In this document: piece after piece, positions 1 through 64,000 of the stretch
How positions within the stretch are numbered: position 1 is the first letter of the stretch
Layout of the letters: each line of letters starts with the position of its first letter
NCBI GenBank assembly: GCA_947374535.1
Contig: CANCCJ010000005.1
Span: 1-64,000 of the forward strand
DNA: 64,000 nucleotides
Direction of reading: 5' to 3'
Source: Comamonadaceae bacterium
Lineage (GTDB): Bacteria; Pseudomonadota; Gammaproteobacteria; Burkholderiales; Burkholderiaceae
The notes under the pieces: generated by a model
Databases searched by the model: none
Seen by the model: the letters and a program-made list of their open reading frames with translations, nothing else
Told to the model about the DNA's origin: nothing
Made by a program: the position numbers and the translations under genes

Positions 1-120
1 GAAGCCAAGTCAGAAATCTTCGATTACATCGAGGGTTTCTACAATCGAGTTCGACGCCACAAGCATCTCGATCAACTCAGCCCCTATGAGTTCGAGCGGC
101 AGCGTCAGACTGCGCTATGA
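1..120 (+). pseudogene. IS3-family transposase (OrfB), C-terminal 39 residues, cut by the window edge
   Basis: The open frame enters from the left edge and ends at TGA 118-120. Its last residues (FYNRVRRHKHLDQLSPYEFE) are the classic end of the DDE integrase domain of IS3-family OrfB, where the YN-x-R-x-H and SP-x-x-F/Y-E pattern lies just after the catalytic glutamate. The enzyme would catalyse cut-and-paste or copy-out transposition of its own element. Only the tail is visible, so I cannot tell whether the element is intact to the left; partial here means truncated by the window. Family assignment is firm, subgroup is not. Confidence 0.85.
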
Positions 121-150
121 AAAGTGTCTAGAGGTTTGGGGGAATGCCAA
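121..150 (+). mobile_element. Probable right end (terminal inverted repeat) of the IS3-family element
   Basis: Directly after the transposase stop comes GTGTCTAGAGGTTTGGGGG and then GAATGCCA. IS3-family elements commonly end in ...CA-3' with GTGTC and G-rich blocks close to the end, so the element probably stops near base 150. The left end is outside the window, so the repeat partner and any target duplication cannot be checked. From 151 to 320 I see no gene, only AT-rich spacer that probably holds the promoter of the next gene. Confidence 0.45.
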
Positions 151-320
151 ACCGACGCTTGAGAGCGAAGTGGAGAAACCATCGCAAGCGTAAAGGTGTG
201 GTCAGTTGAGTAAGGTCAATCAATTTGGTTTTTTAAATTTTCTGTGTTGAGTTAAATATCAAGGCAGAGTAATGTGAAACTGGTTTTTTAACTGTGGTTG
301 ATTGTTTAAAGGGGAAATTT

Positions 321-596
321 ATGTCCATCTGCAAATTAAACGTCCTAGCCGTAGCGCTTGCACTTTGCGCAACGGGCCTTACTGCATTTGCGCGTCCTGG
401 CGGTGAAGGAGGCATGTCGGGGTCACACATGAATGCTGAGGGTAGAGAAAACACAAATGGCCCGATGTCTGCCGATCGAGACAAAGGTCGTGCCAGAGCG
501 GAAGATCGCATGAGCGAGGAGGCGCGTGAGCACAAAAAGAACAAGTCCATGAAGAAGCACATGGACAAGGATAAGGATTCCGACATGAAGAAATAA
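321..596 (+). CDS. Small secreted charged protein of unknown function
   Basis: A 91-residue protein when started at ATG 321, which has a purine-rich site (AAAGGGGAA, about 309-317) at good spacing; an in-frame ATG at 294 lacks one. Residues 1-25 form a clear Sec signal peptide (LAVALALCATGLTAFA). The mature part is small and very hydrophilic: a Gly/Met/Ser-rich stretch, then an acidic-basic mix ending in Lys/Asp repeats (KKHMDKDKDSDMKK). I do not recognise a family. It lies between an IS end and an exported peptidase gene on the same strand. The composition resembles small periplasmic, possibly metal-binding, proteins, but this is only a guess. Confidence 0.6.
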   Translation: MSICKLNVLAVALALCATGLTAFARPGGEGGMSGSHMNAEGRENTNGPMSADRDKGRARAEDRMSEEAREHKKNKSMKKHMDKDKDSDMKK

Positions 597-618
597 GGCG
601 GCTGTTAAAGTTGAGCGG

Positions 619-2490
619 ATGAAGAAAATCAAAATTTTGATCTGTTTGTGCACCATGGCCTTAATCGCCGCTCAGGCCGGGGCACAGACAAAGCGCGATG
701 CTGATGAGCTATTTCAAGCAGAAATTAGTCAATTTCGTAAAACAGGTGCTTACGCTGAGGTCGAAGCTACCTGTCAGAACCTTGCCAAAAGTTACCCAGA
801 CACTGTTCGTTGCTTCAGTATGGGAAAAACCGAAGAAGGGCGTTCAATTTGGGCGCTAGCGGTGAGTCGCAGTGGCGCTTTGACCCCCGGGCAGGCTCGA
901 CGTTTAGGGGTTCCTGTTGTGCTGGCGATCGGCGGGACGCATGCAGGCGAAATCGATGGCAAAGATGCAGGCTTAATTCTTGTTCGAGACTTGCTTAAGA
1001 AACCTTTGCTCAAAGACCCTCTGAAGCAACAAGTGTTTTTGTTCGTGCCGGTTTTCAATGTGGATGGACACGAACGGCCAAGCCCTTATAACCGGCCCAA
1101 TCAGAATGGTCCCAGTTTGCAGGGAGAGCGAGTGACCGCGCAGCGCATCAACCTCAATCGCGATTGGATGCTAGGGCAGTCCTCAGAGATGAATGCCATG
1201 CTTCGCTTGATTTCACAGTGGGATCCATTGCTCACTTTGGATTTACATGTGACCGATGGTGTGCGTTTTCGCCACGAAGTCTCGCTATCCATGTCTCCGA
1301 TGTTCTCTGCAGATGACGCACTTCACGAAGCCTCCGATCAATTTTCTACAGACATGATGGCACGCTTGCATGCAAAGGGACTCCATCCATTGGACTTCAC
1401 GCCTGTGTTGCTAGATTTTGAAAATCCGCGTGCAGGCATCATGCGTGATGCGGATGCGCCACGGTTTTCGCATGTGTATGCGGTACTGCGCAATCGCATT
1501 GGCGTTTTGGTTGAAGACCATGCGTGGGACCCTTATGCCAAGCGCGTCCAAACGAGCAAAGATGTCTTGACCGCAGCGCTTGAATTGATTGCCGTGCAAG
1601 GACAACAGCTATTAAAGGTCGCTCTTCAAGCGGATGAAAATTCCGTCCAGATGAACACCGAAGTGGTCGCCTTAGACTGGCAAAACATGCTCGAGACGGG
1701 GATTGAAATTCCTTCGGGGCAGGCGGATTTGTTAGGGTACGAATACACCATCCACAACGATGCGCCTGTGGTGGGAGGGCGTCATATTAGCTATCACTTA
1801 AAACAGCCCATCGTTTGGAACACGCCTGTTTATAACGACATTCAACCCGTCAACGATGCAATCGTCACCTTGCCGCAAGCGGGCTACATCATTCCAGCTG
1901 GATGGGTGTCCGTGGTGTTGCCATATCTGCAAAAACACAACATCACCTACCAAGTCTTGCCTCAAGCCATGCAAGGGGTTGACGTGCAAGAGTTGCATGT
2001 TGATCAAGATAGCATTTCGTTTGAAGCGCGAACATTCCAGGGACGTTTGCGGACCAACGTCAGTGGCGAATGGGTGCAAGGGCACGTTAATTTGCCGCAA
2101 GGTTCTCTGTATGTGCCCATTCGGCAAGCGCGTTCACTGTTAGTCGCGCATTTGCTTGAGCCAGTGTCGCCTGACTCCTTGTCGCGGTGGGGTCTGTTCA
2201 ATACAGCCTATGAAATCACCGATCACATTTCCAATCATCGACAACTGCAAATTGCGCAGTGGATGTACGGGCAAGATAAACGCATTCGTGAAACATATGG
2301 AGAGACACTCCACCGCAAATTGTCTGCCTTGCGCAAGGAATACCAAACGCGTATGGATCGTGATGAGCGTTTTCACGATGATCCTGAGCAGCGCATGGAT
2401 TTTTGGATTAGAGAAATTCCTTATCACGATCCGACCTTTAACAAGTATCCCGTGATGCGCGTCAACCAAGCGCTTGTGTTTCAACGTTAG
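619..2490 (+). CDS. Exported M14-family zinc carboxypeptidase-like protein
   Basis: A 623-residue protein with a Sec signal peptide (residues 1-22, cut near AQAGAQ). The M14 carboxypeptidase signature is present in order: zinc ligands in GGTHAGEIDGKDAG (H108, E111), the NLNRDW substrate-binding arginine block near 178-183, the third zinc ligand in LDLHV (H210), and the catalytic glutamate in VLVEDHAWD (E299). M14 enzymes remove C-terminal residues from peptides or modify peptidoglycan stem peptides; this one should act in the periplasm. The roughly 300 residues after the catalytic domain are not assigned and may bind substrate. It follows the small secreted protein by 22 bases and may share its transcript. 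Substrate unknown. Confidence 0.8.
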   Translation: MKKIKILICLCTMALIAAQAGAQTKRDADELFQAEISQFRKTGAYAEVEATCQNLAKSYPDTVRCFSMGKTEEGRSIWALAVSRSGALTPGQARRLGVPVVLAIGGTHAGEIDGKDAGLILVRDLLKKPLLKDPLKQQVFLFVPVFNVDGHERPSPYNRPNQNGPSLQGERVTAQRINLNRDWMLGQSSEMNAMLRLISQWDPLLTLDLHVTDGVRFRHEVSLSMSPMFSADDALHEASDQFSTDMMARLHAKGLHPLDFTPVLLDFENPRAGIMRDADAPRFSHVYAVLRNRIGVLVEDHAWDPYAKRVQTSKDVLTAALELIAVQGQQLLKVALQADENSVQMNTEVVALDWQNMLETGIEIPSGQADLLGYEYTIHNDAPVVGGRHISYHLKQPIVWNTPVYNDIQPVNDAIVTLPQAGYIIPAGWVSVVLPYLQKHNITYQVLPQAMQGVDVQELHVDQDSISFEARTFQGRLRTNVSGEWVQGHVNLPQGSLYVPIRQARSLLVAHLLEPVSPDSLSRWGLFNTAYEITDHISNHRQLQIAQWMYGQDKRIRETYGETLHRKLSALRKEYQTRMDRDERFHDDPEQRMDFWIREIPYHDPTFNKYPVMRVNQALVFQR

Positions 2491-2598
2491 AGAATCATGT
2501 TCCCGCTGTTAGCGCTGCGATGCATTTGGATGGATGTGCTTGCAATTACCTTTCGAAGTGGTAATCTGCACTTGTGCAAATGGATGCATCTTTCAAAT

Positions 2599-3180
2599 AT
2601 GAGCTTCCGAAAAATTTTCATTTTCAAGGTGCTTAGCTTGTGCTTCGTCGCTGCTGGCTTGGCGTCTTGTTCCAGCTGGTTGCCCAAAGCGAGGAGTGAG
2701 TCTTTTTATTTCGATAGTTTTGAACAAGCACGGGATGCCATTGAATCTCTAGTGCCTATGAAAAGTACCCTGAATGATTTGGTCGCTCTTAATTTAGATC
2801 CCGGCCACCAACCGAACACGGTGCTTCTATCGTTTTCAGATATTTCAAAGAAATTTTTAGGCAGTGGTGTCTTGACCAAAGATGATCTAGGCCCCGGTAT
2901 TACCGCCTGTCTCTCTGCAAGAGATGCGTGTAGGGGTTGGGACTTAAGTATTGCAAAAATTGACAAAAAACGAACGGGCGGTTTTTTTCAAGACTTCATT
3001 AACTACCGTCGTATAACGGAGACGACAGGGTGGCGCTTCAATGCAACGATATTGATCGTCGATGGTGTTGTTGTTTACAGATCATGGGGCGGTCAGCCAG
3101 AGGTGAACGAAATCGACAATCAGAAAAATCCACTGGGTCCTTTGCAAGATATCGGACCCGCCATCATCACGACGCATTAA
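2599..3180 (+). CDS. Putative lipoprotein of unknown function
   Basis: A 193-residue product when started at ATG 2599. That start places a lysine/arginine n-region, a hydrophobic core and a lipobox (AAGLASC) at the N-terminus, as expected for a lipoprotein cut by signal peptidase II. A longer frame from 2497 would bury the signal sequence, so I reject it. The rest is soluble, with no motif I recognise; it has several aromatic residues and a PLGPLQDIGPAI tail. No clear Shine-Dalgarno is seen. It follows the M14 peptidase by about 110 bases on the same strand. Function unknown; envelope location is inferred from the lipobox. Confidence 0.6.
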   Translation: MSFRKIFIFKVLSLCFVAAGLASCSSWLPKARSESFYFDSFEQARDAIESLVPMKSTLNDLVALNLDPGHQPNTVLLSFSDISKKFLGSGVLTKDDLGPGITACLSARDACRGWDLSIAKIDKKRTGGFFQDFINYRRITETTGWRFNATILIVDGVVVYRSWGGQPEVNEIDNQKNPLGPLQDIGPAIITTH

Positions 3181-3208
3181 TTTTTACCTCTGTTGCATTC
3201 GTGGATCA

Positions 3209-3222
3209 GTGACATAAGTCAA
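3209..3222. promoter_or_regulatory. Possible FNR/ANR-type site upstream of the stress island
   Basis: The dyad GTGAC-ATAA-GTCAA fits the TTGAY-N4-RTCAA pattern of the FNR/CRP superfamily with one end base off. A TTTAAT box at about 3238-3243 could be the -10, which would put the site near the -40 position used for activation. The next gene starts at 3285. The site and spacing are visible; the identity of the regulator is inference. Confidence 0.4.
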
Positions 3223-3284
3223 TGAAACTGGCTTGAGTTTAATTAAGCACACGCGTAGACTGAAATTCAGATTAGGAGAAAGTC

Positions 3285-3650
3285 ATGTCTATCAATCACG
3301 CAGTTATTTGGATAGATCACCATGAAGCGCACGTCATGCATTTTGACGCTGAGACCCATACCTTTGCAAAAATCAAGACCGATTCAAAGCAGACGCACCT
3401 GCATCACCATCGCGGTACCTTAGGAGCCGGTAAGGCTGAAACTAGCCAGAAGTATTTGCATGAAGTCCTTGAAACTGTTGCAGATGCAAACCATGTTCTT
3501 GTGGTTGGCCCAGGATCGGCCAAGCTGGAGTTGATTAAGTATGCTCACCACCACCAGCCCAAAGGTGTCGAAAAGATCGCTGGCGTAGAAACGGTGGACC
3601 ATCCTACGGATCCTCAGGTATTGGCTTACGCGCGAAAGTATTTCCAGTAG
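3285..3650 (+). CDS. eRF1-domain-like 'translational machinery' protein
   Basis: A 121-residue soluble protein with a good ribosome binding site (AGGAGA) before ATG 3285. It opens with HAVIWIDHHEAHVMHF and has a histidine-rich loop (THLHHHRGTL), then KYLHEVLETVADANHVLVVGPGSAKLELIKY. This is the pattern of small bacterial proteins annotated as translational machinery or eRF1-like (the fold that holds the GPG-like turn and KxEL helix). Such proteins are found beside universal stress proteins and are thought to act on stalled or resting ribosomes, but their activity is not established. Here it heads the stress-type gene group and faces the phosphoribosyltransferase genes convergently. Confidence 0.65.
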   Translation: MSINHAVIWIDHHEAHVMHFDAETHTFAKIKTDSKQTHLHHHRGTLGAGKAETSQKYLHEVLETVADANHVLVVGPGSAKLELIKYAHHHQPKGVEKIAGVETVDHPTDPQVLAYARKYFQ

Positions 3651-3660
3651 GCGTGCATCG

Positions 3661-4281
3661 TCATTGCGCGAGTAGGGCGATGACTTCATCGTCTTCGACT
3701 TGCCGAAAATCCCGATAAAACTGTCCTACAGCTTCGAAGTCTTCAGGTGCTTTTAAACACACGACAGCATCTGCCAGTGCACGAACAGCTGCCAGCGATT
3801 CGGGGGATGCCACAGGAATCGCGCATACCAGTTTGGCTGGATGGCGCTGACGCAGACTGTGCAATGCCGCCATCATGGTCGCACCTGTGGCCAACCCATC
3901 ATCGACAACGATGACAACACGGTTTGCTGGATCGATGGGCGTATGGATGGGCGTGTACTGTGCCCGCCGCGCGCGAAGGGTGGCGAGTTGAATTTTCTTT
4001 TCGGCCTCAACGTCTTGTGGTGTAACACCCCACAAGGATGCATGGGGTGACAGGTAGGTCCACCCACTTTCATCGATGGACCCCATGGCCACTTCGGGTT
4101 GAGCGGGCGTACGTAGTTTGCGGACCAAAATGGTATCGAACTCCCCTTGAAGTGCATTGGCAATTATTTTGCCCATTGGAACTGCACCTCGCGGAATAGC
4201 CAAAATCAATGGACGTTGGCCACGGTACGCGTGAAGGCGTGCGATGAGCTGTTGTGCTGCGTCTTCTCGATCTTGAAACAT
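3661..4281 (-). CDS. Phosphoribosyltransferase family protein
   Basis: A 206-residue type I phosphoribosyltransferase-fold protein. The PRPP-binding loop is clear (VVIVVDDGLATGATM, about residues 119-133), and the N-terminal LILAIPRGAVPMG block is typical of the orphan PRTases found in bacterial stress clusters (ComF/hypothetical PRT type). Family members transfer or bind 5-phosphoribosyl-1-pyrophosphate; the base acceptor here is unknown. It ends 11 bases from the end of the convergent eRF1-like gene, and starts 9 bases after a second PRTase gene on the same strand, so the two are probably co-transcribed. Function within the stress island is not known. Confidence 0.75.
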   Translation of the reverse strand: MFQDREDAAQQLIARLHAYRGQRPLILAIPRGAVPMGKIIANALQGEFDTILVRKLRTPAQPEVAMGSIDESGWTYLSPHASLWGVTPQDVEAEKKIQLATLRARRAQYTPIHTPIDPANRVVIVVDDGLATGATMMAALHSLRQRHPAKLVCAIPVASPESLAAVRALADAVVCLKAPEDFEAVGQFYRDFRQVEDDEVIALLAQ

Positions 4282-4290
4282 GGCGGGCCT

Positions 4291-4857
4291 TCAAACGGAG
4301 CGATCTGGTTTGAGGAGTTCAATTTTGAAATCGGACTCATACGGTGGCACGTGGCATTCAATGATGTCTGTTGGCGAAACTTGAAGCTGGACGCCCACCA
4401 CATCAGCACGCATGGGCAGCAAGGGCGTGCCACGGTCAGCCAACACGGCCACACGAATACATGCAGGTTGCTTGCGAGATAAATAGGCGACCACAGTCAA
4501 GAGGGAGTGGCCTGTGTACAGCACATCGTCCACCACCACCAAGGTGTAACTTGTTAAATCCAGCGTTGCATGCTGCGCTTGCTCAGTGAGCTGTGTGTTT
4601 GGATAGAGGAGGGTCAAGTCATCTGCATAACGTTTGACTTGTAAGTCGAGTCGCAGGGGTTGCGCGATGCCGTGGTTTCTCAGCAGATGTTCGGTCAGTC
4701 GATCGGCCAGTGGTGCGCCCCTTCTCTTGATGCCGATGATGGCTAATTTGTTGGTGCCTTGAATCAATCCAGCAGTGGTACACGCCATCCTATGGATGAC
4801 TGCATCTAACTCAACGCTGTTGTAGAGACATAGACGCGTCCCGAGTGTTGAGGGCAT
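4291..4857 (-). CDS. PyrR-like phosphoribosyltransferase
   Basis: A 188-residue protein. I chose ATG 4857 because GGGAGGTG lies just ahead of it; the longer frame to 4887 has no such site. The order of motifs matches PyrR: an N-terminal helix, LAIIGIKRRGAPLADRL, then the PRPP loop LVVVDDVLYTGHSL, and ADRGTPLLPMRADVVG near the end, the PyrR signature. PyrR is a uracil phosphoribosyltransferase and, in some bacteria, an RNA-binding regulator of the pyr operon. No pyr genes are nearby, and the neighbours are a second PRTase and a universal stress protein, so a salvage or stress role is more likely than pyr attenuation. Confidence 0.75.
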   Translation of the reverse strand: MPSTLGTRLCLYNSVELDAVIHRMACTTAGLIQGTNKLAIIGIKRRGAPLADRLTEHLLRNHGIAQPLRLDLQVKRYADDLTLLYPNTQLTEQAQHATLDLTSYTLVVVDDVLYTGHSLLTVVAYLSRKQPACIRVAVLADRGTPLLPMRADVVGVQLQVSPTDIIECHVPPYESDFKIELLKPDRSV

Positions 4858-4920
4858 GATCACCTCCCTAGGCTGACGCCTTTTCATTCGATGAGGCAGT
4901 CGAACTGCAGTTGACGCTCT

Positions 4921-5361
4921 TTATCGAGAGACCAAAACGGGAATAGGCGATTGAGAAACCACCTTGTTCGCCACACTGCCCAGCATGAGTTTTGAAAGTC
5001 CACTTCGACCATGTGAGCCGATGATGATCAAGTCACATTGACATTCTTGGGCTGTGGCGATGATGCCGTCAGAGGCTGCTAAGTTCTCTCGAAATAGGCA
5101 CTGAGTCTTGACTGCTGAGCCACCTGTCGTGCTCATCTGTTGAACATGACGATGCACTTTTTCCGCGTGTAATTTCGCTGCATTGATGTAGGCTGAAAAG
5201 CCCATAGGGTTGGCCTCACCGATGCCTAAGTATGGGTATGGGTCCACAACATACAGCGCCGAAAGTTGGGCGCCATGGGTGCGTGCCAAATTCACAGCGA
5301 GCTGGGTGGCGTGTTCAGATGCGACGGATCCATCTGTGGCGAGAAGAATGTGTTTGAACAT
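4921..5361 (-). CDS. Universal stress protein (UspA family)
   Basis: A 146-residue single-domain Usp when started at ATG 5361 (MFKHILLATDGS); the frame extends upstream but those 26 residues do not belong to the family. The nucleotide-binding residues are present: the N-terminal ATDGS with the acidic residue, and the C-terminal GSHGRSGLSKLMLGSVANKV (G-2x-G-9x-G-S), so this should be an ATP-binding Usp. Such proteins accumulate under starvation, hypoxia or oxidative stress and aid survival. It lies upstream of the two PRTase genes on the same strand and may be their first gene. A weak FNR-like sequence lies at 5459-5472. Confidence 0.9.
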   Translation of the reverse strand: MFKHILLATDGSVASEHATQLAVNLARTHGAQLSALYVVDPYPYLGIGEANPMGFSAYINAAKLHAEKVHRHVQQMSTTGGSAVKTQCLFRENLAASDGIIATAQECQCDLIIIGSHGRSGLSKLMLGSVANKVVSQSPIPVLVSR

Positions 5362-5458
5362 AGAAGCATCGCTTTCAATGTGGGGTCTTGAATCTATCCT
5401 GAAAACCCATGTGATGACCGATTGTTCATTGCATTGCATCCTGCGTGTTGCTACTTTG

Positions 5459-5472
5459 TTGATCTATGTCTA
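5459..5472. promoter_or_regulatory. Weak FNR-like sequence upstream of the universal stress gene
   Basis: TTGAT-CTAT-GTCTA matches eight of the ten half-site bases of TTGAT-N4-ATCAA. It lies about 100 bases before the usp start. The second half-site is imperfect, so this is only suggestive, though it agrees with the better site at 3209-3222 on the other side of the same island. Confidence 0.25.
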
Positions 5473-5532
5473 TGAATCACGAATAAGAGTTTGCATTTCC
5501 CAACCTGATGTATCTCTTGCTTTGCGCGAACC

Positions 5533-7634
<2,102 letters not shown>

Positions 7635-7651
7635 ACACAGCCGATCAATGA

Positions 7652-7675
7652 GCGTGATAACTTTGGTTATCACGC
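7652..7675. repeat. Perfect 10-bp hairpin after pobA
   Basis: GCGTGATAAC and GTTATCACGC pair perfectly around the loop TTTG, 18 bases after the pobA stop. There is no T-run after it, so it is not a standard intrinsic terminator. It could protect the 3' end of the pobA message, separate pobA from the TRAP genes, or be an operator. Confidence 0.5.
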
Positions 7676-7744
7676 CCTTGCTTACAGCATCTACTTAGTG
7701 CGTCACTTCGCGTCACTTAAGAAATAGACTTATGCTTGCAGCCT

Positions 7745-7758
7745 TTGCGCTAGGTCAA
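7745..7758. promoter_or_regulatory. FNR-like motif upstream of the TRAP transporter genes
   Basis: TTGCGCTAGGTCAA repeats the motif found before pobA (TTGCGCTAAATCAA) with two base changes, 37 bases ahead of the small permease start. It fits TTG-N2-N4-RTCAA. The shared motif suggests joint control of pobA and the transporter. Confidence 0.4.
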
Positions 7759-7794
7759 AGTCGGTGCAGATTCAAAAATAACGAGGGGATTGTC

Positions 7795-8310
7795 ATGAGT
7801 CAAAACATGGCGCCAAGTAATGGCGTCGATCGTGTCTTGCAGCGCTTGTGCGATGCGAGCGCCACCATCGGTGGCATTGTGTTGGTGGCCATCGCGTGTG
7901 TCACTGTGGTGAGCGTGATTGGTCGCGCCTTCTTCTCGCACCCCATTTTGGGTGACGTGGAGTTGGTGCAATTGGGCTGTGCGGTGGTGGTGGCTTCGTT
8001 CTTGCCCTACACGCAGTTTCGTGAGGCCAACATCATTGTGGATTTTTTCACCACCCACATGTCTACCAAACGCCAAAGCCAGCTCGACGCTTTTGGCACC
8101 TTGCTCTACACACTCGTGATGGCCTTAGTGTCATGGCGCGTGGCCGTGGGTGGCATTGACATTCGCGAAGCGCAAGAAACTTCCATGCTGATGGCTTTGC
8201 CACTTTGGATTCCCTATATGTTGATGGTGCCCGGCTTGGTGTTGTGCAGCGTCATTGGTGGTGTGCAAACCTTGCAACACCTCGGTTTGATTGCGAAGGA
8301 AGACGTATGA
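7795..8310 (+). CDS. TRAP transporter small permease (DctQ family)
   Basis: A 171-residue membrane protein when started at ATG 7795, with AGGGG-type purines (ACGAGGGG) ahead of it; the upstream extension to 7732 is not family-like. Four hydrophobic segments are visible (about residues 20-45, 55-75, 95-115 and 135-155), as in DctQ proteins, which hold the large permease and binding protein together in the inner membrane. The gene overlaps the next one by four bases (ATGA), so translation is coupled. With the genes at 8307 and 9653 it forms a complete TRAP system; the position behind pobA suggests an aromatic acid substrate. Confidence 0.85.
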   Translation: MSQNMAPSNGVDRVLQRLCDASATIGGIVLVAIACVTVVSVIGRAFFSHPILGDVELVQLGCAVVVASFLPYTQFREANIIVDFFTTHMSTKRQSQLDAFGTLLYTLVMALVSWRVAVGGIDIREAQETSMLMALPLWIPYMLMVPGLVLCSVIGGVQTLQHLGLIAKEDV

Positions 8311-9629
8311 GCACGATGAGTATTGGCTTGTCCATGTTTGGCGCCATGTTGGTGCTGATGGCCGTTCGCGTGCCAATTGCCGTTTCGATGTTTGTGCCAG
8401 GCGCGGTGGGCTACATGGCCCTCGCGGGATGGTTGCCTTTGCTGTCGCACCTCAAAGGTGCCGTATACAGCCGCGTGTCAATTTACGACTTGTCCGTCAT
8501 TCCTCTGTTCATGTTGATGGGCGCGTTTGCCGTGCACGGTGGTTTGTCCAAGGCCTTGTTTGACTTTGCCAATGCTTTACTGGGTCGCTTCAAAGGCGGC
8601 ATGGCCATGGCGGGCGTGTTGGCTTGTGCGGCATTTGGTTCTATCTCGGGCTCTACCGTGGCGACGACGGCCACGATTGCGCAAGTGGCTTACCCAGAAA
8701 TGCGTCGCATCAATTACTCGGGTCGACTTGCGACAGCTGCGTTGGCCACAGGCGGCACCATGGGCGTGCTGTTGCCACCCTCCGTCACGTTGATGGTCTA
8801 CGCCATCTTGACCGAACAGAACATCACCAAGATGTTCTTGGCCGCCTACATTCCCGCATTGGTGGCGGCTGTGGGTTACCTTCTCGCGATTGCCGTGATC
8901 GTTCGCATTTACCCCGACCAAGCGCCTCAAGCCAAAGCAGCAACTGCCAGTGAGTTGATGACCACGGCGGTGAACGTGTGGCCCATTGCCGCCATCTTCT
9001 TGGTGGTGTTTGGTGGCATTTACGGTGGCGTTTTCACGGCGACCGAAGGCGCAGCCATCGGTAACGTGTTGACGTTTGTCATCACTTTGATGCGCCGTGA
9101 AATGACGTTCGACAAATTGGTGGCGTCCATCCGAACCACGGCGCAAACCAGCGGCATGATCTTTTTGATCTTCATTGGCGCTGACATGATCAACGCCTCG
9201 CTGGCGCTGTCGCAGCTGCCCGCGCAGTTGGCAGACATGGTGGGCCATCTGCAAATTTCACCCCTGGTGGTGATGGCCGGCATCATGATTTTCTACATCA
9301 TCTTGGGCTGTGTGATGGATGAAATGTCCATGATCTTGCTCACCGTGCCCACCTTGTTCCCTGTCATTCTGGGTATGGACTTCTTTGGTCTGAATCCTTC
9401 AGACAAGGCTTTGTGGTTTGGTATTTTGATCCTCACCGTGTGTGAGATTGGCATGATCTTCCCGCCCGTGGGTTTGAACGTATACATCATGAATGGCTTG
9501 GCCAAAGATGTGCCGATGATCGAGACCTACAAAGGCGTGGTGCCCTTCCTGATCACCGACGGCATTCGCTTGTCCTTACTCATTGCGTTCCCCGCCATCT
9601 CGCTGTGGCTGGTGCATTTGTTGGCTTAA
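8307..9629 (+). CDS. TRAP transporter large permease (DctM family)
   Basis: A 440-residue polytopic membrane protein with about twelve hydrophobic segments. The start at ATG 8307 overlaps the stop of the small permease (ATGA). Typical DctM features are seen: FGSISGSTVATTATIAQVAYPEM (the conserved SGS loop), GGTMGVLLPPSVTLMVYAILTEQ, and GCVMDEMSMILLTVPTLFP with MIFPPVGLNVYIM near the end. It is the sodium-coupled translocation subunit. It works with the adjacent DctQ and DctP proteins; the binding-protein gene begins 23 bases later. Confidence 0.92.
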   Translation: MSTMSIGLSMFGAMLVLMAVRVPIAVSMFVPGAVGYMALAGWLPLLSHLKGAVYSRVSIYDLSVIPLFMLMGAFAVHGGLSKALFDFANALLGRFKGGMAMAGVLACAAFGSISGSTVATTATIAQVAYPEMRRINYSGRLATAALATGGTMGVLLPPSVTLMVYAILTEQNITKMFLAAYIPALVAAVGYLLAIAVIVRIYPDQAPQAKAATASELMTTAVNVWPIAAIFLVVFGGIYGGVFTATEGAAIGNVLTFVITLMRREMTFDKLVASIRTTAQTSGMIFLIFIGADMINASLALSQLPAQLADMVGHLQISPLVVMAGIMIFYIILGCVMDEMSMILLTVPTLFPVILGMDFFGLNPSDKALWFGILILTVCEIGMIFPPVGLNVYIMNGLAKDVPMIETYKGVVPFLITDGIRLSLLIAFPAISLWLVHLLA

Positions 9630-9652
9630 ATTTTTACAACCGGAGACAAACC

Positions 9653-10687
9653 ATGAAATCTCGCTTCCTCAAAGTTGCCGCTGCTGCGTTGACCGCTGTG
9701 GCGCTTAGCCCTGCTGTGATGGCACAAGAGGTGACACTCAAAGTGCACCACTTCTTGCCAGCCTCGTCGTTTGCGCAAACTTTGTTCATCCAACCTTGGT
9801 GCGATCGCATCGCCAAAGAGTCGAACAACCGCATGAAGTGCCAAATCTATCCATCCATGCAATTGGGTGGTTCGCCCCCTCAGTTGTTTGAACAAGTGCG
9901 CGATGGCGTGGCTGATGTGATTTGGACATTGCCTGGCTACACAGCTGGCCGCTTCCCATCCATCGAGGTGTTTGAACTGCCCTTCATGATGCAAAGTCCC
10001 GAAGCCACCAGCAAAGCGCTGTGGGACTATGTGGAGCAATACGACAAAGCCGAATTCAAAGACGTCAAGCCTTTGGCCTTCCATGTGCACGGCGACGGTG
10101 TGTTTCACATGACCAACAAGCCCATTCGCACAGCGGCTGACTTGAAAGGTTTGAAGTTGCGCGCACCAACACGCATGACCAACAAGTTCATCGCGTTGCT
10201 TGGCGGCACGCCCGTGAGCATGCCAGTGCCACAAGTGGGTGATGCATTGGCCAAAGGCGTGATCGATGGCGCTGTGGTGCCTTACGAAGTGGTGCCTGCT
10301 GTGAAGATTCAAGAGTTGGTGAAATTCCACTCTGAGACTGACCCGGCTGAACCCGCGTTCTACACGGCGACATTCATTTTCGCGATGAACCAAGCCAAGT
10401 ACGACGCATTGCCTGCGGACTTGAAGAAAGTGATTGATCACAACAGCGGTCAAGCGCTGTCGGGTCTGGCTGGTAAAGCGTTCTTGCAAGCCGATATGGA
10501 AGGCAAGAAAACAACGGTCAAAAACACTACCAACGTGATTCCAAAAGCTGAGTTGGAAAACTGGAAAAAGATCGGGCAACCTTTGACCGATGCTTGGGTG
10601 GCTGATATGAACGCCAAAGGCAAAAACGGCAAAGAAATGTTGGAAGGTGCCAAAGCACTGATTGCCAAATACGCTGCTGGCAAGTAA
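9653..10687 (+). CDS. TRAP transporter substrate-binding protein (DctP family)
   Basis: A 344-residue periplasmic protein started at ATG 9653 behind CGGAGAC. A Sec signal peptide (AAAALTAVALSPAVMAQE) is cut after about residue 23. The DctP pattern is clear: VTLKVHHFLPASSFAQTLFIQPW, the mid-protein LKGLKLRAPT block that holds the carboxylate-binding arginine, and VIDGAVVPYEVVPA. It captures an organic anion, probably an aromatic carboxylate given the pobA neighbour. It ends the operon, followed by a strong terminator. Confidence 0.9.
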   Translation: MKSRFLKVAAAALTAVALSPAVMAQEVTLKVHHFLPASSFAQTLFIQPWCDRIAKESNNRMKCQIYPSMQLGGSPPQLFEQVRDGVADVIWTLPGYTAGRFPSIEVFELPFMMQSPEATSKALWDYVEQYDKAEFKDVKPLAFHVHGDGVFHMTNKPIRTAADLKGLKLRAPTRMTNKFIALLGGTPVSMPVPQVGDALAKGVIDGAVVPYEVVPAVKIQELVKFHSETDPAEPAFYTATFIFAMNQAKYDALPADLKKVIDHNSGQALSGLAGKAFLQADMEGKKTTVKNTTNVIPKAELENWKKIGQPLTDAWVADMNAKGKNGKEMLEGAKALIAKYAAGK

Positions 10688-10707
10688 ACCGTCTCTCGCA
10701 TGACAAG

Positions 10708-10735
10708 GGGGCCGCCATGTTGCGGCCCCTTTTTT
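10708..10735 (+). terminator. Intrinsic terminator after the TRAP operon
   Basis: A perfect 8-bp stem (GGGGCCGC / GCGGCCCC) with loop CATGTT is followed by six T. It lies 20 bases after the binding-protein stop and before the convergent Hsp70-like gene. Confidence 0.9.
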
Positions 10736-10752
10736 CGTCTGTGTCGCGGGTT

Positions 10753-12027
10753 TCAGTGCTGGCTGTAAACCAACCCCGAAGCCACGCCGCCAAACAAATC
10801 ACCCTCCACCAAAGGTACCCCGACAAACTCCGTTTGCAGCGCCTCTTGAAACGTGCGCAGTGCTGATGAACCGCCGGTGAGGTAAATCGCGTCAGGTTTG
10901 CCGTGTGTCAGCCCCGCGCGATGCACACATTCGCGAGCGCAGGACACAGTGTTGGCCAGCAGCTGCGCCAAGTGGCTGTGCAAGTCGGCGCTACCAAGTG
11001 CTGCGGCTAAGTTGGGTTCTACGTACGAGAGGTCAATGCGCGTGTTGCCATTGATTTGTGAGCAGCGAATTTTGGCTTGCTCCACATCGTGGGCCATGTG
11101 GTGGCCGTAGCGTTCGTTCAACACAGTCATCAAGCGCGCGTGTAACTTGCCATCGGTGTAGTTGGGTTGCAGTGCTTTGGCTTGGGCGAGGGCCTTGGGT
11201 TGGTATTGCCAGTTGATCAAGTGCCAAGTGGACAAATCAAAGAACACGCGGTTGGGTACTTCACGGTTTTGCGGACCGATGTGGCCGTAGCCCAACAAAG
11301 GCATGACTTGGCCCAAGCTCAGCTTTTGGTCAAAGTCGGTGCCGCCAATGTGCACGCCGGTGGTGGCCAGCACATCGTCCGCTCGATGGTGCTTGTGCAT
11401 GCGCTTTGGCCCCAAGCGCACCACGGTGAAGTCTGAGGTGCCGCCGCCAATGTCGGCGACCAGCACGGTGTTTTCTTGGGTCAGGCGGCGCTCGTAGTCC
11501 AGCGCCGCAGCGATGGGCTCAAACTGAAACGCAATGTCTTTGAACCCGACTGCCTCAGCGGCTAGACGCAGTGAATTTTCAGCTTGTGTGTCACGCTCGG
11601 CATCGTCATCCACAAAGTGCACTGGGCGGCCCATGACCACGCGGGTAGGGGCGGTGCCCAAGTGTCGGGTGGCCCGCTCACGCAAGGTGGAAAGATACGT
11701 GGTGATGATGTCGGAGAAGTTCACCAGCTGGTTGTTGATGAGCGTGGTTTCCATCAGCAGCGGGCTGCCCAGCAAGCTTTTGAGCGAGCGCATCAAGCGG
11801 CCTTCGGTGCCTTCTAGGTAGTGTGCGATGGCCGCGCGTCCAAAGTGTGTGCTGCCTTCCTCGGCGTTGTAAAACACCGCGGTGGGCATGGCCAGCGCAT
11901 CGCCTTCTAGCGGGATCAGTTGGGCTGCGCCTTGTGGTGTGGCCCAAGCGATGGCCGAATTGGAGGTGCCGAAATCAATGCCTAAGGTGCCAAGGTTTCC
12001 TTGGGCACTTTGTGTTGCAACTGTCAT
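10753..12027 (-). CDS. Hsp70-family protein (YegD-like chaperone)
   Basis: A 424-residue ATPase-domain protein. The actin/Hsp70 phosphate loops are present: LGIDFGTSNSAIAWA near residue 14, VLVADIGGGTSDFTVVRLG near 190, and IYLTGGSSALRTFQEAL near 385. The substrate-binding lid of DnaK is absent, and the length fits YegD. Family members bind ATP and are presumed chaperones, but their clients are unknown. It ends close to the TRAP terminator and starts 9 bases from the yebC stop, on the same strand, so it may be the last gene of that transcript. Confidence 0.85.
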   Translation of the reverse strand: MTVATQSAQGNLGTLGIDFGTSNSAIAWATPQGAAQLIPLEGDALAMPTAVFYNAEEGSTHFGRAAIAHYLEGTEGRLMRSLKSLLGSPLLMETTLINNQLVNFSDIITTYLSTLRERATRHLGTAPTRVVMGRPVHFVDDDAERDTQAENSLRLAAEAVGFKDIAFQFEPIAAALDYERRLTQENTVLVADIGGGTSDFTVVRLGPKRMHKHHRADDVLATTGVHIGGTDFDQKLSLGQVMPLLGYGHIGPQNREVPNRVFFDLSTWHLINWQYQPKALAQAKALQPNYTDGKLHARLMTVLNERYGHHMAHDVEQAKIRCSQINGNTRIDLSYVEPNLAAALGSADLHSHLAQLLANTVSCARECVHRAGLTHGKPDAIYLTGGSSALRTFQEALQTEFVGVPLVEGDLFGGVASGLVYSQH

Positions 12028-12035
12028 CTGCGAAG

Positions 12036-12746
12036 TTAACCTGCCAGCCCCACGTAAACGTTTTGCACATCGTCGTTGTCGTCAATCGCGGATAGAAAAG
12101 CTTCTACTTCTTCTAAGTCTGCTGCGCTCAAGGTCGTCGGGTCCACAGGGTTCTTGGGTTTGTAGCCGAGCTTGGCCGACAACACGTTGAAGCCGTGGGC
12201 TGGCAAGGCGCGGCTCACGAGGTCGAGGTCAGTGGGGTCGGTGATGAACACCGAGGTGCCTTCGTCGCCCGCTTCAAAGTCTTGTGCGCCGGCTTCGATG
12301 GCCGCCATTTCAGCGTCAGCATCAGGGGACGTGGGTTCGGCTTCAATCAAACCAATGTGGTCAAAGTCCCATGACACCGAGCCAGAGGTCCCGAGCTGCC
12401 CTTTACGAAACAGCACGCGCATTTCTGGCGCCGTGCGGTTGACGTTGTCGGTCAAGCATTCGACCATGACCGCCACTTGGTGCGGGGCGTAGCCTTCGTA
12501 AATCACGCGTTCAAACTGAACGGATTCACCGGTCAGTCCCGCCCCTTTTTTGATGGCTCGGTCGAGCGTGTCTTTGGGCATAGACACCTTGCGAGCTTGC
12601 TCCATCACCATGCGCAAGCGTGCGTTGGCTGCAGGGTCTGCACCGTTGCGCGCGGCGACCATGATGTCCTTGGCGAGTTTGCTAAAGACGCGGCCCTTGG
12701 CGTTGGCTGCTAAGTCTTTGCCTTTGGCTTTCCATTGAGCGCCCAT
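12036..12746 (-). CDS. YebC/PmpR family protein
   Basis: A 236-residue protein beginning [20 protein letters not shown], close to the YebC/TACO1 family start (MAGHSKWANIKHRK in others). The conserved blocks are seen: [37 protein letters not shown], and [28 protein letters not shown]. The family was described as DNA-binding regulators and more recently as factors that ease ribosome stalling; the exact role is debated. The acidic second half is typical. It sits among housekeeping genes on the minus strand. Confidence 0.9.
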
Positions 12747-12777
12747 GTGTTGTTTCCTTTATGTGTGTGTGGTGTTG

Positions 12778-13182
12778 TTAGTGATCGGTACTCGCGCTCC
12801 AGCGCTCGTTCCATGCGTGTTCAATTTGGCGGCGGTCGCGCTTGGTGGGCCGACCGTGTTCAATGCTGTGTGCGGGCTCAGAGGCCAAGCGGTTTTGCTC
12901 GGCTTGTTTGGTACGCTGCGCGATGCTCTCAGGCGTTTCTGCGTACAGCAACTGCGCCACGGGTGCTGGCCCGCGTGCTGTGCTGATGCCTTGCACGACG
13001 ACGGTTTTGGTCACATTACCTTGACGCACGGTCAGGGTGTCGCCCACTTTGACTTCGCGAGCGGGCTTGACGTCTTGCCCGTTAATTTGCACACGGTGTT
13101 TGGTGACTTCATCACACGCAAGGCTGCGTGTTTTGTAAAAGCGAGCGGCCCGAAGCCACTTGTCGATGCGCAGGCTGTCCAT
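12778..13182 (-). CDS. hslR: S4-domain RNA-binding protein, Hsp15 type
   Basis: A 134-residue basic protein with an S4 domain at the N-terminus (SLRIDKWLRAARFYKTRSLACDEVTKHRVQINGQDVKPAREVKVGDTLTV), as in heat shock protein 15. Hsp15 binds 50S subunits carrying nascent chains and helps to recycle them. The C-terminus is a basic tail (RPTKRDRRQIEHAW), also typical. Its ATG overlaps the stop of the upstream dehalogenase gene by one base (TGATG), so the two are translationally coupled. Confidence 0.85.
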   Translation of the reverse strand: MDSLRIDKWLRAARFYKTRSLACDEVTKHRVQINGQDVKPAREVKVGDTLTVRQGNVTKTVVVQGISTARGPAPVAQLLYAETPESIAQRTKQAEQNRLASEPAHSIEHGRPTKRDRRQIEHAWNERWSASTDH

Positions 13183-13877
13183 CAGTGGGTCAACACGTCC
13201 AGCACGTGTGTCAGATCGTGGCCGGTGTAGCTGGGCTTGGGGCCGATGGTTTCAAACGGCAAGTGTTGACGATTGACCCACACGCAAGTGAAACCAAACC
13301 AAGTGGCTCCCAAAGCATCCCAGCCGTTGCTAGAGACAAACAAAATGTCTTCGGTCTTGGCAGGAATGGTTTGCTGTACCAAGCCGTAGGCCTCGGGCGA
13401 TGTTTTAAATAAACGAATGGGGTCTACGGAGATGACGTGGTCAATCAAGTCGGTCATGCCTGCATTGGTCACTGCGGTGTTGAGCATGTCAATGCTTCCG
13501 TTGGAGAGAATGGCGGTGGTGATGCCGCGTTGCTTCAAGCTTTGCAGTACGCCCACATTTTCAGCAAACGGTGTGAGCTTGGCGTATTGGCCCATCAAGG
13601 CGGCGATGTGTTCGGGCTTGGCGTCGAGCTTGAAACGCTCTAGCGTGTAGAGCAAGGCGCTGCGGGTGATGTCCCAAAACGATTGGTAGTGTCGACTGCC
13701 TTGCGTACCGTGCGGGTCAGACATCGTGATGAGCCGCGTGTAGTCAATTTGCTTGTCGCGCCACAGCACCGAGATGGCTGCGCCTTGGCCTGGGTACAGC
13801 TGCTCGGCCAATGCGCCGATGGAATAGACATCGAACAACGTGCCATAGGCATCGAACACAACCGCTTGGATGGCCAT
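13182..13877 (-). CDS. Haloacid dehalogenase, type II (HAD superfamily)
   Basis: A 231-residue HAD hydrolase when started at ATG 13877, which has GAGGA ahead; the frame to 13907 is longer by ten non-family residues and would overlap queD. The nucleophile is D9 in VVFDAYGTLFDVYS, motif II is ILSNGSIDML, and the type II signature SSNGWDALGATWFGF carries the metal-binding aspartate. Type II L-2-haloacid dehalogenases turn 2-haloacids into 2-hydroxyacids with inversion; natural substrates in many bacteria are unknown. It begins 2 bases after the queD stop and overlaps hslR by one base. Confidence 0.88.
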   Translation of the reverse strand: MAIQAVVFDAYGTLFDVYSIGALAEQLYPGQGAAISVLWRDKQIDYTRLITMSDPHGTQGSRHYQSFWDITRSALLYTLERFKLDAKPEHIAALMGQYAKLTPFAENVGVLQSLKQRGITTAILSNGSIDMLNTAVTNAGMTDLIDHVISVDPIRLFKTSPEAYGLVQQTIPAKTEDILFVSSNGWDALGATWFGFTCVWVNRQHLPFETIGPKPSYTGHDLTHVLDVLTH

Positions 13878-13879
13878 AC

Positions 13880-14251
13880 TCAGTCCTCGTTTGGCAACAG
13901 GCAGCACTTGTCGCCACTGGCGGGACGCTCAATCGTGATGCGGTGGATATTGGGCAACGCGCTTTTGAGGTCGTTGTAGATGAAGCTGCAGAGGTTTTCC
14001 AGCGTAGCGGGGCCAATGCCCGGCACTTCGTCGAGGAAATGGTGGTCCAGCTTTTCGCGCACTTTGTCTACTTCTTGGCGCAAGAAACCGAGGTCCATCA
14101 TCATGCCGGACTCGGGGTCTGGTTTGCCTGCAATCGTCACTTCAGCGTGATAGGTGTGGCCGTGGATGCGCAGACTACCCGCCGCATCAATTTTTCTGCG
14201 CAGGGTGTGGGCAGCTTCAAAGTAGAAGCGTTGGCTGAGTTCAAATGTCAT
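13880..14251 (-). CDS. queD: 6-carboxytetrahydropterin synthase-like protein (QueD family)
   Basis: A 123-residue PTPS-fold protein. The zinc ligands are H15 (YFEAAHTL), H30 and H32 (RIHGHTY), and LDHHFLDEV and TIERPASGDKC match QueD. In E. coli QueD the catalytic cysteine lies four residues before the first HGH histidine (CxxxHGH); here that place is S26 (SLRIHGH). The protein may use another residue, or may be a subfamily in which serine is normal. QueD makes 6-carboxy-tetrahydropterin from dihydroneopterin triphosphate for queuosine synthesis. Its ATG overlaps the queE stop by four bases, which supports the pathway role. Confidence 0.85.
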   Translation of the reverse strand: MTFELSQRFYFEAAHTLRRKIDAAGSLRIHGHTYHAEVTIAGKPDPESGMMMDLGFLRQEVDKVREKLDHHFLDEVPGIGPATLENLCSFIYNDLKSALPNIHRITIERPASGDKCCLLPNED

Positions 14252-14883
14252 CGGATACCAATCAACTTGTGGGTTTGCACGCTCAAACGCCAGCGCGGGT
14301 TAGCTTGGCAATAGGCCACGGCAGCGGCGGTGTTGGCCGCAGCATGCGGACCGTCCATGGGTTGCAAATAAAAGTGCGTGAAGTTCAACGTCTCAAACAT
14401 CGCGGGCTCGGCACCCACTTGCGGAAACACGAGCTTGAGTTCTTGACCCGCGTTGACCACGCGTTGGCTGCCGGCTTTGGGGCTCATGCACAGCCAGTCG
14501 ATGCCTTCGGGGGCTAGCACGGTGCCGTTGGTTTCTACCGCAATGCGAAAGTTCAGAGCGTGCAGGGCATCGACCAAAGCTTGGTCCACTTGCAGCAGCG
14601 GCTCGCCGCCGGTCAGCACCACAAAGCGGTGTGCCGTGTCGGTGGAAGGCCAAAAGCTGGCAATGGCAGCCGCCAGCGATTCGGCGCTGCCAAACTTGCC
14701 GCCATGCGTGCCGTCGGTACCCACAAAGTCGGTGTCGCAGAACTGGCAAATGGCCGAGCTACGGTCCTCCTCGCGGCCGCTCCACAGGTTGCAGCCGGCA
14801 AAACGGCAAAACACGGCGGGTTGCCCTGCATTGGCGCCTTCACCTTGCAAGGTGTAGAACATTTCTTTCACGCTGTATGTCAT
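14248..14883 (-). CDS. queE: 7-carboxy-7-deazaguanine synthase (radical SAM)
   Basis: A 211-residue radical SAM enzyme that converts 6-carboxy-tetrahydropterin to 7-carboxy-7-deazaguanine in the queuosine pathway. The N-terminus has FYTLQGEGANAGQPAVFCRF. The 4Fe-4S cysteines are C31, C46 and C49, a CX14CX2C spacing instead of the classic CX3CX2C; this variant is known for Burkholderia QueE. Further on, RFVVLTGGEPLLQ is the GGE motif for SAM binding. It is translationally coupled to queD. No preQ1-type leader is visible ahead of it. queC and queF are not in the window. Confidence 0.92.
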   Translation of the reverse strand: MTYSVKEMFYTLQGEGANAGQPAVFCRFAGCNLWSGREEDRSSAICQFCDTDFVGTDGTHGGKFGSAESLAAAIASFWPSTDTAHRFVVLTGGEPLLQVDQALVDALHALNFRIAVETNGTVLAPEGIDWLCMSPKAGSQRVVNAGQELKLVFPQVGAEPAMFETLNFTHFYLQPMDGPHAAANTAAAVAYCQANPRWRLSVQTHKLIGIR

Positions 14884-14936
14884 GCCGCTATTTTCGCAGC
14901 AAGTTACATGTCACCTTTTTATGGGTCAATTGAGGC

Positions 14937-15677
14937 ATGACAAACCTTGCACACAACCTTTCCAAGACGTTGGCCCCGACCGGTGAACTGCGTGTCGCCA
15001 TCAACGTGGGTAACCCCATTCTGGCCCGCCGCCACCCTGACACAGGGGCGCCCGAGGGCGTGTCAATTGACTTGGCCACCCAGCTAGCCCAGCGCTTAGG
15101 CCGGCCCTTGAAGCTGGTGGTGTTTGAAGCCGCTAGCAAATCGGTGGACGCCTTGGCCAACGATGTGGCCGACGTGGGCTTTTTTGCCATCGATCCTCTG
15201 CGCGGCGAGGCCATTGCCTTTACCGCGCCTTATGTGTTGATTGAGGGCGCGTATTTGGTCAAGCAAGACTCGCCTTTACGCAGCAACGAGGAGGTGGATC
15301 GTGTAGGACACACCATCGTGGTGGGCAAGGGCAGCGCCTACGATTTGTACTTGAGCCGCGAAATCAAGCAGGCGCAGTTGGTGCGAAGCCCCACGTCGCC
15401 CGAGGTGGTGAGTTTCTTTTTAGAGCATGGCCACGAGGTGGCAGCGGGTGTCAAGCCCCAGCTGGAAGCCGAGCTGCCCCGCCGACCTGGCTTGCGCATG
15501 CTGCCGGGCCACTTCATGGTGATTTCACAGGCCATGGGTTTGCCCAAAAACCGTGGCCCCCAAGCCGCTGCCTACTTGCACCAGTTCGTTGAAGACATGA
15601 AAGCTTCGGGTGAGGTGGCTGGAGCCATGGCCCGCCACCACATCGAGGGTGCGACACTAGCCCCTTTGGCCAGTTAA
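14937..15677 (+). CDS. Solute-binding-protein family 3 fold, without signal peptide
   Basis: A 246-residue protein with the amino-acid-binding-protein fold: LRVAINVGNPILARR, GVSIDLATQLAQRLGRPLKLVVFEAASKSVDAL, DVADVGFFAIDPLRGEAIAFTAPYVLIEGAYLV. Normally such proteins are exported. Here the N-terminus is MTNLAHNLSKTLAPTGELRVAI with no hydrophobic core, and an in-frame TGA at 14931-14933, two codons upstream, rules out a longer form. It therefore looks cytoplasmic. No transporter permease or ATPase gene is adjacent. Possible roles are a cytosolic amino acid sensor or an enzyme of cyclohexadienyl-dehydratase type; I cannot choose. It is divergent from queE. Confidence 0.7.
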   Translation: MTNLAHNLSKTLAPTGELRVAINVGNPILARRHPDTGAPEGVSIDLATQLAQRLGRPLKLVVFEAASKSVDALANDVADVGFFAIDPLRGEAIAFTAPYVLIEGAYLVKQDSPLRSNEEVDRVGHTIVVGKGSAYDLYLSREIKQAQLVRSPTSPEVVSFFLEHGHEVAAGVKPQLEAELPRRPGLRMLPGHFMVISQAMGLPKNRGPQAAAYLHQFVEDMKASGEVAGAMARHHIEGATLAPLAS

Positions 15678-15693
15678 CAAAGGGATTGAGACG

Positions 15694-16341
15694 ATGGACG
15701 TCTTGACAACGCAAACCCTGTCAGGGGTGCAGACGGGTATTGAAGTGGCAGGCACGGTGGCTTTCGCCCTGTCTGGTGTGATGGAAGCGGCGCGCAAAAA
15801 ACTTGATGCTGTGGGCGTGTGCGCGGTGGCCAGCGTGGCCGCGTTTGGTGGTGGCACCCTGCGCGATGTGCTGTTGGACCGCCGCCCTTTGTTTTGGATT
15901 GAACAATCTTGGTACTTGTGGTCAGTGCTGGCGCTGTGCTTGGCCGCCATGCTTTTGATGCGTGCCAAACATTTCAAACCCACCGAAAGATCCATGCAGT
16001 GGCCTGATGCCCTAGGCTTGGGTCTGTTTGCTGCCAGCGGCACACAGATTGCACTGGGCATGCAAATGCCCGCCCTCATTGCGGTGTTGATGGGCGTCAT
16101 CACCGCCACCTTTGGCGGTGTGCTGCGCGACATCGTGTGCAACGAAATTCCCACCGCTTTTCACGATCACCATCCCTACGCCGTGTGTGCATTTGCAGGG
16201 GGCTGGGTGGTGGTGGTTTTGCACCTCTTGGGCTTTGACCCAAACACGGTGGTAGCGATTGGCGCGGCCACTGTCACGCTGCTGCGCTTGTCTGCATTAC
16301 GATTTGAGTGGCGTTTGCCGACGTGGAAGATTGACGATTGA
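15694..16341 (+). CDS. TRIC-type cation channel family protein (YicG/UPF0126)
   Basis: A 215-residue membrane protein with seven hydrophobic segments and an internal repeat: VAFALSGVMEAARKKLDAVGVCAVASVAAFGGGTLRDVLLDR, matched later by IALGMQMPALIAVLMGVITATFGGVLRDIVCNEIP. The paired GGGTLRD and GGVLRD motifs are the mark of the bacterial TRIC/UPF0126 family, which forms trimeric potassium-permeable channels. It follows the binding-protein-like gene by 16 bases and may be co-transcribed. The gene ends at a strong bidirectional terminator. Confidence 0.88.
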   Translation: MDVLTTQTLSGVQTGIEVAGTVAFALSGVMEAARKKLDAVGVCAVASVAAFGGGTLRDVLLDRRPLFWIEQSWYLWSVLALCLAAMLLMRAKHFKPTERSMQWPDALGLGLFAASGTQIALGMQMPALIAVLMGVITATFGGVLRDIVCNEIPTAFHDHHPYAVCAFAGGWVVVVLHLLGFDPNTVVAIGAATVTLLRLSALRFEWRLPTWKIDD

Positions 16342-16357
16342 ACCCAGTGGTATGTCC

Positions 16358-16391
16358 AAAAATAAACCCGCTCGAAGCGGGTTTATTTTTG
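16358..16391. terminator. Bidirectional intrinsic terminator
   Basis: AAATAAACCCGCT and AGCGGGTTTATTT pair perfectly around the loop CGA, with A-rich and T-rich flanks on both sides. It lies between the convergent TRIC gene (ends 16341) and glxR (ends 16406) and can serve both strands. Confidence 0.9.
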
Positions 16392-16405
16392 GGTGAAGGG
16401 AGGGG

Positions 16406-17284
16406 TTATTTGCTCGCGACTTCGTGAGCCGCCATCAATTCAAGTGATTTCACCAGTGCCGAATGATCGAGTTGGCCCCAACCATTCAAGGCACACGCTT
16501 GCATGAGTTGCGCAGCAGACGCCGTTTGTGGCAACGACACGCCAATCGCTTTAGCGCCATTAAGCGCCAAGGCCAAATCCTTTTGGTGCAAGGCAATGCG
16601 AAAGCCTGGGTCAAAGGTGCGCTTGATCATGCGCTCGCCATGTACTTCCAAAATACGGCTGGAGGCAAAACCGCCCATCAAGGCGGCACGCACTTTGGCT
16701 GGGTCTGCACCGGCTTTGCTGGCAAAGAGCAAGGCTTCACCCACGGCGGCAATGTTCAAGGCCACGATGATTTGGTTGGCTACCTTGGTGGTTTGACCAT
16801 CACCATTGCCGCCCACCAAGGTGATGTTTTTGCCCATCAAGTCAAACAACGGTTTGACGGTGTTGAAGGTGCCTTCTGAGCCGCCCACCATGATGGTGAG
16901 GCTGGCCGCTTTGGCTCCCACTTCACCACCAGACACGGGCGCATCCAAGTACTCGCACCCCAAGACATTGATTTTTTGGGCGAAGGTTTTGGTATCCATG
17001 GGCGAGATCGAGCTCATATCGACCACGGTCTTGCCTGGACTCAAACCTTCGGTGACGCCATCTTTACCAAACAACACGGCTTCGACATCAGGCGTGTCGG
17101 GCAGCATCAAGAAGATGATGTCTGCTTGTCGCGCCACGTCTGCATTGGTGGCGCACACATGGGCTGCATTGAGCGCTTCTGGCACCTTGCTGCGTGTGCG
17201 CACAAACATCTCGTGACCCGCGGTGAGCAGGTGTTGCGCCATCGGTGTACCCATGATGCCCAGGCCAATAAATCCAATTTTCAT
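16406..17284 (-). CDS. glxR: 2-hydroxy-3-oxopropionate (tartronate semialdehyde) reductase
   Basis: A 292-residue beta-hydroxyacid dehydrogenase. The NAD(P) motif is IGFIGLGIMGTPMAQHL at the N-terminus, the substrate-binding DAPVSGGEVGAKAASLTIMVGG block is near 120-140, and the catalytic lysine lies in GGNGDGQTTKVANQI (K near 170). GarR/GlxR reduces tartronate semialdehyde to D-glycerate. It is the last gene of the hexarate cluster on the minus strand, 29 bases after gudD. In the aldolase branch of glucarate and galactarate breakdown this enzyme follows cleavage of 5-keto-4-deoxyglucarate, which fits the context. Confidence 0.88.
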   Translation of the reverse strand: MKIGFIGLGIMGTPMAQHLLTAGHEMFVRTRSKVPEALNAAHVCATNADVARQADIIFLMLPDTPDVEAVLFGKDGVTEGLSPGKTVVDMSSISPMDTKTFAQKINVLGCEYLDAPVSGGEVGAKAASLTIMVGGSEGTFNTVKPLFDLMGKNITLVGGNGDGQTTKVANQIIVALNIAAVGEALLFASKAGADPAKVRAALMGGFASSRILEVHGERMIKRTFDPGFRIALHQKDLALALNGAKAIGVSLPQTASAAQLMQACALNGWGQLDHSALVKSLELMAAHEVASK

Positions 17285-17312
17285 TTTTCTTCCTACTTAT
17301 TTTTTCAAAAAA

Positions 17313-18644
17313 TTAACGCACCATGCAGGGACGTTTGTGGTCAAACTTCCAACCAGGGATGAGGTATTGCATGGCCATTGCGTCATCGCGGGCGCCCAGT
17401 CCATGTTGCAAATAAAGCTGATGTGCTTTTTCAACCGCCACCATGTCAAGCTCAATGCCCAAGCCCGGTTTCTTTGGGACTTCCACGTGGCCGTTGACGA
17501 TTTGCAATGGCTCTTTGGTGAGGCCTTGGCCGTCTTGCCAAATCCAGTGGGTGTCGATGGCGGTGACTTTTCCGGGCGCTGCTGCTGCCACGTGCGTGAA
17601 CATGGCGAGCGAGACATCAAAGTGGTTGTTCGAATGTGAGCCCCAAGTCAGACCCCAATCGCGGCAGGTTTGCGCCACGCGGACTGAGCCCGCCATGGTC
17701 CAAAAGTGCGGGTCGGCCAAGGGAATGTCCACGCTTTGCAGCGACAGCGAATGCACCATTTGTCGCCAATCGGTGGCGACCATGTTGGTGGCGGTGGGCA
17801 AGCCCGTTTCGCGACGGAACTCGGCCATCACTTCGCGCCCGCTGAAGCCCTCTTCGGCGCCGCACGGGTCTTCTGCATAGGCCACCACGCCGCGCAGATC
17901 GCGCATCAAGCGCACAGCATCTTTCAACAGCCAACCGCCGTTGGGGTCCAGCGTGACACGTGCTTGAGGAAAGCGTTGGTGCAGGGCGGTGACAGCTTCA
18001 ATTTCTGCCTCGCCAGCGAGAACGCCGCCTTTGAGTTTGAAGTCGTTGAAGCCATATTTCTCACGCGCCGCTTCGGCCAAACGGACCACCGATTCGGGGG
18101 TCATGGCTTTTTCATTGCGAAGACGGAACCATGCGTTGTCAGCCTCGTGCTCGGTGCGATAGGGCAGGTCGGTTTGCGTGCGGTCGCCGATGAAAAACAG
18201 GTAGCCCAGCATCTCGACCGAGCTGCGTTGTTGGCCTTCGCCCAAGAGCGCCGCCACGGGGACATGGAGGTGTTGGCCGAGCAAGTCGAGCAAGGCTGAT
18301 TCCACGGCAGTGATGGCATGGATGGTGGTGCGCAAGTCAAAGGTTTGCAAACCACGACCGCCTGAGTCGCGGTCAGCAAAGCGTGTGCGTAGGGTGTTGA
18401 GCACGGCTTGCACATTGCCAATGCTTTGGCCAACTACCAACTCGGTGGCGTCTTCTAAGGTGGCGCGAATTTTTTCGCCGCCTGGTACCTCGCCAATGCC
18501 AGTGCGTCCAGCGTTGTCGGTGAGGATGAGCAAGTTGCGTGTGAAGAAGGCGCCGTGCGCGCCAGAAAGGTTCATCAGCATGCTGTCATGGCCCGCAACG
18601 GGGATGACGCGCAACTGGGTGATCACAGGAGAATGGTGAGGCAT
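17313..18644 (-). CDS. gudD: Glucarate dehydratase
   Basis: A 443-residue enolase-superfamily enzyme when started at ATG 18644; the longer frame to 18701 would overlap the upstream gene. It dehydrates D-glucarate to 5-keto-4-deoxyglucarate. Family marks are present: the N-terminal [29 protein letters not shown], the KxK-type base in [10 protein letters not shown], metal ligands in VTLDPNGGW and [18 protein letters not shown], and the His/Asp end [21 protein letters not shown] segment ([11 protein letters not shown]). It sits between a Bug receptor and glxR in the hexarate operon. Confidence 0.92.
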
Positions 18645-18672
18645 GTTGTGTTGCTTGTGTGGCGTGTGGGGT

Positions 18673-19638
18673 TTAGTCAGCTTTGATGTTGCGTGCTTCA
18701 ATTAATTTTTTCCAGCGTGCGAACTCAGCGGCTTGATAGGCCGTGAATTGTTCGGGGGTGCTGGCCACAATCTCGAAGCCTAAGTCCAATAATTTGGCTT
18801 TGACTTGCGGGTCGTTCAAACCTGCCACGATGGCGGCGTGCAGTTTGGCTTTGATGTCAGCGGGCAATCCACGAGGCGCGGCAATGGCTTGCCATGAGTA
18901 CACATTGGCGTCTTTGATACCCAACTCTTGCAGCGATGGCACATTGGGCAAGAGGGGTGAACGCTTGGCGCTGGTGATGGACAGTGGGCGCAGCTTGCCA
19001 GCCAAGATTTGCGGTAGCGCAGTGTTGATGTTCATGAACGACGCATCCACTTGTCCACCCAATAAGTCGGTCATCACGGGGCCGCCGCCCTTGTAGGGCA
19101 CATGAATGCCCGTGGTGCCGGTTTGCAACCAAAACAATTCGGCAGTGAGGTGGTCGCTGCTGCCGTTGCCAGAGGATGCAAAGGTCATCTTGTTGGGATT
19201 GGCTTTTTGAAAGGCCATCACCTCGGCCATCGATTTGAGCTGCGAACTGGCCGGCACCACCAAGACGTTGGGCGCTTGCACAGCGATGCTGATGTAGTCA
19301 AAGTCTTTCAGTGCGTCATAAGACACTTTGGCGAGCAAGTGCGGTGCGATGACGAAAGGGCCGAGTGACGAGACCAGCAGCGTGTGTCCATCGGCAGGGG
19401 CGCGCGCCACAAAGCCGGCGCCGATCGTGCCGGTCGCACCGGCTTTGTTGTCGGTGATGAAGGTACCGCCTAATTTTTCTTGCAGCTTGGGCGCCAAGGT
19501 GCGCGCAATCAAATCGGTGGCACCACCGGGCGGAAAGGGCACGACCAAGGTCACTGGTTTGTCAGGCCAAGCATGTGCAGCGCTTAGGCTCAAAACGCTG
19601 GCTAACAAGGCCATAAAAAGTTGGCGTTTTTTGATCAC
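18673..19638 (-). CDS. Tripartite tricarboxylate transporter receptor (Bug/TctC family)
   Basis: A 321-residue periplasmic receptor with a Sec signal peptide ([15 protein letters not shown], cut near residue 23). The Bug fold is clear: [26 protein letters not shown], then [19 protein letters not shown], and [19 protein letters not shown]. Bug proteins bind carboxylates for TctAB permeases or act in signalling. No tctA or tctB is near, and the operon has its own TRAP system, so this is an orphan receptor, as is common in Burkholderiales. It may bind a hexarate or a lactone of the pathway; this is inference from context. Confidence 0.88.
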
Positions 19639-19675
19639 AGTTTTCTCGCTGATGTGTGTAGGTGACGTTCAGTGC

Positions 19676-20650
19676 TCAGGCCGCACCACGAGTGTTGGTG
19701 TAGATGGCGTAGAGCGAATGGCTGCTGGCCATGAAAAGTCGGTTGTGTTTGGCCCCACCAAAACACACATTGGCGCATCGTTCTGGCAAGTGAATGTGCC
19801 CAATGGCTGTGCCGTCAGGTGCGAACACGCGCACGCCGTCGAGTTCTTCTGGCTTGGCGTGTACCGAGCCATCACTGCCCCAGCCACACCAAATATTGCC
19901 ATCCACGTCCACCGCGATGCCGTCAAGCGCGCCTGGGCCTTGTGCATCGATGGCCAAGCGTTTGTTGGACAAAACACCGTTTGCATTCACGTCATAAGCC
20001 CACACTTTGCGGTGAGGTTTGGCGCGGCTTTCGACCAAATACAGCACGGATTCATCGGGTGAGAAGGCCAATCCATTGGGGCCTTGCACATCGGTTAACA
20101 CTTGTTGGAGCACACCATCGCTTGGATTAATTCGATAGAGCGCATGCGGTAACTCGGCCACGGCAGGATCGCCCTCCCAATCGCCGGAGATACCAAAAGG
20201 CGGGTCTGTGAACCACACGGCGCCATTGCGTTGGCACACGATGTCGTTGGGTGAGTTCAAAGGCTTGCCATCAAACGCATCAGCCAACACCGTGATGGAG
20301 CCGTTGTATTCGGTGCGTGTGATCCGACGTGTTTGATGCTCGCAGGTGAGCAAGCGGCCTTGCGCATCGCGTGCCAAGCCATTGGCGTTGTGTGAAGGGC
20401 TTCGAAACTCACTCACTTGGCCTGAGGCGTCGTCCCAACGCAAGATACGGTTGTTTGGAATATCCGACACCAGCAAGTAGCGACCATCGCCAAACCACAC
20501 CGGCCCCTCGGCCCAGCGCAAGCCCGTGGCCAATTGCTCCACGCTGGCGCTGAATAGGCGAAGTTTTAAAAAACGTTCATCCAACACCTCAACGCATGGG
20601 TCTGGGTAGCGAGCATGTGTTTCAAAGGCAATCGCAGGTCCGGTGGTCAT
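19676..20650 (-). CDS. SMP-30/gluconolactonase family lactonase
   Basis: A 324-residue six-bladed beta-propeller. The metal ligands and family marks are seen in order: LRWAEGPVWFGDGRYLLVSDIPNNRI (the EGP glutamate), GLARDAQGRLLTCEHQTRRI, LNSPNDIVCQRNGAVWFTDPPFG, GPNGLAFSPDESVLYLVES, and GALDGIAVDVDGNIWCGWG. Members hydrolyse sugar lactones. Uronate dehydrogenase, encoded upstream in this operon, makes hexaro-lactones, and this enzyme is the natural candidate to open them to glucarate or galactarate before gudD and garD. No signal peptide, so cytoplasmic. Confidence 0.85.
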   Translation of the reverse strand: MTTGPAIAFETHARYPDPCVEVLDERFLKLRLFSASVEQLATGLRWAEGPVWFGDGRYLLVSDIPNNRILRWDDASGQVSEFRSPSHNANGLARDAQGRLLTCEHQTRRITRTEYNGSITVLADAFDGKPLNSPNDIVCQRNGAVWFTDPPFGISGDWEGDPAVAELPHALYRINPSDGVLQQVLTDVQGPNGLAFSPDESVLYLVESRAKPHRKVWAYDVNANGVLSNKRLAIDAQGPGALDGIAVDVDGNIWCGWGSDGSVHAKPEELDGVRVFAPDGTAIGHIHLPERCANVCFGGAKHNRLFMASSHSLYAIYTNTRGAA

Positions 20651-20654
20651 GGTG

Positions 20655-21938
20655 TTATTTCAAAATCAAGTTAGGCAGCCACATGGAGAACGAAGGCACA
20701 TAAGTGACCAGCATCAAGGCCGCAATCAAACCGCCATAGAACGGCCAAATGGTTTTCATCACGGTGCCCACGGACACTTCACCGATCGTGCAGCCTACAA
20801 ATTGCGTGGTGCCCACGGGCGGCGTGTTCAAGCCCAGCGCACAGTTGATGAGCATGACGATGCCGAATTGCTCAGTACTCATGCCCATTTGTTGACAGAT
20901 GGGCAAGAAGATGGGCGTGCAAATCAAAATCGTGGCGGCCATGTCGAGGAAGGTGCCCAACACAAACAAGATGATGTTGACCCACAAGAAGATGACCCAC
21001 GGCTTGGCGCTCATGCTAGAAAGAAAATTGCCCGTCAGTTCGGCAACGCCGTACAAGCCAATCAAGTAGCCAAACATGGAGCTGATGCCAATCAGCAGCA
21101 GCACAGCGCCTGTGCTTTTCACTGCTTTGGCGGCAGCTTTCAAGAACTGTTCACGCGTGAGTTTTTTGTACACCAAGGTCGCTAAGAACAAGGCCCAAAC
21201 CACAGCCACCGAAGCCGATTCTGTGGCGGTAAATGCACCCGACAAAATGCCCACGATGATGATGACGACCACCAGCAAGCCCGGCAGTGATTGCAAGAAT
21301 GACTGGCCCACCACCGCCCAGCCTGGGAAAGTGCCAGCAGGGTAACCGCGCTTGACAGCCACACCATAGGCAGCGACCAAGTTGCAAATGGTCAGCACAA
21401 TGGCAGGCACGATGCCCGCCAAAATCAAAGCTGCAATACTTACCTTACCGCTGGCAGCCAACGTGAAGATGATGAGGTTGTGGCTGGTGGGCATCAAAGC
21501 ACCCACCAATGATGCGTGGGTGGTGACGTTTACCGCGTAGTCGGCGTCGTAGCCCGCTTTTTTCATTTGCGGAATCAGCACCGCACCCATGGCAGACACG
21601 TCGGCCACTGGTGAACCAGACACGCCACCAAACAGCGTACAAGCCAACACATTGCTCATGCCCAAGCCGCCGCGCACATGGCCTGCGAGCGACTTGGCTA
21701 AATCGACGATCTTGTCGGCAATACCGCCGTACATCATGATTTCACCCGCGAAGATGAAAAATGGAATCGCCAAGAAAGAGAACGGGTTCATACCCGAAAT
21801 CATTTGTTGAAAGCCCACCGCCAAGGGCAAGCCTTCGTACAACAAAGTGGCCAAAGAAGACAGGCCAATTGAGAAAGCCACGGGCACGCCCAGCAGCAAC
21901 AGCAGCGTGAAACTCACGCACAAAATAATCAGTGCCAT
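20655..21938 (-). CDS. TRAP transporter large permease (DctM family)
   Basis: A 427-residue polytopic protein with the DctM blocks: FIFAGEIMMYGGIADKIVDLAKSLAGHVRGGLGMSNVLACTLFGGVSGSPVADVSAMG, TTHASLVGALMPTSHNLIIF, GTFLDMAATILICTPIFLP and GLNTPPVGTTQFVGC. It is the sodium-driven translocation subunit of the hexuronate-cluster TRAP system. It overlaps the small permease gene by ten bases and ends 4 bases from the lactonase start, so the genes are one transcript. Confidence 0.92.
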   Translation of the reverse strand: MALIILCVSFTLLLLLGVPVAFSIGLSSLATLLYEGLPLAVGFQQMISGMNPFSFLAIPFFIFAGEIMMYGGIADKIVDLAKSLAGHVRGGLGMSNVLACTLFGGVSGSPVADVSAMGAVLIPQMKKAGYDADYAVNVTTHASLVGALMPTSHNLIIFTLAASGKVSIAALILAGIVPAIVLTICNLVAAYGVAVKRGYPAGTFPGWAVVGQSFLQSLPGLLVVVIIIVGILSGAFTATESASVAVVWALFLATLVYKKLTREQFLKAAAKAVKSTGAVLLLIGISSMFGYLIGLYGVAELTGNFLSSMSAKPWVIFLWVNIILFVLGTFLDMAATILICTPIFLPICQQMGMSTEQFGIVMLINCALGLNTPPVGTTQFVGCTIGEVSVGTVMKTIWPFYGGLIAALMLVTYVPSFSMWLPNLILK

Positions 21939-22417
21939 GCGGGTATGACCTCTTCACCGCGCAGCAAGGCGATGATGTGTTCTAAAGAAAATAAGGCAAT
22001 CAACACACCCGCCATGGCTGGCGGTGCGTATTTGAAAGCTTCAGACAAGCCGAGTGTTGGAATTTTGTAATCCCACACGCTTTGTGCCAGTAAGGCGCAG
22101 TTGTAGGCCATCACAACGCCAAAAATCAAGACAAGGGCGTGGATGAGTAGCTCCATCTTTAAGCGCACGGCTTCAGGCACGAGCACCAACAAAGACTCCA
22201 AGCCAATGTGGCCTGCATCGCGCACGCCCACCGCCATGCCCAGCATGGTCACGTAGAGCACGAGCAACACCGCGCCACTTTCAGCCCAGGTTGGCGTGTC
22301 GTTGAACACGTAGCGGCCAATGACTTGGTAGAGCCCCGCGGCAATCAACAGCACCAGGCCAACGACGCCGATCTTCAAACAAAGCCGCGCAAGGGCGGCA
22401 CAAAAGCGTGTGTACAT
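21929..22417 (-). CDS. TRAP transporter small permease (DctQ family)
   Basis: A 162-residue protein with four hydrophobic segments (about 15-38, 50-68, 88-108 and 125-148) and the DctQ mark VIGRYVFNDTPTWAESGAVLLVLYVTMLGMAVGVRDAGHIGLE. It links the binding protein and large permease in the inner membrane. Three bases separate it from the dctP-type gene upstream, and its end overlaps the large permease gene. Confidence 0.9.
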   Translation of the reverse strand: MYTRFCAALARLCLKIGVVGLVLLIAAGLYQVIGRYVFNDTPTWAESGAVLLVLYVTMLGMAVGVRDAGHIGLESLLVLVPEAVRLKMELLIHALVLIFGVVMAYNCALLAQSVWDYKIPTLGLSEAFKYAPPAMAGVLIALFSLEHIIALLRGEEVIPAWH

Positions 22418-22420
22418 GAT

Positions 22421-23401
22421 TTACTTAACTGCGTTGATGCGTTTGACCATGTCTTGCAGTTTGGGGTCTTTCAAGAACTTGTCGTACACAGGCTTCATCG
22501 CGAGTTGGAAGGCGGCTTTGTCGACGTCCACAATTTCAGCGCCGCCAGCTTTCACGATGGCCAATGATTTGGCTTCGCGCTCATCCCACAATTTGCGCAT
22601 GTACACAACGGACTCTTTGGCCGAGGCACGAATTTGCTTTTGCTCCTCGGCGGAGAGTGTGTCCCACACCTTTTTAGAGAACAGCAAAATTTCGGGAGCC
22701 ATGGAATGCTCAGTTTTGTTGTAGTACTTGGCCACTTCAAAATGACGTGAACTTTCGTACGAGGGGTAGTTGTTTTCTGCAGCATCGACCAAGCCTGTCT
22801 TCAGCGCGGTATACACCTCGCCGTAAGGCATGGGGGTGGCGTTGGCGCCCATGGCTTCGAGCAACGAAACCCACAAATCGCTTTGCTGCACACGCACCTT
22901 CAGGCCCTTGGCATCTGCCAAGGTTTTGATGGGTTTTTTCACTGTGTAGATCGAGCGTGCGCCAGAGTCGTAAAACGCCAAGCCCACAAAGCCTTGAGCT
23001 TCGCAGTCTTTCAAAATTTCTTCACCGATGGGGCCATCCAATACTTTGCGCATGTGTTCAGTGGAGCGGAACAAGAACGGCATGGTGGGCACCATGGTGG
23101 CCGCGCAGATGTTGTTCATGGGGGCTACGTTCACGCGGGCCATGGCGATGGCGCCGAGCTTGGTTTGTTCAATCGTGTCTTTTTCGTTGCCCAGTGCTGA
23201 CTTGGAGAACACCTTGATGCTGTGCTTGCCGCCCGTTGCTTTGTTCAACTCTTCACCCATGTGGCGTACGGCTTGCACGGTGGGGTAGTCGTCGGGGTGG
23301 ATGTCAGAAGAGCGAAATTCGGTGGCGTTTGCACCAAAAGCAAACAGCGAGGCAGCCGCAGAGGCCACCAAGGTCTTGAGCAAATTCGAACGTGTGTTCA
23401 T
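22421..23401 (-). CDS. TRAP transporter substrate-binding protein (DctP family), hexuronate cluster
   Basis: A 326-residue periplasmic protein. The signal peptide is [20 protein letters not shown], cut near residue 26. Marks of DctP are [43 protein letters not shown], the [17 protein letters not shown] block with the carboxylate-binding arginine, and [27 protein letters not shown]. The RVQQSD and AENN-type residues are as found in TRAP proteins for hexuronates. Given uronate dehydrogenase upstream and hexarate dehydratases downstream, glucuronate and galacturonate are the likely ligands. A GGAGACA site precedes the start. Confidence 0.9.
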
Positions 23402-23419
23402 GGGTGTCTCCTGTTGTGG

Positions 23420-24241
23420 TTAGAAATTCAGAAAAGGTCCGGCTTTGACAAAACCACCGCCTTGGTAAATCACGGCGGGGTCATTCAAATCGAGGGTGAG
23501 TTGCTTGGCTTCGACCGAGGCGCGAAACGGCTCAGAGCTGTCGCGTGGGCGGTAGCCAATGTGTTTGGCGGGGGTGTTGTCCCACCAGACGTGGTGGTTG
23601 TCGGACATGCCGTAAATCACGCTGTAGCCCACCACGGGTGAGTTGAGGCTGGAGACGACCAAGCGCTCCAAGTCGTCGTAGCTCATCCAAGTGGCGAGCA
23701 TGCGGCGGTCTTTAGGTTCTGGAAACGATGAGCCAATACGCAAGCACACGGTTTCGATGCCGTAACGGTCAAAGTAAAAGCGGGCGAGGTTTTCGCCAAA
23801 GGCTTTGCTCAGACCGTAGTAACCATCGGGACGCACGGGCATGGTGGCATCGATCACCTCGTCCTGGCGGTAAAAACCGGTCACATGGTTGGAGCTGGCA
23901 AACACAATGCGGCGCGTGCCGTGGGTGCGGGCGGCTTCGTAGAGGTTGTAGGTGCCAATGATGTTGGCTTGCACGATGTCGTCAAACGGTTGCTCGGTGG
24001 AGATGCCACCTAGGTGAACCACGGCATCCACGCCTTCGAGCAATTTGAAGACAGCAGGGCGGTCTTGCAGCGGCGCGGGCATCACTTCTTCGCCGATGTC
24101 TGCAGCGCCCAATTCACCCAGGTCGCTCACACGCAGCACATCGCAACGTGTTTTCAGCCGAGGTCGCAAGACGCGACCCAAGCCACCAGCGGCCCCCGTT
24201 AAGAGCAGGCGAGAGTACAGATGCGAGGTAGTAGATGCCAT
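23420..24241 (-). CDS. udh: NAD-dependent uronate dehydrogenase
   Basis: A 273-residue extended short-chain dehydrogenase. The Rossmann motif is LLTGAAGGLGRVLRPRL, VVHLGGISTE carries the substrate-side glycines, and the catalytic YxxxK is in YYGLSKAFGENLARFYFDRYG, with VCLRIGSSFPEPKDRRMLATW after it. This matches uronate dehydrogenase, which oxidises D-glucuronate and D-galacturonate to the hexaro-lactones. It is the first gene of the minus-strand operon, and a perfect LacI-type operator lies about 50 bases ahead of it. The operon order (udh, TRAP, lactonase, Bug, gudD, glxR) supports the call. Confidence 0.88.
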   Translation of the reverse strand: MASTTSHLYSRLLLTGAAGGLGRVLRPRLKTRCDVLRVSDLGELGAADIGEEVMPAPLQDRPAVFKLLEGVDAVVHLGGISTEQPFDDIVQANIIGTYNLYEAARTHGTRRIVFASSNHVTGFYRQDEVIDATMPVRPDGYYGLSKAFGENLARFYFDRYGIETVCLRIGSSFPEPKDRRMLATWMSYDDLERLVVSSLNSPVVGYSVIYGMSDNHHVWWDNTPAKHIGYRPRDSSEPFRASVEAKQLTLDLNDPAVIYQGGGFVKAGPFLNF

Positions 24242-24289
24242 ACGAGGTGTTTTGAGTTTAGGTAGTGTTTGATATGCTTTTGACTTTAA

Positions 24290-24307
24290 TTTGGTAGCGC
24301 TACCAAA
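24290..24307. promoter_or_regulatory. LacI-family operator upstream of the uronate operon
   Basis: TTTGGTAGCGCTACCAAA is a perfect 18-bp palindrome with the central CG typical of LacI-family operators. It lies between the udh start (24241) and the end of the regulator gene (24355), so it most likely controls the udh operon. A near copy lies at 25430-25443. Confidence 0.8.
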
Positions 24308-24354
24308 TGGTAGTTATAGCATGTTAGCCATGCCAAAACAGGCAGTCAATGCTT

Positions 24355-25404
24355 TTATCTCAGGGTTTTCGCTAGGTTCGTGCTGTCACGTTCGATGATG
24401 GAAAAGCCCACATCGATGATGCGCGGGTCAACCGTGCGGCCTTCGGCACGGTCAATCAAAAAGCGAGCAGCCAGTGTGCCAATTTGTTCACCATTGATGC
24501 GCACGGTGGTGAGTGCCGGCACCATGTCCGCAACGAAAGGCACATCGCCAAAGCCCATCACGGCGATGTCGTCTGGCACGGTCATGCCGCGTGCGCGCGC
24601 TTCGGTCATGACGCCCAAAGCCAACAAGTCTGAGCTGCAAAAAACAGCTTGCACGCTAGGTGCTTCGTTCAAGATGTGGGCCATTGCGTCACGGCCACTT
24701 TTGAGTGAGCGCGAGGCCCCCACATTGGCCACAAATACCGGCGCTAAACCTTGTTGTGCCACCGCGTCTTGAAAGGCCAAGGTACGGCGGTCCGCGCGTT
24801 CGTCTTCCGCGCGCACGATGGCAAATTTTTTGTAGCCTTTAGCCAGCAAGAATTTGGCGACTTCTCGCCCGATGTCCGAGTGAGAGAAGCCAATGAGCAT
24901 GTCAATCGGTGTGGGTGTCAGGTCCCACGTTTCAACCACAGGAATGCCCGATGCGAGCAAGCGTGTGCGGGCTCTGCCTGGTGGCAAGATGCCGGTCAGA
25001 AAAATGCCGTCCGGACGACGCCCAATGATGGCTTCGAGCAGCAGTTCTTCGCGCTCGGCGGAATAGCCGGATTGACCCAGCATCAGCTGGTAGCCCGCAT
25101 CAAACAAACTGCCGTTCAAGGACTCAATGGTTTCCATGAACACCGACACCACCGTGCTGGGAACGACCGCCGCAATCAAGCGGCTGCGTGACGAAGCCAA
25201 GCCGCCCGCCATGCGGTTGGGCACATAGCCGGTGCGCTGCACAGCCTCTTGTACTTTGCGCAACACATCGGGCGAGACTTGGTTGGGCGTATTGATGGCC
25301 CGTGACGCCGTGATGGGGGCCACGCCCGCGATCATGGCGACATCGCGCAGGGTGATGGCACCGCTGCTGCGGCGTGAACGTTTAGGCTGTTCTTTGTCGG
25401 TCAT
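24355..25404 (-). CDS. LacI-family transcriptional regulator of the uronate/hexarate genes
   Basis: A 349-residue LacI/GntR-type repressor. The N-terminal helix-turn-helix and hinge are ITLRDVAMIAGVAPITASRAINTPNQVSPDVLRKVQEAVQRTGYVPNRMAGGLAS (about residues 17-72). The periplasmic-binding-protein-like effector domain follows, with LIAAVVPS, GFSHSDIGREVAKFLL, and DIAVMGFGDVPFVADMVPALTTVRI. Effectors of its closest class are often uronates or their breakdown products. It lies between udh and garD, and operator-like palindromes occur on both sides, which implies control of both units and possibly itself. Confidence 0.9.
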   Translation of the reverse strand: MTDKEQPKRSRRSSGAITLRDVAMIAGVAPITASRAINTPNQVSPDVLRKVQEAVQRTGYVPNRMAGGLASSRSRLIAAVVPSTVVSVFMETIESLNGSLFDAGYQLMLGQSGYSAEREELLLEAIIGRRPDGIFLTGILPPGRARTRLLASGIPVVETWDLTPTPIDMLIGFSHSDIGREVAKFLLAKGYKKFAIVRAEDERADRRTLAFQDAVAQQGLAPVFVANVGASRSLKSGRDAMAHILNEAPSVQAVFCSSDLLALGVMTEARARGMTVPDDIAVMGFGDVPFVADMVPALTTVRINGEQIGTLAARFLIDRAEGRTVDPRIIDVGFSIIERDSTNLAKTLR

Positions 25405-25429
25405 GAATTTTTTCTTGCATGCTTGGCGA

Positions 25430-25443
25430 TGGTACCGCTATCA
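25430..25443. promoter_or_regulatory. Second LacI-type operator, before garD
   Basis: TGGTACCGCTATCA matches the core of the perfect operator at 24292-24305 (TGGTAGCGCTACCA) at 12 of 14 bases. It lies in the 87-base gap between the divergent regulator and garD, a position fit for control of both. Confidence 0.7.
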
Positions 25444-25491
25444 TTGCATTTGTAAAGGCTTTCAATCTAAGCCAAATGATAGGAGACTTCG

Positions 25492-27036
25492 ATGACGCCA
25501 CTCACCATCCGCATGCAGCCCCAAGACAATGTGGCAATCGTGGCCAACGACGGTGGCCTGCCAGCAGGCACGGTGCTGCTGGACGGCTTGGTCTTGCGCG
25601 ACGCGGTGCCGCAAGGACACAAAGTGGCATTGGTTGATTTGCCGGCTGACAGTGCCGTGTTGCGCTACGGCATCGCGATTGGCTATGCCTTGAAGGACAT
25701 TCCCGCTGGCAGCTGGGTGCATGAGCGCTTGCTGAAGATGCCGTCAGCGCGCGAGCTGGACAACCTGCCAATTGCCTCCGTGAAGCCTGAACCGATGCCA
25801 CCACTGGAGGGCTATACCTTTGAGGGCTATCGCAACGCCGATGGTTCGGTCGGCACGCGTAACATTTTGGCCATTACCACCACGGTGCAATGTGTGTCGG
25901 GCGTAGTTGAGTTCGCGGTTGCGCGCATCAAGGCCGAGTTGTTGCCCAAGTTTACGAATGTGGACGATGTGGTGGGCCTTGAGCACACCTACGGCTGTGG
26001 CGTGGCCATTGATGCCGAGGGTGCGGAGATCCCAATTCGTACCCTGCGCAACATCAGCCTGAACCCCAACTTTGGTGGTGAGGTGATGGTGGTGAGCCTG
26101 GGTTGTGAAAAGCTCCAACCTGAACGCCTGATGCCACCCGGCGCTATTCCCATCAACGATCAACGCGGCGAAGCATTGGATGTGGTGTGTTTGCAAGACG
26201 AAGCGCATGTGGGCTTTATGTCCATGATTGATTCGATCATGAAAACCGCAGAGCAGCATTTGCAGCGATTGAACCAACGTCAGCGCGAAACCGTACCTGC
26301 CAGCGAGCTGGTGGTGGGTGTGCAGTGCGGCGGCAGCGATGCGTTCTCGGGCGTCACGGCGAATCCGGCTGTGGGCTATTGCACCGATTTACTCGTGCGT
26401 GCTGGCGCGAGTGTGATGTTTTCTGAAGTGACGGAGGTGCGCGATGGGATTGACCAACTGACCTCACGTGCGACCACACCTGAAGTGGCTGAGGCCATGA
26501 TTCGCGAGATGGCTTGGTACGACGCCTACCTCGCGCGGGGTCGCGCAGACCGCAGCGCTAACACCACGCCTGGCAATAAAAAAGGTGGGCTGTCCAACAT
26601 CGTCGAAAAAGCGATGGGCTCGATCGTCAAGTCAGGCACAGCGCCTATTTCTGGCGTCTTGTCGCCGGGCGAGAAGCTCAAACAAAAAGGTTTGATATAC
26701 GCGGCCACCCCTGCCAGTGACTTCATCTGCGGCACACTGCAATTGGCTGCAGGCATGAACCTGCATGTGTTCACCACAGGGCGAGGCACGCCTTACGGGT
26801 TGGCTGAAGTGCCTGTCATCAAAGTGGCGACGCGCACCGACTTGGCGCGCCGTTGGCATGATTTGATGGATGTGAACGCCGGCACGATTGCGGATGGCAC
26901 CAAGACGATTGAGGATGTCGGGATGGAGCTGTTTCAGTTGATGCTTGATGTTGCCAGTGGCCGCAAGAAAACTTGGGCCGAGCACTGGAAGCTGCACAAC
27001 GCGTTGGTGTTGTTCAATCCTGCGCCCGTGACCTGA
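25492..27036 (+). CDS. garD: Galactarate dehydratase
   Basis: A 514-residue protein of the UxaA/GarD family with AGGAGAC before ATG 25492. It dehydrates galactarate to 5-keto-4-deoxyglucarate using iron. The N-terminal SAF-like domain (about 1-95) carries [24 protein letters not shown] and [25 protein letters not shown]; the large domain has [59 protein letters not shown] and [25 protein letters not shown]. It is divergent from the LacI regulator and shares its operator. GarD and GudD give the same product, so the two arms of the pathway meet here. Confidence 0.93.
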
Positions 27037-27100
27037 GTTGGTTTAAACGATCTCGGCGCAGTTGCCGCAAATGCAGCGGCTGCGACGCGCAGGAAACACG

Positions 27101-27730
27101 ATGCACGTTCTTTATTCTTTCCGTCGTTGCCCCTACGCCATGCGCGCGCGCTTGGCTTTACGCGCCAGTGGTGTGGTGTACGAGCACCGCGAAGTGGCCT
27201 TGAAGGCTAAGCCCGCAGCGATGTTGGCGGTGTCTCCCAAGGGCACGGTGCCTGTGTTGTGCCTGTCTACAGGTGAAGTTTTGGAACAAAGCCTTGACAT
27301 CATGCAATGGGCTTTGATGCAGAACGATCCCGATGCTTGGTTGCCCGCTACGCCTGAACTTTGGGCATTGACCCACGAGATCATCGCCATCCACGACGGC
27401 GCTTTCAAAGCAAACTTAGACCGTTACAAATACCCGCAGCGTTTTGGGTTGGCCGACGGCTTAGCGCATCGAGAGCAGGGCGCGGCTTGGTTGATGACCT
27501 TGGACGCGCAATTGCAAAACACAGCGTATTTGGCGGGTCACAAGTGGGGGCTATTGGACGCTTGCATCGCGCCGTTTGTGCGCCAATTTGCACGCACAGA
27601 CCGCACGTGGTTTGACGCGCAGCCCTGGCCTCACTTGTCGGCGTGGTTGGTGGCGTTTGAAAATTCTGACGCGTTTGTTGCGGTGATGCACAAGTTCCCG
27701 CTGTGGGTGCCCCAGACGCTTGAACTTTGA
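27101..27730 (+). CDS. Glutathione S-transferase family protein
   Basis: A 209-residue protein when started at ATG 27101, with AGGAA ahead of it. The thioredoxin-like N-domain begins MHVLYSFRRCPYAMRARLALRASG with a CPYA motif like that of glutaredoxin 2, then SPKGTVPVLCLSTGEVLEQSLDIMQWAL, where the cis-proline (TVPVL) and ES-type glutathione site (EQS) are visible. The helical C-domain has YLAGHKWGLLDACIAPFVRQFA. It probably binds glutathione and handles thiol or detoxification chemistry; substrate unknown. It follows garD by 64 bases but is not of that pathway. Confidence 0.85.
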   Translation: MHVLYSFRRCPYAMRARLALRASGVVYEHREVALKAKPAAMLAVSPKGTVPVLCLSTGEVLEQSLDIMQWALMQNDPDAWLPATPELWALTHEIIAIHDGAFKANLDRYKYPQRFGLADGLAHREQGAAWLMTLDAQLQNTAYLAGHKWGLLDACIAPFVRQFARTDRTWFDAQPWPHLSAWLVAFENSDAFVAVMHKFPLWVPQTLEL

Positions 27731-27750
27731 ACGCGTGGGGTAGGTTCGCC

Positions 27751-28617
27751 TCAGCGGGCCGATTTCAAAAAGTCCATCACTCGCGTCCATTGCTCAGGCA
27801 CATTCAAGGCGGGGGCATGGCCGCAGCCTTCAATCTCTTGGGTCTGCAACAAGCCTTTCGCTCCAGGGCCACGTGTGTGCATGGCTTCAATGGTTTGAGG
27901 CGAGATCAAGTCAGAGTTGGCACCGCGCATGACCATGACGGGAATATCCAGTGTGTCGTATGCATTCCACATGGGGTACTCGGGCACTTCGCGGAAAAAC
28001 TGTTGTGTGATGGCGGGGTCGTAATGTGGCGTCACGCGGCCATCGGGTAGGCGGCGGGTGGAGGTTTCGGTCAAATGGGTCCACTGCGCATCGGTTTGAC
28101 GGCCAAATGGCGCATAGGCTTGACGAAAGAACGCTTCCAACTCGGGCACCGTGTCAAACGCAGGCGGCTGGCCTGCATAGGCTTTGATGCGCTCCACGGC
28201 AGCGGTGGAAATTTCAGGCGCGATGTCGTTCAAAACGAGGCTGCGAATGCGGCCTTTGAAGGCGGGTACTTCCAAGGCCGCAGCGCACACGAGGCCCAAG
28301 GCACCGCCCATTGAGGTGCCAACCCAGTGGGCTTGGTCAATCTGCAGCGCATCCATCAAATCCAAGGTGATGCGGGCGTAGGTAGCAAAGCTGTAATCGT
28401 CTTTGGGCGCGTGGCTCCACTGGCTGAGGCCTCGACCGATGGTGTCGGGGCAAATCACGCGGTAGTGGGGGGCGAGTTGCTCTGCCAATGCATCAAAGTC
28501 GCGCCCTGTGCGTGCCAAGCCGTGCCATGCAATGACCACAGGCAACGATGCATCGCCCCAAGCGGTGTAATGGATGTTGAATCCGTGGCATTGCAAGTAG
28601 TGGGAGCTGGGTTTCAT
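27751..28617 (-). CDS. Alpha/beta hydrolase
   Basis: A 288-residue alpha/beta hydrolase when started at ATG 28617 (MKPSSHYLQCHGFNIHYTAWGD), the usual family start; 28674 is also possible. Seen: the oxyanion HGLARTGRDF block, the nucleophile elbow GTSMGGALG with Ser near residue 118, the acid in MRGANSDLISPQTIEA, and the catalytic histidine in IEGCGHAPALN near the end. Substrate cannot be told. It is divergent from the pseudouridine synthase gene. Confidence 0.82.
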   Translation of the reverse strand: MKPSSHYLQCHGFNIHYTAWGDASLPVVIAWHGLARTGRDFDALAEQLAPHYRVICPDTIGRGLSQWSHAPKDDYSFATYARITLDLMDALQIDQAHWVGTSMGGALGLVCAAALEVPAFKGRIRSLVLNDIAPEISTAAVERIKAYAGQPPAFDTVPELEAFFRQAYAPFGRQTDAQWTHLTETSTRRLPDGRVTPHYDPAITQQFFREVPEYPMWNAYDTLDIPVMVMRGANSDLISPQTIEAMHTRGPGAKGLLQTQEIEGCGHAPALNVPEQWTRVMDFLKSAR

Positions 28618-28716
28618 AGGGTGCGCCTTTGTTTGAATGTATTTTGCCAACTCCATTGGATGGTTCGCTGACACCTAGGGCGGCGCGCTGAAGGCCTGAG
28701 CGTTTACGATTGGGCT

Positions 28717-29460
28717 ATGCAATTGCAAGATATTTTGTATTCTCAAGGTTTTGGAACGCGCCGAATTTGCGCCGGTCTCGTTCAACAAGGCTATGTGCAG
28801 GTCGATTTGGGCGAGGGCTTGCTGACGTGTGAAGACGCGCAGCAAGACATCGACGTTTATGAGGGCTTGCAGTACAGCGTGCAAGGCGTGCTTTGGCCCT
28901 ACCACGCCAAGGCTTATGTGCTGTTGCACAAACCCGCAGGCTACGAGTGCTCACACAAGCCATCGGCTTGGCCTAGCCTCTACACCTTGCTGCCACCCGC
29001 GCTGCGTCAACGCCCTCAAAAAAGTGCGGTGCAAGGCGCACAAGCCGTGGGGCGTTTGGACCAAGACACCACGGGCATGTTGGTCTTGACCGACGATGGC
29101 CCGTTGATTCACCGCATGAGTTCACCCCGTCACCATGTGCCTAAGGTCTACGAGGTGACCACCGACGATCCGTTGGACGACCAACAAGTGCAGCGCCTGC
29201 TCGACGGCGTGGTGTTGGACGACTCGCCCAAGCCCGTCAAAGCCGCAGCGTGCGTGGCCGTGTCTGAACATCACATGCGCTTGACCTTGACCGAAGGCAA
29301 GTACCACCAAGTCAAACGCATGTTGGCGGCGGTGGGTAACAAAGTGGTGGGCTTGCATCGTTCGCAAATTGGGGCCATGCCTTTGCCCGCAGATTTAGCG
29401 CCGGGTCAGTGGCGTTGGATTAGCCAAGACGAGCTGAAGTTGTTAGCTACAAACGCTTAA
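28717..29460 (+). CDS. rsuA: 16S rRNA pseudouridine synthase, RsuA type
   Basis: A 247-residue protein of the RsuA/RluB/E/F family. A short S4-like domain (residues 1-50, LQDILYSQGFGTRRICAGLVQQGYVQV) precedes the catalytic domain. The catalytic aspartate is in VGRLDQDTTGMLVLTDDGPL, and MSSPRHHVPKVYEV and TLTEGKYHQVKRMLAAVGNKVVGLHR complete the family pattern. RsuA makes pseudouridine 516 in 16S rRNA; the YH of KYHQVKRM fits RsuA. It is divergent from the hydrolase. Confidence 0.85.
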   Translation: MQLQDILYSQGFGTRRICAGLVQQGYVQVDLGEGLLTCEDAQQDIDVYEGLQYSVQGVLWPYHAKAYVLLHKPAGYECSHKPSAWPSLYTLLPPALRQRPQKSAVQGAQAVGRLDQDTTGMLVLTDDGPLIHRMSSPRHHVPKVYEVTTDDPLDDQQVQRLLDGVVLDDSPKPVKAAACVAVSEHHMRLTLTEGKYHQVKRMLAAVGNKVVGLHRSQIGAMPLPADLAPGQWRWISQDELKLLATNA

Positions 29461-29484
29461 CTTTGGCCTGTCTTTGAGTCTTGT

Positions 29485-29498
29485 TTGCGCTGGGTCAA
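29485..29498. promoter_or_regulatory. FNR-like motif before the beta-propeller gene
   Basis: TTGCGCTGGGTCAA is the third copy of the motif seen at 6392-6405 and 7745-7758. It lies about 90 bases ahead of the GTG start at 29587 and may be its activator site. Confidence 0.35.
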
Positions 29499-29586
29499 GC
29501 GCATTGCGGCTGAAATGAACCCCTTTCAACGTGTGGCCGAGGCCACGCTCGTTACACTGGCGGTAGATTTTTCAAGGTGTTTCTTT

Positions 29587-30570
29587 GTGTTTTTGATTCA
29601 ACGTTTGACGCTGGCTTTGGCCAGCATGCTGCTGTTCGCCGCCGCCCCTTGTGCACAAGCTGGCAACCCAATTTTTGTACTGAATTCGCAAGATGCGAAT
29701 GTGAGCGTGATTGACTCGGCGACTTGGAAAGAAAGCCGTCGCATTCCCACAGGCAAAGAGCCGCACCATATTTACCTCACTCCCGACGAAAAGTCGGTCA
29801 TCGTCGCCAACGCGGGCGGCGACTCGCTCACCTTCATCGACCCACGCACTGCTGAAGTCCAACGTGTGGTGCGTGGCACGATCGACCCTTACCAATTGCG
29901 TTTCTCGCCCGACATGAAATGGTTTGTGACGGTGGCCAACCGTTTGAACCACATTGATATTTACCACTGGGACGGTAAAGATTTGACGCTGGCCAAGCGC
30001 ATTCCTTCCAGCAAAACACCCAGCCATATTTGGATCGACAGCAAAAGCACCACGGCTTACGCCACCATGCAAGACAGCGACGAATTGGTTGCCGTGGACT
30101 TGGCGACGCAAACCATGAAGTGGCGTGTCAAAACTGGCGCAATGCCCGCGGACGTGTTTGGCACGCCCGACGACAAACACCTGCTGGTGGGCTTGACCGG
30201 TGGTGACCATGTGGAGGTGTATGACGTCACAGGACCACAAGCCAAGTTGGTGAAAAACATTCCAACTGGCCAAGGCGCACATGCTTTCCGTGCCCTTGGC
30301 GATGGCCGTCATGTGTTTGTCGGTAACCGCGTGGCCAACACCATCAACAAGATTGACTACACCACGCTGGCGTCTGTGGCGCAGTTCAAAGCTCCGGGTG
30401 GCCCTGACTGCATGGAAGTCACGGCAGATGGCAAGTTGCTGTTGGTGTCATCGCGCTGGATTAAAAAAATGAGCGTGATTGACATTGCGACCGGTCAGTT
30501 GGTGCGTCAAGTCAAAGTCGGCAAGTCACCTCACGGCATTTGGACCGTGGACCACGCCAAGCGGTATTGA
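29587..30570 (+). CDS. Exported YncE-like beta-propeller protein
   Basis: A 327-residue protein when started at GTG 29587, which has AAGGTG seven bases ahead and gives a normal signal peptide (RLTLALASMLLFAAAPCAQA). Upstream ATGs at 29485 and 29515 would put 25-34 extra residues before it. The mature part is a repeat of about 42-residue blades (VLNSQDANVSVIDSATWKES, HIYLTPDEKSVIVANAGGD, QLRFSPDMKWFVTVANRLN), as in YncE and cytochrome cd1 propellers. No heme-binding CXXCH is present. The role is unknown. It opens a run of five packed genes and its stop overlaps the next start (TGATG). Confidence 0.8.
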   Translation: MFLIQRLTLALASMLLFAAAPCAQAGNPIFVLNSQDANVSVIDSATWKESRRIPTGKEPHHIYLTPDEKSVIVANAGGDSLTFIDPRTAEVQRVVRGTIDPYQLRFSPDMKWFVTVANRLNHIDIYHWDGKDLTLAKRIPSSKTPSHIWIDSKSTTAYATMQDSDELVAVDLATQTMKWRVKTGAMPADVFGTPDDKHLLVGLTGGDHVEVYDVTGPQAKLVKNIPTGQGAHAFRALGDGRHVFVGNRVANTINKIDYTTLASVAQFKAPGGPDCMEVTADGKLLLVSSRWIKKMSVIDIATGQLVRQVKVGKSPHGIWTVDHAKRY

Positions 30571-31340
30571 TGCACATGCGTTGCTTGAGTTTGGTTTTTT
30601 TCGCCTCACTGAGCATTGCAGCGCAAGCCGCCACGCCTTGTAGCAAGCCGCTGTACCTCACGTTTGACACGGGCCACATGGGCGTGGCGCCTTTGATCGC
30701 TGAGGTCTTGAATCGACAAAACGTCAAAGTCACATTCTTCGCAGCCAACGAACCCACCAAAGAAGGCGATGGCTCTTTGGGCGAACATTGGGCACCGTGG
30801 TGGAAGGCCCGTGGCGCCGAAGGTCATGCCTTCGCCTCACACACTTTTGACCATGTGTATTGGCGCTCAGACCTGCCGCGTGGCAGCTGGCAAATGCGCC
30901 CCACGGCAGGTGCCAGCAAAGGCCAAACCGAGGTGTGGACCAGCCAACGCTATTGCGACCAACTGCAACTCGCCAACACGCGTTTAGAGCAAATCACGGG
31001 CGTCAAACCGCTGCATTTGTTCCGCGCACCCGGTGGCAAAACCTCGCCTTCGTTGTTGCATGCCGCCAAACAATGCGGCTTTGCCCATGTGGGCTGGGCC
31101 GATGCCGGCTTTTTGGGGGATGAATTGCCCAGCGATAAATTCCCCAATGCGCAGCTGTTGCAACGCGCTTTGAACAAGATCCAGTCGGGAGACATCTTGA
31201 TGGCGCATCTGGGCATTTGGTCACGCCAAGACCCTTGGGCGCCGGCCGTGTTGGAGCCTTTGATTGAAGGCCTCAAAGCCAAAGGGTTTTGCTTTGCAAC
31301 CCTCAAAGACCATCCACAATTCAAACCATGGACGCGTTGA
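30570..31340 (+). CDS. Exported polysaccharide deacetylase-like protein with altered NodB motif
   Basis: A 256-residue protein with a signal peptide (LSLVFFASLSIAAQA), started at ATG 30570 that overlaps the propeller stop. NodB-type motifs are recognisable: LYLTFDTGHMG (motif 1), ASHTFDHVYW (motif 2, HxxxH) and LFRAPGGK (motif 3, RxPxG). In standard NodB motif 1 (TFDDG) the second aspartate binds metal; here it is Thr. The first aspartate and both metal histidines remain. It may remove acyl groups from envelope glycans, but activity is uncertain. It overlaps the next gene by 13 bases. Confidence 0.78.
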   Translation: MHMRCLSLVFFASLSIAAQAATPCSKPLYLTFDTGHMGVAPLIAEVLNRQNVKVTFFAANEPTKEGDGSLGEHWAPWWKARGAEGHAFASHTFDHVYWRSDLPRGSWQMRPTAGASKGQTEVWTSQRYCDQLQLANTRLEQITGVKPLHLFRAPGGKTSPSLLHAAKQCGFAHVGWADAGFLGDELPSDKFPNAQLLQRALNKIQSGDILMAHLGIWSRQDPWAPAVLEPLIEGLKAKGFCFATLKDHPQFKPWTR

Positions 31341-32308
31341 TTGATCTTTTTGCCAGCACGCAAGCCGCGTTGTATGAAGGCGTGATGCAGCCCTTCGCTT
31401 TTGCGGTGGGGCTTGGAAATCGTCTGGAAGATGTGTTCGATGGCACGGGCTGGTTGCTGGTGGGTTTGTTACAAATCGCCGTCATGCTGTTGGTGATTGG
31501 CCCGCTGCAACGCTGGCGCCCCGTTGAGGCCGTGACCAACACGCAGGCCATTCGCACCGACGTGATTTACACACTGATCCATCGCTTGGGCCTGTTTCGG
31601 GTGGCCTTGTTCTTGTCGGTCGAGCCCGTGCTGGACACCTTGTTGGGCGACTTGCGTGTGCAAGGCGTGGGGACTTTCCATTTGGAAGACCTTTGGCCCG
31701 GCGTCACCGATGGCCCGATGACTAGCTTTGTGATGTATCTCGTCGTGTTTGACTTCGTCAATTACTGGCTGCACCGCGCTCAGCACCAATGGAACTGGTG
31801 GTGGGCTTTGCACGCGGTGCACCACTCACAGCGCCAAATGACGCAATGGACCGATAACCGCAACCACTTGCTTGACGATGTGTTGCTGGCGGTCATTTGG
31901 GTGTTCGTCGCGCAGCTCATTGGCATTGCGCCCACGCAGTTTGTAGCAGTGGTGGCCATCACCCAATTGTTTGAAAACTTCCAGCACGCCAACTTGCGCG
32001 TGAGCTTTGGCAAGTGGGGCGAACGCCTGTGGGTCAGCCCGCGCTTTCATCGTTTGCACCATGCGATTGGTTTGGGGCATGAATCATCCCAAGGCGCGAA
32101 GACGGTTTTAGGGGGACACAACTTTGGTGTGCTCTTGCCTTGGTGGGATGTGTTGTTTGGCACCGCCAACTTTGAATCCAGTTTTCAAGCCACTGGCATC
32201 CGTGACCAAGTGGAGGCTGGCGTCGATTACGGCGAAGGTTTTTGGTCTCAGCAAAAACTGGGTATCAAACGCCTCATCCAAGCTTTGGGCTTGTCATCCA
32301 AGCTTTGA
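31328..32308 (+). CDS. Sterol desaturase / fatty acid hydroxylase family membrane protein
   Basis: A 326-residue membrane protein started at ATG 31328, inside the end of the deacetylase gene. Several hydrophobic segments surround the di-iron histidine clusters: YWLHRAQHQWNWWWALHAVHHS (HRAQH and HAVHHS), NRNHLLDD, and RFHRLHHAIG. The HxxxH, HxxHH and HxxHH set defines the family, which hydroxylates or desaturates lipids. In bacteria the substrates include membrane lipids such as ornithine lipids, but none can be assigned here. The neighbours are envelope-type genes. Confidence 0.85.
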   Translation: MDALIDLFASTQAALYEGVMQPFAFAVGLGNRLEDVFDGTGWLLVGLLQIAVMLLVIGPLQRWRPVEAVTNTQAIRTDVIYTLIHRLGLFRVALFLSVEPVLDTLLGDLRVQGVGTFHLEDLWPGVTDGPMTSFVMYLVVFDFVNYWLHRAQHQWNWWWALHAVHHSQRQMTQWTDNRNHLLDDVLLAVIWVFVAQLIGIAPTQFVAVVAITQLFENFQHANLRVSFGKWGERLWVSPRFHRLHHAIGLGHESSQGAKTVLGGHNFGVLLPWWDVLFGTANFESSFQATGIRDQVEAGVDYGEGFWSQQKLGIKRLIQALGLSSKL

Positions 32309-32330
32309 ATCACTGCGGTATGCTTTTGGC

Positions 32331-33212
32331 ATGCGTTTGTTTTTAGATTCTTTTTGGCGCGCATTGGCTTATTGCCTGATGCCGCGCGTGATGCTCCTCT
32401 CCCTGTTGCCATTGGCCATGTTGCTGGTGCTGTCGGTGAGTTGGGGCTATTTCTATTGGTCGCCCACCCAAGACTGGGTGCGTGACATGTTGGCTTCTTG
32501 GCAAGTGCTGCAGAGCATGATGGATTGGCTGCAAGCCCACGGTGCGCCCGAGTTGCAAGGCGTCATGGTGCAACTGGTGGTGATTTTTGCTATCACGCCT
32601 GTGCTGGTTGTGGTCTCGTTGTTGGCCGTGTCTTTGATGATGACGCCTGCTCTGGTGGACTTGGTGGTGCAGCGCCGCTTCGCGCATTTGGCGCTCAAGC
32701 ACGGCGGCTCGACCCTGACCAGTTTGGCTTGGACTTTGGGCTCAACCTTGGTCGCTTTGTTGGCGATGCTGATCTCCCTGCCGCTGTGGGTGGTGCCCCC
32801 TTTGATGTTCATCGTGCCCCCGTTGATTTGGGGATGGCTGAGCTACCGTGTGATGGTGTACGACGCGCTGGTGTCACATGCCAGCCGTGAAGAGCGTCTG
32901 GCCATTGGCCGCAAGCACCGGGGCTGGCTGCTGTTGATGGGCGTGCTGACGGGTTATATGGGTGCGTTGCCCAGCATGGTGTGGGCTTCAGGCGCTTTGT
33001 TTGCGGCGGCGTTTTTGGTGTTGATTCCCTTGGCAATTTGGATTTACGCTTTGGTGTTTGCCTTCACCTCGCTGTGGTTCGCGCACTACAGCTTGGCAGC
33101 ACTTGAAGCCCTGAGGGATGAGACGGATACGGTGGTCATGGGCGCCTCGATGCCGTTGCCCACGGTAGCATTGCCGGATGACATACACACCTCACAACCC
33201 CCAAGCATCTGA
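32331..33212 (+). CDS. EI24/CysZ-like membrane protein
   Basis: A 293-residue membrane protein when started at ATG 32331 (MRLFLDSFWRALAYCLMPRVMLLSLLPLAMLLVLSV). It has five or six long hydrophobic segments and the EI24-domain pattern: MMTPALVDLVVQRRFAHLALKHGGS, LPLWVVPPLMFIVPPLIWGWLSYRVMVYDAL and ASREERLAIGRKHRGWLLLMGVL. The CysZ branch of this family takes up sulfate, but no sulfur gene is adjacent, so I do not assign that. The C-terminus overlaps the next gene by 35 bases, a long overlap that suggests coupled translation. Confidence 0.75.
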   Translation: MRLFLDSFWRALAYCLMPRVMLLSLLPLAMLLVLSVSWGYFYWSPTQDWVRDMLASWQVLQSMMDWLQAHGAPELQGVMVQLVVIFAITPVLVVVSLLAVSLMMTPALVDLVVQRRFAHLALKHGGSTLTSLAWTLGSTLVALLAMLISLPLWVVPPLMFIVPPLIWGWLSYRVMVYDALVSHASREERLAIGRKHRGWLLLMGVLTGYMGALPSMVWASGALFAAAFLVLIPLAIWIYALVFAFTSLWFAHYSLAALEALRDETDTVVMGASMPLPTVALPDDIHTSQPPSI

Positions 33213-34032
33213 CGCGAGGCCAGAATTTGGCCTCATCATCGTTGGCGACGAAATTCTCTCGGGCAAGCGTGCTGACAAGCACATGCCCAAAGTGATTGAG
33301 CTGTTGAGCGCACGCGGCCTGTCCTTGGATTGGGCAGACTACGTCGGGGACTCGCCCGAACGCATCACACGTACCCTGGCGCGTGCGTTTGACAGCAACA
33401 GCATTGTGTTTTCATGCGGCGGCATTGGCGCCACGCCTGATGACCACACGCGTCAATGCGCTGGCAAAGCATTGGGGCTAGACCTCGAGTTGCACCCGCA
33501 AGCCGAAGCGCTGATACGTGAGCGCATGCAAGACACAGCCAAAGAACAGGGCGTGCCCTACGAGCCAGACCGCCACGACAACATCCACCGTCTCAATATG
33601 GGTGTGTTTCCTGTGGGCGCGAGCATCATCCCCAACCCGTACAACAAGATTCCGGGCTTTAGCTGCCAAGGCGCAGGCGGTGGCGTGGTGCACTTTGTGC
33701 CGGGCTTTCCGGTGATGGCATGGCCCATGATGGAATGGGTACTCGACACGCATTACCCGCATTTGTTTCAGACGGAAGCTTGGATTGAAAAGTCCATCGT
33801 CATCTATGGCTCGATGGAAGCCACCCTCACACCGCTGATGGAAACCTTGGAGCGCGAGCATTCGGGCATCAAGGTGTTCAGTTTGCCCAGCGTGGACCAC
33901 CCCGTGCATGGTCGTCACATTGAATTGGGTGTCAAAGGTGCGCCAGACAAAGTAGCGCAGGCCTATCCTGCGATGTTGGCGGGGCTTCAAGCCTTTGGTT
34001 TGAAGTTTGGCCCTGAATTGGTGCGAACTTGA
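33178..34032 (+). CDS. Molybdopterin-binding (CinA N-terminal type) protein
   Basis: A 284-residue protein with the MoCF/CinA fold: EFGLIIVGDEILSGKRADKHMPKVIELLSARGLSLDWADYVGDSPERITRTLARAF, then FSCGGIGATPDDHTRQC and VHFVPGFPVMAWPMMEWVL. Full CinA is over 400 residues with a C-terminal NMN amidohydrolase domain; that domain is absent, so this is the short form often mislabelled competence/damage-inducible protein A. The COG1058 domain hydrolyses ADP-ribose or NAD-type nucleotides in studied members. It overlaps the EI24-like gene by 35 bases and ends the packed run. Confidence 0.82.
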   Translation: MTYTPHNPQASDARPEFGLIIVGDEILSGKRADKHMPKVIELLSARGLSLDWADYVGDSPERITRTLARAFDSNSIVFSCGGIGATPDDHTRQCAGKALGLDLELHPQAEALIRERMQDTAKEQGVPYEPDRHDNIHRLNMGVFPVGASIIPNPYNKIPGFSCQGAGGGVVHFVPGFPVMAWPMMEWVLDTHYPHLFQTEAWIEKSIVIYGSMEATLTPLMETLEREHSGIKVFSLPSVDHPVHGRHIELGVKGAPDKVAQAYPAMLAGLQAFGLKFGPELVRT

Positions 34033-34042
34033 TTCCGACTTG

Positions 34043-34066
34043 TTTTGGTGCATTTATGCACCAAAA
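34043..34066. promoter_or_regulatory. Perfect dyad upstream of glnA, possible NtrC-related site
   Basis: TTTTGGTGCA and TGCACCAAAA form a perfect 10-bp inverted repeat around TTTA. The arms contain the NtrC half-site TGCACCA, but in outward order (GGTGCA...TGCACC) instead of the usual TGCACC...GGTGCA. It lies about 150 bases ahead of the predicted sigma-54 start, the usual enhancer distance. Identity as an NtrC site is inference. Confidence 0.5.
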
Positions 34067-34189
34067 TAGGGTTGATCGTTTTCCTCCATTTGATGCTCAG
34101 ATTGCAGTTGGGCCAAAGATTTGGCTCAAACTCGGTGCAAAATACGCGCCTTGACGGCAAACAGAAGGCGGCTTCGGTAAGGCTTACGC

Positions 34190-34204
34190 TGGCACAGAAA
34201 CTGC
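34190..34204 (+). promoter_or_regulatory. Sigma-54 promoter of glnA
   Basis: TGGCACAGAAACTGC matches the sigma-54 consensus TGGCACG-N4-TTGC, with the essential GG (34191-34192) and GC (34203-34204) ten bases apart. Transcription should start near 34215, some 43 bases ahead of the glnA ATG. NtrC, the needed activator, is encoded at 37417. Confidence 0.85.
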
Positions 34205-34257
34205 ATTCTCTAACCTCGAAACACTTTTTAACCCAACCTACCTAGCAGGAGAACTTG

Positions 34258-35673
34258 ATGGCCAAGACCGTCGCAGACGTAATGAAAATGGTGAAAGAAA
34301 ACGAAGTTAAGTTCGTTGACTTCCGTTTCACCGATACCCGTGGCAAATGGCAGCACATCACTGCGCCTGTGTCGCAGTTTGACGAGAGCAAGTTCGAAGA
34401 AGGTCAAGCGTTTGACGGTTCTTCCATCGCAGGTTGGAAAGGCATTGAAGCCTCCGACATGTTGTTGATGCCTGATCCAAACAGCGCATTGATCGACCCC
34501 TTCTTTGAAGAAGTCACCTTGGTGTTGGTCTGTGACGTGATCGAGCCAACAGACGGCAAAGCTTACGAGCGTGACCCACGTTCGATTGCCAAGCGCGCTG
34601 AGTCATTCCTCAAGCAATCTGGCATTGGCGACACGGCTTATTTCGGTCCAGAGCCAGAATTCTTCTTGTTCGACGAAGTGCGTTGGAGCACTGAGCCCAA
34701 CAACACGTTCTACGCCATCAATGAATACGAAGGCCCATGGAACAGCGGCGAGAAAATCGAAGGCGGCAACCGCGGCCACCGTCCTCGCGTCAAAGGCGGC
34801 TACTTCCCAGTGCCTCCAGTCGACAGCACGCACGACATGCGCAGCGAAATGTGTTTGTTGCTCGAATCCGTGGGTATCCCCGTTGAAGTGCACCACCACG
34901 AAGTGGCTGGCGCAGGTCAATGCGAAATCGGCACCAAGTTCTCAACTTTGGTCGAACGTGCTGACTGGACATTGCTGCAAAAGTACGTGATCCACAACGT
35001 GGCCAACGCTTACGGTAAAACTGCCACTTTCATGCCTAAGCCATACGCTGGCGACAACGGATCCGGTATGCACGTTCACCAGTCCATCTGGAAAGACGGC
35101 AAGAACTTGTTCGCAGGCACTGGCTACGCTGGTTTGTCCGATTTGGCCCTGTACTACATCGGCGGCATCATCAAGCACGCACGTGCCCTGAACGCGATCA
35201 CCAACCCAGGTACCAACAGCTACAAGCGCTTGGTGCCTCATTTCGAAGCCCCAGTGAAATTGGCTTACTCAGCCAAGAACCGCTCTGCTTCGATCCGTAT
35301 TCCAAACGTGGCCAGCGACAAAGGTCGCCGCGTGGAAGCTCGTTTCCCAGATCCATTGTGCAACCCTTACCTCGGCTTTGCAGCCTTGTTGATGGCTGGT
35401 TTGGACGGTATCGAGAACAAGATCCACCCAGGCGAAGCAGCGACCAAAGACTTGTACCACCTCCCCCCAGAGGAAGACAAGTTGGTGCCAACCGTGTGCT
35501 CAAGCTTGGACCAAGCTTTGGACGCATTGAATGCAGACCGCGCCTTCTTGACCAAAGGCGGCGTGTTCACCGACTCATGGATCGACGCTTACATCGAATT
35601 GAAGATGCAAGAAGTGACCCGCAGCCGCGTTGAAGTGTCACCTGTCGAATACGACATGTACTACTCGCTGTAA
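34258..35673 (+). CDS. glnA: Glutamine synthetase, type I
   Basis: A 471-residue enzyme started at ATG 34258 with AGCAGGAG ahead. It makes glutamine from glutamate, ammonia and ATP as a dodecamer in the cytoplasm. Type I-beta marks are present: [36 protein letters not shown] with the metal glutamates, [19 protein letters not shown], and NRSASIRIP. The adenylylation tyrosine is in [13 protein letters not shown], so control by GlnE is expected. The sigma-54 promoter and ntrBC downstream show nitrogen control. A terminator follows. Confidence 0.97.
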
Positions 35674-35696
35674 TTCGTTGCAACGACCTGTGCAAT

Positions 35697-35725
35697 AAAA
35701 GGACGGCGCAAGCCGTCCTTTTTTT
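35697..35725 (+). terminator. Intrinsic terminator after glnA
   Basis: GGACGGC and GCCGTCC pair around GCAA, preceded by AAAA and followed by a T-run, 23 bases after the glnA stop. It separates glnA from the downstream ntrBC unit, at least in part. Confidence 0.9.
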
Positions 35726-35745
35726 GTTTCAACCTACACTTTTTT

Positions 35746-36297
35746 ATGAACCGTTTTTTGTCTCTTCGTGGCATATGCCGCCTCACCCTCGGTGTTGCGC
35801 TGGCAAGCTTTTGCATGGTCGCGTTGCAAGGATGGGCGAATGAGTCGCAGCACATCTACCGATGCGGGAACGCCTATACCAATCAGCCCGACGCCAAGCA
35901 GAACTGCAAGTTAGTGAGCAACACAGGGCAGCGTGTGATCGTGATTGAAGGCACGCATGCGCAAGGTTCGCAGGCGGTGTCGCCTAGCGCTGGTGCCAAC
36001 AGCGGTGCAGCAAGCACCAAAGTCGATAGCGCAGACCAGCGTCAACGCGATACGCAGGCCCAAGCGGTGCTGCAAGCCGAATTACAAAAAGCGCAAAAGC
36101 AGCAGGCCGATCTGCTGCGTGAATGGAACAACGGTGAGCCCGAGCGGCGCGCCGATGAGTTTCGTCAACCCCAAAAATACCAAGACCGCGTCGCGCAGTT
36201 GCGCGGTGCCATCCAGCGTGTTGAAGCAGATGTAGCGGGCTTGCAGCGCGAGTTGTCCCGCTTGTCTGTGACGACTCAAACCGGAGCCAAGCCATGA
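35746..36297 (+). CDS. Secreted DUF4124-like protein with coiled coil
   Basis: A 183-residue exported protein (signal peptide to about residue 32, LGVALASFCMVALQGWA). The segment HIYRCGNAYTNQPDAKQNCKLV resembles the short DUF4124 domain of Burkholderiales proteins, with two cysteines that may pair. After an Ala/Ser linker comes a Gln-rich charged helix (about 95-180), likely a coiled coil. Function unknown. It lies between glnA and ntrB, and its stop overlaps the ntrB start (ATGA). The overlap makes co-translation likely, which is odd for an exported protein next to nitrogen regulators. Confidence 0.75.
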   Translation: MNRFLSLRGICRLTLGVALASFCMVALQGWANESQHIYRCGNAYTNQPDAKQNCKLVSNTGQRVIVIEGTHAQGSQAVSPSAGANSGAASTKVDSADQRQRDTQAQAVLQAELQKAQKQQADLLREWNNGEPERRADEFRQPQKYQDRVAQLRGAIQRVEADVAGLQRELSRLSVTTQTGAKP

Positions 36298-37376
36298 CGC
36301 TCGCCCAATCTGAACCCAACATTCAACTCAACTACACGCAAGCGTTTGATTTGCTTGCCACTTTGGTGGCCGTGGTGCGCACCGATGGTGTGGTCGTATT
36401 CGCTAATTCAGCCCTCGAAGATGTGATGGGCTTATCGCGCCGCAACATCGAAGGCTCTGCGTTGGCAAACTACTTCACGGAAACCCAGTCGTTCGAGGGG
36501 GCGTTGCAAGGCGCGCAGACCAATGCCTTTGCCACCATGCGCTACGACGCGCATTTACGCCGCCCCCTGCAAGATCCTTTGCCCGTACACGTCATTGTGG
36601 CGCCCACGGATGTGATGGGCGAGGTGCTGGTCGAGCTGCTGCCGCTGGAACAGCAAACCCGCCAAGATCGTGAAGAACGCCTGATTGACCAAGCGCAAGC
36701 CAACAAAGAGCTGATTCGTAACTTGGCCCACGAAATCAAGAACCCTTTGGGAGGCATCCGTGGCGCGGCTCAATTGCTGCAAATGGAGGTCGAAAGCAAA
36801 GACCTCATTGAATACACCCAAGTCATCATCCACGAGGCAGACCGGTTGCAGTTGTTGGTGGACCGCTTGCTGGCGCCGCACCGTCGTCCGCATGTCGTTG
36901 GCGATGTGAACATCCACGAGGTGTGTGAGCGGGTGCGCAGCCTGATCTTGGCTGAGTTTCCCAAAGGGCTGCGCATGGTGCGCGACTACGACACGTCCAT
37001 CCCCGAGTTCCGTGGCGACCGTGAGCAACTGATTCAAGCGGTACTGAATATCGTGCACAACGCCGCCCAAGCTTTGGCAGATCGCATACTTGAGGGCAAT
37101 GCTGAGATCGTTTTACGCACGCGCATCAACCGACAAGTGACTTTTGGCAAACAACGCTATCGGTTGGCATTGGAATTGCATGTGATAGACAACGGGCCCG
37201 GTATTCCGGAAGAGATCAAGGACAGGTTATTTTTTCCCTTGGTCTCGGGACGGGATGGCGGTTCTGGCTTGGGGCTGAATTTGGCACAAACTTTTGTGCA
37301 GCAGCACCATGGCTTGATTGAGTGTGACAGTGTGCCGGGACGCACAGATTTCAAAATTCTGATCCCGCTGCCTTGA
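36294..37376 (+). CDS. glnL: Nitrogen regulation sensor kinase NtrB
   Basis: A 360-residue cytoplasmic histidine kinase. A PAS domain (about 15-110, LATLVAVVRTDGVVVFANSALEDVMGLSRRNIEG) is followed by the H-box NLAHEIKNPLGGIRGAAQLL with the phosphoryl histidine, then the ATPase domain with N-box NIVHNAAQALADR, G1 IDNGPGIPEEIKDRLFFPLVSGRDGGSGLGLNLA. No membrane segment, as in NtrB. It phosphorylates NtrC under nitrogen limitation and is held off by PII protein. It lies 40 bases before ntrC. Confidence 0.93.
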   Translation: MTLAQSEPNIQLNYTQAFDLLATLVAVVRTDGVVVFANSALEDVMGLSRRNIEGSALANYFTETQSFEGALQGAQTNAFATMRYDAHLRRPLQDPLPVHVIVAPTDVMGEVLVELLPLEQQTRQDREERLIDQAQANKELIRNLAHEIKNPLGGIRGAAQLLQMEVESKDLIEYTQVIIHEADRLQLLVDRLLAPHRRPHVVGDVNIHEVCERVRSLILAEFPKGLRMVRDYDTSIPEFRGDREQLIQAVLNIVHNAAQALADRILEGNAEIVLRTRINRQVTFGKQRYRLALELHVIDNGPGIPEEIKDRLFFPLVSGRDGGSGLGLNLAQTFVQQHHGLIECDSVPGRTDFKILIPLP

Positions 37377-37416
37377 CACCTCGCGTGGCCCTTAACTTAG
37401 AAATGAAAGTGCCGAG

Positions 37417-38952
37417 ATGAAATCGATTTGGATTGTGGACGACGACCAGTCAATTCGCTTCGTGCTGGAGAAGGCGCTGTTGCGCGAGAACCTGCCGACG
37501 CGCAGCTTCACCAGCCCCCGCGAAGTACTGCAAGCGCTCGACTCGGTGAGCGAGGACGATGGCCCGCAAATTCTGGTCAGCGACATTCGCATGCCCGGTG
37601 GCTCGGGGCTCGATTTACTCACCAAAGTGAAAGAACGCCTGCCTTCGTTGCCCGTCATCATCATGACGGCGTTTTCAGATTTGGACAGCGCGGTGTCTGC
37701 CTTTCAAGGCGGTGCGTTTGAGTACTTGCCCAAGCCTTTTGACTTGCCCAAAGCGGTTGAGCTGATTCGCCGCGCCTTGGACGAGAGTCAACGCGAACAA
37801 CTGCAAAGCGAACAGCAAGACGCCACGCCCGAGATGCTGGGCCAAGCGCCCGCCATGCAAGACGTGTTTCGCGCGATTGGGCGTTTGAGCCAAAGCAATG
37901 TCACCGTGATGATCACCGGTGAAAGCGGCTCGGGCAAAGAACTGGTTGCGCGCGCGTTGCATAAGCATTCGCCACGCGGCGATGCAGGCAACAAAGGCCC
38001 ATTCGTCGCCATCAACACGGCGGCGATCCCCAAAGACTTGCTCGAGAGCGAACTGTTCGGGCACGAACGTGGTGCATTCACAGGCGCACAAACCACGCGT
38101 CGTGGCCGCTTTGAGCAGGCAGAGGGCGGCACGTTGTTTCTCGATGAAATTGGTGACATGCCGTTTGATTTGCAAACGCGCTTGTTGCGTGTGTTGAGCG
38201 ATGGCACGTACTACCGCGTGGGCGGTCACAGCGCCATCAAAGCGAATGTGCGTGTGATTGCAGCGACGCACCAAGACTTGGAAAAACGCGTCAAAGACGG
38301 TGTGTTCCGTGAGGATTTGTTTCACCGCCTGAATGTGATTCGTCTGCGTTTGCCCGCTTTGCGGGAACGCCGAGAAGACATTCCCACCTTGACGCGCCAC
38401 TTTTTGCAGCAGAGCGCACAACAATTGGGCGTGGAGCCCAAGCGCATCTCTGACGCTGCACAAACAGTGCTCAATCAGTTCGCGTTCCCGGGCAATGTGC
38501 GTCAACTCGAAAACATTTGCCACTGGCTGACTGTGATGGCGCTGGCGCAGGTCATTGAACCCAAAGATTTGCCACCCGAAGTGACCTTGTCTGGCGAGGC
38601 ATTGGCTGCATTGAGCCATACCGGACAAGACACCTCGGGCTTCCGCGCACCCGCCGCGCATGATGCGAGCCATGCCGCGCCCGCGACAACATCTTCAGGC
38701 GAGGGGGCAGCTCCTGTCGTGTTGAATATGCCTGGTGCCGATTGGGAGCAGGGATTGGAAGCCGAAGCCATGAGCCTGCTCGTGGCGGGCCGCACCGATG
38801 TATGGGATGTGTTGATCAACCGCTTTGAAGCGCGGTTGATTCAGACCGCTTTGGTCAACACGCGAGGCCGACGCATTGAAGCTGCGCAAAAGTTGGGCAT
38901 TGGCCGCAACACCATCACGCGCAAGATTCAAGAGTTGGGATTGGACGACTAG
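37417..38952 (+). CDS. glnG: Nitrogen regulation response regulator NtrC
   Basis: A 511-residue sigma-54 activator. Receiver domain 1-120 (WIVDDDQSIRFVLEKALLRENL, phospho-Asp in VSDIRMPGGSG, Lys in LPKPFDL), AAA+ domain about 140-375 with Walker A GESGSGKELVARAL, the GAFTGA loop (HERGAFTGAQTTRRGRFE), Walker B GGTLFLDEIGDMP, and a C-terminal Fis-type helix-turn-helix (TRGRRIEAAQKLGIGRNTITRKIQEL). It is longer than the enteric form by an Ala-rich linker near 400-430. It should activate glnA through the sigma-54 promoter at 34190. The stop overlaps the convergent xthA end by four bases. Confidence 0.95.
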   Translation: MKSIWIVDDDQSIRFVLEKALLRENLPTRSFTSPREVLQALDSVSEDDGPQILVSDIRMPGGSGLDLLTKVKERLPSLPVIIMTAFSDLDSAVSAFQGGAFEYLPKPFDLPKAVELIRRALDESQREQLQSEQQDATPEMLGQAPAMQDVFRAIGRLSQSNVTVMITGESGSGKELVARALHKHSPRGDAGNKGPFVAINTAAIPKDLLESELFGHERGAFTGAQTTRRGRFEQAEGGTLFLDEIGDMPFDLQTRLLRVLSDGTYYRVGGHSAIKANVRVIAATHQDLEKRVKDGVFREDLFHRLNVIRLRLPALRERREDIPTLTRHFLQQSAQQLGVEPKRISDAAQTVLNQFAFPGNVRQLENICHWLTVMALAQVIEPKDLPPEVTLSGEALAALSHTGQDTSGFRAPAAHDASHAAPATTSSGEGAAPVVLNMPGADWEQGLEAEAMSLLVAGRTDVWDVLINRFEARLIQTALVNTRGRRIEAAQKLGIGRNTITRKIQELGLDD

Positions 38953-39713
38953 CCGAGCGTCACGATAACGGGCACGTGGTCGCTGGGACGCTCGTTCTTG
39001 CGTGGGGCTTTGTCGATCACACAGGCTTGTACCGCAGGCTTGAGCGACTCGCTCACCAAAATGTGGTCGATACGCAGGCCACGGTTGCGTCGGAACGCAA
39101 ACTCGCGGTAGTCCCACCAGCTGTAGCTTTTCTCTGCTTGTTCAAACATGCGGAACGCGTCGTGCGTGCCGAGGTCAATCAGCGCCTGAAAGTGGTCACG
39201 CTCCTCGACGGTGCAGTGGATGGTGTCTTTCAAGGCGACGGGGTCCCACACATCTCGGTCATCGACCGTGATGTTGAAGTCGCCCATCAAGACGAGCTTG
39301 GGGTGCTGTTTGAGTTCTTCACGCAGCCAGTTTTGCAAAGCGTCAAGCCAGCGCATTTTGTAAACAAATTTGTCGCTGTCTGGCGCTTGGCCGTTGGGGA
39401 AGTAGGCACCAATGACGCGTATGCCATCGACTGTGCCTGCAATGACGCGGGCCATGTCATCTTCGAAGCCTGGGATGTTTTTCACCACGTCGGTGGCTTC
39501 ACTGCGTGAGAGCAGGGCCACGCCGTTGTAAGTTTTTTGGCCGAAGAACGCGACCTTGTAGCCCGCGGCCTCGATGGCTTCATGCGGAAACTTGTCGTCT
39601 GTGGTCTTGGTTTCTTGCAGCACCAACGCATCGACGGGGTTGGTCGCCAACCAGTCCAGCACTTGCGGCAAGCGCACGGTGAGTGAGTTGACGTTCCAGG
39701 TAGCGAGTTGCAT
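38949..39713 (-). CDS. xthA: Exodeoxyribonuclease III
   Basis: A 254-residue EEP-family nuclease when started at ATG 39713 (MQLATWNVNSLTVRLPQVLDWL); the upstream frame is not family-like. It cuts DNA at abasic sites and removes 3' blocks in base excision repair. Seen: the N-terminal NVNS, LQETKTTDDKFP with the metal glutamate, YFPNGQ, MGDFNITVDDRDVW, RIDHILVS and the catalytic SDHVPVIV at the end. It converges on ntrC with a 4-base overlap. Confidence 0.93.
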   Translation of the reverse strand: MQLATWNVNSLTVRLPQVLDWLATNPVDALVLQETKTTDDKFPHEAIEAAGYKVAFFGQKTYNGVALLSRSEATDVVKNIPGFEDDMARVIAGTVDGIRVIGAYFPNGQAPDSDKFVYKMRWLDALQNWLREELKQHPKLVLMGDFNITVDDRDVWDPVALKDTIHCTVEERDHFQALIDLGTHDAFRMFEQAEKSYSWWDYREFAFRRNRGLRIDHILVSESLKPAVQACVIDKAPRKNERPSDHVPVIVTLG

Positions 39714-39727
39714 GTGTGTGTTCTGAC

Positions 39728-40303
39728 TTAAATGTGAAAGGCTGCCAAGAGGCCGATGGCAATGCCCAGCGCGCCTGTGCCAAACATGGCGTATTCCACC
39801 CATACCTTGCGGGTGAGCAATGCAATGGCAGCCAAAGCGATGGCCACTTGCAGCACCGTGGTGGCTTGGGCCCAGCGGTGGTGTTGATGCATTTGCTCAT
39901 CTGACATTTCGTCACACTCTTTGGCTTGGGCTTCTAGTTTTTCGGCACCCGTTTTGATGTCGGCTTTCTCGGTTTTGTAGCGCTCAATTTGGTTGAGGTA
40001 ATGCTCGGTTTTGGTGGCGGGGGCCAATTCAACGGCCAATTCCATCAAGTTTTGCTTGCTGCTTTTGGCTTGGTAATAGTTCCACTGGTTTGATGCTTCG
40101 GTCTTTTTGATCGCTGCGTCGTTTTTGTATAAACCGGCAGCGGCTTGTGTGGCACCGCCCATGTAGCCAAAGATGGCGCCTACCGTCGCAATGATGGCGG
40201 TGAACATGGCAATCTTGTTGGTGAAGCTGTTGCCGTGGCCTTCCACCGCATGTTCTAGTTCGTGGTCGTGCGGGCCGTGTACGTGAAAACCGTCTTCAGA
40301 CAT
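39728..40303 (-). CDS. DUF4337 membrane protein
   Basis: A 191-residue protein: a His-rich N-terminus (HVHGPHDHELEHAVEGHG), one hydrophobic segment (IAMFTAIIATVGAIFGYMGG, about 30-50), a soluble helical region with SNQWNYYQAKSSKQNLMELA (the DUF4337 mark), then two hydrophobic segments at the C-terminus (ALAAIALLTRKV and GALGIAIGLLAAF). The family has no known function. It lies between xthA and folA on the same strand. Confidence 0.8.
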   Translation of the reverse strand: MSEDGFHVHGPHDHELEHAVEGHGNSFTNKIAMFTAIIATVGAIFGYMGGATQAAAGLYKNDAAIKKTEASNQWNYYQAKSSKQNLMELAVELAPATKTEHYLNQIERYKTEKADIKTGAEKLEAQAKECDEMSDEQMHQHHRWAQATTVLQVAIALAAIALLTRKVWVEYAMFGTGALGIAIGLLAAFHI

Positions 40304-40318
40304 TGCAATTGCTCCTGT

Positions 40319-40807
40319 TTAACGTGTGCGAGTGAAGTTGACCAAGCTGTAGGTCAAACCATTGGCTGCGACGTGCGTGCTGCGCTCGGTTTCTTGCCAG
40401 TCGGCATCAAATGTTGGCGCGAAGGCGTCGCCTTCAAAGTCAGCGTCAATTTCGGTCACCACGGCGCGGGTGGCCAAGGGCATGGCTTGCGCGTACACCT
40501 CGGCGCCGCCAATCACCCATACTTGTGCATCAGCGGGGCATTGCTGCACCGCTTGTTCGATCGAGTGAGCCACGACTGCGCCTTCAGCTTTCCACTTACT
40601 TTGTCGCGTGACCACGATGTTGGTGCGGCCAGGCAGTGGGCGAAATTTAGGCGGAAGAGATTCCCAAGTTTTGCGACCCATCACCACGGGCTGCCCCAGC
40701 GTGGTTTGCTTGAAGTGCGCCAAGTCCTCAGGCAAGTGCCAAGGCAGCTTGTTGTCTTGTCCAATGACGCCGTTGCGCGCGCGCGCAAAAATCAAATTCA
40801 AAGCCAT
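40319..40807 (-). CDS. folA: Dihydrofolate reductase
   Basis: A 162-residue enzyme, the normal length. It reduces dihydrofolate with NADPH. Seen: NLIFARARNGVIGQDNKLPWHLPEDLAHFKQTTLGQPVVMGRKTWESLP, with the catalytic acid in LPEDLAHFK, and the nucleotide site VWVIGGAEVYAQAMPLA. The start is 3 bases from the thyA stop, so the two folate-cycle genes are coupled, as in many bacteria: ThyA makes the dihydrofolate that FolA recycles. Confidence 0.96.
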   Translation of the reverse strand: MALNLIFARARNGVIGQDNKLPWHLPEDLAHFKQTTLGQPVVMGRKTWESLPPKFRPLPGRTNIVVTRQSKWKAEGAVVAHSIEQAVQQCPADAQVWVIGGAEVYAQAMPLATRAVVTEIDADFEGDAFAPTFDADWQETERSTHVAANGLTYSLVNFTRTR

Positions 40808-40810
40808 GGC

Positions 40811-41638
40811 TTAAACCGCAACTGGGGCTTTGATGGCGCCGTGGCATTGGTAGTCCAACACCTCGAAGTCTTCAAACTGGTAGTCGAAGATGGAATCGGG
40901 TTTGCGCTTGATATGCAGTGTGGGGTAGGCGAAGGGCTCACGGCTGAGCTGCAAGGCCACTTGCTCGTGGTGGTTGCTGTAAATGTGGCAATCGCCGCCG
41001 GTCCAAATGAAGTCGCCCACATCCAAATCGCACTGCTGGGCCACCATGTGGGTGAGCAAAGCGTAGCTGGCAATGTTGAAGGGCACCCCCAAGAAGATGT
41101 CGGCACTGCGTTGGTAAAGCTGGCAGCTGAGCTTGGCTTTTTCCCCTGGGTTTTGGGCGGGAGCCACATAAAACTGGAAGAAGGCATGACAAGGCATCAG
41201 CGCCATCTTGTCGAGATCAGCCACGTTCCACGCGCTGACGATGATGCGGCGGCTGTCTGGGTTACTTTTGAGCGTGTCGATGACTTGCTGAATTTGGTCA
41301 ATGTGGCCGCCGTTCGGGGTCGGCCAGCTGCGCCACTGCACGCCATACACGGGTCCCAAGTCACCGTCTTCGCGGGCCCATTCGTCCCATATGGACACGT
41401 TTCGTTCTTTGAGCCAGTTGTTGTTGCTCGATCCCGTCAAGAACCACAGCAGCTCTTGAATGATGGAGCGTAGGTGGACCTTTTTGGTCGTCACAAGTGG
41501 AAAGCCTTCGTTCAAATCGAAACGCATTTGGTAGCCAAACACGCTTTTGGTTCCGGTTCCGGTTCGGTCGGTCTTGGCAACGCCGTGGTTGTCCACGTGC
41601 TGCATGAAGTCTTCGTATTGGCGGCGGGTGGGGCGCAT
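40811..41638 (-). CDS. thyA: Thymidylate synthase
   Basis: A 275-residue enzyme making dTMP from dUMP and methylene-tetrahydrofolate. Marks: [67 protein letters not shown], the catalytic cysteine in [37 protein letters not shown], and [12 protein letters not shown]. It heads the thyA-folA pair and is divergent from the RodZ-like gene. Confidence 0.97.
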
Positions 41639-41746
41639 AAGGGGGCGATTAGGTAAAAAACTCGTCAGAGTTTACGCTGGGTAGCCTCTTCATCTGTCTG
41701 TGATAGTTAATACAATTTTTCGAAAGTAGCGAATATTTAAGTATGC

Positions 41747-41830
41747 TACGCCTCGTGGCGTATTGACGACTGTTGTCAGCAGAACGACATTACAGTCTTC
41801 ATTTTTGAACAAGTTCTGACAAATCTGTCA
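41747..41830. promoter_or_regulatory. AT-rich leader with two dyads before the RodZ-like gene
   Basis: The 195-base gap 41639-41833 is richer in A and T than its surroundings. TACGCC-TCGT-GGCGTA (41747-41762) is a perfect 6-bp dyad, and TGACA-AATC-TGTCA (41817-41830) is a 5-bp dyad ending three bases before the ATG at 41834, where a Shine-Dalgarno would be expected and is not seen. They may be operators or RNA elements that gate translation. No binding protein can be named. Confidence 0.4.
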
Positions 41831-41833
41831 AAT

Positions 41834-42721
41834 ATGACACTCAATCAACATTCAGAACCCAAGCGCAGTGTGTATGACACCTGTGACCCGAAATATCTCC
41901 GTGAATTGCGTGAAGCCGCGGATATGGACTTATTTGTGTTGGCGCGAACCGCTTGTTTGTCGGTCGCTCAGGTACGTCAGCTTGAGTGTGACGACAGCGA
42001 CAGTTTGTTTTATTCGGACAGCATCAAACGCCAAGCCTACAAACGTGTGTTGATGATATTGGGTGCGGAGCCGCCCACAGTCGAAGTGCCAGAAGCGTTG
42101 CGTGACCCCCATCAGGTGGCTGACGCGCACCTGAATACCTTGAATCAAATTGTGGCCATGAGTCAACAGCCACCCATGAGTCCTTCAGCCTTGGATGCTT
42201 TGCGTGCCGTGGTGATGAAGTTGATGTCACACAAGCAAGCTTTGGCTTCAGTCTTTTTACTTTTGGTGTCTGCGGTTTTGTTCGTCCTCCATGGACCTCA
42301 AGGTGCGGCAGAGGCTGATCAGCCTGTGGTTTCTGCTCCCATCGCTACTGCCTCCCTGCCAGTGGTGACGCCTGCGCCTGTTGTGGCTGCTTCTGCCAAT
42401 GTCGCCAGCACGTCCAGTACCTGCGTCTATACGAACGATGCCATGCCTCAGCTGTCGCCGTTCGTCGCGCACAAAGAAGGGCGTTACGTGTACTTGGTGA
42501 GCACGGCCAATACAGAGCTCTGTGTGGTCGACGGCACAAAGCAAGCCACCATCTTGCAGATGAAAGCCGGCGAAAATCGCAGCGTCTATGGTGTGCCGCC
42601 TTGGCAAGTCTCAGGTGCCAATTTGCAAAACGTACAAATTTATTTCCAAGGCGGTCGTGTGACGTTGCCAGATGGTGTCACCACCCGTGTGACGCTCGTA
42701 GAACTACCGGTCACGCGTTAA
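41834..42721 (+). CDS. RodZ-like protein (Cro/C1-type helix-turn-helix, one membrane segment, DUF4115-like C-terminus)
   Basis: A 295-residue protein. The N-terminal DPKYLRELREAADMDLFVLARTACLSVAQVRQLECDD, followed by SIKRQAYKRVLMILG, matches the RodZ-type HTH_25. One membrane segment lies near 137-155 (ASVFLLLVSAVLFVLHG), then an Ala/Val/Pro linker, and a beta-rich periplasmic end (GRYVYLVSTANTELCVVDGTKQ, LQMKAGENRSVYGVPPWQVSG) like DUF4115. RodZ anchors MreB for cell shape. True rodZ in Burkholderiales lies beside ispG; here the partner is a response regulator 12 bases on, so this may be a paralog. Start choice is uncertain, since no ribosome binding site is visible. Confidence 0.7.
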   Translation: MTLNQHSEPKRSVYDTCDPKYLRELREAADMDLFVLARTACLSVAQVRQLECDDSDSLFYSDSIKRQAYKRVLMILGAEPPTVEVPEALRDPHQVADAHLNTLNQIVAMSQQPPMSPSALDALRAVVMKLMSHKQALASVFLLLVSAVLFVLHGPQGAAEADQPVVSAPIATASLPVVTPAPVVAASANVASTSSTCVYTNDAMPQLSPFVAHKEGRYVYLVSTANTELCVVDGTKQATILQMKAGENRSVYGVPPWQVSGANLQNVQIYFQGGRVTLPDGVTTRVTLVELPVTR

Positions 42722-42733
42722 CCCCTGTTAACG

Positions 42734-43375
42734 ATGTCAAACGGCACTGGTAATTTGAAAGCTTTGGGCCATGTGATCGTGATTGACGACGATGCCTCCG
42801 TCCGGCGCAGCCTATGCACCATGCTTGAGCGTGCGGGTTACGAGGTGAGTTGGCATGACTGTGCCGATGCATTTTTGAAGAACCCCGTGGTTCCTTCACC
42901 CGCCGTGATCTTGCTAGACATGCGCATGCCGGGCACGACAGGCGTTGGTCTGCAATCGCATCTCAAAACTTTGGCGCACAAGGTGCCAGTGATTTTTGTG
43001 AGCGGTGATAGCCGACCAGAAGAAATCATCACGGCCATGAAGGAGGGCGCCATTGACTTTTTGCTCAAGCCCTTCACTGCGCAAGCCGTGATGGATTCGA
43101 TAGACCACGCCATGCAATTGGCGCAACAAGTAGCGGCAGATGCCGATAAAAACATCGCAGTGTCCGAGCGCTTGAAGCGACTTACGCCCCGCGAGCTGGA
43201 AGTCTGCCATTGGATGGTGCGCGGTTATTCCAACCAACAAATTTCCACGCTGGATGGCGGTGCCTCTGCCACCATCAAACTGCATCGCTCCCGTGTGATG
43301 GAGAAGATGGACGCGGGTACTTTGCCTGTGCTGATTGAGATGCTTGTTGGCATTGAAATGCCCCCACCCAAATGA
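42734..43375 (+). CDS. Orphan FixJ-type response regulator
   Basis: A 213-residue regulator. The receiver domain (about 12-130) has VIVIDDDASVRRSL, phospho-Asp in ILLDMRMPGTTGV, VIFVSGDSRPEE and the lysine in DFLLKPF. A LuxR/FixJ-type DNA-binding domain follows: LTPRELEVCHWMVRGYSNQQIS, then ATIKLHRSRVMEKMDAG. The middle of that domain (TLDGGAS) departs from the usual LGIS turn, but the DNA-contact helix is intact. No histidine kinase gene is adjacent. It starts 12 bases after the RodZ-like gene, so the two probably act together. Confidence 0.85.
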   Translation: MSNGTGNLKALGHVIVIDDDASVRRSLCTMLERAGYEVSWHDCADAFLKNPVVPSPAVILLDMRMPGTTGVGLQSHLKTLAHKVPVIFVSGDSRPEEIITAMKEGAIDFLLKPFTAQAVMDSIDHAMQLAQQVAADADKNIAVSERLKRLTPRELEVCHWMVRGYSNQQISTLDGGASATIKLHRSRVMEKMDAGTLPVLIEMLVGIEMPPPK

Positions 43376-43381
43376 GCGCCA

Positions 43382-44806
43382 TCAATGAACCACGCGTCCC
43401 GGGTTGAGTAAACCTTGTGGATCAAGCGCGTGCTTGACCTGTTGCATCAAGGCCAAAGCCACTGGGTCTTTGTAGGCGGGCAGGCTGTCCACCTTCATAC
43501 TACCCACGCCATGTTCTGCGGAAATCGAGCCACCAAAACGCTGGACCGATTGGTAGACCAGTGTGTTGACTTGGTCTTCTTGGTCGCGCAGAAACGCTAA
43601 CGTGTCGCCGCCTTCAGGGGCTTGTACGTTGTAGTGCAAGTTGCCGTCGCCCAAGTGGCCAAAGTTCACCAAGCGCACGCCTGCAATCTGTCGTGTCAGC
43701 AAGGCATCTGTTTCTTCGACGAAGGCAGGAATGGATGAGATGGGGATAGAAATATCGTGCTTGATGTTCAAGCCTTCTTCCGCTTGCGCGAGTGTGATGC
43801 TTTCGCGGATGTGCCACAGGTTGCGTGCTTGGCCCAAGCTCTCAGCGACCACTGCATCTCTCACGCAGCCATCTTCAAATGCGACTTCCAGCAAATGTTC
43901 AAACCGTTGGCGAGCATGCGCTTCGGACTCGCTGTCTGAGTTTTCCAGCAGCACACAGTAGGGCGTGTCTTGCCACAGGGGTACACGCAATTGCGGGTAG
44001 TGTTTGTCGACCAAGCTCAGAGCGAATTGACCCATCATTTCGAAGCCCGTCAGGCCAGCCCCCAAATGTTGGTGGGCGAGGCCCAGCAGTTTGACGGCGT
44101 GCGCGACCGAAGGGACAGCGGCCCACGCGGTGAGGCTGGCGGCTGGAATGGGATAGAGCTTCATGGTGGCAGCGGTGATGATGCCCAGTGTGCCTTCGCT
44201 GCCAATCATCAAATTGCGCAAGTCGTAACCGGTGTTGTCTTTGCGCAGGCCGCTCAAGCCGTGCATCACGTCGCCTTGCGCGGTAACCACTTCAAGCCCT
44301 AAGCACAGCTCGCGGGTGTTGCCATAGCGCACCACCTGTGTGCCACCCGCGTTGGTGGCCAAGTTGCCGCCAATCGTGCAACTGCCTTCGGCACCCAAAC
44401 TCAAGGGGAACAAAAAGCCTGCTTGTTGCGCTGCGTTTTGCAAATTTTGCAAAACGCAACCAGCCTCCACCGTGATGGTCAGATTGTCGGCATCCACGGC
44501 GCGAACGGCGTTCATGCGCTGCAAGCTCAGCAACACTTGTGTGCCTGTGTCGTCGGGAATGCCACCGACCACCAAGCCTGTGTTACCCCCCTGCGGCACG
44601 ATGCTCGCGCCCGCTTTTGCGCAGGCTTTGACGATGTCCGCCACTTGCTGTGTGTTGCCGGGGCGCACCACCGCCAAGGCTTTGCCGCGTGTGCGCTTAC
44701 GCCAGTCTTGTTCGTAAGCCGACAAGTCCCCGTCGGTGAGTACATGGGTTGCACCGAGCAGCTCGCGCAAGGTGCGTAACAAGTCAAGCGAAGCGGTGTT
44801 GTGCAT
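43382..44806 (-). CDS. FAD-binding oxidoreductase (GlcD/D-lactate dehydrogenase type)
   Basis: A 474-residue flavoprotein. The PCMH-type FAD domain has ALAVVRPGNTQQVADIVKACAKAGASIVPQGGNTGLVVGG and FPLSLGAEGSCTIGGNLATNAGGTQVVRYGNTRELCLGLEVV; the substrate domain ends with HLGDGNLHYNV and GSISAEHGVGSMKVDSL. This family oxidises D-2-hydroxy acids such as D-lactate, glycolate or D-2-hydroxyglutarate. No glcE/glcF partners are next to it, so a one-subunit D-lactate or D-2-hydroxyglutarate dehydrogenase is most likely. It converges on the response regulator gene. Confidence 0.9.
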   Translation of the reverse strand: MHNTASLDLLRTLRELLGATHVLTDGDLSAYEQDWRKRTRGKALAVVRPGNTQQVADIVKACAKAGASIVPQGGNTGLVVGGIPDDTGTQVLLSLQRMNAVRAVDADNLTITVEAGCVLQNLQNAAQQAGFLFPLSLGAEGSCTIGGNLATNAGGTQVVRYGNTRELCLGLEVVTAQGDVMHGLSGLRKDNTGYDLRNLMIGSEGTLGIITAATMKLYPIPAASLTAWAAVPSVAHAVKLLGLAHQHLGAGLTGFEMMGQFALSLVDKHYPQLRVPLWQDTPYCVLLENSDSESEAHARQRFEHLLEVAFEDGCVRDAVVAESLGQARNLWHIRESITLAQAEEGLNIKHDISIPISSIPAFVEETDALLTRQIAGVRLVNFGHLGDGNLHYNVQAPEGGDTLAFLRDQEDQVNTLVYQSVQRFGGSISAEHGVGSMKVDSLPAYKDPVALALMQQVKHALDPQGLLNPGRVVH

Positions 44807-44813
44807 GGTGGGC

Positions 44814-45194
44814 TTAGGCGTTGGGTGGTTCGGTCAGATCGTTTGCTTTGGCGTATTGCAAACGCAGGCGCACATGCAGCGCGCATGCAATAAACAACAC
44901 CACGCACAAAACGACTTCCGTCAGCGCAAAGTAGTTGCTCGGTGACGCATCGCCCCAAGCACGCACCACACCTTCGATGAAGTAAAGCCAAATCAGCAAA
45001 CTCAGCCAGCGGTAGGTGTACATGCGATTCTTCAGCAAACCCGTGAGCGGAAAACATAAAGGCAAGACCTTGAGTGCCAGCATCGTGCCGCCTGGTCGCA
45101 AAGGCGCGAGCCACAGCTCCCACACCAAGCCGAGCACGATGAGACCCATCAGGCTACTCACGGCTAGCAAGCGGGTGAGCGTGACATGACGCAT
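44814..45194 (-). CDS. DUF2069 membrane protein
   Basis: A 126-residue protein when started at ATG 45194 (MRHVTLTRLLAVSSLMGLIVLGLVWEL), with a longer form to 45230 possible. Four hydrophobic segments and the pattern WLAPLRPGGTMLALKVLPLCFPLTGLLKNRMYTYRWLSLLIWLYFIEGVVRAW are those of DUF2069 (YjeO/COG3308), a family of unknown function. It starts 46 bases from the divergent yihY-type gene and ends 7 bases before the start of the FAD oxidase gene on the same strand. Confidence 0.8.
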   Translation of the reverse strand: MRHVTLTRLLAVSSLMGLIVLGLVWELWLAPLRPGGTMLALKVLPLCFPLTGLLKNRMYTYRWLSLLIWLYFIEGVVRAWGDASPSNYFALTEVVLCVVLFIACALHVRLRLQYAKANDLTEPPNA

Positions 45195-45240
45195 TGAATT
45201 TTCTTGGGGTGGTAGGGTGGAGTCGTGCATAGAAAGTGGG

Positions 45241-46473
45241 ATGATTCAGCCCATGATTGTCCCGCAACTCCACGACTTTTTTGAACGGCTCTCCCGATTC
45301 CCTTGGCGCAACACCGCGCGCACCTTGCGCCAACGTTTTCGTGAGGACAGACTGGGTCAAACCGCTGGCAGTTTGACCTTTACCACGACCATTGCCTTGG
45401 TCCCGATGGTGACGGTGGCGCTGGCTGTGTTCACCGCCTTCCCAATGTTTGGTGACTTTCAGACCGTGCTGCAAAAACGTTTGGTCGAAAGTTTGGTGCC
45501 CGACAACATCTCTCGCCAAGTCCTCGGTTACTTAACGCTCTTTGCCAGTAAGGCCAGCCGCTTGGGTGTGGTGGGCGTCACCGCGTTGCTGTTGTCGGCT
45601 TTGGCTTTGGTGTTCACCATCGACCGTACCCTCAACGCCATTTGGCGTGTGCGCAAGCGTCGCCCGTTGGCGCACAGCATGTTGTTGTATTGGATGGCCA
45701 TCACTTTGGGGCCTTTGTTGATGGGCGCCAGTTTGGTGATGATGTCGGAGTTTGTGGCGGCCTCACGGGGCGTGGTGCCCGATGGCGCTGGCAATTTGCG
45801 TTGGCTGTTCAGCAGCTTGGAATTCTTATTGTTGGCTTGGGCCGTGAGTGCGCTCTACCGCTTTGTGCCCTACACCCAAGTGCGTTGGAGTCACGCCCTC
45901 GTGGGGGGCGTGTGGGTGGCCGCCGCCACTGAAATTGCGCGCAAAGTGTTGGCGTATTACTTTGGCCAGATGCCGACTTACTCGGTGGTTTACGGCGCGT
46001 TTGCCACCGTCCCAATTTTGTTGGTATGGATTTACTTGGCGTGGTCCATCGTGCTGATTGGTGCGGTACTCGTGGCCAATTTACCCAGCTTGCTGGGCGG
46101 TATTTCGCGTGATGGCCGCAGCGTGGGCTGGCGCTTTCAGCTGGCCTTAGAGGTGTTGCAGCGTTTGCAAATCGCGCGCAGCACCGACGAGCACGGTGCG
46201 AGTTTGACCACTTTGTGCGAAGACCTCGCGCTAGACCCCTTGCAAATCGAAGACGTGTTGGCCGCATTGGTTGATCTTGATTGGATTGCACGTTTGAGTG
46301 AGTCGGTCGATGCCAGACAAACCCATGTCAAAGAAGCGCGCTATGTGATGCTGGCGGACCCGCATCGCACACCCTTGGCGCCGTTGATGGAGCGTTTGCT
46401 CTTGGTGCGCAGTCCCGAAGCCGAAGGGCTGTGGATGAAGTGGCAAGACTTGCGCTTGCGCGATGTGTTGTGA
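45241..46473 (+). CDS. YihY/virulence factor BrkB family membrane protein
   Basis: A 410-residue protein when started at ATG 45241 (45253 is also possible). Six hydrophobic segments and the YihY blocks are clear: LGQTAGSLTFTTTIALVPMVTVALAVFTAFP, FTIDRTLNAIWRVRKRRP, and FGQMPTYSVVYGAFATVPILLVWIYLAWSIVLIGAVL. The C-terminal 120 residues are soluble and resemble a winged-helix segment (TTLCEDLALDPLQIEDVLAALVDLDWIARL), common in betaproteobacterial members. The family was once called RNase BN in error; its function is not settled. Confidence 0.88.
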   Translation: MIQPMIVPQLHDFFERLSRFPWRNTARTLRQRFREDRLGQTAGSLTFTTTIALVPMVTVALAVFTAFPMFGDFQTVLQKRLVESLVPDNISRQVLGYLTLFASKASRLGVVGVTALLLSALALVFTIDRTLNAIWRVRKRRPLAHSMLLYWMAITLGPLLMGASLVMMSEFVAASRGVVPDGAGNLRWLFSSLEFLLLAWAVSALYRFVPYTQVRWSHALVGGVWVAAATEIARKVLAYYFGQMPTYSVVYGAFATVPILLVWIYLAWSIVLIGAVLVANLPSLLGGISRDGRSVGWRFQLALEVLQRLQIARSTDEHGASLTTLCEDLALDPLQIEDVLAALVDLDWIARLSESVDARQTHVKEARYVMLADPHRTPLAPLMERLLLVRSPEAEGLWMKWQDLRLRDVL

Positions 46474-46483
46474 TTTTTTCAGC

Positions 46484-47323
46484 TTAAGTTACCACGCCCA
46501 AAAACGCTTTCAGCGCATTCAACGTCTCTTCCGGTGATTCACTCATCTGGTGATGGCCCATGGGCACCTTCACCACTTTCAACGTTTTGCAGCTCGCTTT
46601 GGCTTGGTCGATCAAGCTTTTGGCGGCGCGTGGGGGCGTCATCTGGTCCATCTCGCCCAGCACAAATAACACAGGGCAGGTGAGTGCCGCCATGGCTTCT
46701 AAGCCGTTCGCGTAACTGTCACACGCCACAAAGCCTCGGTGAAAAATATTCACCTGCGGGTTGCTGGCTAGCAGACGCCGTCCAAGTGCCATCGATGCTC
46801 CGTAAACCCATGTGCCAGGGCCCAGCACAGAGGGTGGCGCCGCCAGCGTGGCGCGTGAAAACACATTCACCATTTGCAGCGCTTTCATGGGGTCGTTCAA
46901 CGAAGCCTCAATCAAAGCGGGTGACACCTTCATGGGAAAAGCTGTCCCCACCAACGCCAAGTGCGTGATGCGGTTTTTCAAACCTGCGGCGGTTTCGAGC
47001 GCAATCAAGGAGCCCCAGCTGTGGCCTACCAAAGCGGCTTGTTTGACGCCCGCCGCATCCAGCAAAGCTTCGATGAAGTGCGCTGCATCTTCCACGCAGG
47101 TGGGCGCATCGCCACCACTGCGGCCGTGGCCGGGTAAGTCAACAGCCAACACATTGAATCCGTGGTGCGCGAGGTAGCGCGTTTGCAAAATCCAAACGCT
47201 GTGGTCGTTGAGCACGCCGTGGATGAAAACGACGGTTGGCTTGGTGGCGTCAAAGGTTTTGCCACCCGTGTAGGCGTAGGCCTCATAGCTTTGGCCGGCT
47301 GGGTTGTTGAGGGTGAACTTCAT
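46484..47323 (-). CDS. Alpha/beta hydrolase
   Basis: A 279-residue alpha/beta hydrolase. Seen: VVFIHGVLNDHSVWILQTRYLAHHGFNVLAVDLPGHGRSGG (oxyanion and loop), the nucleophile elbow VGHSWGSLIALE with Ser near 106, the acid in LFVLGEMDQMTPP, and the histidine in VPMGHHQMSESP. No signal peptide. Substrate unknown. It starts 13 bases after the metY stop on the same strand and may share its transcript. Confidence 0.82.
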   Translation of the reverse strand: MKFTLNNPAGQSYEAYAYTGGKTFDATKPTVVFIHGVLNDHSVWILQTRYLAHHGFNVLAVDLPGHGRSGGDAPTCVEDAAHFIEALLDAAGVKQAALVGHSWGSLIALETAAGLKNRITHLALVGTAFPMKVSPALIEASLNDPMKALQMVNVFSRATLAAPPSVLGPGTWVYGASMALGRRLLASNPQVNIFHRGFVACDSYANGLEAMAALTCPVLFVLGEMDQMTPPRAAKSLIDQAKASCKTLKVVKVPMGHHQMSESPEETLNALKAFLGVVT

Positions 47324-47335
47324 GGTGCTTAGACC

Positions 47336-48661
47336 TCAAATTTGGCTGGGCTTGTTGCCCGCTTTTTCTGCGGCTTTCAAAGCGCGCTTCAAGTCGTCGA
47401 TCAAATCATCGGCATCTTCTAGTCCGATGGACAAACGGATGGTGCCCGGGCCAATGCCTGCGCCACGCAGCGCGTCGTCGCTCATGCGGAAGTGGGTGGT
47501 GCTGGCGGGGTGAATCACCAAGCTTCTGCAGTCGCCCACGTTGGCGAGGTGGCTGAAAATTTTGAGCGACTCAATGAAGGCCTTGCCTTGTTCGCGCGAT
47601 CCCTGGATGTCAAAGCTGAACACCGAGCCCGCTCCGCGTGCGCCAAAGCGCAACAGCTTCTTGGCCAGTGCATGGCTGGGGTGGCTCTCGATCAGCGGGT
47701 GACCCACGCGGCTGACCAGCGGATGGCTGACCAAGAACTGCACCACTTTTTCGGTGTTGGCCATGTGGCGGTCCATGCGCAGTGAGAGCGTTTCGATGCC
47801 TTGCAAAATCAGCCATGCGCTGTGCGGGCTCAGGCAAGCGCCAAAGTCGCGCAGACCCTCGCGACGCGCGCGCAACAAGAAGGCGCCAACGGTGCTTTCT
47901 TCGCTGAACACCATGTTGTGAAAGCCCTCGTAGCTTTGCGTGAGCTCTGGGAATTTGCCACTTTTCTCCCAATCAAAACTACCGCCATCCACCACGATGC
48001 CGCCCATCACCGTGCCGTGGCCGCTGAGAAACTTGGTGGCCGAGTGATAAACCAAATCAGCGCCCAGCTCGAAAGGCTTGATCAAGTAAGGCGTGGTGAG
48101 CGTGCTGTCTACCAACAGCGGCACACCCGCTTCGTGAGCGATGGCCGAGAGGGTGGGGATGTCCAACACGTCAAGGCCGGGATTGCCGACGGTCTCACCA
48201 AACAACAGCTTGGTGTTGGGACGCACGGCAGCACGCCAAGCGGCTATGTCGTTGGGTTTGACGAACGTGGTTTCAATGCCAAAGCGGCTCAGCGTGTAGT
48301 GCAGCAAGTTGTGTGAGCCGCCATACAAAGCGGTGCTGGCCACGATGTGCGAGCCCGCGCCCATGAGCGAGGCAATCGTGAGGTGCAGCGCGGCTTGACC
48401 GCTGGCTGTGGCGATCGCGCCAATGCCACCTTCAAGCGCGGCCACGCGTTGCTCAAGCACGGCGTTGGTTGGATTGCTGATGCGGCTGTACACATGGCCT
48501 GCGCGCTCCAAGTTGAACAGAGATGCCGCATGGTCGCTGGACTCAAACACAAATGAGGTGGTCAGGTGGATGGGCACGGCGCGTGCGCCAGTGGTGGGGT
48601 CTGGGGCTGCACCTGCATGCAAGGCGAGCGTGTCAAAACTGGGGTCGTTGTAGCCGGGCAT
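47336..48661 (-). CDS. metY: O-acetylhomoserine sulfhydrylase
   Basis: A 441-residue PLP enzyme of the Cys/Met metabolism family with GAGGA before its ATG. It makes homocysteine from O-acetylhomoserine and sulfide. Marks: DTLALHAGAAPDPTTGARAVPIHLTTSFVF, SRISNPTNAVLEQRVAALEGG, the PLP lysine in DLVYHSATKFLSGHGTVMGG, and VGDCRSLVIHPASTTHFRM near the end. The length (over 420) favours MetY over MetB or MetZ. No SAM or cobalamin riboswitch is visible in the 79-base gap to the divergent CBS gene. Confidence 0.92.
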   Translation of the reverse strand: MPGYNDPSFDTLALHAGAAPDPTTGARAVPIHLTTSFVFESSDHAASLFNLERAGHVYSRISNPTNAVLEQRVAALEGGIGAIATASGQAALHLTIASLMGAGSHIVASTALYGGSHNLLHYTLSRFGIETTFVKPNDIAAWRAAVRPNTKLLFGETVGNPGLDVLDIPTLSAIAHEAGVPLLVDSTLTTPYLIKPFELGADLVYHSATKFLSGHGTVMGGIVVDGGSFDWEKSGKFPELTQSYEGFHNMVFSEESTVGAFLLRARREGLRDFGACLSPHSAWLILQGIETLSLRMDRHMANTEKVVQFLVSHPLVSRVGHPLIESHPSHALAKKLLRFGARGAGSVFSFDIQGSREQGKAFIESLKIFSHLANVGDCRSLVIHPASTTHFRMSDDALRGAGIGPGTIRLSIGLEDADDLIDDLKRALKAAEKAGNKPSQI

Positions 48662-48740
48662 GGTTTCCTCGGGGGTGTTTTGTCAGATTTGTGCCAGTCA
48701 TTGTGGGCTATATTTCACGCCTCACTGGAGGAGACAAACC

Positions 48741-49208
48741 ATGAAAGTCAGCGATATCCTGCGTGTCAAAGGCCAAGGCGGCGGCACCTTGTTCACCATC
48801 GATCCGATGGAGCCATTGGCCTCGGCCGTCAGCATCATGGCTGAAAAAGACATGGGCTCTCTCTTGGTGATGGAGCACGGCGACTTGGTGGGTTTGTTGA
48901 CTTTCCGCGAAGTCATTCAAGCTTTGAGCCGCAACGGTGGCACCTTGGGCGACTTCACGGTGCGTAGCGCGATGGACGACCACCCGCTCACATGCACGCC
49001 TGAGACTGACATTGACGATGTGCGACGCATGATGCTTGGCAGTCATGCCCGTTATATGCCCGTGATTGGTAACCGCCAACTGCAAGGTGTGATCAGCTTT
49101 TACGATGTGGCCAAGTCGGTGGTGGACAGCCAAAACTTTGAGAACAAGATGCTCAAGGCCTACATCAAAGACTGGCCGAGCGGCACGCCCGACCACGATG
49201 AGAAGTAA
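48741..49208 (+). CDS. CBS-domain protein
   Basis: A 155-residue protein started at ATG 48741 behind GGAGGAG. Two CBS motifs fill it: MKVSDILRVKGQGGGTLFTIDPMEPLASAVSIMAEKDMGSLLVMEHGDLVGLLTFREV and AMDDHPLTCTPETDIDDVRRMMLGSHARYMPVIGNRQLQGVISFYDVAKSVV. Such stand-alone CBS pairs bind adenine nucleotides and sense energy state; the target is unknown. It is divergent from metY and 37 bases ahead of aroC. Confidence 0.88.
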   Translation: MKVSDILRVKGQGGGTLFTIDPMEPLASAVSIMAEKDMGSLLVMEHGDLVGLLTFREVIQALSRNGGTLGDFTVRSAMDDHPLTCTPETDIDDVRRMMLGSHARYMPVIGNRQLQGVISFYDVAKSVVDSQNFENKMLKAYIKDWPSGTPDHDEK

Positions 49209-49245
49209 GTCATTGGTCGCCGAGGTGGTGGGATAATCTCGCCCC

Positions 49246-50346
49246 ATGAGCGGCAATACCTTCGGAACCCTTTTCACTGTCACCAACTTTGGTGAATCCC
49301 ACGGCCCAGCCATTGGCTGCGTGATTGACGGCTGCCCTCCGGGCATGCCGCTTTGCGAGGCCGACATTCAAATCGAACTTGACCGTCGTCGCCCTGGCAC
49401 CAGTCGCCATGTGACGCAGCGCAATGAACCTGACCAAGTGCAAATCTTGTCTGGCGTGTACGAGGGCAAAACCACCGGCACGCCCATCGCGCTGTTGATT
49501 CAAAACACGGACCAGCGCAGCAAAGACTACGGCAACATCTTGCAAACTTTCCGCCCAGGGCACGCGGACTACACCTATTTTCAAAAATTCGGCATTCGTG
49601 ACCCACGCGGTGGCGGCCGTTCTTCGGCACGTTTGACCGCGCCCACCGTGGCTGCGGGTGCTGTGGCCAAGAAATGGCTCAAAGAAAAATTTGGCACGAC
49701 CTTTCACGGCTGCATGACGCAAATTGGTGAGTTGCCCATTCCCTTTGAGAGCTGGGACCACGTGAGCCACAACCCTTTCTACGCCCCCTGTGCTGACGTG
49801 CAAGCGTTTGAAAATTACATGGACAGCCTGCGCAAAGCGGGCGACTCATGCGGAGCACGCATTCGTGTGGTGGCCAGCGGCATGCCTGTTGGTTTGGGCC
49901 AACCCATCTACGACCGTTTAGATGCCAATATTGCTTACGCGATGATGGGCCTCAACGCTGTGAAGGGCGTGGAGATAGGCGCGGGCTTTGCCAGCGTGGC
50001 GCAGCGCGGCACCGTGCATGGCGATTCACTCACCCCCCAAGGTTTCGCGACCAACAACTCAGGCGGTGTGTTGGGCGGCATCAGCACTGGCCAAGATTTG
50101 GACGTGAGCATTGCCATCAAGCCCACGAGTTCGATTTTGAGCCCACGCGATTCGATTGACCAAAACAGCCAGCCGACTGCGGTGGTGACCAAGGGCCGTC
50201 ACGACCCCTGCGTCGGCATTCGCGCCACACCGATTGCTGAGGCCTTATTGGCTTTGGTGGTGATGGACCATGCTTTGTTGCACCGCGCCCAGTGCGGCGA
50301 TGTGCAGGTGGCGATGCCCGCCATCCCTGGTCACGTGGGTGCCTGA
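49246..50346 (+). CDS. aroC: Chorismate synthase
   Basis: A 366-residue FMN-dependent enzyme for the last shikimate step, EPSP to chorismate. Marks: [21 protein letters not shown] (catalytic His near residue 17 region), [66 protein letters not shown], and the late [11 protein letters not shown] and [27 protein letters not shown]. All family signatures are intact. No clear Shine-Dalgarno is seen before the ATG. Confidence 0.97.
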
Positions 50347-50369
50347 GTTGGTTTTGGTTTGAGCTTGCT

Positions 50370-51572
50370 TTGAAGCACCCCATCTCAGAAGCGCGTTCGA
50401 GTAACGCGCTTTCTCGTTTTCAGCTCTTTCCCTTTGCGGCGTTGTCTGCGAGTTACTTCGCGCACATTGGTTTTTTCAATCCGTACTTGCCGTTGTGGCT
50501 CAAAGATCTGGGCTTCTCCATCACCGTCATTGGCTTGCTCACAGCAGTGCAAGCGGCCACGCGGGTGCTCGCGCCTTACGGCTGGGGTTGGTTGAGCGAT
50601 CACACGGGCGAACGCGTCAAGCTGCTGCGCTTTTGTGCGGGCGCTGCGTTGATTTGTTCGACGGGTCTTTTGATCCAGGGCAGCGTGGTTTGGATCGCGG
50701 TGGTGCTGCTGCTGATGTTCATCCACACCAGCGCCATGATGCCCATGAGCGAAGCGGCTTTGGCGCATTTGGTCAGCACCGAGCAGGGGTTTGATTCGCG
50801 TCGTTATGGCCGTGTGCGACTGTGGGGCTCTCTGGGATTTTTGGTCACCGTGTTTGTGGCGGGTGCTTGGTTTGAGCACCAAGGCATGCAGAGTTTTCCG
50901 GCGTGGTCGCTGGGCTCGTTGGTGGTGCTCAACCTGAGCGTGTGGTGGCTACCCAACCGCAAAGAAGCCACACACCATGACGTAACGAGGCCTTCTGTGA
51001 TGCCCGTGCTTCGCCAGCGCAAGGTGCAATGGTTTTTTGCCACGGTGTTTTTTCATGTGCTCTCGCACATCGGCATCTATGTGTTTTTCTCGCTTTACTT
51101 GGATGAGTTGGGCTACAGCAAAACCATGATTGGTGTGTTGTGGGCCGTGTCGGTAGCGGCTGAGATTGTGTGGTTCTTCACGCAAAGCCGTTGGCTGCCT
51201 GCATTGAGTTTGTCAGCTTGGATGTTCATTTGCTCTGTGGCTATGGTGTTGCGTATGGTGCTCACCACTTGGGCGACTGATTGGCTCTGGGCTTTGTTGT
51301 TTGCACAGCTTTTGCACGCGCTCACTTTTGCCACGCAACACACGGCCTGCATTGCTTTGTTGTCCCACCACTTTCCTGGCCGCTTGCGGGGCAGGGGGCA
51401 GGCGCTGTATGCCTCCATCGGTTATGGCGTGCCGGGGGTGTTGGGGGCTTTGGGTGGCGGCGCGTTGAGCGATGCGTTTGGCCTGTCGTCTGTTTATGCC
51501 TGCTCCATCGTTACTGCTGCGATGGCTTGTCTTTGCGCTTGGCAATGCACGCGGCATCACGCAAAGGCTTGA
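50370..51572 (+). CDS. Major facilitator superfamily transporter (MFS_1-like)
   Basis: A 400-residue, twelve-segment transporter. I prefer the TTG start at 50370 (MKHPISEARSSNALSRFQLFPFAAL), just after aroC; the only in-frame ATG (50292) would overlap aroC by 55 bases. Seen: SASYFAHIGFFNPYLPLWLKDLGFSITVIGLLTAVQAATRVLAPYGWGWLSDHTGERVKLL with the loop 2-3 motif, and RLWGSLGFLVTVFVAG. It resembles the 3-phenylpropionate/HsrA-type permeases. Substrate unknown. It converges on the acyltransferase gene. Confidence 0.82.
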   Translation: MKHPISEARSSNALSRFQLFPFAALSASYFAHIGFFNPYLPLWLKDLGFSITVIGLLTAVQAATRVLAPYGWGWLSDHTGERVKLLRFCAGAALICSTGLLIQGSVVWIAVVLLLMFIHTSAMMPMSEAALAHLVSTEQGFDSRRYGRVRLWGSLGFLVTVFVAGAWFEHQGMQSFPAWSLGSLVVLNLSVWWLPNRKEATHHDVTRPSVMPVLRQRKVQWFFATVFFHVLSHIGIYVFFSLYLDELGYSKTMIGVLWAVSVAAEIVWFFTQSRWLPALSLSAWMFICSVAMVLRMVLTTWATDWLWALLFAQLLHALTFATQHTACIALLSHHFPGRLRGRGQALYASIGYGVPGVLGALGGGALSDAFGLSSVYACSIVTAAMACLCAWQCTRHHAKA

Positions 51573-51584
51573 CGTCAACGGGGT

Positions 51585-52628
51585 TCAGTTCGTCAGACGC
51601 AAGAACATCAGTTTGGATTGCTGCGAGACCCAATGGTGGATGGGTATTTCGGCCTTTTCATGCAGAAACAAGCCAAGACCCACGCTGCACAACCAAGCAA
51701 ACACGGTCAGTGCCAAGGCCGTGTTGGGGTCGTAAAAACGGCTGGTGTTCCACATAGCACTGAACAACACAATCACGCCAAAGTGCGTCAGAAACAGCAC
51801 ATAAGCGCTGTTGGACAAACGGTGAATCACACGTTTCATGGGCGTCCAGTGCACCATGCTTTTGGGTTTGATGACCAGCCACACGGACGTGAGCAGCGCC
51901 AGTGTGAGGCGTGTGCGGTATTCAAACCATAAAGCGCCTATAGCCAGCAAGGCGGTGATCCAAAACACCCGAGCATCAAACTGAGAGCGTTTGGCCCAAG
52001 CGGCCAATACCCCCAAGCCATAAGCCGCAAAGAAATAGATGGCCCAGATGTCGAGTTCACGCACACGGTTGAATTGCCACATGGATGCAATACACAACGC
52101 GGCAATCCCCATGGATAAGCGCTTGTGGTTGTCGGTGTGCAAGAAATGGCACAACACGATCAAAACGGCGTAGAGCTGGAAATCAATCGCCACATACCAA
52201 GCACCACTGGACAAGGCTTCAAAGCCCAGCAGGTCATGGGCCATCAGCGCGTGGGCTAAGAATTGCCAAACCGTGGGCTCATTCGGTAACCAATCCGCGT
52301 GGATGGTGTGTCGCGACACGCTGACGGCCAAGCTGATGAGTGACAGTGCCAGTAGATAAATGGGTGCCAAACGCACATAGCGTTTGAAAATGCTGATAGC
52401 CGGGTGTTTGATAGGCTTGTTCATCACCGATTGCGCCGCCAAATAACCCCCCACGACCAAGAACACTTGCACAGGCATGCGCGCGTTGAGATACAGCCAG
52501 TTCACCAGCTCAGGCCAAGCCAGTGTCATGGTGTCGGCCATCGGGCCATAGGCTGAGAAGTGATGCCACACAATGAACTGCGCGGCCACGACTTTCATCA
52601 CGTCGACGGTGAAGGAGCGTTCTAACAA
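51585..52628 (-). CDS. Membrane acyltransferase (Acyltransferase_3 family)
   Basis: A 347-residue protein with about ten hydrophobic segments. The Acyltransferase_3 start is DVMKVVAAQFIVWHHFSAYGP, where the histidine pair is at residue about 21-23, followed by NARMPVQVFLVVGGYLAAQSV and AWYVAIDFQLYAVLIVLCHFL. Family members transfer acetyl or succinyl groups to cell-surface sugars such as O-antigen or peptidoglycan. It follows tolA on the same strand, where tolB and pal stand in many proteobacteria. Confidence 0.83.
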   Translation of the reverse strand: MLERSFTVDVMKVVAAQFIVWHHFSAYGPMADTMTLAWPELVNWLYLNARMPVQVFLVVGGYLAAQSVMNKPIKHPAISIFKRYVRLAPIYLLALSLISLAVSVSRHTIHADWLPNEPTVWQFLAHALMAHDLLGFEALSSGAWYVAIDFQLYAVLIVLCHFLHTDNHKRLSMGIAALCIASMWQFNRVRELDIWAIYFFAAYGLGVLAAWAKRSQFDARVFWITALLAIGALWFEYRTRLTLALLTSVWLVIKPKSMVHWTPMKRVIHRLSNSAYVLFLTHFGVIVLFSAMWNTSRFYDPNTALALTVFAWLCSVGLGLFLHEKAEIPIHHWVSQQSKLMFLRLTN

Positions 52629-52650
52629 ACGAATTTATCTCGTGCGAGGC

Positions 52651-53619
52651 TTAGTCGTTGGGGCGGAAGATGAGCAGCAGCGGGGAGTGCACGCGGCCAT
52701 CGGTGTCGCGCGGCAAGACTTCTGTCTTGTCGATGGCCTTAAGCACGGCATTGTCCCAAGCCGCATTGCCGCTGGATTTGGTCAACTTGCTGCTGACGAT
52801 GGTGCCATCAGGTGCGCAACGCACTTCCACTTCAGCCGATGGGTTGCCCGACACAGAGCTAGGGTCAAATGTGATGTTGGGTTTAACACGCGCACGGATG
52901 CGCCCGCCATAGCTGTCAGACGGGCCGGAGGACTTCATGGCCGTGCCCGTGGCGTTCTCGTTGCCGCTCGCACCCGCGAGGCCTGCGATGCGCTTCATGT
53001 TTTCTTTGCGAATAGCTTCGAGCTTTTTGGCTTCTTCAGCGGAGGCCTTGCTGTCTTTTTGCTCTTGTAGCTTCTTGGCTTCTTTTTCTTTGCGCTCTTT
53101 CTCGGCGCGCTCTTTCTCTTTTTCCTTGTCTTTGCGCTCTTTGTCCTTGCGCTCTTCTTCTTTCTTCGCTTCTAGCTTGCGCTTGTCTTCGTCGAGCTTG
53201 GCCTTGGCTTTTTTCTCAGCTTCTTTCTTCAACTCTTCTTTGCGGCGCTCTTCGGCACGAAAGGTTTCTTGAAGTTTTTTCTCTTCTTCGACTTTGCGTT
53301 TTTTGGCCAAAGCGATTTCAGCATCGCGGTTGGGTACAGCAGGGGCGGGTGGTTTCACGACAGGTTTGACCACGGGTTCTGGCTTGGGTGCGGGTGGTGG
53401 GGGCGGTGCATCCACCTCGACCAACTTGGGCGCAGCCGCCATCGGCACGGCAGACCACAACTCGGCCTCAACCGACAAACTGTCGTCTTGTTTCCATTGA
53501 ATACCAGCGGTGAGCGCCACGATGAGCAAGGCATGCACCACCAAAGATGCGCTGACAGACCGCGCCGTCCCTTTGGGTGGTGGCGGTGCAAACTCAAGAT
53601 GTTTGGCTTGTGCGCTCAT
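52651..53619 (-). CDS. tolA: Cell envelope protein TolA
   Basis: A 322-residue protein: one N-terminal membrane anchor (SVSASLVVHALLIVALTAGIQW, about 20-42), a Pro-rich part (APPPPPAPKPEPVVKPVVK), a long Lys/Glu/Ala-rich helix (about 105-220, EERRKEELKKEAEKKAKAKL), and a TonB-like C-domain with SYGGRIRARVKPNITFDPSSV and AEVEVRCAPDGTIVSSKLTKSSG. TolA links the inner-membrane TolQR motor to the outer membrane for constriction at division. It starts 11 bases after tolR. tolB and pal do not follow. Confidence 0.9.
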   Translation of the reverse strand: MSAQAKHLEFAPPPPKGTARSVSASLVVHALLIVALTAGIQWKQDDSLSVEAELWSAVPMAAAPKLVEVDAPPPPPAPKPEPVVKPVVKPPAPAVPNRDAEIALAKKRKVEEEKKLQETFRAEERRKEELKKEAEKKAKAKLDEDKRKLEAKKEEERKDKERKDKEKEKERAEKERKEKEAKKLQEQKDSKASAEEAKKLEAIRKENMKRIAGLAGASGNENATGTAMKSSGPSDSYGGRIRARVKPNITFDPSSVSGNPSAEVEVRCAPDGTIVSSKLTKSSGNAAWDNAVLKAIDKTEVLPRDTDGRVHSPLLLIFRPND

Positions 53620-53630
53620 GGCTCAAAAAA

Positions 53631-54062
53631 TCAATCGACCAACTGGACCGCCAGGCCCACGCGTTGCACACCTGCGCGTTGCAAGGTGTCCATGGCTTTG
53701 ACCACGGTTTCGTATTTGATGGTGCGGTCGGCTGTGATCACCACGGGGCCTTGCGGGCTTTCGCCTTGCAGCTCTTGCACATCGCGGGCCAAGCCTTTGA
53801 GGGTGGAGCTCACGGTTTTGTTGACGGTGCCCGTGCTTTTGACGGTGATGCGTTCTTCTTTGCTGATCTCGACATGAATCACTTGGTCAGGCACGGTGGC
53901 GGCTTTGCCCACGCTGGGTAAATCAATCACGCTGGGTGAAATGAGCGGTGCGGTCACCATGAAGATGATGAGCAAAACCAACATCACGTCAATGAACGGC
54001 ACCATGTTGATGTCGTTCATGGCGCGACGGCCGCGTCCTGAGCGAGGAGAGATAGAAGCCAT
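53631..54062 (-). CDS. tolR: TolR (ExbD/TolR family)
   Basis: A 143-residue protein with one membrane segment holding the proton-path aspartate: NDINMVPFIDVMLVLLIIFMVTAPLI (D near residue 25). The periplasmic part has GPVVITADRTIKYETVVKAMDTLQRAGVQRVGLAVQ. It works with TolQ as the proton-driven stator and motor of the Tol system. It starts 15 bases after tolQ ends. Confidence 0.93.
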   Translation of the reverse strand: MASISPRSGRGRRAMNDINMVPFIDVMLVLLIIFMVTAPLISPSVIDLPSVGKAATVPDQVIHVEISKEERITVKSTGTVNKTVSSTLKGLARDVQELQGESPQGPVVITADRTIKYETVVKAMDTLQRAGVQRVGLAVQLVD

Positions 54063-54077
54063 GCTGCGACTTTCGGC

Positions 54078-54767
54078 TTAGTGAGCTGTAGGGCTGGCGC
54101 TGACGTTGCGCTGCAAGATGTTGCTGAATTCTTCGATGAAGGTTTCTAGCTTGATAGACACACGGTCAATGTCGCGTGAGAAACGGTTGTAGGCCAACAC
54201 AGCGGGAATCGCAGCGAACAAACCGATGGCCGTGGCCACCAGCGCTTCAGCAATACCGGGCGCCACTTTGGCGAGTGTGACTTGTTGCATGCCAGCCAAA
54301 CCTGTGAAGGCGTGCATGATGCCCCACACCGTGCCAAACAAGCCGACATAAGGCGACACAGAGCCGACGGACGCGAGCATCGACAGGTTGGATTCAATCG
54401 CATCCATCTCGCGTTGGTAGCTCGCACGCATGGCGCGGCGTGCGCCATCCATCAGCGCACTGCTGTCGTTGATGCGGCGTTCACGCAGTTTTTGGTACTC
54501 GCGCATGCCACTGGCAAAAATGCGTTCCATCGGGCCAGAGCTTTTGGCGTTTTGGGCGGCAGCGGCGAACAATTCGTTCAAGCTGGTGCCCGACCAAAAG
54601 TCGCGCTCAAAGTTGTCGTTGAGCTCTTTGATGCGTTTGATCGAACCAATTTTGCGAAAGATCGCGGCCCAGCTGGTGATGGAAACCCCCATCAGCATCA
54701 GCACCACAACTTGCACGACCCAACTGGCGTTGAGTAACAAATGGATGATGGAAAAGTCTTGTGTCAT
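54078..54767 (-). CDS. tolQ: TolQ (MotA/TolQ/ExbB family)
   Basis: A 229-residue protein when started at ATG 54767 (MTQDFSIIHLLLNASWVVQ), the usual TolQ start; the longer frame overlaps ybgC. Three membrane segments are seen: VVQVVVLMLMGVSITSWAAIF, SVSPYVGLFGTVWGIMHAFTGLA, and GIAEALVATAIGLFAAIPAVLAYN. It forms the pentamer around TolR and converts proton flow to work on TolA. Its start overlaps the ybgC stop by four bases. Confidence 0.94.
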   Translation of the reverse strand: MTQDFSIIHLLLNASWVVQVVVLMLMGVSITSWAAIFRKIGSIKRIKELNDNFERDFWSGTSLNELFAAAAQNAKSSGPMERIFASGMREYQKLRERRINDSSALMDGARRAMRASYQREMDAIESNLSMLASVGSVSPYVGLFGTVWGIMHAFTGLAGMQQVTLAKVAPGIAEALVATAIGLFAAIPAVLAYNRFSRDIDRVSIKLETFIEEFSNILQRNVSASPTAH

Positions 54768-55162
54768 GTCAGGCGTTCCAATACAGAAGGGGGGATTCTC
54801 GCAGGCTTCATGGCGGTGGCATCGACCCAACCGATACGAATCGTGCCTTCGCAAAGTAAAGTTTCGCCAAGCCATGCTTGTTGGGCAATGACGAGGCTGG
54901 CGCGGCCACCTTCGGCCAAGGTAGCGGTGACGCGCAAATGGTCGTCGAGCTTGGCTGGGCGATGGTATTTGACGGTGGTTTCACTCACCACAAACATGCC
55001 GCCGGTTTCTTCGCGTAGAACATGTTGGCCCACGCCTAAGCTGCGCAGCCACTCGGTGCGTGCGCGCTCGAAAAACTTGAGGTAGTTGGCATAGAACACG
55101 ATGCCACCGGCATCTGTGTCTTCCCAATAAACCCGAATGGGGTGTTCGAAAACGGTGCGCAT
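54764..55162 (-). CDS. ybgC: Tol-Pal-associated acyl-CoA thioesterase YbgC
   Basis: A 132-residue hotdog-fold thioesterase. The YbgC motif is at the start: HPIRVYWEDTDAGGIVFYANYLKFFERARTEWLRSLG, with the catalytic Asp in EDTDAGG and HxxY-type tyrosine. It hydrolyses acyl-CoA or acyl-ACP, possibly for phospholipid control, and is the standard first gene of tol operons. It starts 4 bases after the aminotransferase stop. Confidence 0.92.
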   Translation of the reverse strand: MRTVFEHPIRVYWEDTDAGGIVFYANYLKFFERARTEWLRSLGVGQHVLREETGGMFVVSETTVKYHRPAKLDDHLRVTATLAEGGRASLVIAQQAWLGETLLCEGTIRIGWVDATAMKPARIPPSVLERLT

Positions 55163-55165
55163 GAA

Positions 55166-56356
55166 TTAGCCCAACAAGGTTTGTAAACGGGCGACCGCTG
55201 CTTGCAACTCGGGCAAAGAGCGAGCGGTGGAGAAGCGCACAAAGCGCGAGGTGTCGGCATGGCCAAAGTCGCGACCGGGGGTGATGGCGAGGTTGGCTTG
55301 GTTCATCACTTCAAACGCAAAGTCCCAGCTGCCGTTAACGCCCAGTTTGTCGGCGGCTGCGGTGCAATCGGCCCACGCGTAAAAAGCGCCATCGGGCATG
55401 ACGGGCACGTTCAGACCCAGTGCATTGAGCGCGGGCACAAAGTAGTCGCGGCGGGCTTTGAACTCGGCGCGGCGGCGTTCGTACTCGGTAATGCTCTGGT
55501 CTTCAAAGCAAGCGAGTGCGGCGTGTTGCGCCACGGTGCTGGCGCAGATGAACAGGTTTTGCGCCAAGCGCTCCATCACGGGCACGAGGGTGTCGGGTAC
55601 GACCAGCCAGCCCAAACGCCAACCGGTCATGTTGAAGTATTTGCTGAAGCTGTTGATGCTGATGATTTGGTCGTCGATGCTCAGTGCGGATTGACCAAAT
55701 TGCGCGTCGTAGCTCAGGCCTAAATAAATCTCGTCAATCAGCGTGGTGCCGCCGCGATGTGACACCTCGTTGTGAATGGCACGCAGCGCATCGGGGTGGA
55801 TAGAGGTGCCAGTGGGGTTAGACGGAGAAGCCAGCAGCACGCCACGCGTGTGTGCGGTCCAGTTCGCACGAACTTGTTCGGCGCTGAGCTGAAAACGTTC
55901 AGCCGCTGCCGTGGGCACCAACACGGCGCGACCTTCTGCGGCACTCACAAAGTGGCGGTTGCAGGGGTAGCTGGGATCGGGCATGAGCACTTCGTCACCG
56001 GCTTCAACCAAAGCCAAGCAGGCCAGTTGTAACGCAGCCGAGGCACCGGCCGTGATGACAATGCGTCGCGCAGGCACGCTCACACCAAAGCGTGTGCTGT
56101 ACCAAGCGCTGATACGTTCGCGCAATTCGGGCAAGCCTAAGGCGGGGGTGTATTGCGTGGTGCCATCGTGTACAGCGCGTGCGGCGGCTTCTTGTACCAA
56201 AGGCGGTGCGGTGAAATCGGGCTCGCCGATGTTCAGAAAAATCATGGGCGCATCGGTGTGCGCCACCAAGGCCGCTCGCTCGGCGGCTGCCTTAGCCACC
56301 TCCATCACATAGAAAGGCTCAATGCGTTGTGCGCGCTGGGCGATCTTCATCATCAA
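55166..56356 (-). CDS. PLP-dependent class I/II aminotransferase
   Basis: A 396-residue aminotransferase. Marks: [72 protein letters not shown], the PLP lysine in [20 protein letters not shown], and the late arginine in [11 protein letters not shown]. It is close to the aspartate/alanine-type (AspC/AlaA-like) group common beside tol genes; amino donor unknown. It overlaps nusB by four bases (ATGA), which joins the rib-nusB and tol genes into one long unit. Confidence 0.88.
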
Positions 56357-56874
56357 TCGCGCAGCTTGCCTTTGGCGCGGTCAGACGCGACTTCGAGTGC
56401 GCGCAGTTTGGGCGCCAAACCGTTGAGCACGCCGTTCACATACTTATGACCATCGGTGCCGCCGAATGATTTGGCGAGTTCGATGTATTCGTTCAGCACC
56501 ACGCGCCATGGCACGTCGATGCAGTGTTGAAATTCATACGCACCCATCCACATCACGGCGTGTTCGATGGGAGAAATTTCGTCGAGCTTGCGGTCGAGCA
56601 AGGGCTCTATGAGCGAATCCAAAATTTCGCGTTGTTCAATGCAGCCGTACAACAGTGCGTCGTAATGCACCGAATCTGATTTGTGGAAACCGCTCAAGTC
56701 GCGGGTGAACACATCAATGTCTGCCGCTTCGTTGTTGCCTACCAAAAATTGGTAGAGCCCTTGCAAAGCAAATTCACGCGAACGGCTGCGGCCAGACTTG
56801 GCTGCGCTTTTGGTCGTGCCGTTGTTGGTGGTTTGGCGTGTAGTTTTGTCGTTGGGTGTGTGGTGTTCGCTCAT
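56353..56874 (-). CDS. nusB: Transcription antitermination factor NusB
   Basis: A 173-residue protein; a charged N-terminal tail of about 30 residues precedes the NusB fold. Marks: [81 protein letters not shown]. With NusE it binds boxA RNA for rRNA antitermination. It overlaps ribH by four bases, the common rib-nusB order. Confidence 0.95.
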
Positions 56875-57344
56875 GCCAAGCTCTCCAACAACAAAGCCAT
56901 TTCCACAGCCACGCGTGCTGCATCGCGGCCTTTGTCGGTTTGACGGGCTTGCGCCTGGGGCAAGTCTTCGGTGGTGATGATGGCGTTGGCGATCGGCACG
57001 TGGTAGTCCATGCTCACACGGGTGACGCCAGCGCCGGATTCGTTGGCCACCAACTCAAAGTGGTAGGTCTCGCCACGAATGATGCAGCCCAGTGCGATGA
57101 GGGCGCTGAACGGCTCTGGGTCTTCAATTTGCGCGAGCGCGGCGAGGGCCAGAGGCACTTCGAGTGCGCCTGGCACATGCACATGGATGATGCGGTCGTC
57201 CGACACACCCATGGCTTTGAGTTCAGCGATGCAGGCTGTGGCCAGTGCGTTGGTGATGTCGTCGTTGAAGCGTGCTTGGACGATGCCAATTTTCAACGCG
57301 CTGCCGTCGAGCGTGGTGGTGGAGCCGAGGTTGGAGACAAACAT
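56871..57344 (-). CDS. ribH: 6,7-dimethyl-8-ribityllumazine synthase
   Basis: A 157-residue enzyme. Marks: [46 protein letters not shown], and [49 protein letters not shown] with the catalytic histidine in GETYHFE. It joins the ribityl-aminopyrimidine with 3,4-dihydroxy-2-butanone phosphate made by the RibB protein next door. It forms a 60-mer or pentamer in the cytoplasm. It overlaps nusB by four bases. Confidence 0.96.
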
Positions 57345-57349
57345 AGTTC

Positions 57350-58483
57350 TTATTCTTTAGAAAGGTAGCCAGTGATTTCAAGTCCGTAGCCCGCCATGCT
57401 GGGCATGCGGCGTGGGTTGCCCATGAGGCGCATTTTTTGTACGCCACAGTCGCGCAAAATTTGCGCGCCCACGCCGTAGCTTCGCAGGTCCATGCGGCCT
57501 CGTTCTGGTCCGTGAGCCGAGCGTGCGGTGCCATCAAATTGGGCCAACAGTTGTTCGCCGCTTTCGCCGCAGTTGAGCAACACGACCACGCCTGTACCTT
57601 CCGTGTTAATGCGAGCCAAGGCCGCATCCAAGCCCCACGAATGCATGACGCGGTTGGGTTCGAGGGCATCGAGGACGGACAAGGGTTCGTGTACGCGAGC
57701 CAACACTTCGGCGTCAGCGCTCCAAGTGCCTTTGACGAGAGCCATGTGCACGTCGCCGCTGGTCATGTCTTTGTAGGCGTTGGCCGTGAACTCGCCGTGT
57801 GCGGTGTGCATGAGCCGTGAGCTGACTTTGTGCACCAGCGATTCGTTGCGGCTGCGGTAGGCAATGAGATCGGCGATGGTGCCGATTTTCAAGCCGTGTT
57901 CGGCCGCGAAGATTTGCAAATCAGGCAAGCGGGCCATGGTTCCGTCGTCTTTCATGATTTCGCAAATCACAGAAGAGGGCGAGCATCCCGCCATCGCGGC
58001 CAAGTCGCAACCGGCTTCGGTGTGGCCTGCGCGCATGAGCACGCCGCCGTCTACCGCTTGCAGTGGGAACACGTGGCCGGGTTGCACCAAGTCGGTGGCT
58101 TGGGTGGCTTTGGCCACGGCCACTTCGATGGTGCGTGAGCGGTCAGCCGCTGAGATGCCGGTGGTCACGCCCACGGCGGCTTCGATGGACACGGTGAACG
58201 CGGTGCTGTAGGCGGTGCCGTTGCGTGCAGCCATAGGTGGCAGTTTTAAAAACTCGCAGCGCTCGCGGGTGAGCGTGAGGCAAATCAAGCCGCGGCCAAA
58301 GCGGGCCATGAAGTTGATGGCTTCGGGGGTGACGTGGTCAGACGCCAGCACCAAGTCGCCTTCGTTCTCGCGGTCTTCTTCGTCCACCAAGATCACGATG
58401 CGACCGGCCTTCATGTCGGCCACGATGTCTTCGACGGGAGAAATGGCGACGGGTGTTTTGCCCGATGCGTTGGCAGTACTCAT
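57350..58483 (-). CDS. ribB: 3,4-dihydroxy-2-butanone-4-phosphate synthase with degenerate GTP cyclohydrolase II-like half
   Basis: A 377-residue RibBA-type protein. The N-terminal RibB domain (about 10-215) is intact: [51 protein letters not shown] and [17 protein letters not shown]. The C-terminal half has the RibA fold ([35 protein letters not shown]), but the zinc-binding segment that should read like GECLTGDxFGSxRCDC is here [19 protein letters not shown], with no cysteine. GTP cyclohydrolase II activity is therefore unlikely; a separate ribA must exist. It lies 5 bases from ribH and overlaps ribE by four. Confidence 0.93.
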
Positions 58484-59160
58484 GCGTTGGCTTTCAATGC
58501 GGCAGCGTTGCCCAGCGAGGCGTCGACACGCAACATGCGTTCAACGTAGCGGGCAACGGTGTCAATTTCGAGGTTCACCGTGCTGCCCGTTTTGAGCGAG
58601 CCCAAGGCGGTGTTGTCCACGGTGTGAGGAATGAGGTTGATGCTGACTTCAGAGCCGCGTAAGCCCATTGGGCCGTCCTCGTTGAAGAAGTCTTGTACTT
58701 GGTTGACGGTCAGGCTCACACCGTTGATGGTGATGGAGCCCTTGTAGGCCAAGTATTTGGCGAGGTCGGTGGGGGCCATGATGCGCAGCTCCCAGCTTTC
58801 GCCGATTTGCGCAAAGTGGCTCACATGACCAATGCCGTCCACATGGCCCGACACGATGTGGCCGCCCAAGCGGTCATGGGCGCGCAAGGCTTTTTCAAGG
58901 TTGACGCGGCCAAGCCCAGTCAAACCACTGGTGCGAGCCAATGATTCAGCCGAGATGTCGATGGTGAAGGTGTGTGTGTCGAGGTCGAAGCTGGTGACTG
59001 TCATGCAAGCGCCGTTGAGCGCGATGCTGTCTCCCAGTGCGACGTCGTCGAGATACGCGGCAGGGGCCTCAATGGTGAGACGCTTGCCGTGGCTTAAAGA
59101 GCTACCCAGGTCGTGAACAGCGGTGATGCGCCCCACGCCGGTGATGATTCCGGTGAACAT
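58480..59160 (-). CDS. ribE: Riboflavin synthase, alpha subunit
   Basis: A 226-residue enzyme with the internal repeat of the family. First half: [33 protein letters not shown]; second half: [56 protein letters not shown]. It dismutates two lumazines into riboflavin and the RibH substrate. The N-terminal MFTGI is the standard start. It overlaps the ribB gene by four bases. Confidence 0.95.
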
Positions 59161-59191
59161 AGAATGATATTTTCGCAGGTTTACGCGCTGC

Positions 59192-60295
59192 TTACCGGAT
59201 GAGGCGGGCCAATATCCGTAAATCAGTGCCTATTTGTGTCACTTCGTGAAACGCGAGGGCTTTTGCATCGTCCAAACGCGTGAAAGGGCCTAAATTTGTC
59301 ATGCCTCGACCTTGGCCCATCAGTTTGGGCGCAAGGTAGGTGAGCAACTCATCCACCAAACCGGCGCGCAGCAACGAGCCATTCAGTTTGTGGCCTGCTT
59401 CCACGTGCACTTCGTTGATTTGTCTGTCGCCTAAGTCTTTCAGCATGGCGGCTAGATCGACCTTGCCACTGTCGTTGGGCAGGCAAATGACCTGTGCGCC
59501 TTTGGCTTCTAAGAGCGCTCGGCGTTCTGCATGGTCCATGGCGCAGTAAATCCAAACTGGGCGTTGGGGGGCAAACAGTTTGGCGGTGACGGGGGTTTCG
59601 AGTTGGCTGTCCATGATCACCAGTGTGGGCTGGCGAGGGGTGGGTACGGCGCGCACGTCAAGTTGTGGGTTGTCGGCGATCACAGTGCCAATGCCGGTAA
59701 GCACGGCGCAAGCGCGTGCGCGCCAAGCGTGGCCGTCCTCGCGGGCGGGCGCGGAGGTGATCCACTGGCTCGCACCGTTTTCTAAGGCGGTTTGGCCGTC
59801 AAGCGAAGCAGCGATTTTCATGCGAACCCATGGCGTGCCGTGCCGCATGCGTTTGAAAAACCCGATGTTGAGTTCGTGCGCCTCTGCGCCTAGCAAACCC
59901 ACATCCACTTGCACACCCGCAGCGCGTAAGCGTGCAATGCCTTGGCCACTGACCAAAGGATTGGGATCGCCTTCGGCCACCACCACGCGTCCAATGCCTG
60001 CTTGCACAAGGGCATCGCAGCAAGGGCCGGTGCGTCCTTGGTGGCTGCAGGGTTCTAGCGTCACATAAGCCGTGGCGCCTTTGACATCGTTGTTCTTGGC
60101 TTGCGCGTCACGCAAGGCCATGACTTCGGCGTGTGCTTCGCCTGCGCGTTGGGTGTGGCCGCTGCCCAGCACTTGGTTGTGTGTGTCCACGATGACGCAG
60201 CCTACGCGGGGATTGGGCGAGGTTAAAAACAAGGCCTCACGCGCTAGGTTCAAGGCGTGCGTCATGTGGGCTGTGTCGTGCGCGGAAAAAGTCAT
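59192..60295 (-). CDS. ribD: Bifunctional diaminohydroxyphosphoribosylaminopyrimidine deaminase / uracil reductase
   Basis: A 367-residue enzyme when started at ATG 60295 (MTFSAHDTAHMTHALNLAREALFLTSPNPRVGCVIVD). The deaminase half holds the zinc site GEAHAEVMAL and LEPCSHQGRTGPCCDALV; the reductase half has PWVRMKIAASLDGQTALENGASQWITS and VHVEAGHKLNGSLLRAGLVDELLTYLAP. Both halves look intact. It is the first gene of the rib set. No FMN riboswitch is visible ahead of it. Confidence 0.95.
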   Translation of the reverse strand: MTFSAHDTAHMTHALNLAREALFLTSPNPRVGCVIVDTHNQVLGSGHTQRAGEAHAEVMALRDAQAKNNDVKGATAYVTLEPCSHQGRTGPCCDALVQAGIGRVVVAEGDPNPLVSGQGIARLRAAGVQVDVGLLGAEAHELNIGFFKRMRHGTPWVRMKIAASLDGQTALENGASQWITSAPAREDGHAWRARACAVLTGIGTVIADNPQLDVRAVPTPRQPTLVIMDSQLETPVTAKLFAPQRPVWIYCAMDHAERRALLEAKGAQVICLPNDSGKVDLAAMLKDLGDRQINEVHVEAGHKLNGSLLRAGLVDELLTYLAPKLMGQGRGMTNLGPFTRLDDAKALAFHEVTQIGTDLRILARLIR

Positions 60296-60318
60296 GGCGC
60301 AATTATGTCTGGCTAGGC

Positions 60319-60753
60319 TTATCTGCTCCAGCACTGCGCGGCCGTTTGGCTGGCACCTTGAACGTTGCGCAGACCTAGGTGGTTCAACGTCAAGGTGCCG
60401 CAGGCGTCCGCTGTTTGGGCGCCCAAAGGCGTGGCACTAAGGGTAAAGCTTTGCGCTGCGCTGGTGACGCTCATTTTGTAGCGTTGACCGTCGATTTGTA
60501 GCACGCTGGCGGGTACATCACTCGTGGCAGGGTAGACCCCGTTGGCGCTGGCCGCACGTTCAAACCAATGTGCGGCTTGCAGCAAGGATGCACGCGCTTG
60601 GGTGCGTTGACTGCGCAAAATCAAACTTTGGTAGCTGGGCCAAGCCATGCTGGTGAGCACGGCGATGCAGGCCAGCGCGATGATCAGTTCAAGAAGGGTG
60701 AAGCCCCTGATGTGATGCACTGCTGGATGTGTCTGTTGGTGTGTCAGTTTCAT
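60319..60753 (-). CDS. pilE: Type IV minor pilin, PilE type
   Basis: A 144-residue prepilin when started at ATG 60753. The prepilin peptidase site is HIRG|FTLLELIIALACIAVLTSMAWPSYQSL with Glu at +5. A C-terminal cysteine pair (DACGTLTLNH and AAQCWSR) frames the D-loop. It should be cut by PilD and join the type IV pilus as a minor pilin. It overlaps no gene, lying 7 bases after the pilX-like stop and 23 before ribD. pilY1, often found next to pilE, is absent. Confidence 0.85.
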   Translation of the reverse strand: MKLTHQQTHPAVHHIRGFTLLELIIALACIAVLTSMAWPSYQSLILRSQRTQARASLLQAAHWFERAASANGVYPATSDVPASVLQIDGQRYKMSVTSAAQSFTLSATPLGAQTADACGTLTLNHLGLRNVQGASQTAAQCWSR

Positions 60754-60760
60754 GGGGGGC

Positions 60761-61393
60761 CTAGTCGTGCAGCACATGCCAGCTTTGCCAATGGCCGGTC
60801 GTGGATGTGGAAGTGTTGCGAGTCCAAATGGCTTGCAGCACAGTGCTGCTGCCTGGCATCACGCCATGGGCGAGTGTCGTGATGCGGTAGACAAAGTTGT
60901 TGGAGCTGGCTTGCGGAAACACTTCGACCCAATACCAAGCGGTGTTTGCGCCATCGGGTGTGTCGGCTGCGCTGACGGTCATGGCTGTGGTGGTTTGTGT
61001 TTTCCAGTAACTGGCTTTGGTGGCAAGGGCCTCTAGTGCATTGGGTGTGCAAATGCCTGTGCTGCAGGTGACTGCGCTGAGGCGTTGATGTAACTCGTCG
61101 TATTCGGCCATCGTGATTGGAAAGAACGCATGCGTTTGCGTGGCATTGCCTGCAGTGTGGCGTAAGTTGGGTGCGACTTCGCCGGTGTTGTGGGGGGGAT
61201 TGACTGACCCCACGATGTCGGAGACAGCGAGGGGCAACACGGCCTCGGCTTTTTGTTGCGTGCGAAGCTGGTCCGCTTCCGCGTTCAATAGCAGGTCGTT
61301 CACCCACAAGTTGCGACAGGCTAGGAGCGTGGCAATGCTGGCGAGGGCGAGCATGACCAACAAAGTGGGCAAAGCAAATCCGTTGCGGTGCAC
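60761..61393 (-). CDS. pilX: Type IV pilus assembly protein, PilX-like
   Basis: A 210-residue protein when started at GTG 61393; no ATG is placed well, since the only in-frame ATG gives 55 extra residues that overlap pilW. The N-terminus is HRNG|FALPTLLVMLALASIATLLACRNLWVNDLLLNAEADQLRTQQKAEAVL. It lacks Glu at +5, as some minor pilins do, and has the helix and AEA pattern of PilX. Start is uncertain. It lies 8 bases after pilW and is needed, in other species, for pilus assembly and adhesion. Confidence 0.7.
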   Translation of the reverse strand: MHRNGFALPTLLVMLALASIATLLACRNLWVNDLLLNAEADQLRTQQKAEAVLPLAVSDIVGSVNPPHNTGEVAPNLRHTAGNATQTHAFFPITMAEYDELHQRLSAVTCSTGICTPNALEALATKASYWKTQTTTAMTVSAADTPDGANTAWYWVEVFPQASSNNFVYRITTLAHGVMPGSSTVLQAIWTRNTSTSTTGHWQSWHVLHD

Positions 61394-61401
61394 ACGGCGT
61401 G

Positions 61402-62169
61402 TCAGGGCATCACCCCATCGCGGTTGCGCAAGGTCATGACGCGTTTGAATGTGCGTCGCACGCGGCCGTCTGCCACGAGTGCTTCGCCTTGGCAACCAGT
61501 GTGGTTTGGGTTGGGTTTTGTGTTGTTGACCGTGTTGATGCTCATCACGCGCACGCACATCTCAATGGCCAAGACCTGCGACATGGTGGTCACTTGGTCC
61601 GCCGTTTTCCATTGGATGGTTTGCGTGTTTGGGCTAGCCTCGGCATAGCGCAGCTGAAAGTCTTCCACACCTTCGGCTAAGGCTTGGTAGGTGCTGTTGT
61701 TCAGGTTCAGATCTTTGCAGCTCAGCTCTTTGTTGGTGTTGAGCTTGTAGTCGTTGCGCACCGTTGCCTGTGTGCCGCCTGTGTTGCCTTGGCAGTCGAC
61801 GCCCTCTAGTGCGTGCCAATGACCCAACGTCAGGCTTTCGACATATTTGGTGCCGTTGATGCCTGAGAGCGCGGGTTGTCCCGTTTCTTCGCTGCTTGAA
61901 ACTTCAACATTGATGCGCCTCTCGTTGCTGGTGACGGGTTTGAGATATGCCCCGCCAGCCATTTGCACTTGCTCACGAATGTTGCGCAAGGCGATGCGTG
62001 CGTTGGCGTGTACGGCATCGGCGGCGGCCATGGCGGTCCACGTTTGTTTGCTCGTACCGTAGACCGCTGTGGCTGCGGCGATCACCAGCAAGCCCAGCGC
62101 CATGCCAATGAGTAGCTCGGGCAAGGTGTGGCCGCGTTGCGACTGCTTGGGGACGTGACGTCGGCTCAT
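61402..62169 (-). CDS. pilW: Type IV pilus assembly protein, PilW-like
   Basis: A 255-residue prepilin-like protein. The cleavage region is SQRG|HTLPELLIGMALGLLVIAAATAVYG with Glu at +5, and AVHANARIALRNIREQVQMAGG is the PilW helix pattern. The C-domain has four cysteines that could pair. It overlaps pilV by four bases, so the two are translationally coupled. Confidence 0.83.
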   Translation of the reverse strand: MSRRHVPKQSQRGHTLPELLIGMALGLLVIAAATAVYGTSKQTWTAMAAADAVHANARIALRNIREQVQMAGGAYLKPVTSNERRINVEVSSSEETGQPALSGINGTKYVESLTLGHWHALEGVDCQGNTGGTQATVRNDYKLNTNKELSCKDLNLNNSTYQALAEGVEDFQLRYAEASPNTQTIQWKTADQVTTMSQVLAIEMCVRVMSINTVNNTKPNPNHTGCQGEALVADGRVRRTFKRVMTLRNRDGVMP

Positions 62170-62666
62170 CGATCGGGCCTAAAGAACAAACGCCAGCAGC
62201 TCATGTGTGCAGGGCAGGGCGGTGCGCCTGAGGTGGTGTCGGTGCGGTAGGTTTCATTGGCGTCTCGCCAAGCGATGATGATGCCCCACCAGTCGGGTAT
62301 ATCGGTCAAGGTGAACACGGTGGCATCACCTTCGATGAGTTGCGTTTGCAAGGCTTGTTGAAGTTGCTGCAGGTCCCACGCTGCGAGGTCTTGGCGCGAA
62401 CAAGCGGTTGCCGTGCAATCCAGTGCGGCAGTGGTGGTGGTGCCCCAAGCTTTGGCATACATCGCGCGTTGAGGTGCGTTCAAACGCATGCGCTCTGCCA
62501 AATCGTCGGCGATACCTGTGGCTACCGAGCGCATGAGTTGCTGGCGTTGCAACACCAAGGCCTGGTGGTGCATCCACAAAAGCCCCAACACGCCGAAAGA
62601 CAAAACAACCCACGCCACAAGTGCTTCTAGCAGTGAGATGCCAAGCTGGCGCTTCAGTTGCTGCAT
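62166..62666 (-). CDS. pilV: Type IV pilus modification protein, PilV-like
   Basis: A 166-residue protein with the N-terminus RQLG|ISLLEALVAWVVLSFGVLGLLWMHHQALVLQRQQLMRSVATGIADDLAERMRLN. This is the PilV pattern, including ISLLEALVA and AERMRLN. Glu is at +5. It overlaps pilW by four bases and fimT by 13. Minor pilins of this set prime the pilus fibre. Confidence 0.87.
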   Translation of the reverse strand: MQQLKRQLGISLLEALVAWVVLSFGVLGLLWMHHQALVLQRQQLMRSVATGIADDLAERMRLNAPQRAMYAKAWGTTTTAALDCTATACSRQDLAAWDLQQLQQALQTQLIEGDATVFTLTDIPDWWGIIIAWRDANETYRTDTTSGAPPCPAHMSCWRLFFRPDR

Positions 62667-63193
62667 GTTTCACCTGATTGCCAACGCAAACGGCTGGCGC
62701 TGTTCACACACAAGGTGTTGGCGATGTTCAGCGTGTTTTGCCGCGACTTGATGACCCAGCGGTCGCCGACTGTGCCTAAGTCACCGCGTTGGCTGATGTC
62801 GAGTGGCTCTGATTTGGTAAACGTCACTAGCAGCGGTGTTGGCAGTTGAGAGGATTGCAATACGCTCTGATTTACCTTTGCAACCAGTTGCCAGCCGCAG
62901 CTCCAGTCGTTGTCAGCGGGTGTTGCCCATGTGCAATCTCTCAGTCGTGACAGCTGTAAGGCCTCGCCACGTTGCAGGGCGCGCACGCGAGCTGTTTGTA
63001 AATCGTTCATCAGTTGGTCGCGAGCGGCTTCAACGCGGCTGCGTTCTTGCAGACGTTGCCAGCTGGGAATGGCTAACGACGTCATAACGCCAAGCAGGGC
63101 CAAACACACCAAGAGTTCAACGAGTGTGAACCCGCGTGACGTTGGGACCTGTGAGAGGCGTCGATGAGGCGTAAAAAAACCTAGAGATTGCAT
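62654..63193 (-). CDS. fimT: Pseudopilin FimT/GspH type
   Basis: A 179-residue prepilin: SRG|FTLVELLVCLALLGVMTSLAIPSWQRLQERSRVEAARDQLMNDLQTARVRALQRGEALQLSR, with Glu at +5 and the FimT/GspH helix. The C-domain is beta-rich with a few cysteines (LRDCTW, DWSCGW, GETCSN). FimT binds DNA in some competent bacteria. It is the first gene of the pilin set, 53 bases from nrdR. Confidence 0.87.
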   Translation of the reverse strand: MQSLGFFTPHRRLSQVPTSRGFTLVELLVCLALLGVMTSLAIPSWQRLQERSRVEAARDQLMNDLQTARVRALQRGEALQLSRLRDCTWATPADNDWSCGWQLVAKVNQSVLQSSQLPTPLLVTFTKSEPLDISQRGDLGTVGDRWVIKSRQNTLNIANTLCVNSASRLRWQSGETCSN

Positions 63194-63246
63194 GGTGCAA
63201 ATGCTAGGTTTTGAAGGGGCATCAGCGCATGGCTGAGACTCGAAAA

Positions 63247-63696
63247 CTACTTACGAACTTCGTCCACCAAGCTCTTGAAGTCGTCAATGTCTTCGAAGCT
63301 GCGATACACGCTGGCAAAACGGATGTAGGCCACTTTGTCGAGTTTTTTGAGTTCACGCATGACGAGTTCACCGATGCGCGTAGACGGCACTTCGCGTTGG
63401 CCCAAGGCGAGGAGTTTTTCTTCGATGCGCTCAATGGCGTTGTCTACTTGCTCGGTACTGACGGGGCGCTTGCGCAAAGCGAGGCTCATGGATTCGAGGA
63501 GCTTGCTTCGCTTGTATTCGATGCGGCGACCGTCTTTTTTGACGATGTTGGGAAAGCTCACATCGGCGCGTTCGTAGGTGGTATAGCGCTTTTCACAAGC
63601 CCCGCATTGGCGACGGCGTCGAATGGAGTCACCGTCTTCGGACATGCGGGTCTCGACGACTTGGGTTTCTAGGTGGCCGCAGAAGGGACATTTCAT
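63247..63696 (-). CDS. nrdR: Ribonucleotide reductase repressor NrdR
   Basis: A 149-residue repressor. The N-terminal zinc ribbon is [22 protein letters not shown] with the second pair in [14 protein letters not shown], followed by the ATP-cone domain ([45 protein letters not shown]). It senses ATP/dATP and represses nrd genes. In related genomes it follows glyA; that gene, if present, lies beyond the window. NrdR is well conserved here with no unusual change. Confidence 0.95.
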
Positions 63697-63733
63697 TTTG
63701 TGCTCTCTCTTTTGCTATTTTGCTGGGCTCGCA

Positions 63734-63807
63734 GAGGGCATTTGGTATTGGCCGCTTCCTCATGCTGGAGTACCAGAAATCGTCAGCGGCCAATACCAAA
63801 CACCCTC
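63734..63807. repeat. Long hairpin A with conserved loop
   Basis: TTTGGTATTGGCCGCT (63741-63756) and AGCGGCCAATACCAAA (63785-63800) are perfect 16-bp arms, with a further 5 bp (GAGGG/CCCTC) after a two-base mismatch. The 28-base loop (63757-63784) contains TCATGCTGGAGTACCAGAAA. Almost the same loop, reversed, lies in hairpin B. No T-run follows, so it is not a plain terminator. The 304 bases from 63697 to 64000 hold no convincing gene; a reading frame across them is rejected. Confidence 0.8.
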
Positions 63808-63906
63808 AGTCTGCGTCCGCACTTTGCTTCGCTCGCGCATTTCACTCGTGCCAGTAGTTCAGCCGAAGTTGCAACACAACGAGCGAACCATTTCTAACCT
63901 CAAACA

Positions 63907-63980
63907 GCGCGGGATATAGGCACGGCGGGTGATGATTTCTGTACCCAGCATGAAGAACCCGCCGTGCCTACATCCCGTGC
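63907..63980. repeat. Long hairpin B with the same loop in reverse
   Basis: Arms 63907-63930 and 63957-63980 pair at 22 of 24 positions. On the minus strand the 26-base loop (63931-63956) reads TTCATGCTGGGTACAGAAAT in its middle, matching the loop of hairpin A at 24 of 26 bases with two one-base gaps. The stem sequence (GGCACGGCGGGT next to the loop) is quite unlike that of A, yet keeps its own complement. This is copy two of the same element in inverted orientation. Confidence 0.8.
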
Positions 63981-64000
63981 CCTCTCCGGCGTGAACTCTT

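Follow-up and report, generated by a model that had tools for sequence, protein, structure and literature searches.

An inverted pair of hairpins upstream of nrdR belongs to a palindromic repeat family with a fixed inner core, interchangeable stems and constraint on one folded strand

The hairpins at the ends of IS200/IS605 and RAYT elements are recognised on one strand, with unpaired conserved bases. At the attC sites of integrons, the folded single strand outweighs the sequence of the stem; the outer ends are conserved and the inner loop is free. Kink-turns and the SECIS core are RNA motifs with tandem GA pairs, and the kink-turn additionally has a three-base bulge. Dispersed palindromes are best described for REPs, which have stems of 5-13 bp and a terminal GTAG or CGTC tag; in the CGTC superfamily, CGTC stands at the foot of an 8-9 bp stem with a loop of 4-5 nt. 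In-frame REPs occur within uvrA and within helicase genes, and one superfamily has no dedicated transposase (all according to the available part of PMC3733652). RPEs are palindromes inserted in frame in conserved genes of Rickettsia (available part of PMC10969869). Palindromic repeats are usually recognised by their stems and terminal tags, and a transposase is taken to account for them. In the repeats described here, stems are interchangeable, the inner motif is fixed, one strand is under constraint, and the loci are old, even inside genes, with no transposase linked in place. The question of whether such repeats are selfish or useful is therefore directly testable here.

The window, i.e. the whole stretch of 64,000 nucleotides that was analysed, contains two hairpins between nrdR (63247-63696, minus strand; TIGR00244, 193.5 bits) and the window end. 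Hairpin A (63733-63808) is assigned to the minus strand, which is the strand kept folded according to the family data, reads GATTT..CATGA and is also the strand of nrdR; the nrdR start codon lies 36 nt downstream. Its arms (63734-63756 and 63785-63807) are 91% complementary and form a helix of about 23 bp overall, with A.C and C.A mismatches on the plus strand and a perfect inner part of 16 bp (63741-63756 and 63785-63800). Its inverted partner, hairpin B (63907-63980), has arms of 24 nt (63907-63930 and 63957-63980) that are 92% complementary; here TCATG is on the minus strand and the plus strand is taken as functional. Both hairpins are backed by pairing of the stem and its mismatches, by folding (z-scores of -8.1 to -10.4 for the four strands tested, with 0 of 200 shuffles folding equally well) and by a covariance model (85.3 bits for A and 71.6 bits for B). 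In the single copy B, folding is slightly stronger on the TCATG strand (-54.3 versus -50.5 kcal/mol).

The loops of A and B are one sequence in opposed orientation, TCATGCTGGAGTACCAGAAATC at 63760-63781 on the plus strand and TCATGCTGGGTACAGAAATC at 63934-63953 on the minus strand; the loop pattern has two matches in the window and none in 100 shuffles. The core of A is comprised of TCATG (63760-63764), an apical stem-loop CTGGAGTACCAG (63765-63776), and AAATC (63777-63781), the core of B correspondingly of TCATG, CTGGGTACAG, and AAATC. A further small stem is found inside the loops of A and B (CTGG..CCAG and CTG..CAG). The outer stems of A and B are unlike in sequence, with pairing intact within each. 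The first-pass annotation of this DNA had described two hairpins with paired arms, near-identical loops read in opposite directions, and stems that differ between the copies yet stay self-complementary, and each of these descriptions is confirmed. The two hairpins are separated by a spacer (63809-63906, no strand assigned), and similar spacers are found in pairs elsewhere. Hairpin A is adjoined by an outer foot GCTGGGCTCGC (63722-63732, plus strand), which recurs at one class of copies, and an inner foot GTCTGCG (63809-63815, plus strand). The feet of this class are GCTCGC upstream (42 of 150 copies) and CTGCG downstream (40 of 150). No Rfam family reaches its gathering threshold anywhere in the window, and the six sub-threshold matches within 63650-64000 are weak and mostly resemble miRNA precursors. 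Between nrdR and a pilin-like gene, a smaller A/T-rich inverted repeat (63176-63212) is possibly an ordinary terminator.

Hairpins A and B are one inverted pair of a large palindromic repeat family of Limnohabitans, Rhodoferax and their kin. Scanned in one genome per species, the loop pattern matches at least 120 sequence stretches from public genomes; going by record titles, the carriers among the matches listed are with few exceptions Comamonadaceae (Limnohabitans, Rhodoferax) or Burkholderiales bins. Within these stretches, 126 of 137 complete exact loops are flanked by long paired arms, defined by at least 15 of 20 paired arm positions and not counting five loops cut by a locus end. The same test is passed by 71 of 3000 random positions and, among viral contigs used as a control, by 0 of 21 complete exact loops, one cut loop being left out. 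Seven of the 11 loops without arms lie in unrelated taxa and are probably chance matches. The 182 arm-bearing copies comprise 52 stem types that are less than 75% alike. The loop is hence not confined to the window, other copies have paired arms as well, and the stems stay unalike once more copies are found, all three of which uphold the first-pass claim of a conserved loop within covarying stems. A covariance model built from 53 diverse copies (51 of 52 nonredundant hairpins and the two of the window) detects 2 to 18 copies per genome in 14 genomes picked for carrying the loop. Within the genus, the model identifies 22 of 61 genomes as carriers, with 1-26 detected copies each, and no copy at its threshold in the other 39; within the order, 2 of 150 genomes are carriers, the query genome included. 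Plasmid similarity is limited to one chance-like match. A bin labelled Bordetella parapertussis (L111) has hairpins of the Limnohabitans type, and its label is probably wrong. We found no earlier description of the family in the open-licence PubMed Central literature; a prior report is possible.

Read on the TCATG strand, the unit consists of a helix, TTCC / GTCA (alternatively GC pairs), one pair that is either C-G or T-A, TCATR / AAATC, and a small apical helix. The first helix reaches at least 21 bp in 162 of 175 stems. In comparisons between loci, 84.2% of stem cells are paired, versus 55.3% after shuffling, and changes on both sides of the stem amount to 457 versus 140; sliding the partner arm, as a control for covariation, leaves pairing at 44% or less in all cases. 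The first hairpin at nrdR alone, present in ten distinct forms, contributes 25 both-side cells versus 7.9 shuffled. The combination of a conserved loop and compensating stem changes, proposed from two copies in the first-pass annotation, is thus found across the family. The apical stem varies in sequence and length among 304 distinct hairpins (CTGG-RGTA-CCAG, CGG-TTA-CCG, CTG-CGAG-CAG, GGC-GA-GCC), with loops of 18 to 27 nt and apical pairing retained; a near-palindrome, CTGGRGTACCAG, is part of the commonest loop type (209 of 304 hairpins). Two loci (L237:1368-1448 and L238:1247-1327) harbor a long apical helix of the ACTCG..CGAGT type, in which the usual apical sequence is gone and TCATG and AAATC are kept.

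Copies in close proximity are predominantly inverted: 54 of 63 neighbours are in +- orientation, nine are on the same strand, and none is in -+ orientation, the +- partners being 106 to 256 bp apart. At two non-orthologous loci of one genome (L325 and L326), the whole pair including its spacer aligns with 75% identity over 309 bp, so the pair has spread as a unit. Among 79 copies whose orientation was scored from the feet, one (L336 of genome G219) has its core the other way round, as a template-switch loop inversion would give; the orthologs L321 and L354 are not flagged by the same test.

The strand under constraint can be read from the mismatches within stems. In 275 hairpins in strict register, the TCATG strand has 367 A.C, 29 G.T, and 156 other mismatches. 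An A.C mismatch on one strand is a G.U pair on the other, and the excess of A.C over G.T therefore indicates that the complement of the TCATG strand (GATTT..CATGA) is the strand kept folded. The asymmetry amounts to 96 A.C versus 8 G.T in a nonredundant set of 70 hairpins, 47 of which are richer in A.C and two in G.T. By class, the A.C:G.T counts are 88:4 for left and 115:11 for right members of pairs, 164:14 for single copies and 21:1 for copies in coding sequence, the latter ratio resting on few independent events; by locus strand, they are 171:11 and 196:18. When each stem position of an ortholog set enters the count a single time, A.C remains at 83 versus 13 G.T (binomial p ~1e-13, kinship ignored), with one ortholog set reversed (1 A.C, 4 G.T). 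For the first hairpin at nrdR, whose favoured strand is antisense to the gene, the ratio is 26:1. In 159 other inverted repeats no such bias is seen (75 GT and 64 AC); these repeats have no orientation mark, are read on the locus strand, and control for general mutation bias only. The complementary strand also folds better in 65 of the 70 nonredundant copies, the TCATG strand in five. It is thus the GATTT..CATGA strand whose folding is under purifying selection. The earlier claim that a folded single strand is selected is supported by both the mismatch asymmetry and the compensatory stem changes; that the constrained strand is the complement of the TCATG strand is new relative to the earlier reading.

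Whether this strand is kept as RNA or as DNA was evaluated by a fit to eight mismatch classes, with energies averaged over alternate hairpins among the 70 and alternate positions in their stems. At a transition bias of 1.44, derived from the flanks, lnL is -181.8 for RNA, -216.7 for DNA, and -249.0 for no selection. The RNA fit is ahead as long as the bias does not exceed 3 and falls behind at about 4 or more. The bias measured at 6823 four-fold sites is 2.1 (G001 versus G004, 28% divergence, uncorrected), where RNA is still ahead. RNA is favoured over DNA because its energies fit better at this measured bias, and the folded form is most likely, if not certainly, RNA. We note that read-through messages are insufficient for the antisense cases, i.e. 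the first hairpin at nrdR and the copies in coding sequence, which call for antisense transcripts or for a role of single-stranded DNA or at the DNA level. It is mainly owing to these cases that our confidence in an RNA element is moderate.

The copies are inherited at fixed loci. We grouped loci by their flanks for Jir61 (G001), the close bin G004, the genomes G210, G212, and G219 (copies among the matches listed, plus fdhA and hrpA), and the window. All 72 usable loci fall into 19 orthologous groups and none stands alone; three of 75 loci with an off-pattern core (L189, L206, L358) were left out. The pair in the window corresponds to an nrdR-side locus present in all six. Recent movement was not seen among the 72 loci, all of which are common to several species. 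In 26 orthologous hairpin sets, differences affect 21 of 1848 core sites (1.1%), 888 of 6468 arm sites (13.7%), and 1483 of 9173 sites of the outer flanks (16.2%, plus 2514 gapped columns); these rates are pairwise, not independent, and based on one fixed stem register. Core conservation is somewhat inflated, since the models and patterns used for detection themselves contain the core. In six groups with a missing pair partner, we read the losses as deletions, truncations or absences and not as decayed cores, and no copy in these groups combines intact arms with a ruined core. An altered core is found in one orthologous locus pair (L189 / L206). The nrdR loci (17 of 20 extracted) include some with both hairpins, some that lack one or both by deletion, and two with almost no intergenic space. 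The element is not essential, given that copies have been deleted in relatives and that none reaches the threshold in 39 of 61 genus genomes.

Several copies reside within genes. In-frame matches of the covariance model are found in UvrA (L178, frame open at the locus edge), in the formate dehydrogenase alpha gene fdhA (L183, ortholog L195), and in HrpA (L188, ortholog L204). The earlier statement that the element is not coding sequence hence applies to the window, where gaps between the two aligned loops break the frame, and does not apply to the family in general. A double-length UvrA of 2158 residues (L190:1510-7986) contains four in-frame hairpins; the frames at L191:147-6716 (2189 residues, three copies) and L192:1911-8249 (2112 residues, four copies) resemble it, as read without a family search, and in these double-length frames of UvrA type (L190-L192) one in-frame hairpin is oppositely oriented. 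In fdhA, 19 of 20 loci could be parsed, and a linker contains the hairpin in seven of the 19 aligned genomes and lacks it in 12; the alleles differ by the entire hairpin, both arms included. The absence of both arms and loop from these alleles rules out that the stem was copied from the target by fold-back synthesis. In hrpA (14 of 30 loci parsed), two species groups share site and core and have differently paired stems. The 5' half of the core is read in the frame TCA-TGC in fdhA and CAT-GCC in hrpA, the 3' half in one common frame. Conservation of the 5' half in two frames implies that nucleotides are kept, not the peptide alone, and protein selection on the inserted peptide was discarded on the same ground. 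No clean target duplications were recognised at the fdhA, L202, and L194 sites. Cargo genes between distant copies were considered for four loci (L138, L126, L232, L233) and dismissed, as inspection by eye identified only ordinary or antisense frames.

For intergenic copies, gene context was assigned by inspection of reading frames, with genes named where a family matched. Of the 12 intergenic loci in G001 and G004, 11 have at least one copy whose favoured strand runs with a neighbouring gene, L202 being the sole exception. Examples are copies upstream of nrdR, polA, and thrB and copies 3' of lysA and purN. Within genes, the favoured strand is antisense to the message for the copies in L178, L183, and L188 and for three of the four in L190.

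Retention of the family could be explained by a selfish element of REP or REPIN type, whose single-stranded DNA hairpin would be recognised in trans by a Y1 (HUH) or other transposase and which would be kept through past or slow mobility; we regard this as a possible but rather doubtful account. Consistent with it, inverted pairs are the repeating unit (54 of 63), a pair with its spacer was duplicated at L325/L326, the strand constraint is independent of the direction of transcription, and at a transition bias of about 4 the DNA energies fit equally well. The in-frame placement of copies in uvrA and in a helicase gene also has its counterpart in REPs (available part of PMC3733652). A Y1 gene is present in 47 of the 61 genus genomes, including 21 of 22 carriers versus 26 of 39 non-carriers (p = 0.011, kinship ignored) and 12 of 12 genomes holding at least five copies; it is possible that a Y1 protein acts in trans, as in REP systems. 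The first-pass annotation proposed to look for an associated transposase gene of RAYT-like or IS200/IS605 type; none of five Y1 loci in four genomes, however, has a copy in the surrounding sequence, covered for at most 1.5 kb to each side. Moreover, all 72 usable loci are common to several species, the core of a selfish element is not expected to persist at each old site, and RNA energies fit better at the measured bias. A Y1 transposase acting in place was rejected for Jir61, in which the Y1 gene (beside a gltB-like gene, by eye) has its own short palindrome and no copies near. Palindromes of other kinds were observed at Y1 genes: at L145:1440-2235, behind a single Y1 gene, there is a short AATTAATTGGG..CCCAATTAATT palindrome that bears no relation to the hairpins, and at L147:550-672, a different palindromic repeat (TGTAGGAGCGGTCTCYGACCGCGA) with several overlapping inverted copies adjoins a Y1 fragment.

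The remaining accounts are far less probable. Several copies lie, by inspection, between convergent genes, as would suit transcription terminators or hairpins at mRNA ends, but others are found between divergent starts (polA / thrB, L185), upstream of nrdR or inside genes, and a terminator would not need a fixed internal loop. A consensus scan of 63600-64000 identified no promoter-like site and no terminator-like site (GC hairpin with T tract), in line with the earlier remark that the hairpins are unlike ordinary terminators, and we give this account little weight. Even less weight is given to replication template switching between the arms, which would keep stems perfect without selection for folding. 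Template switching can create and maintain stems (available part of PMC8794818), and the loop is inverted relative to the feet in one of 79 copies (L336). The mechanism nevertheless predicts equal numbers of A.C and G.T on the strand defined by the core, as opposed to the 367 and 29 observed, with the asymmetry present on both locus strands, and it leaves the conserved core unexplained; the asymmetry speaks against template switching as the sole cause, and a contribution may exist. Least probable of all is a duplex DNA-binding site, such as an operator or a site for a nucleoid protein, whose flanks are palindromic by chance. The near-palindrome in 209 of 304 hairpins would agree with such a site, while the apical part varies in sequence and length (loops of 18 to 27 nt) with pairing kept, and mismatches are asymmetric between strands. 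The protein-binding palindrome put forward in the first-pass annotation is, in this duplex form, a poor fit to both properties.

The explanation we prefer, with a probability of roughly one half (0.52), is a mobile-derived RNA element that was retained by the host and has a putative partner acting in trans; the strand follows from the mismatch asymmetry, RNA from the energy fit, and the partner is inferred. The unit would consist of a free-sequence helix of ~21-27 bp, a fixed asymmetric internal loop and a short free-sequence apical helix, often with an inverted partner 106-256 bp away. Such units would once have spread as whole hairpins or pairs, some of them landing in frame in genes, as presence and absence at the same site indicate, and would since have been inherited at fixed loci and mostly kept intact or deleted, judging from the sample of loci described above. 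The feature kept would be the folded strand GACGAUUU-[apical]-CAUGAGGAA, most likely as RNA. With its fixed core set between free helices, the element suggests recognition of the core by a protein that requires a helix on either side, putatively a host RNA-binding protein or ribonuclease. Recognition would act on a leader, 3' end or antisense RNA that carries the core, and in the window possibly on the nrdR leader by way of hairpin A. A wider and distinctly more tentative proposal is that the family is a new, dispersed class of structured RNA in freshwater Comamonadaceae: a mobile-derived repeat adopted by the host, with a fixed GA-rich core on interchangeable helices at as many as some twenty loci, antisense copies in genes for DNA repair, a helicase, and formate dehydrogenase among them. 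One putative protein or nuclease might join these loci into a genome-wide RNA regulon or processing system.

Compared to known systems, the family shares with the ends of IS200/IS605 and RAYT elements that one hairpin strand with a conserved core matters; it differs in that no copy lies beside the Y1 genes looked at and no recent movement was seen. By our own reading and not from a computed structure, the internal loop of the favoured strand could pair as GA/AG on either side of a C-G pair, followed by U.U and U-A. GA/AG pairs next to U.U between two helices resemble the kink-turn and the SECIS core, whereas the three-base bulge is absent, two GA modules are in line, the helices are free in sequence, and the element is present in multiple copies. 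Similar to RPEs, copies are inserted in frame in conserved genes, here uvrA, hrpA, and fdhA; unlike RPEs, as far as the available part of PMC10969869 describes them, they occur in other bacteria and are mostly intergenic and often paired, with constraint on one strand and a conserved core. REPs, BIMEs, and REPINs are likewise short palindromes and inverted dimers, mostly intergenic and in some cases in frame in uvrA or helicase genes, and the family shares with REPINs that two inverted palindromes form one unit (54 of 63 neighbours in +- orientation and a duplicated pair). In contrast to REPs (available part of PMC3733652), its stems are long and free in sequence, a tag is missing, a fixed internal loop lies near the apex, carrier genomes have 1-26 detected copies, and loci are shared between species. 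Within 22 nt of 150 copies, GTAG is found upstream of two and downstream of one, GGAG upstream of 14 and downstream of five; CGTC is found upstream of two and downstream of 13 of 150 copies, and stems and loops are too long for the CGTC superfamily. With attC sites the family has in common the importance of the folded single strand, and it shows the opposite pattern of conservation: the conserved part is the inner loop, as seen in the 53-copy alignment and in the 304 hairpins, which agrees with the distinction from attC already drawn in the first-pass annotation. With structured RNAs, finally, it shares compensatory changes together with tolerance of G.U pairs on one strand.
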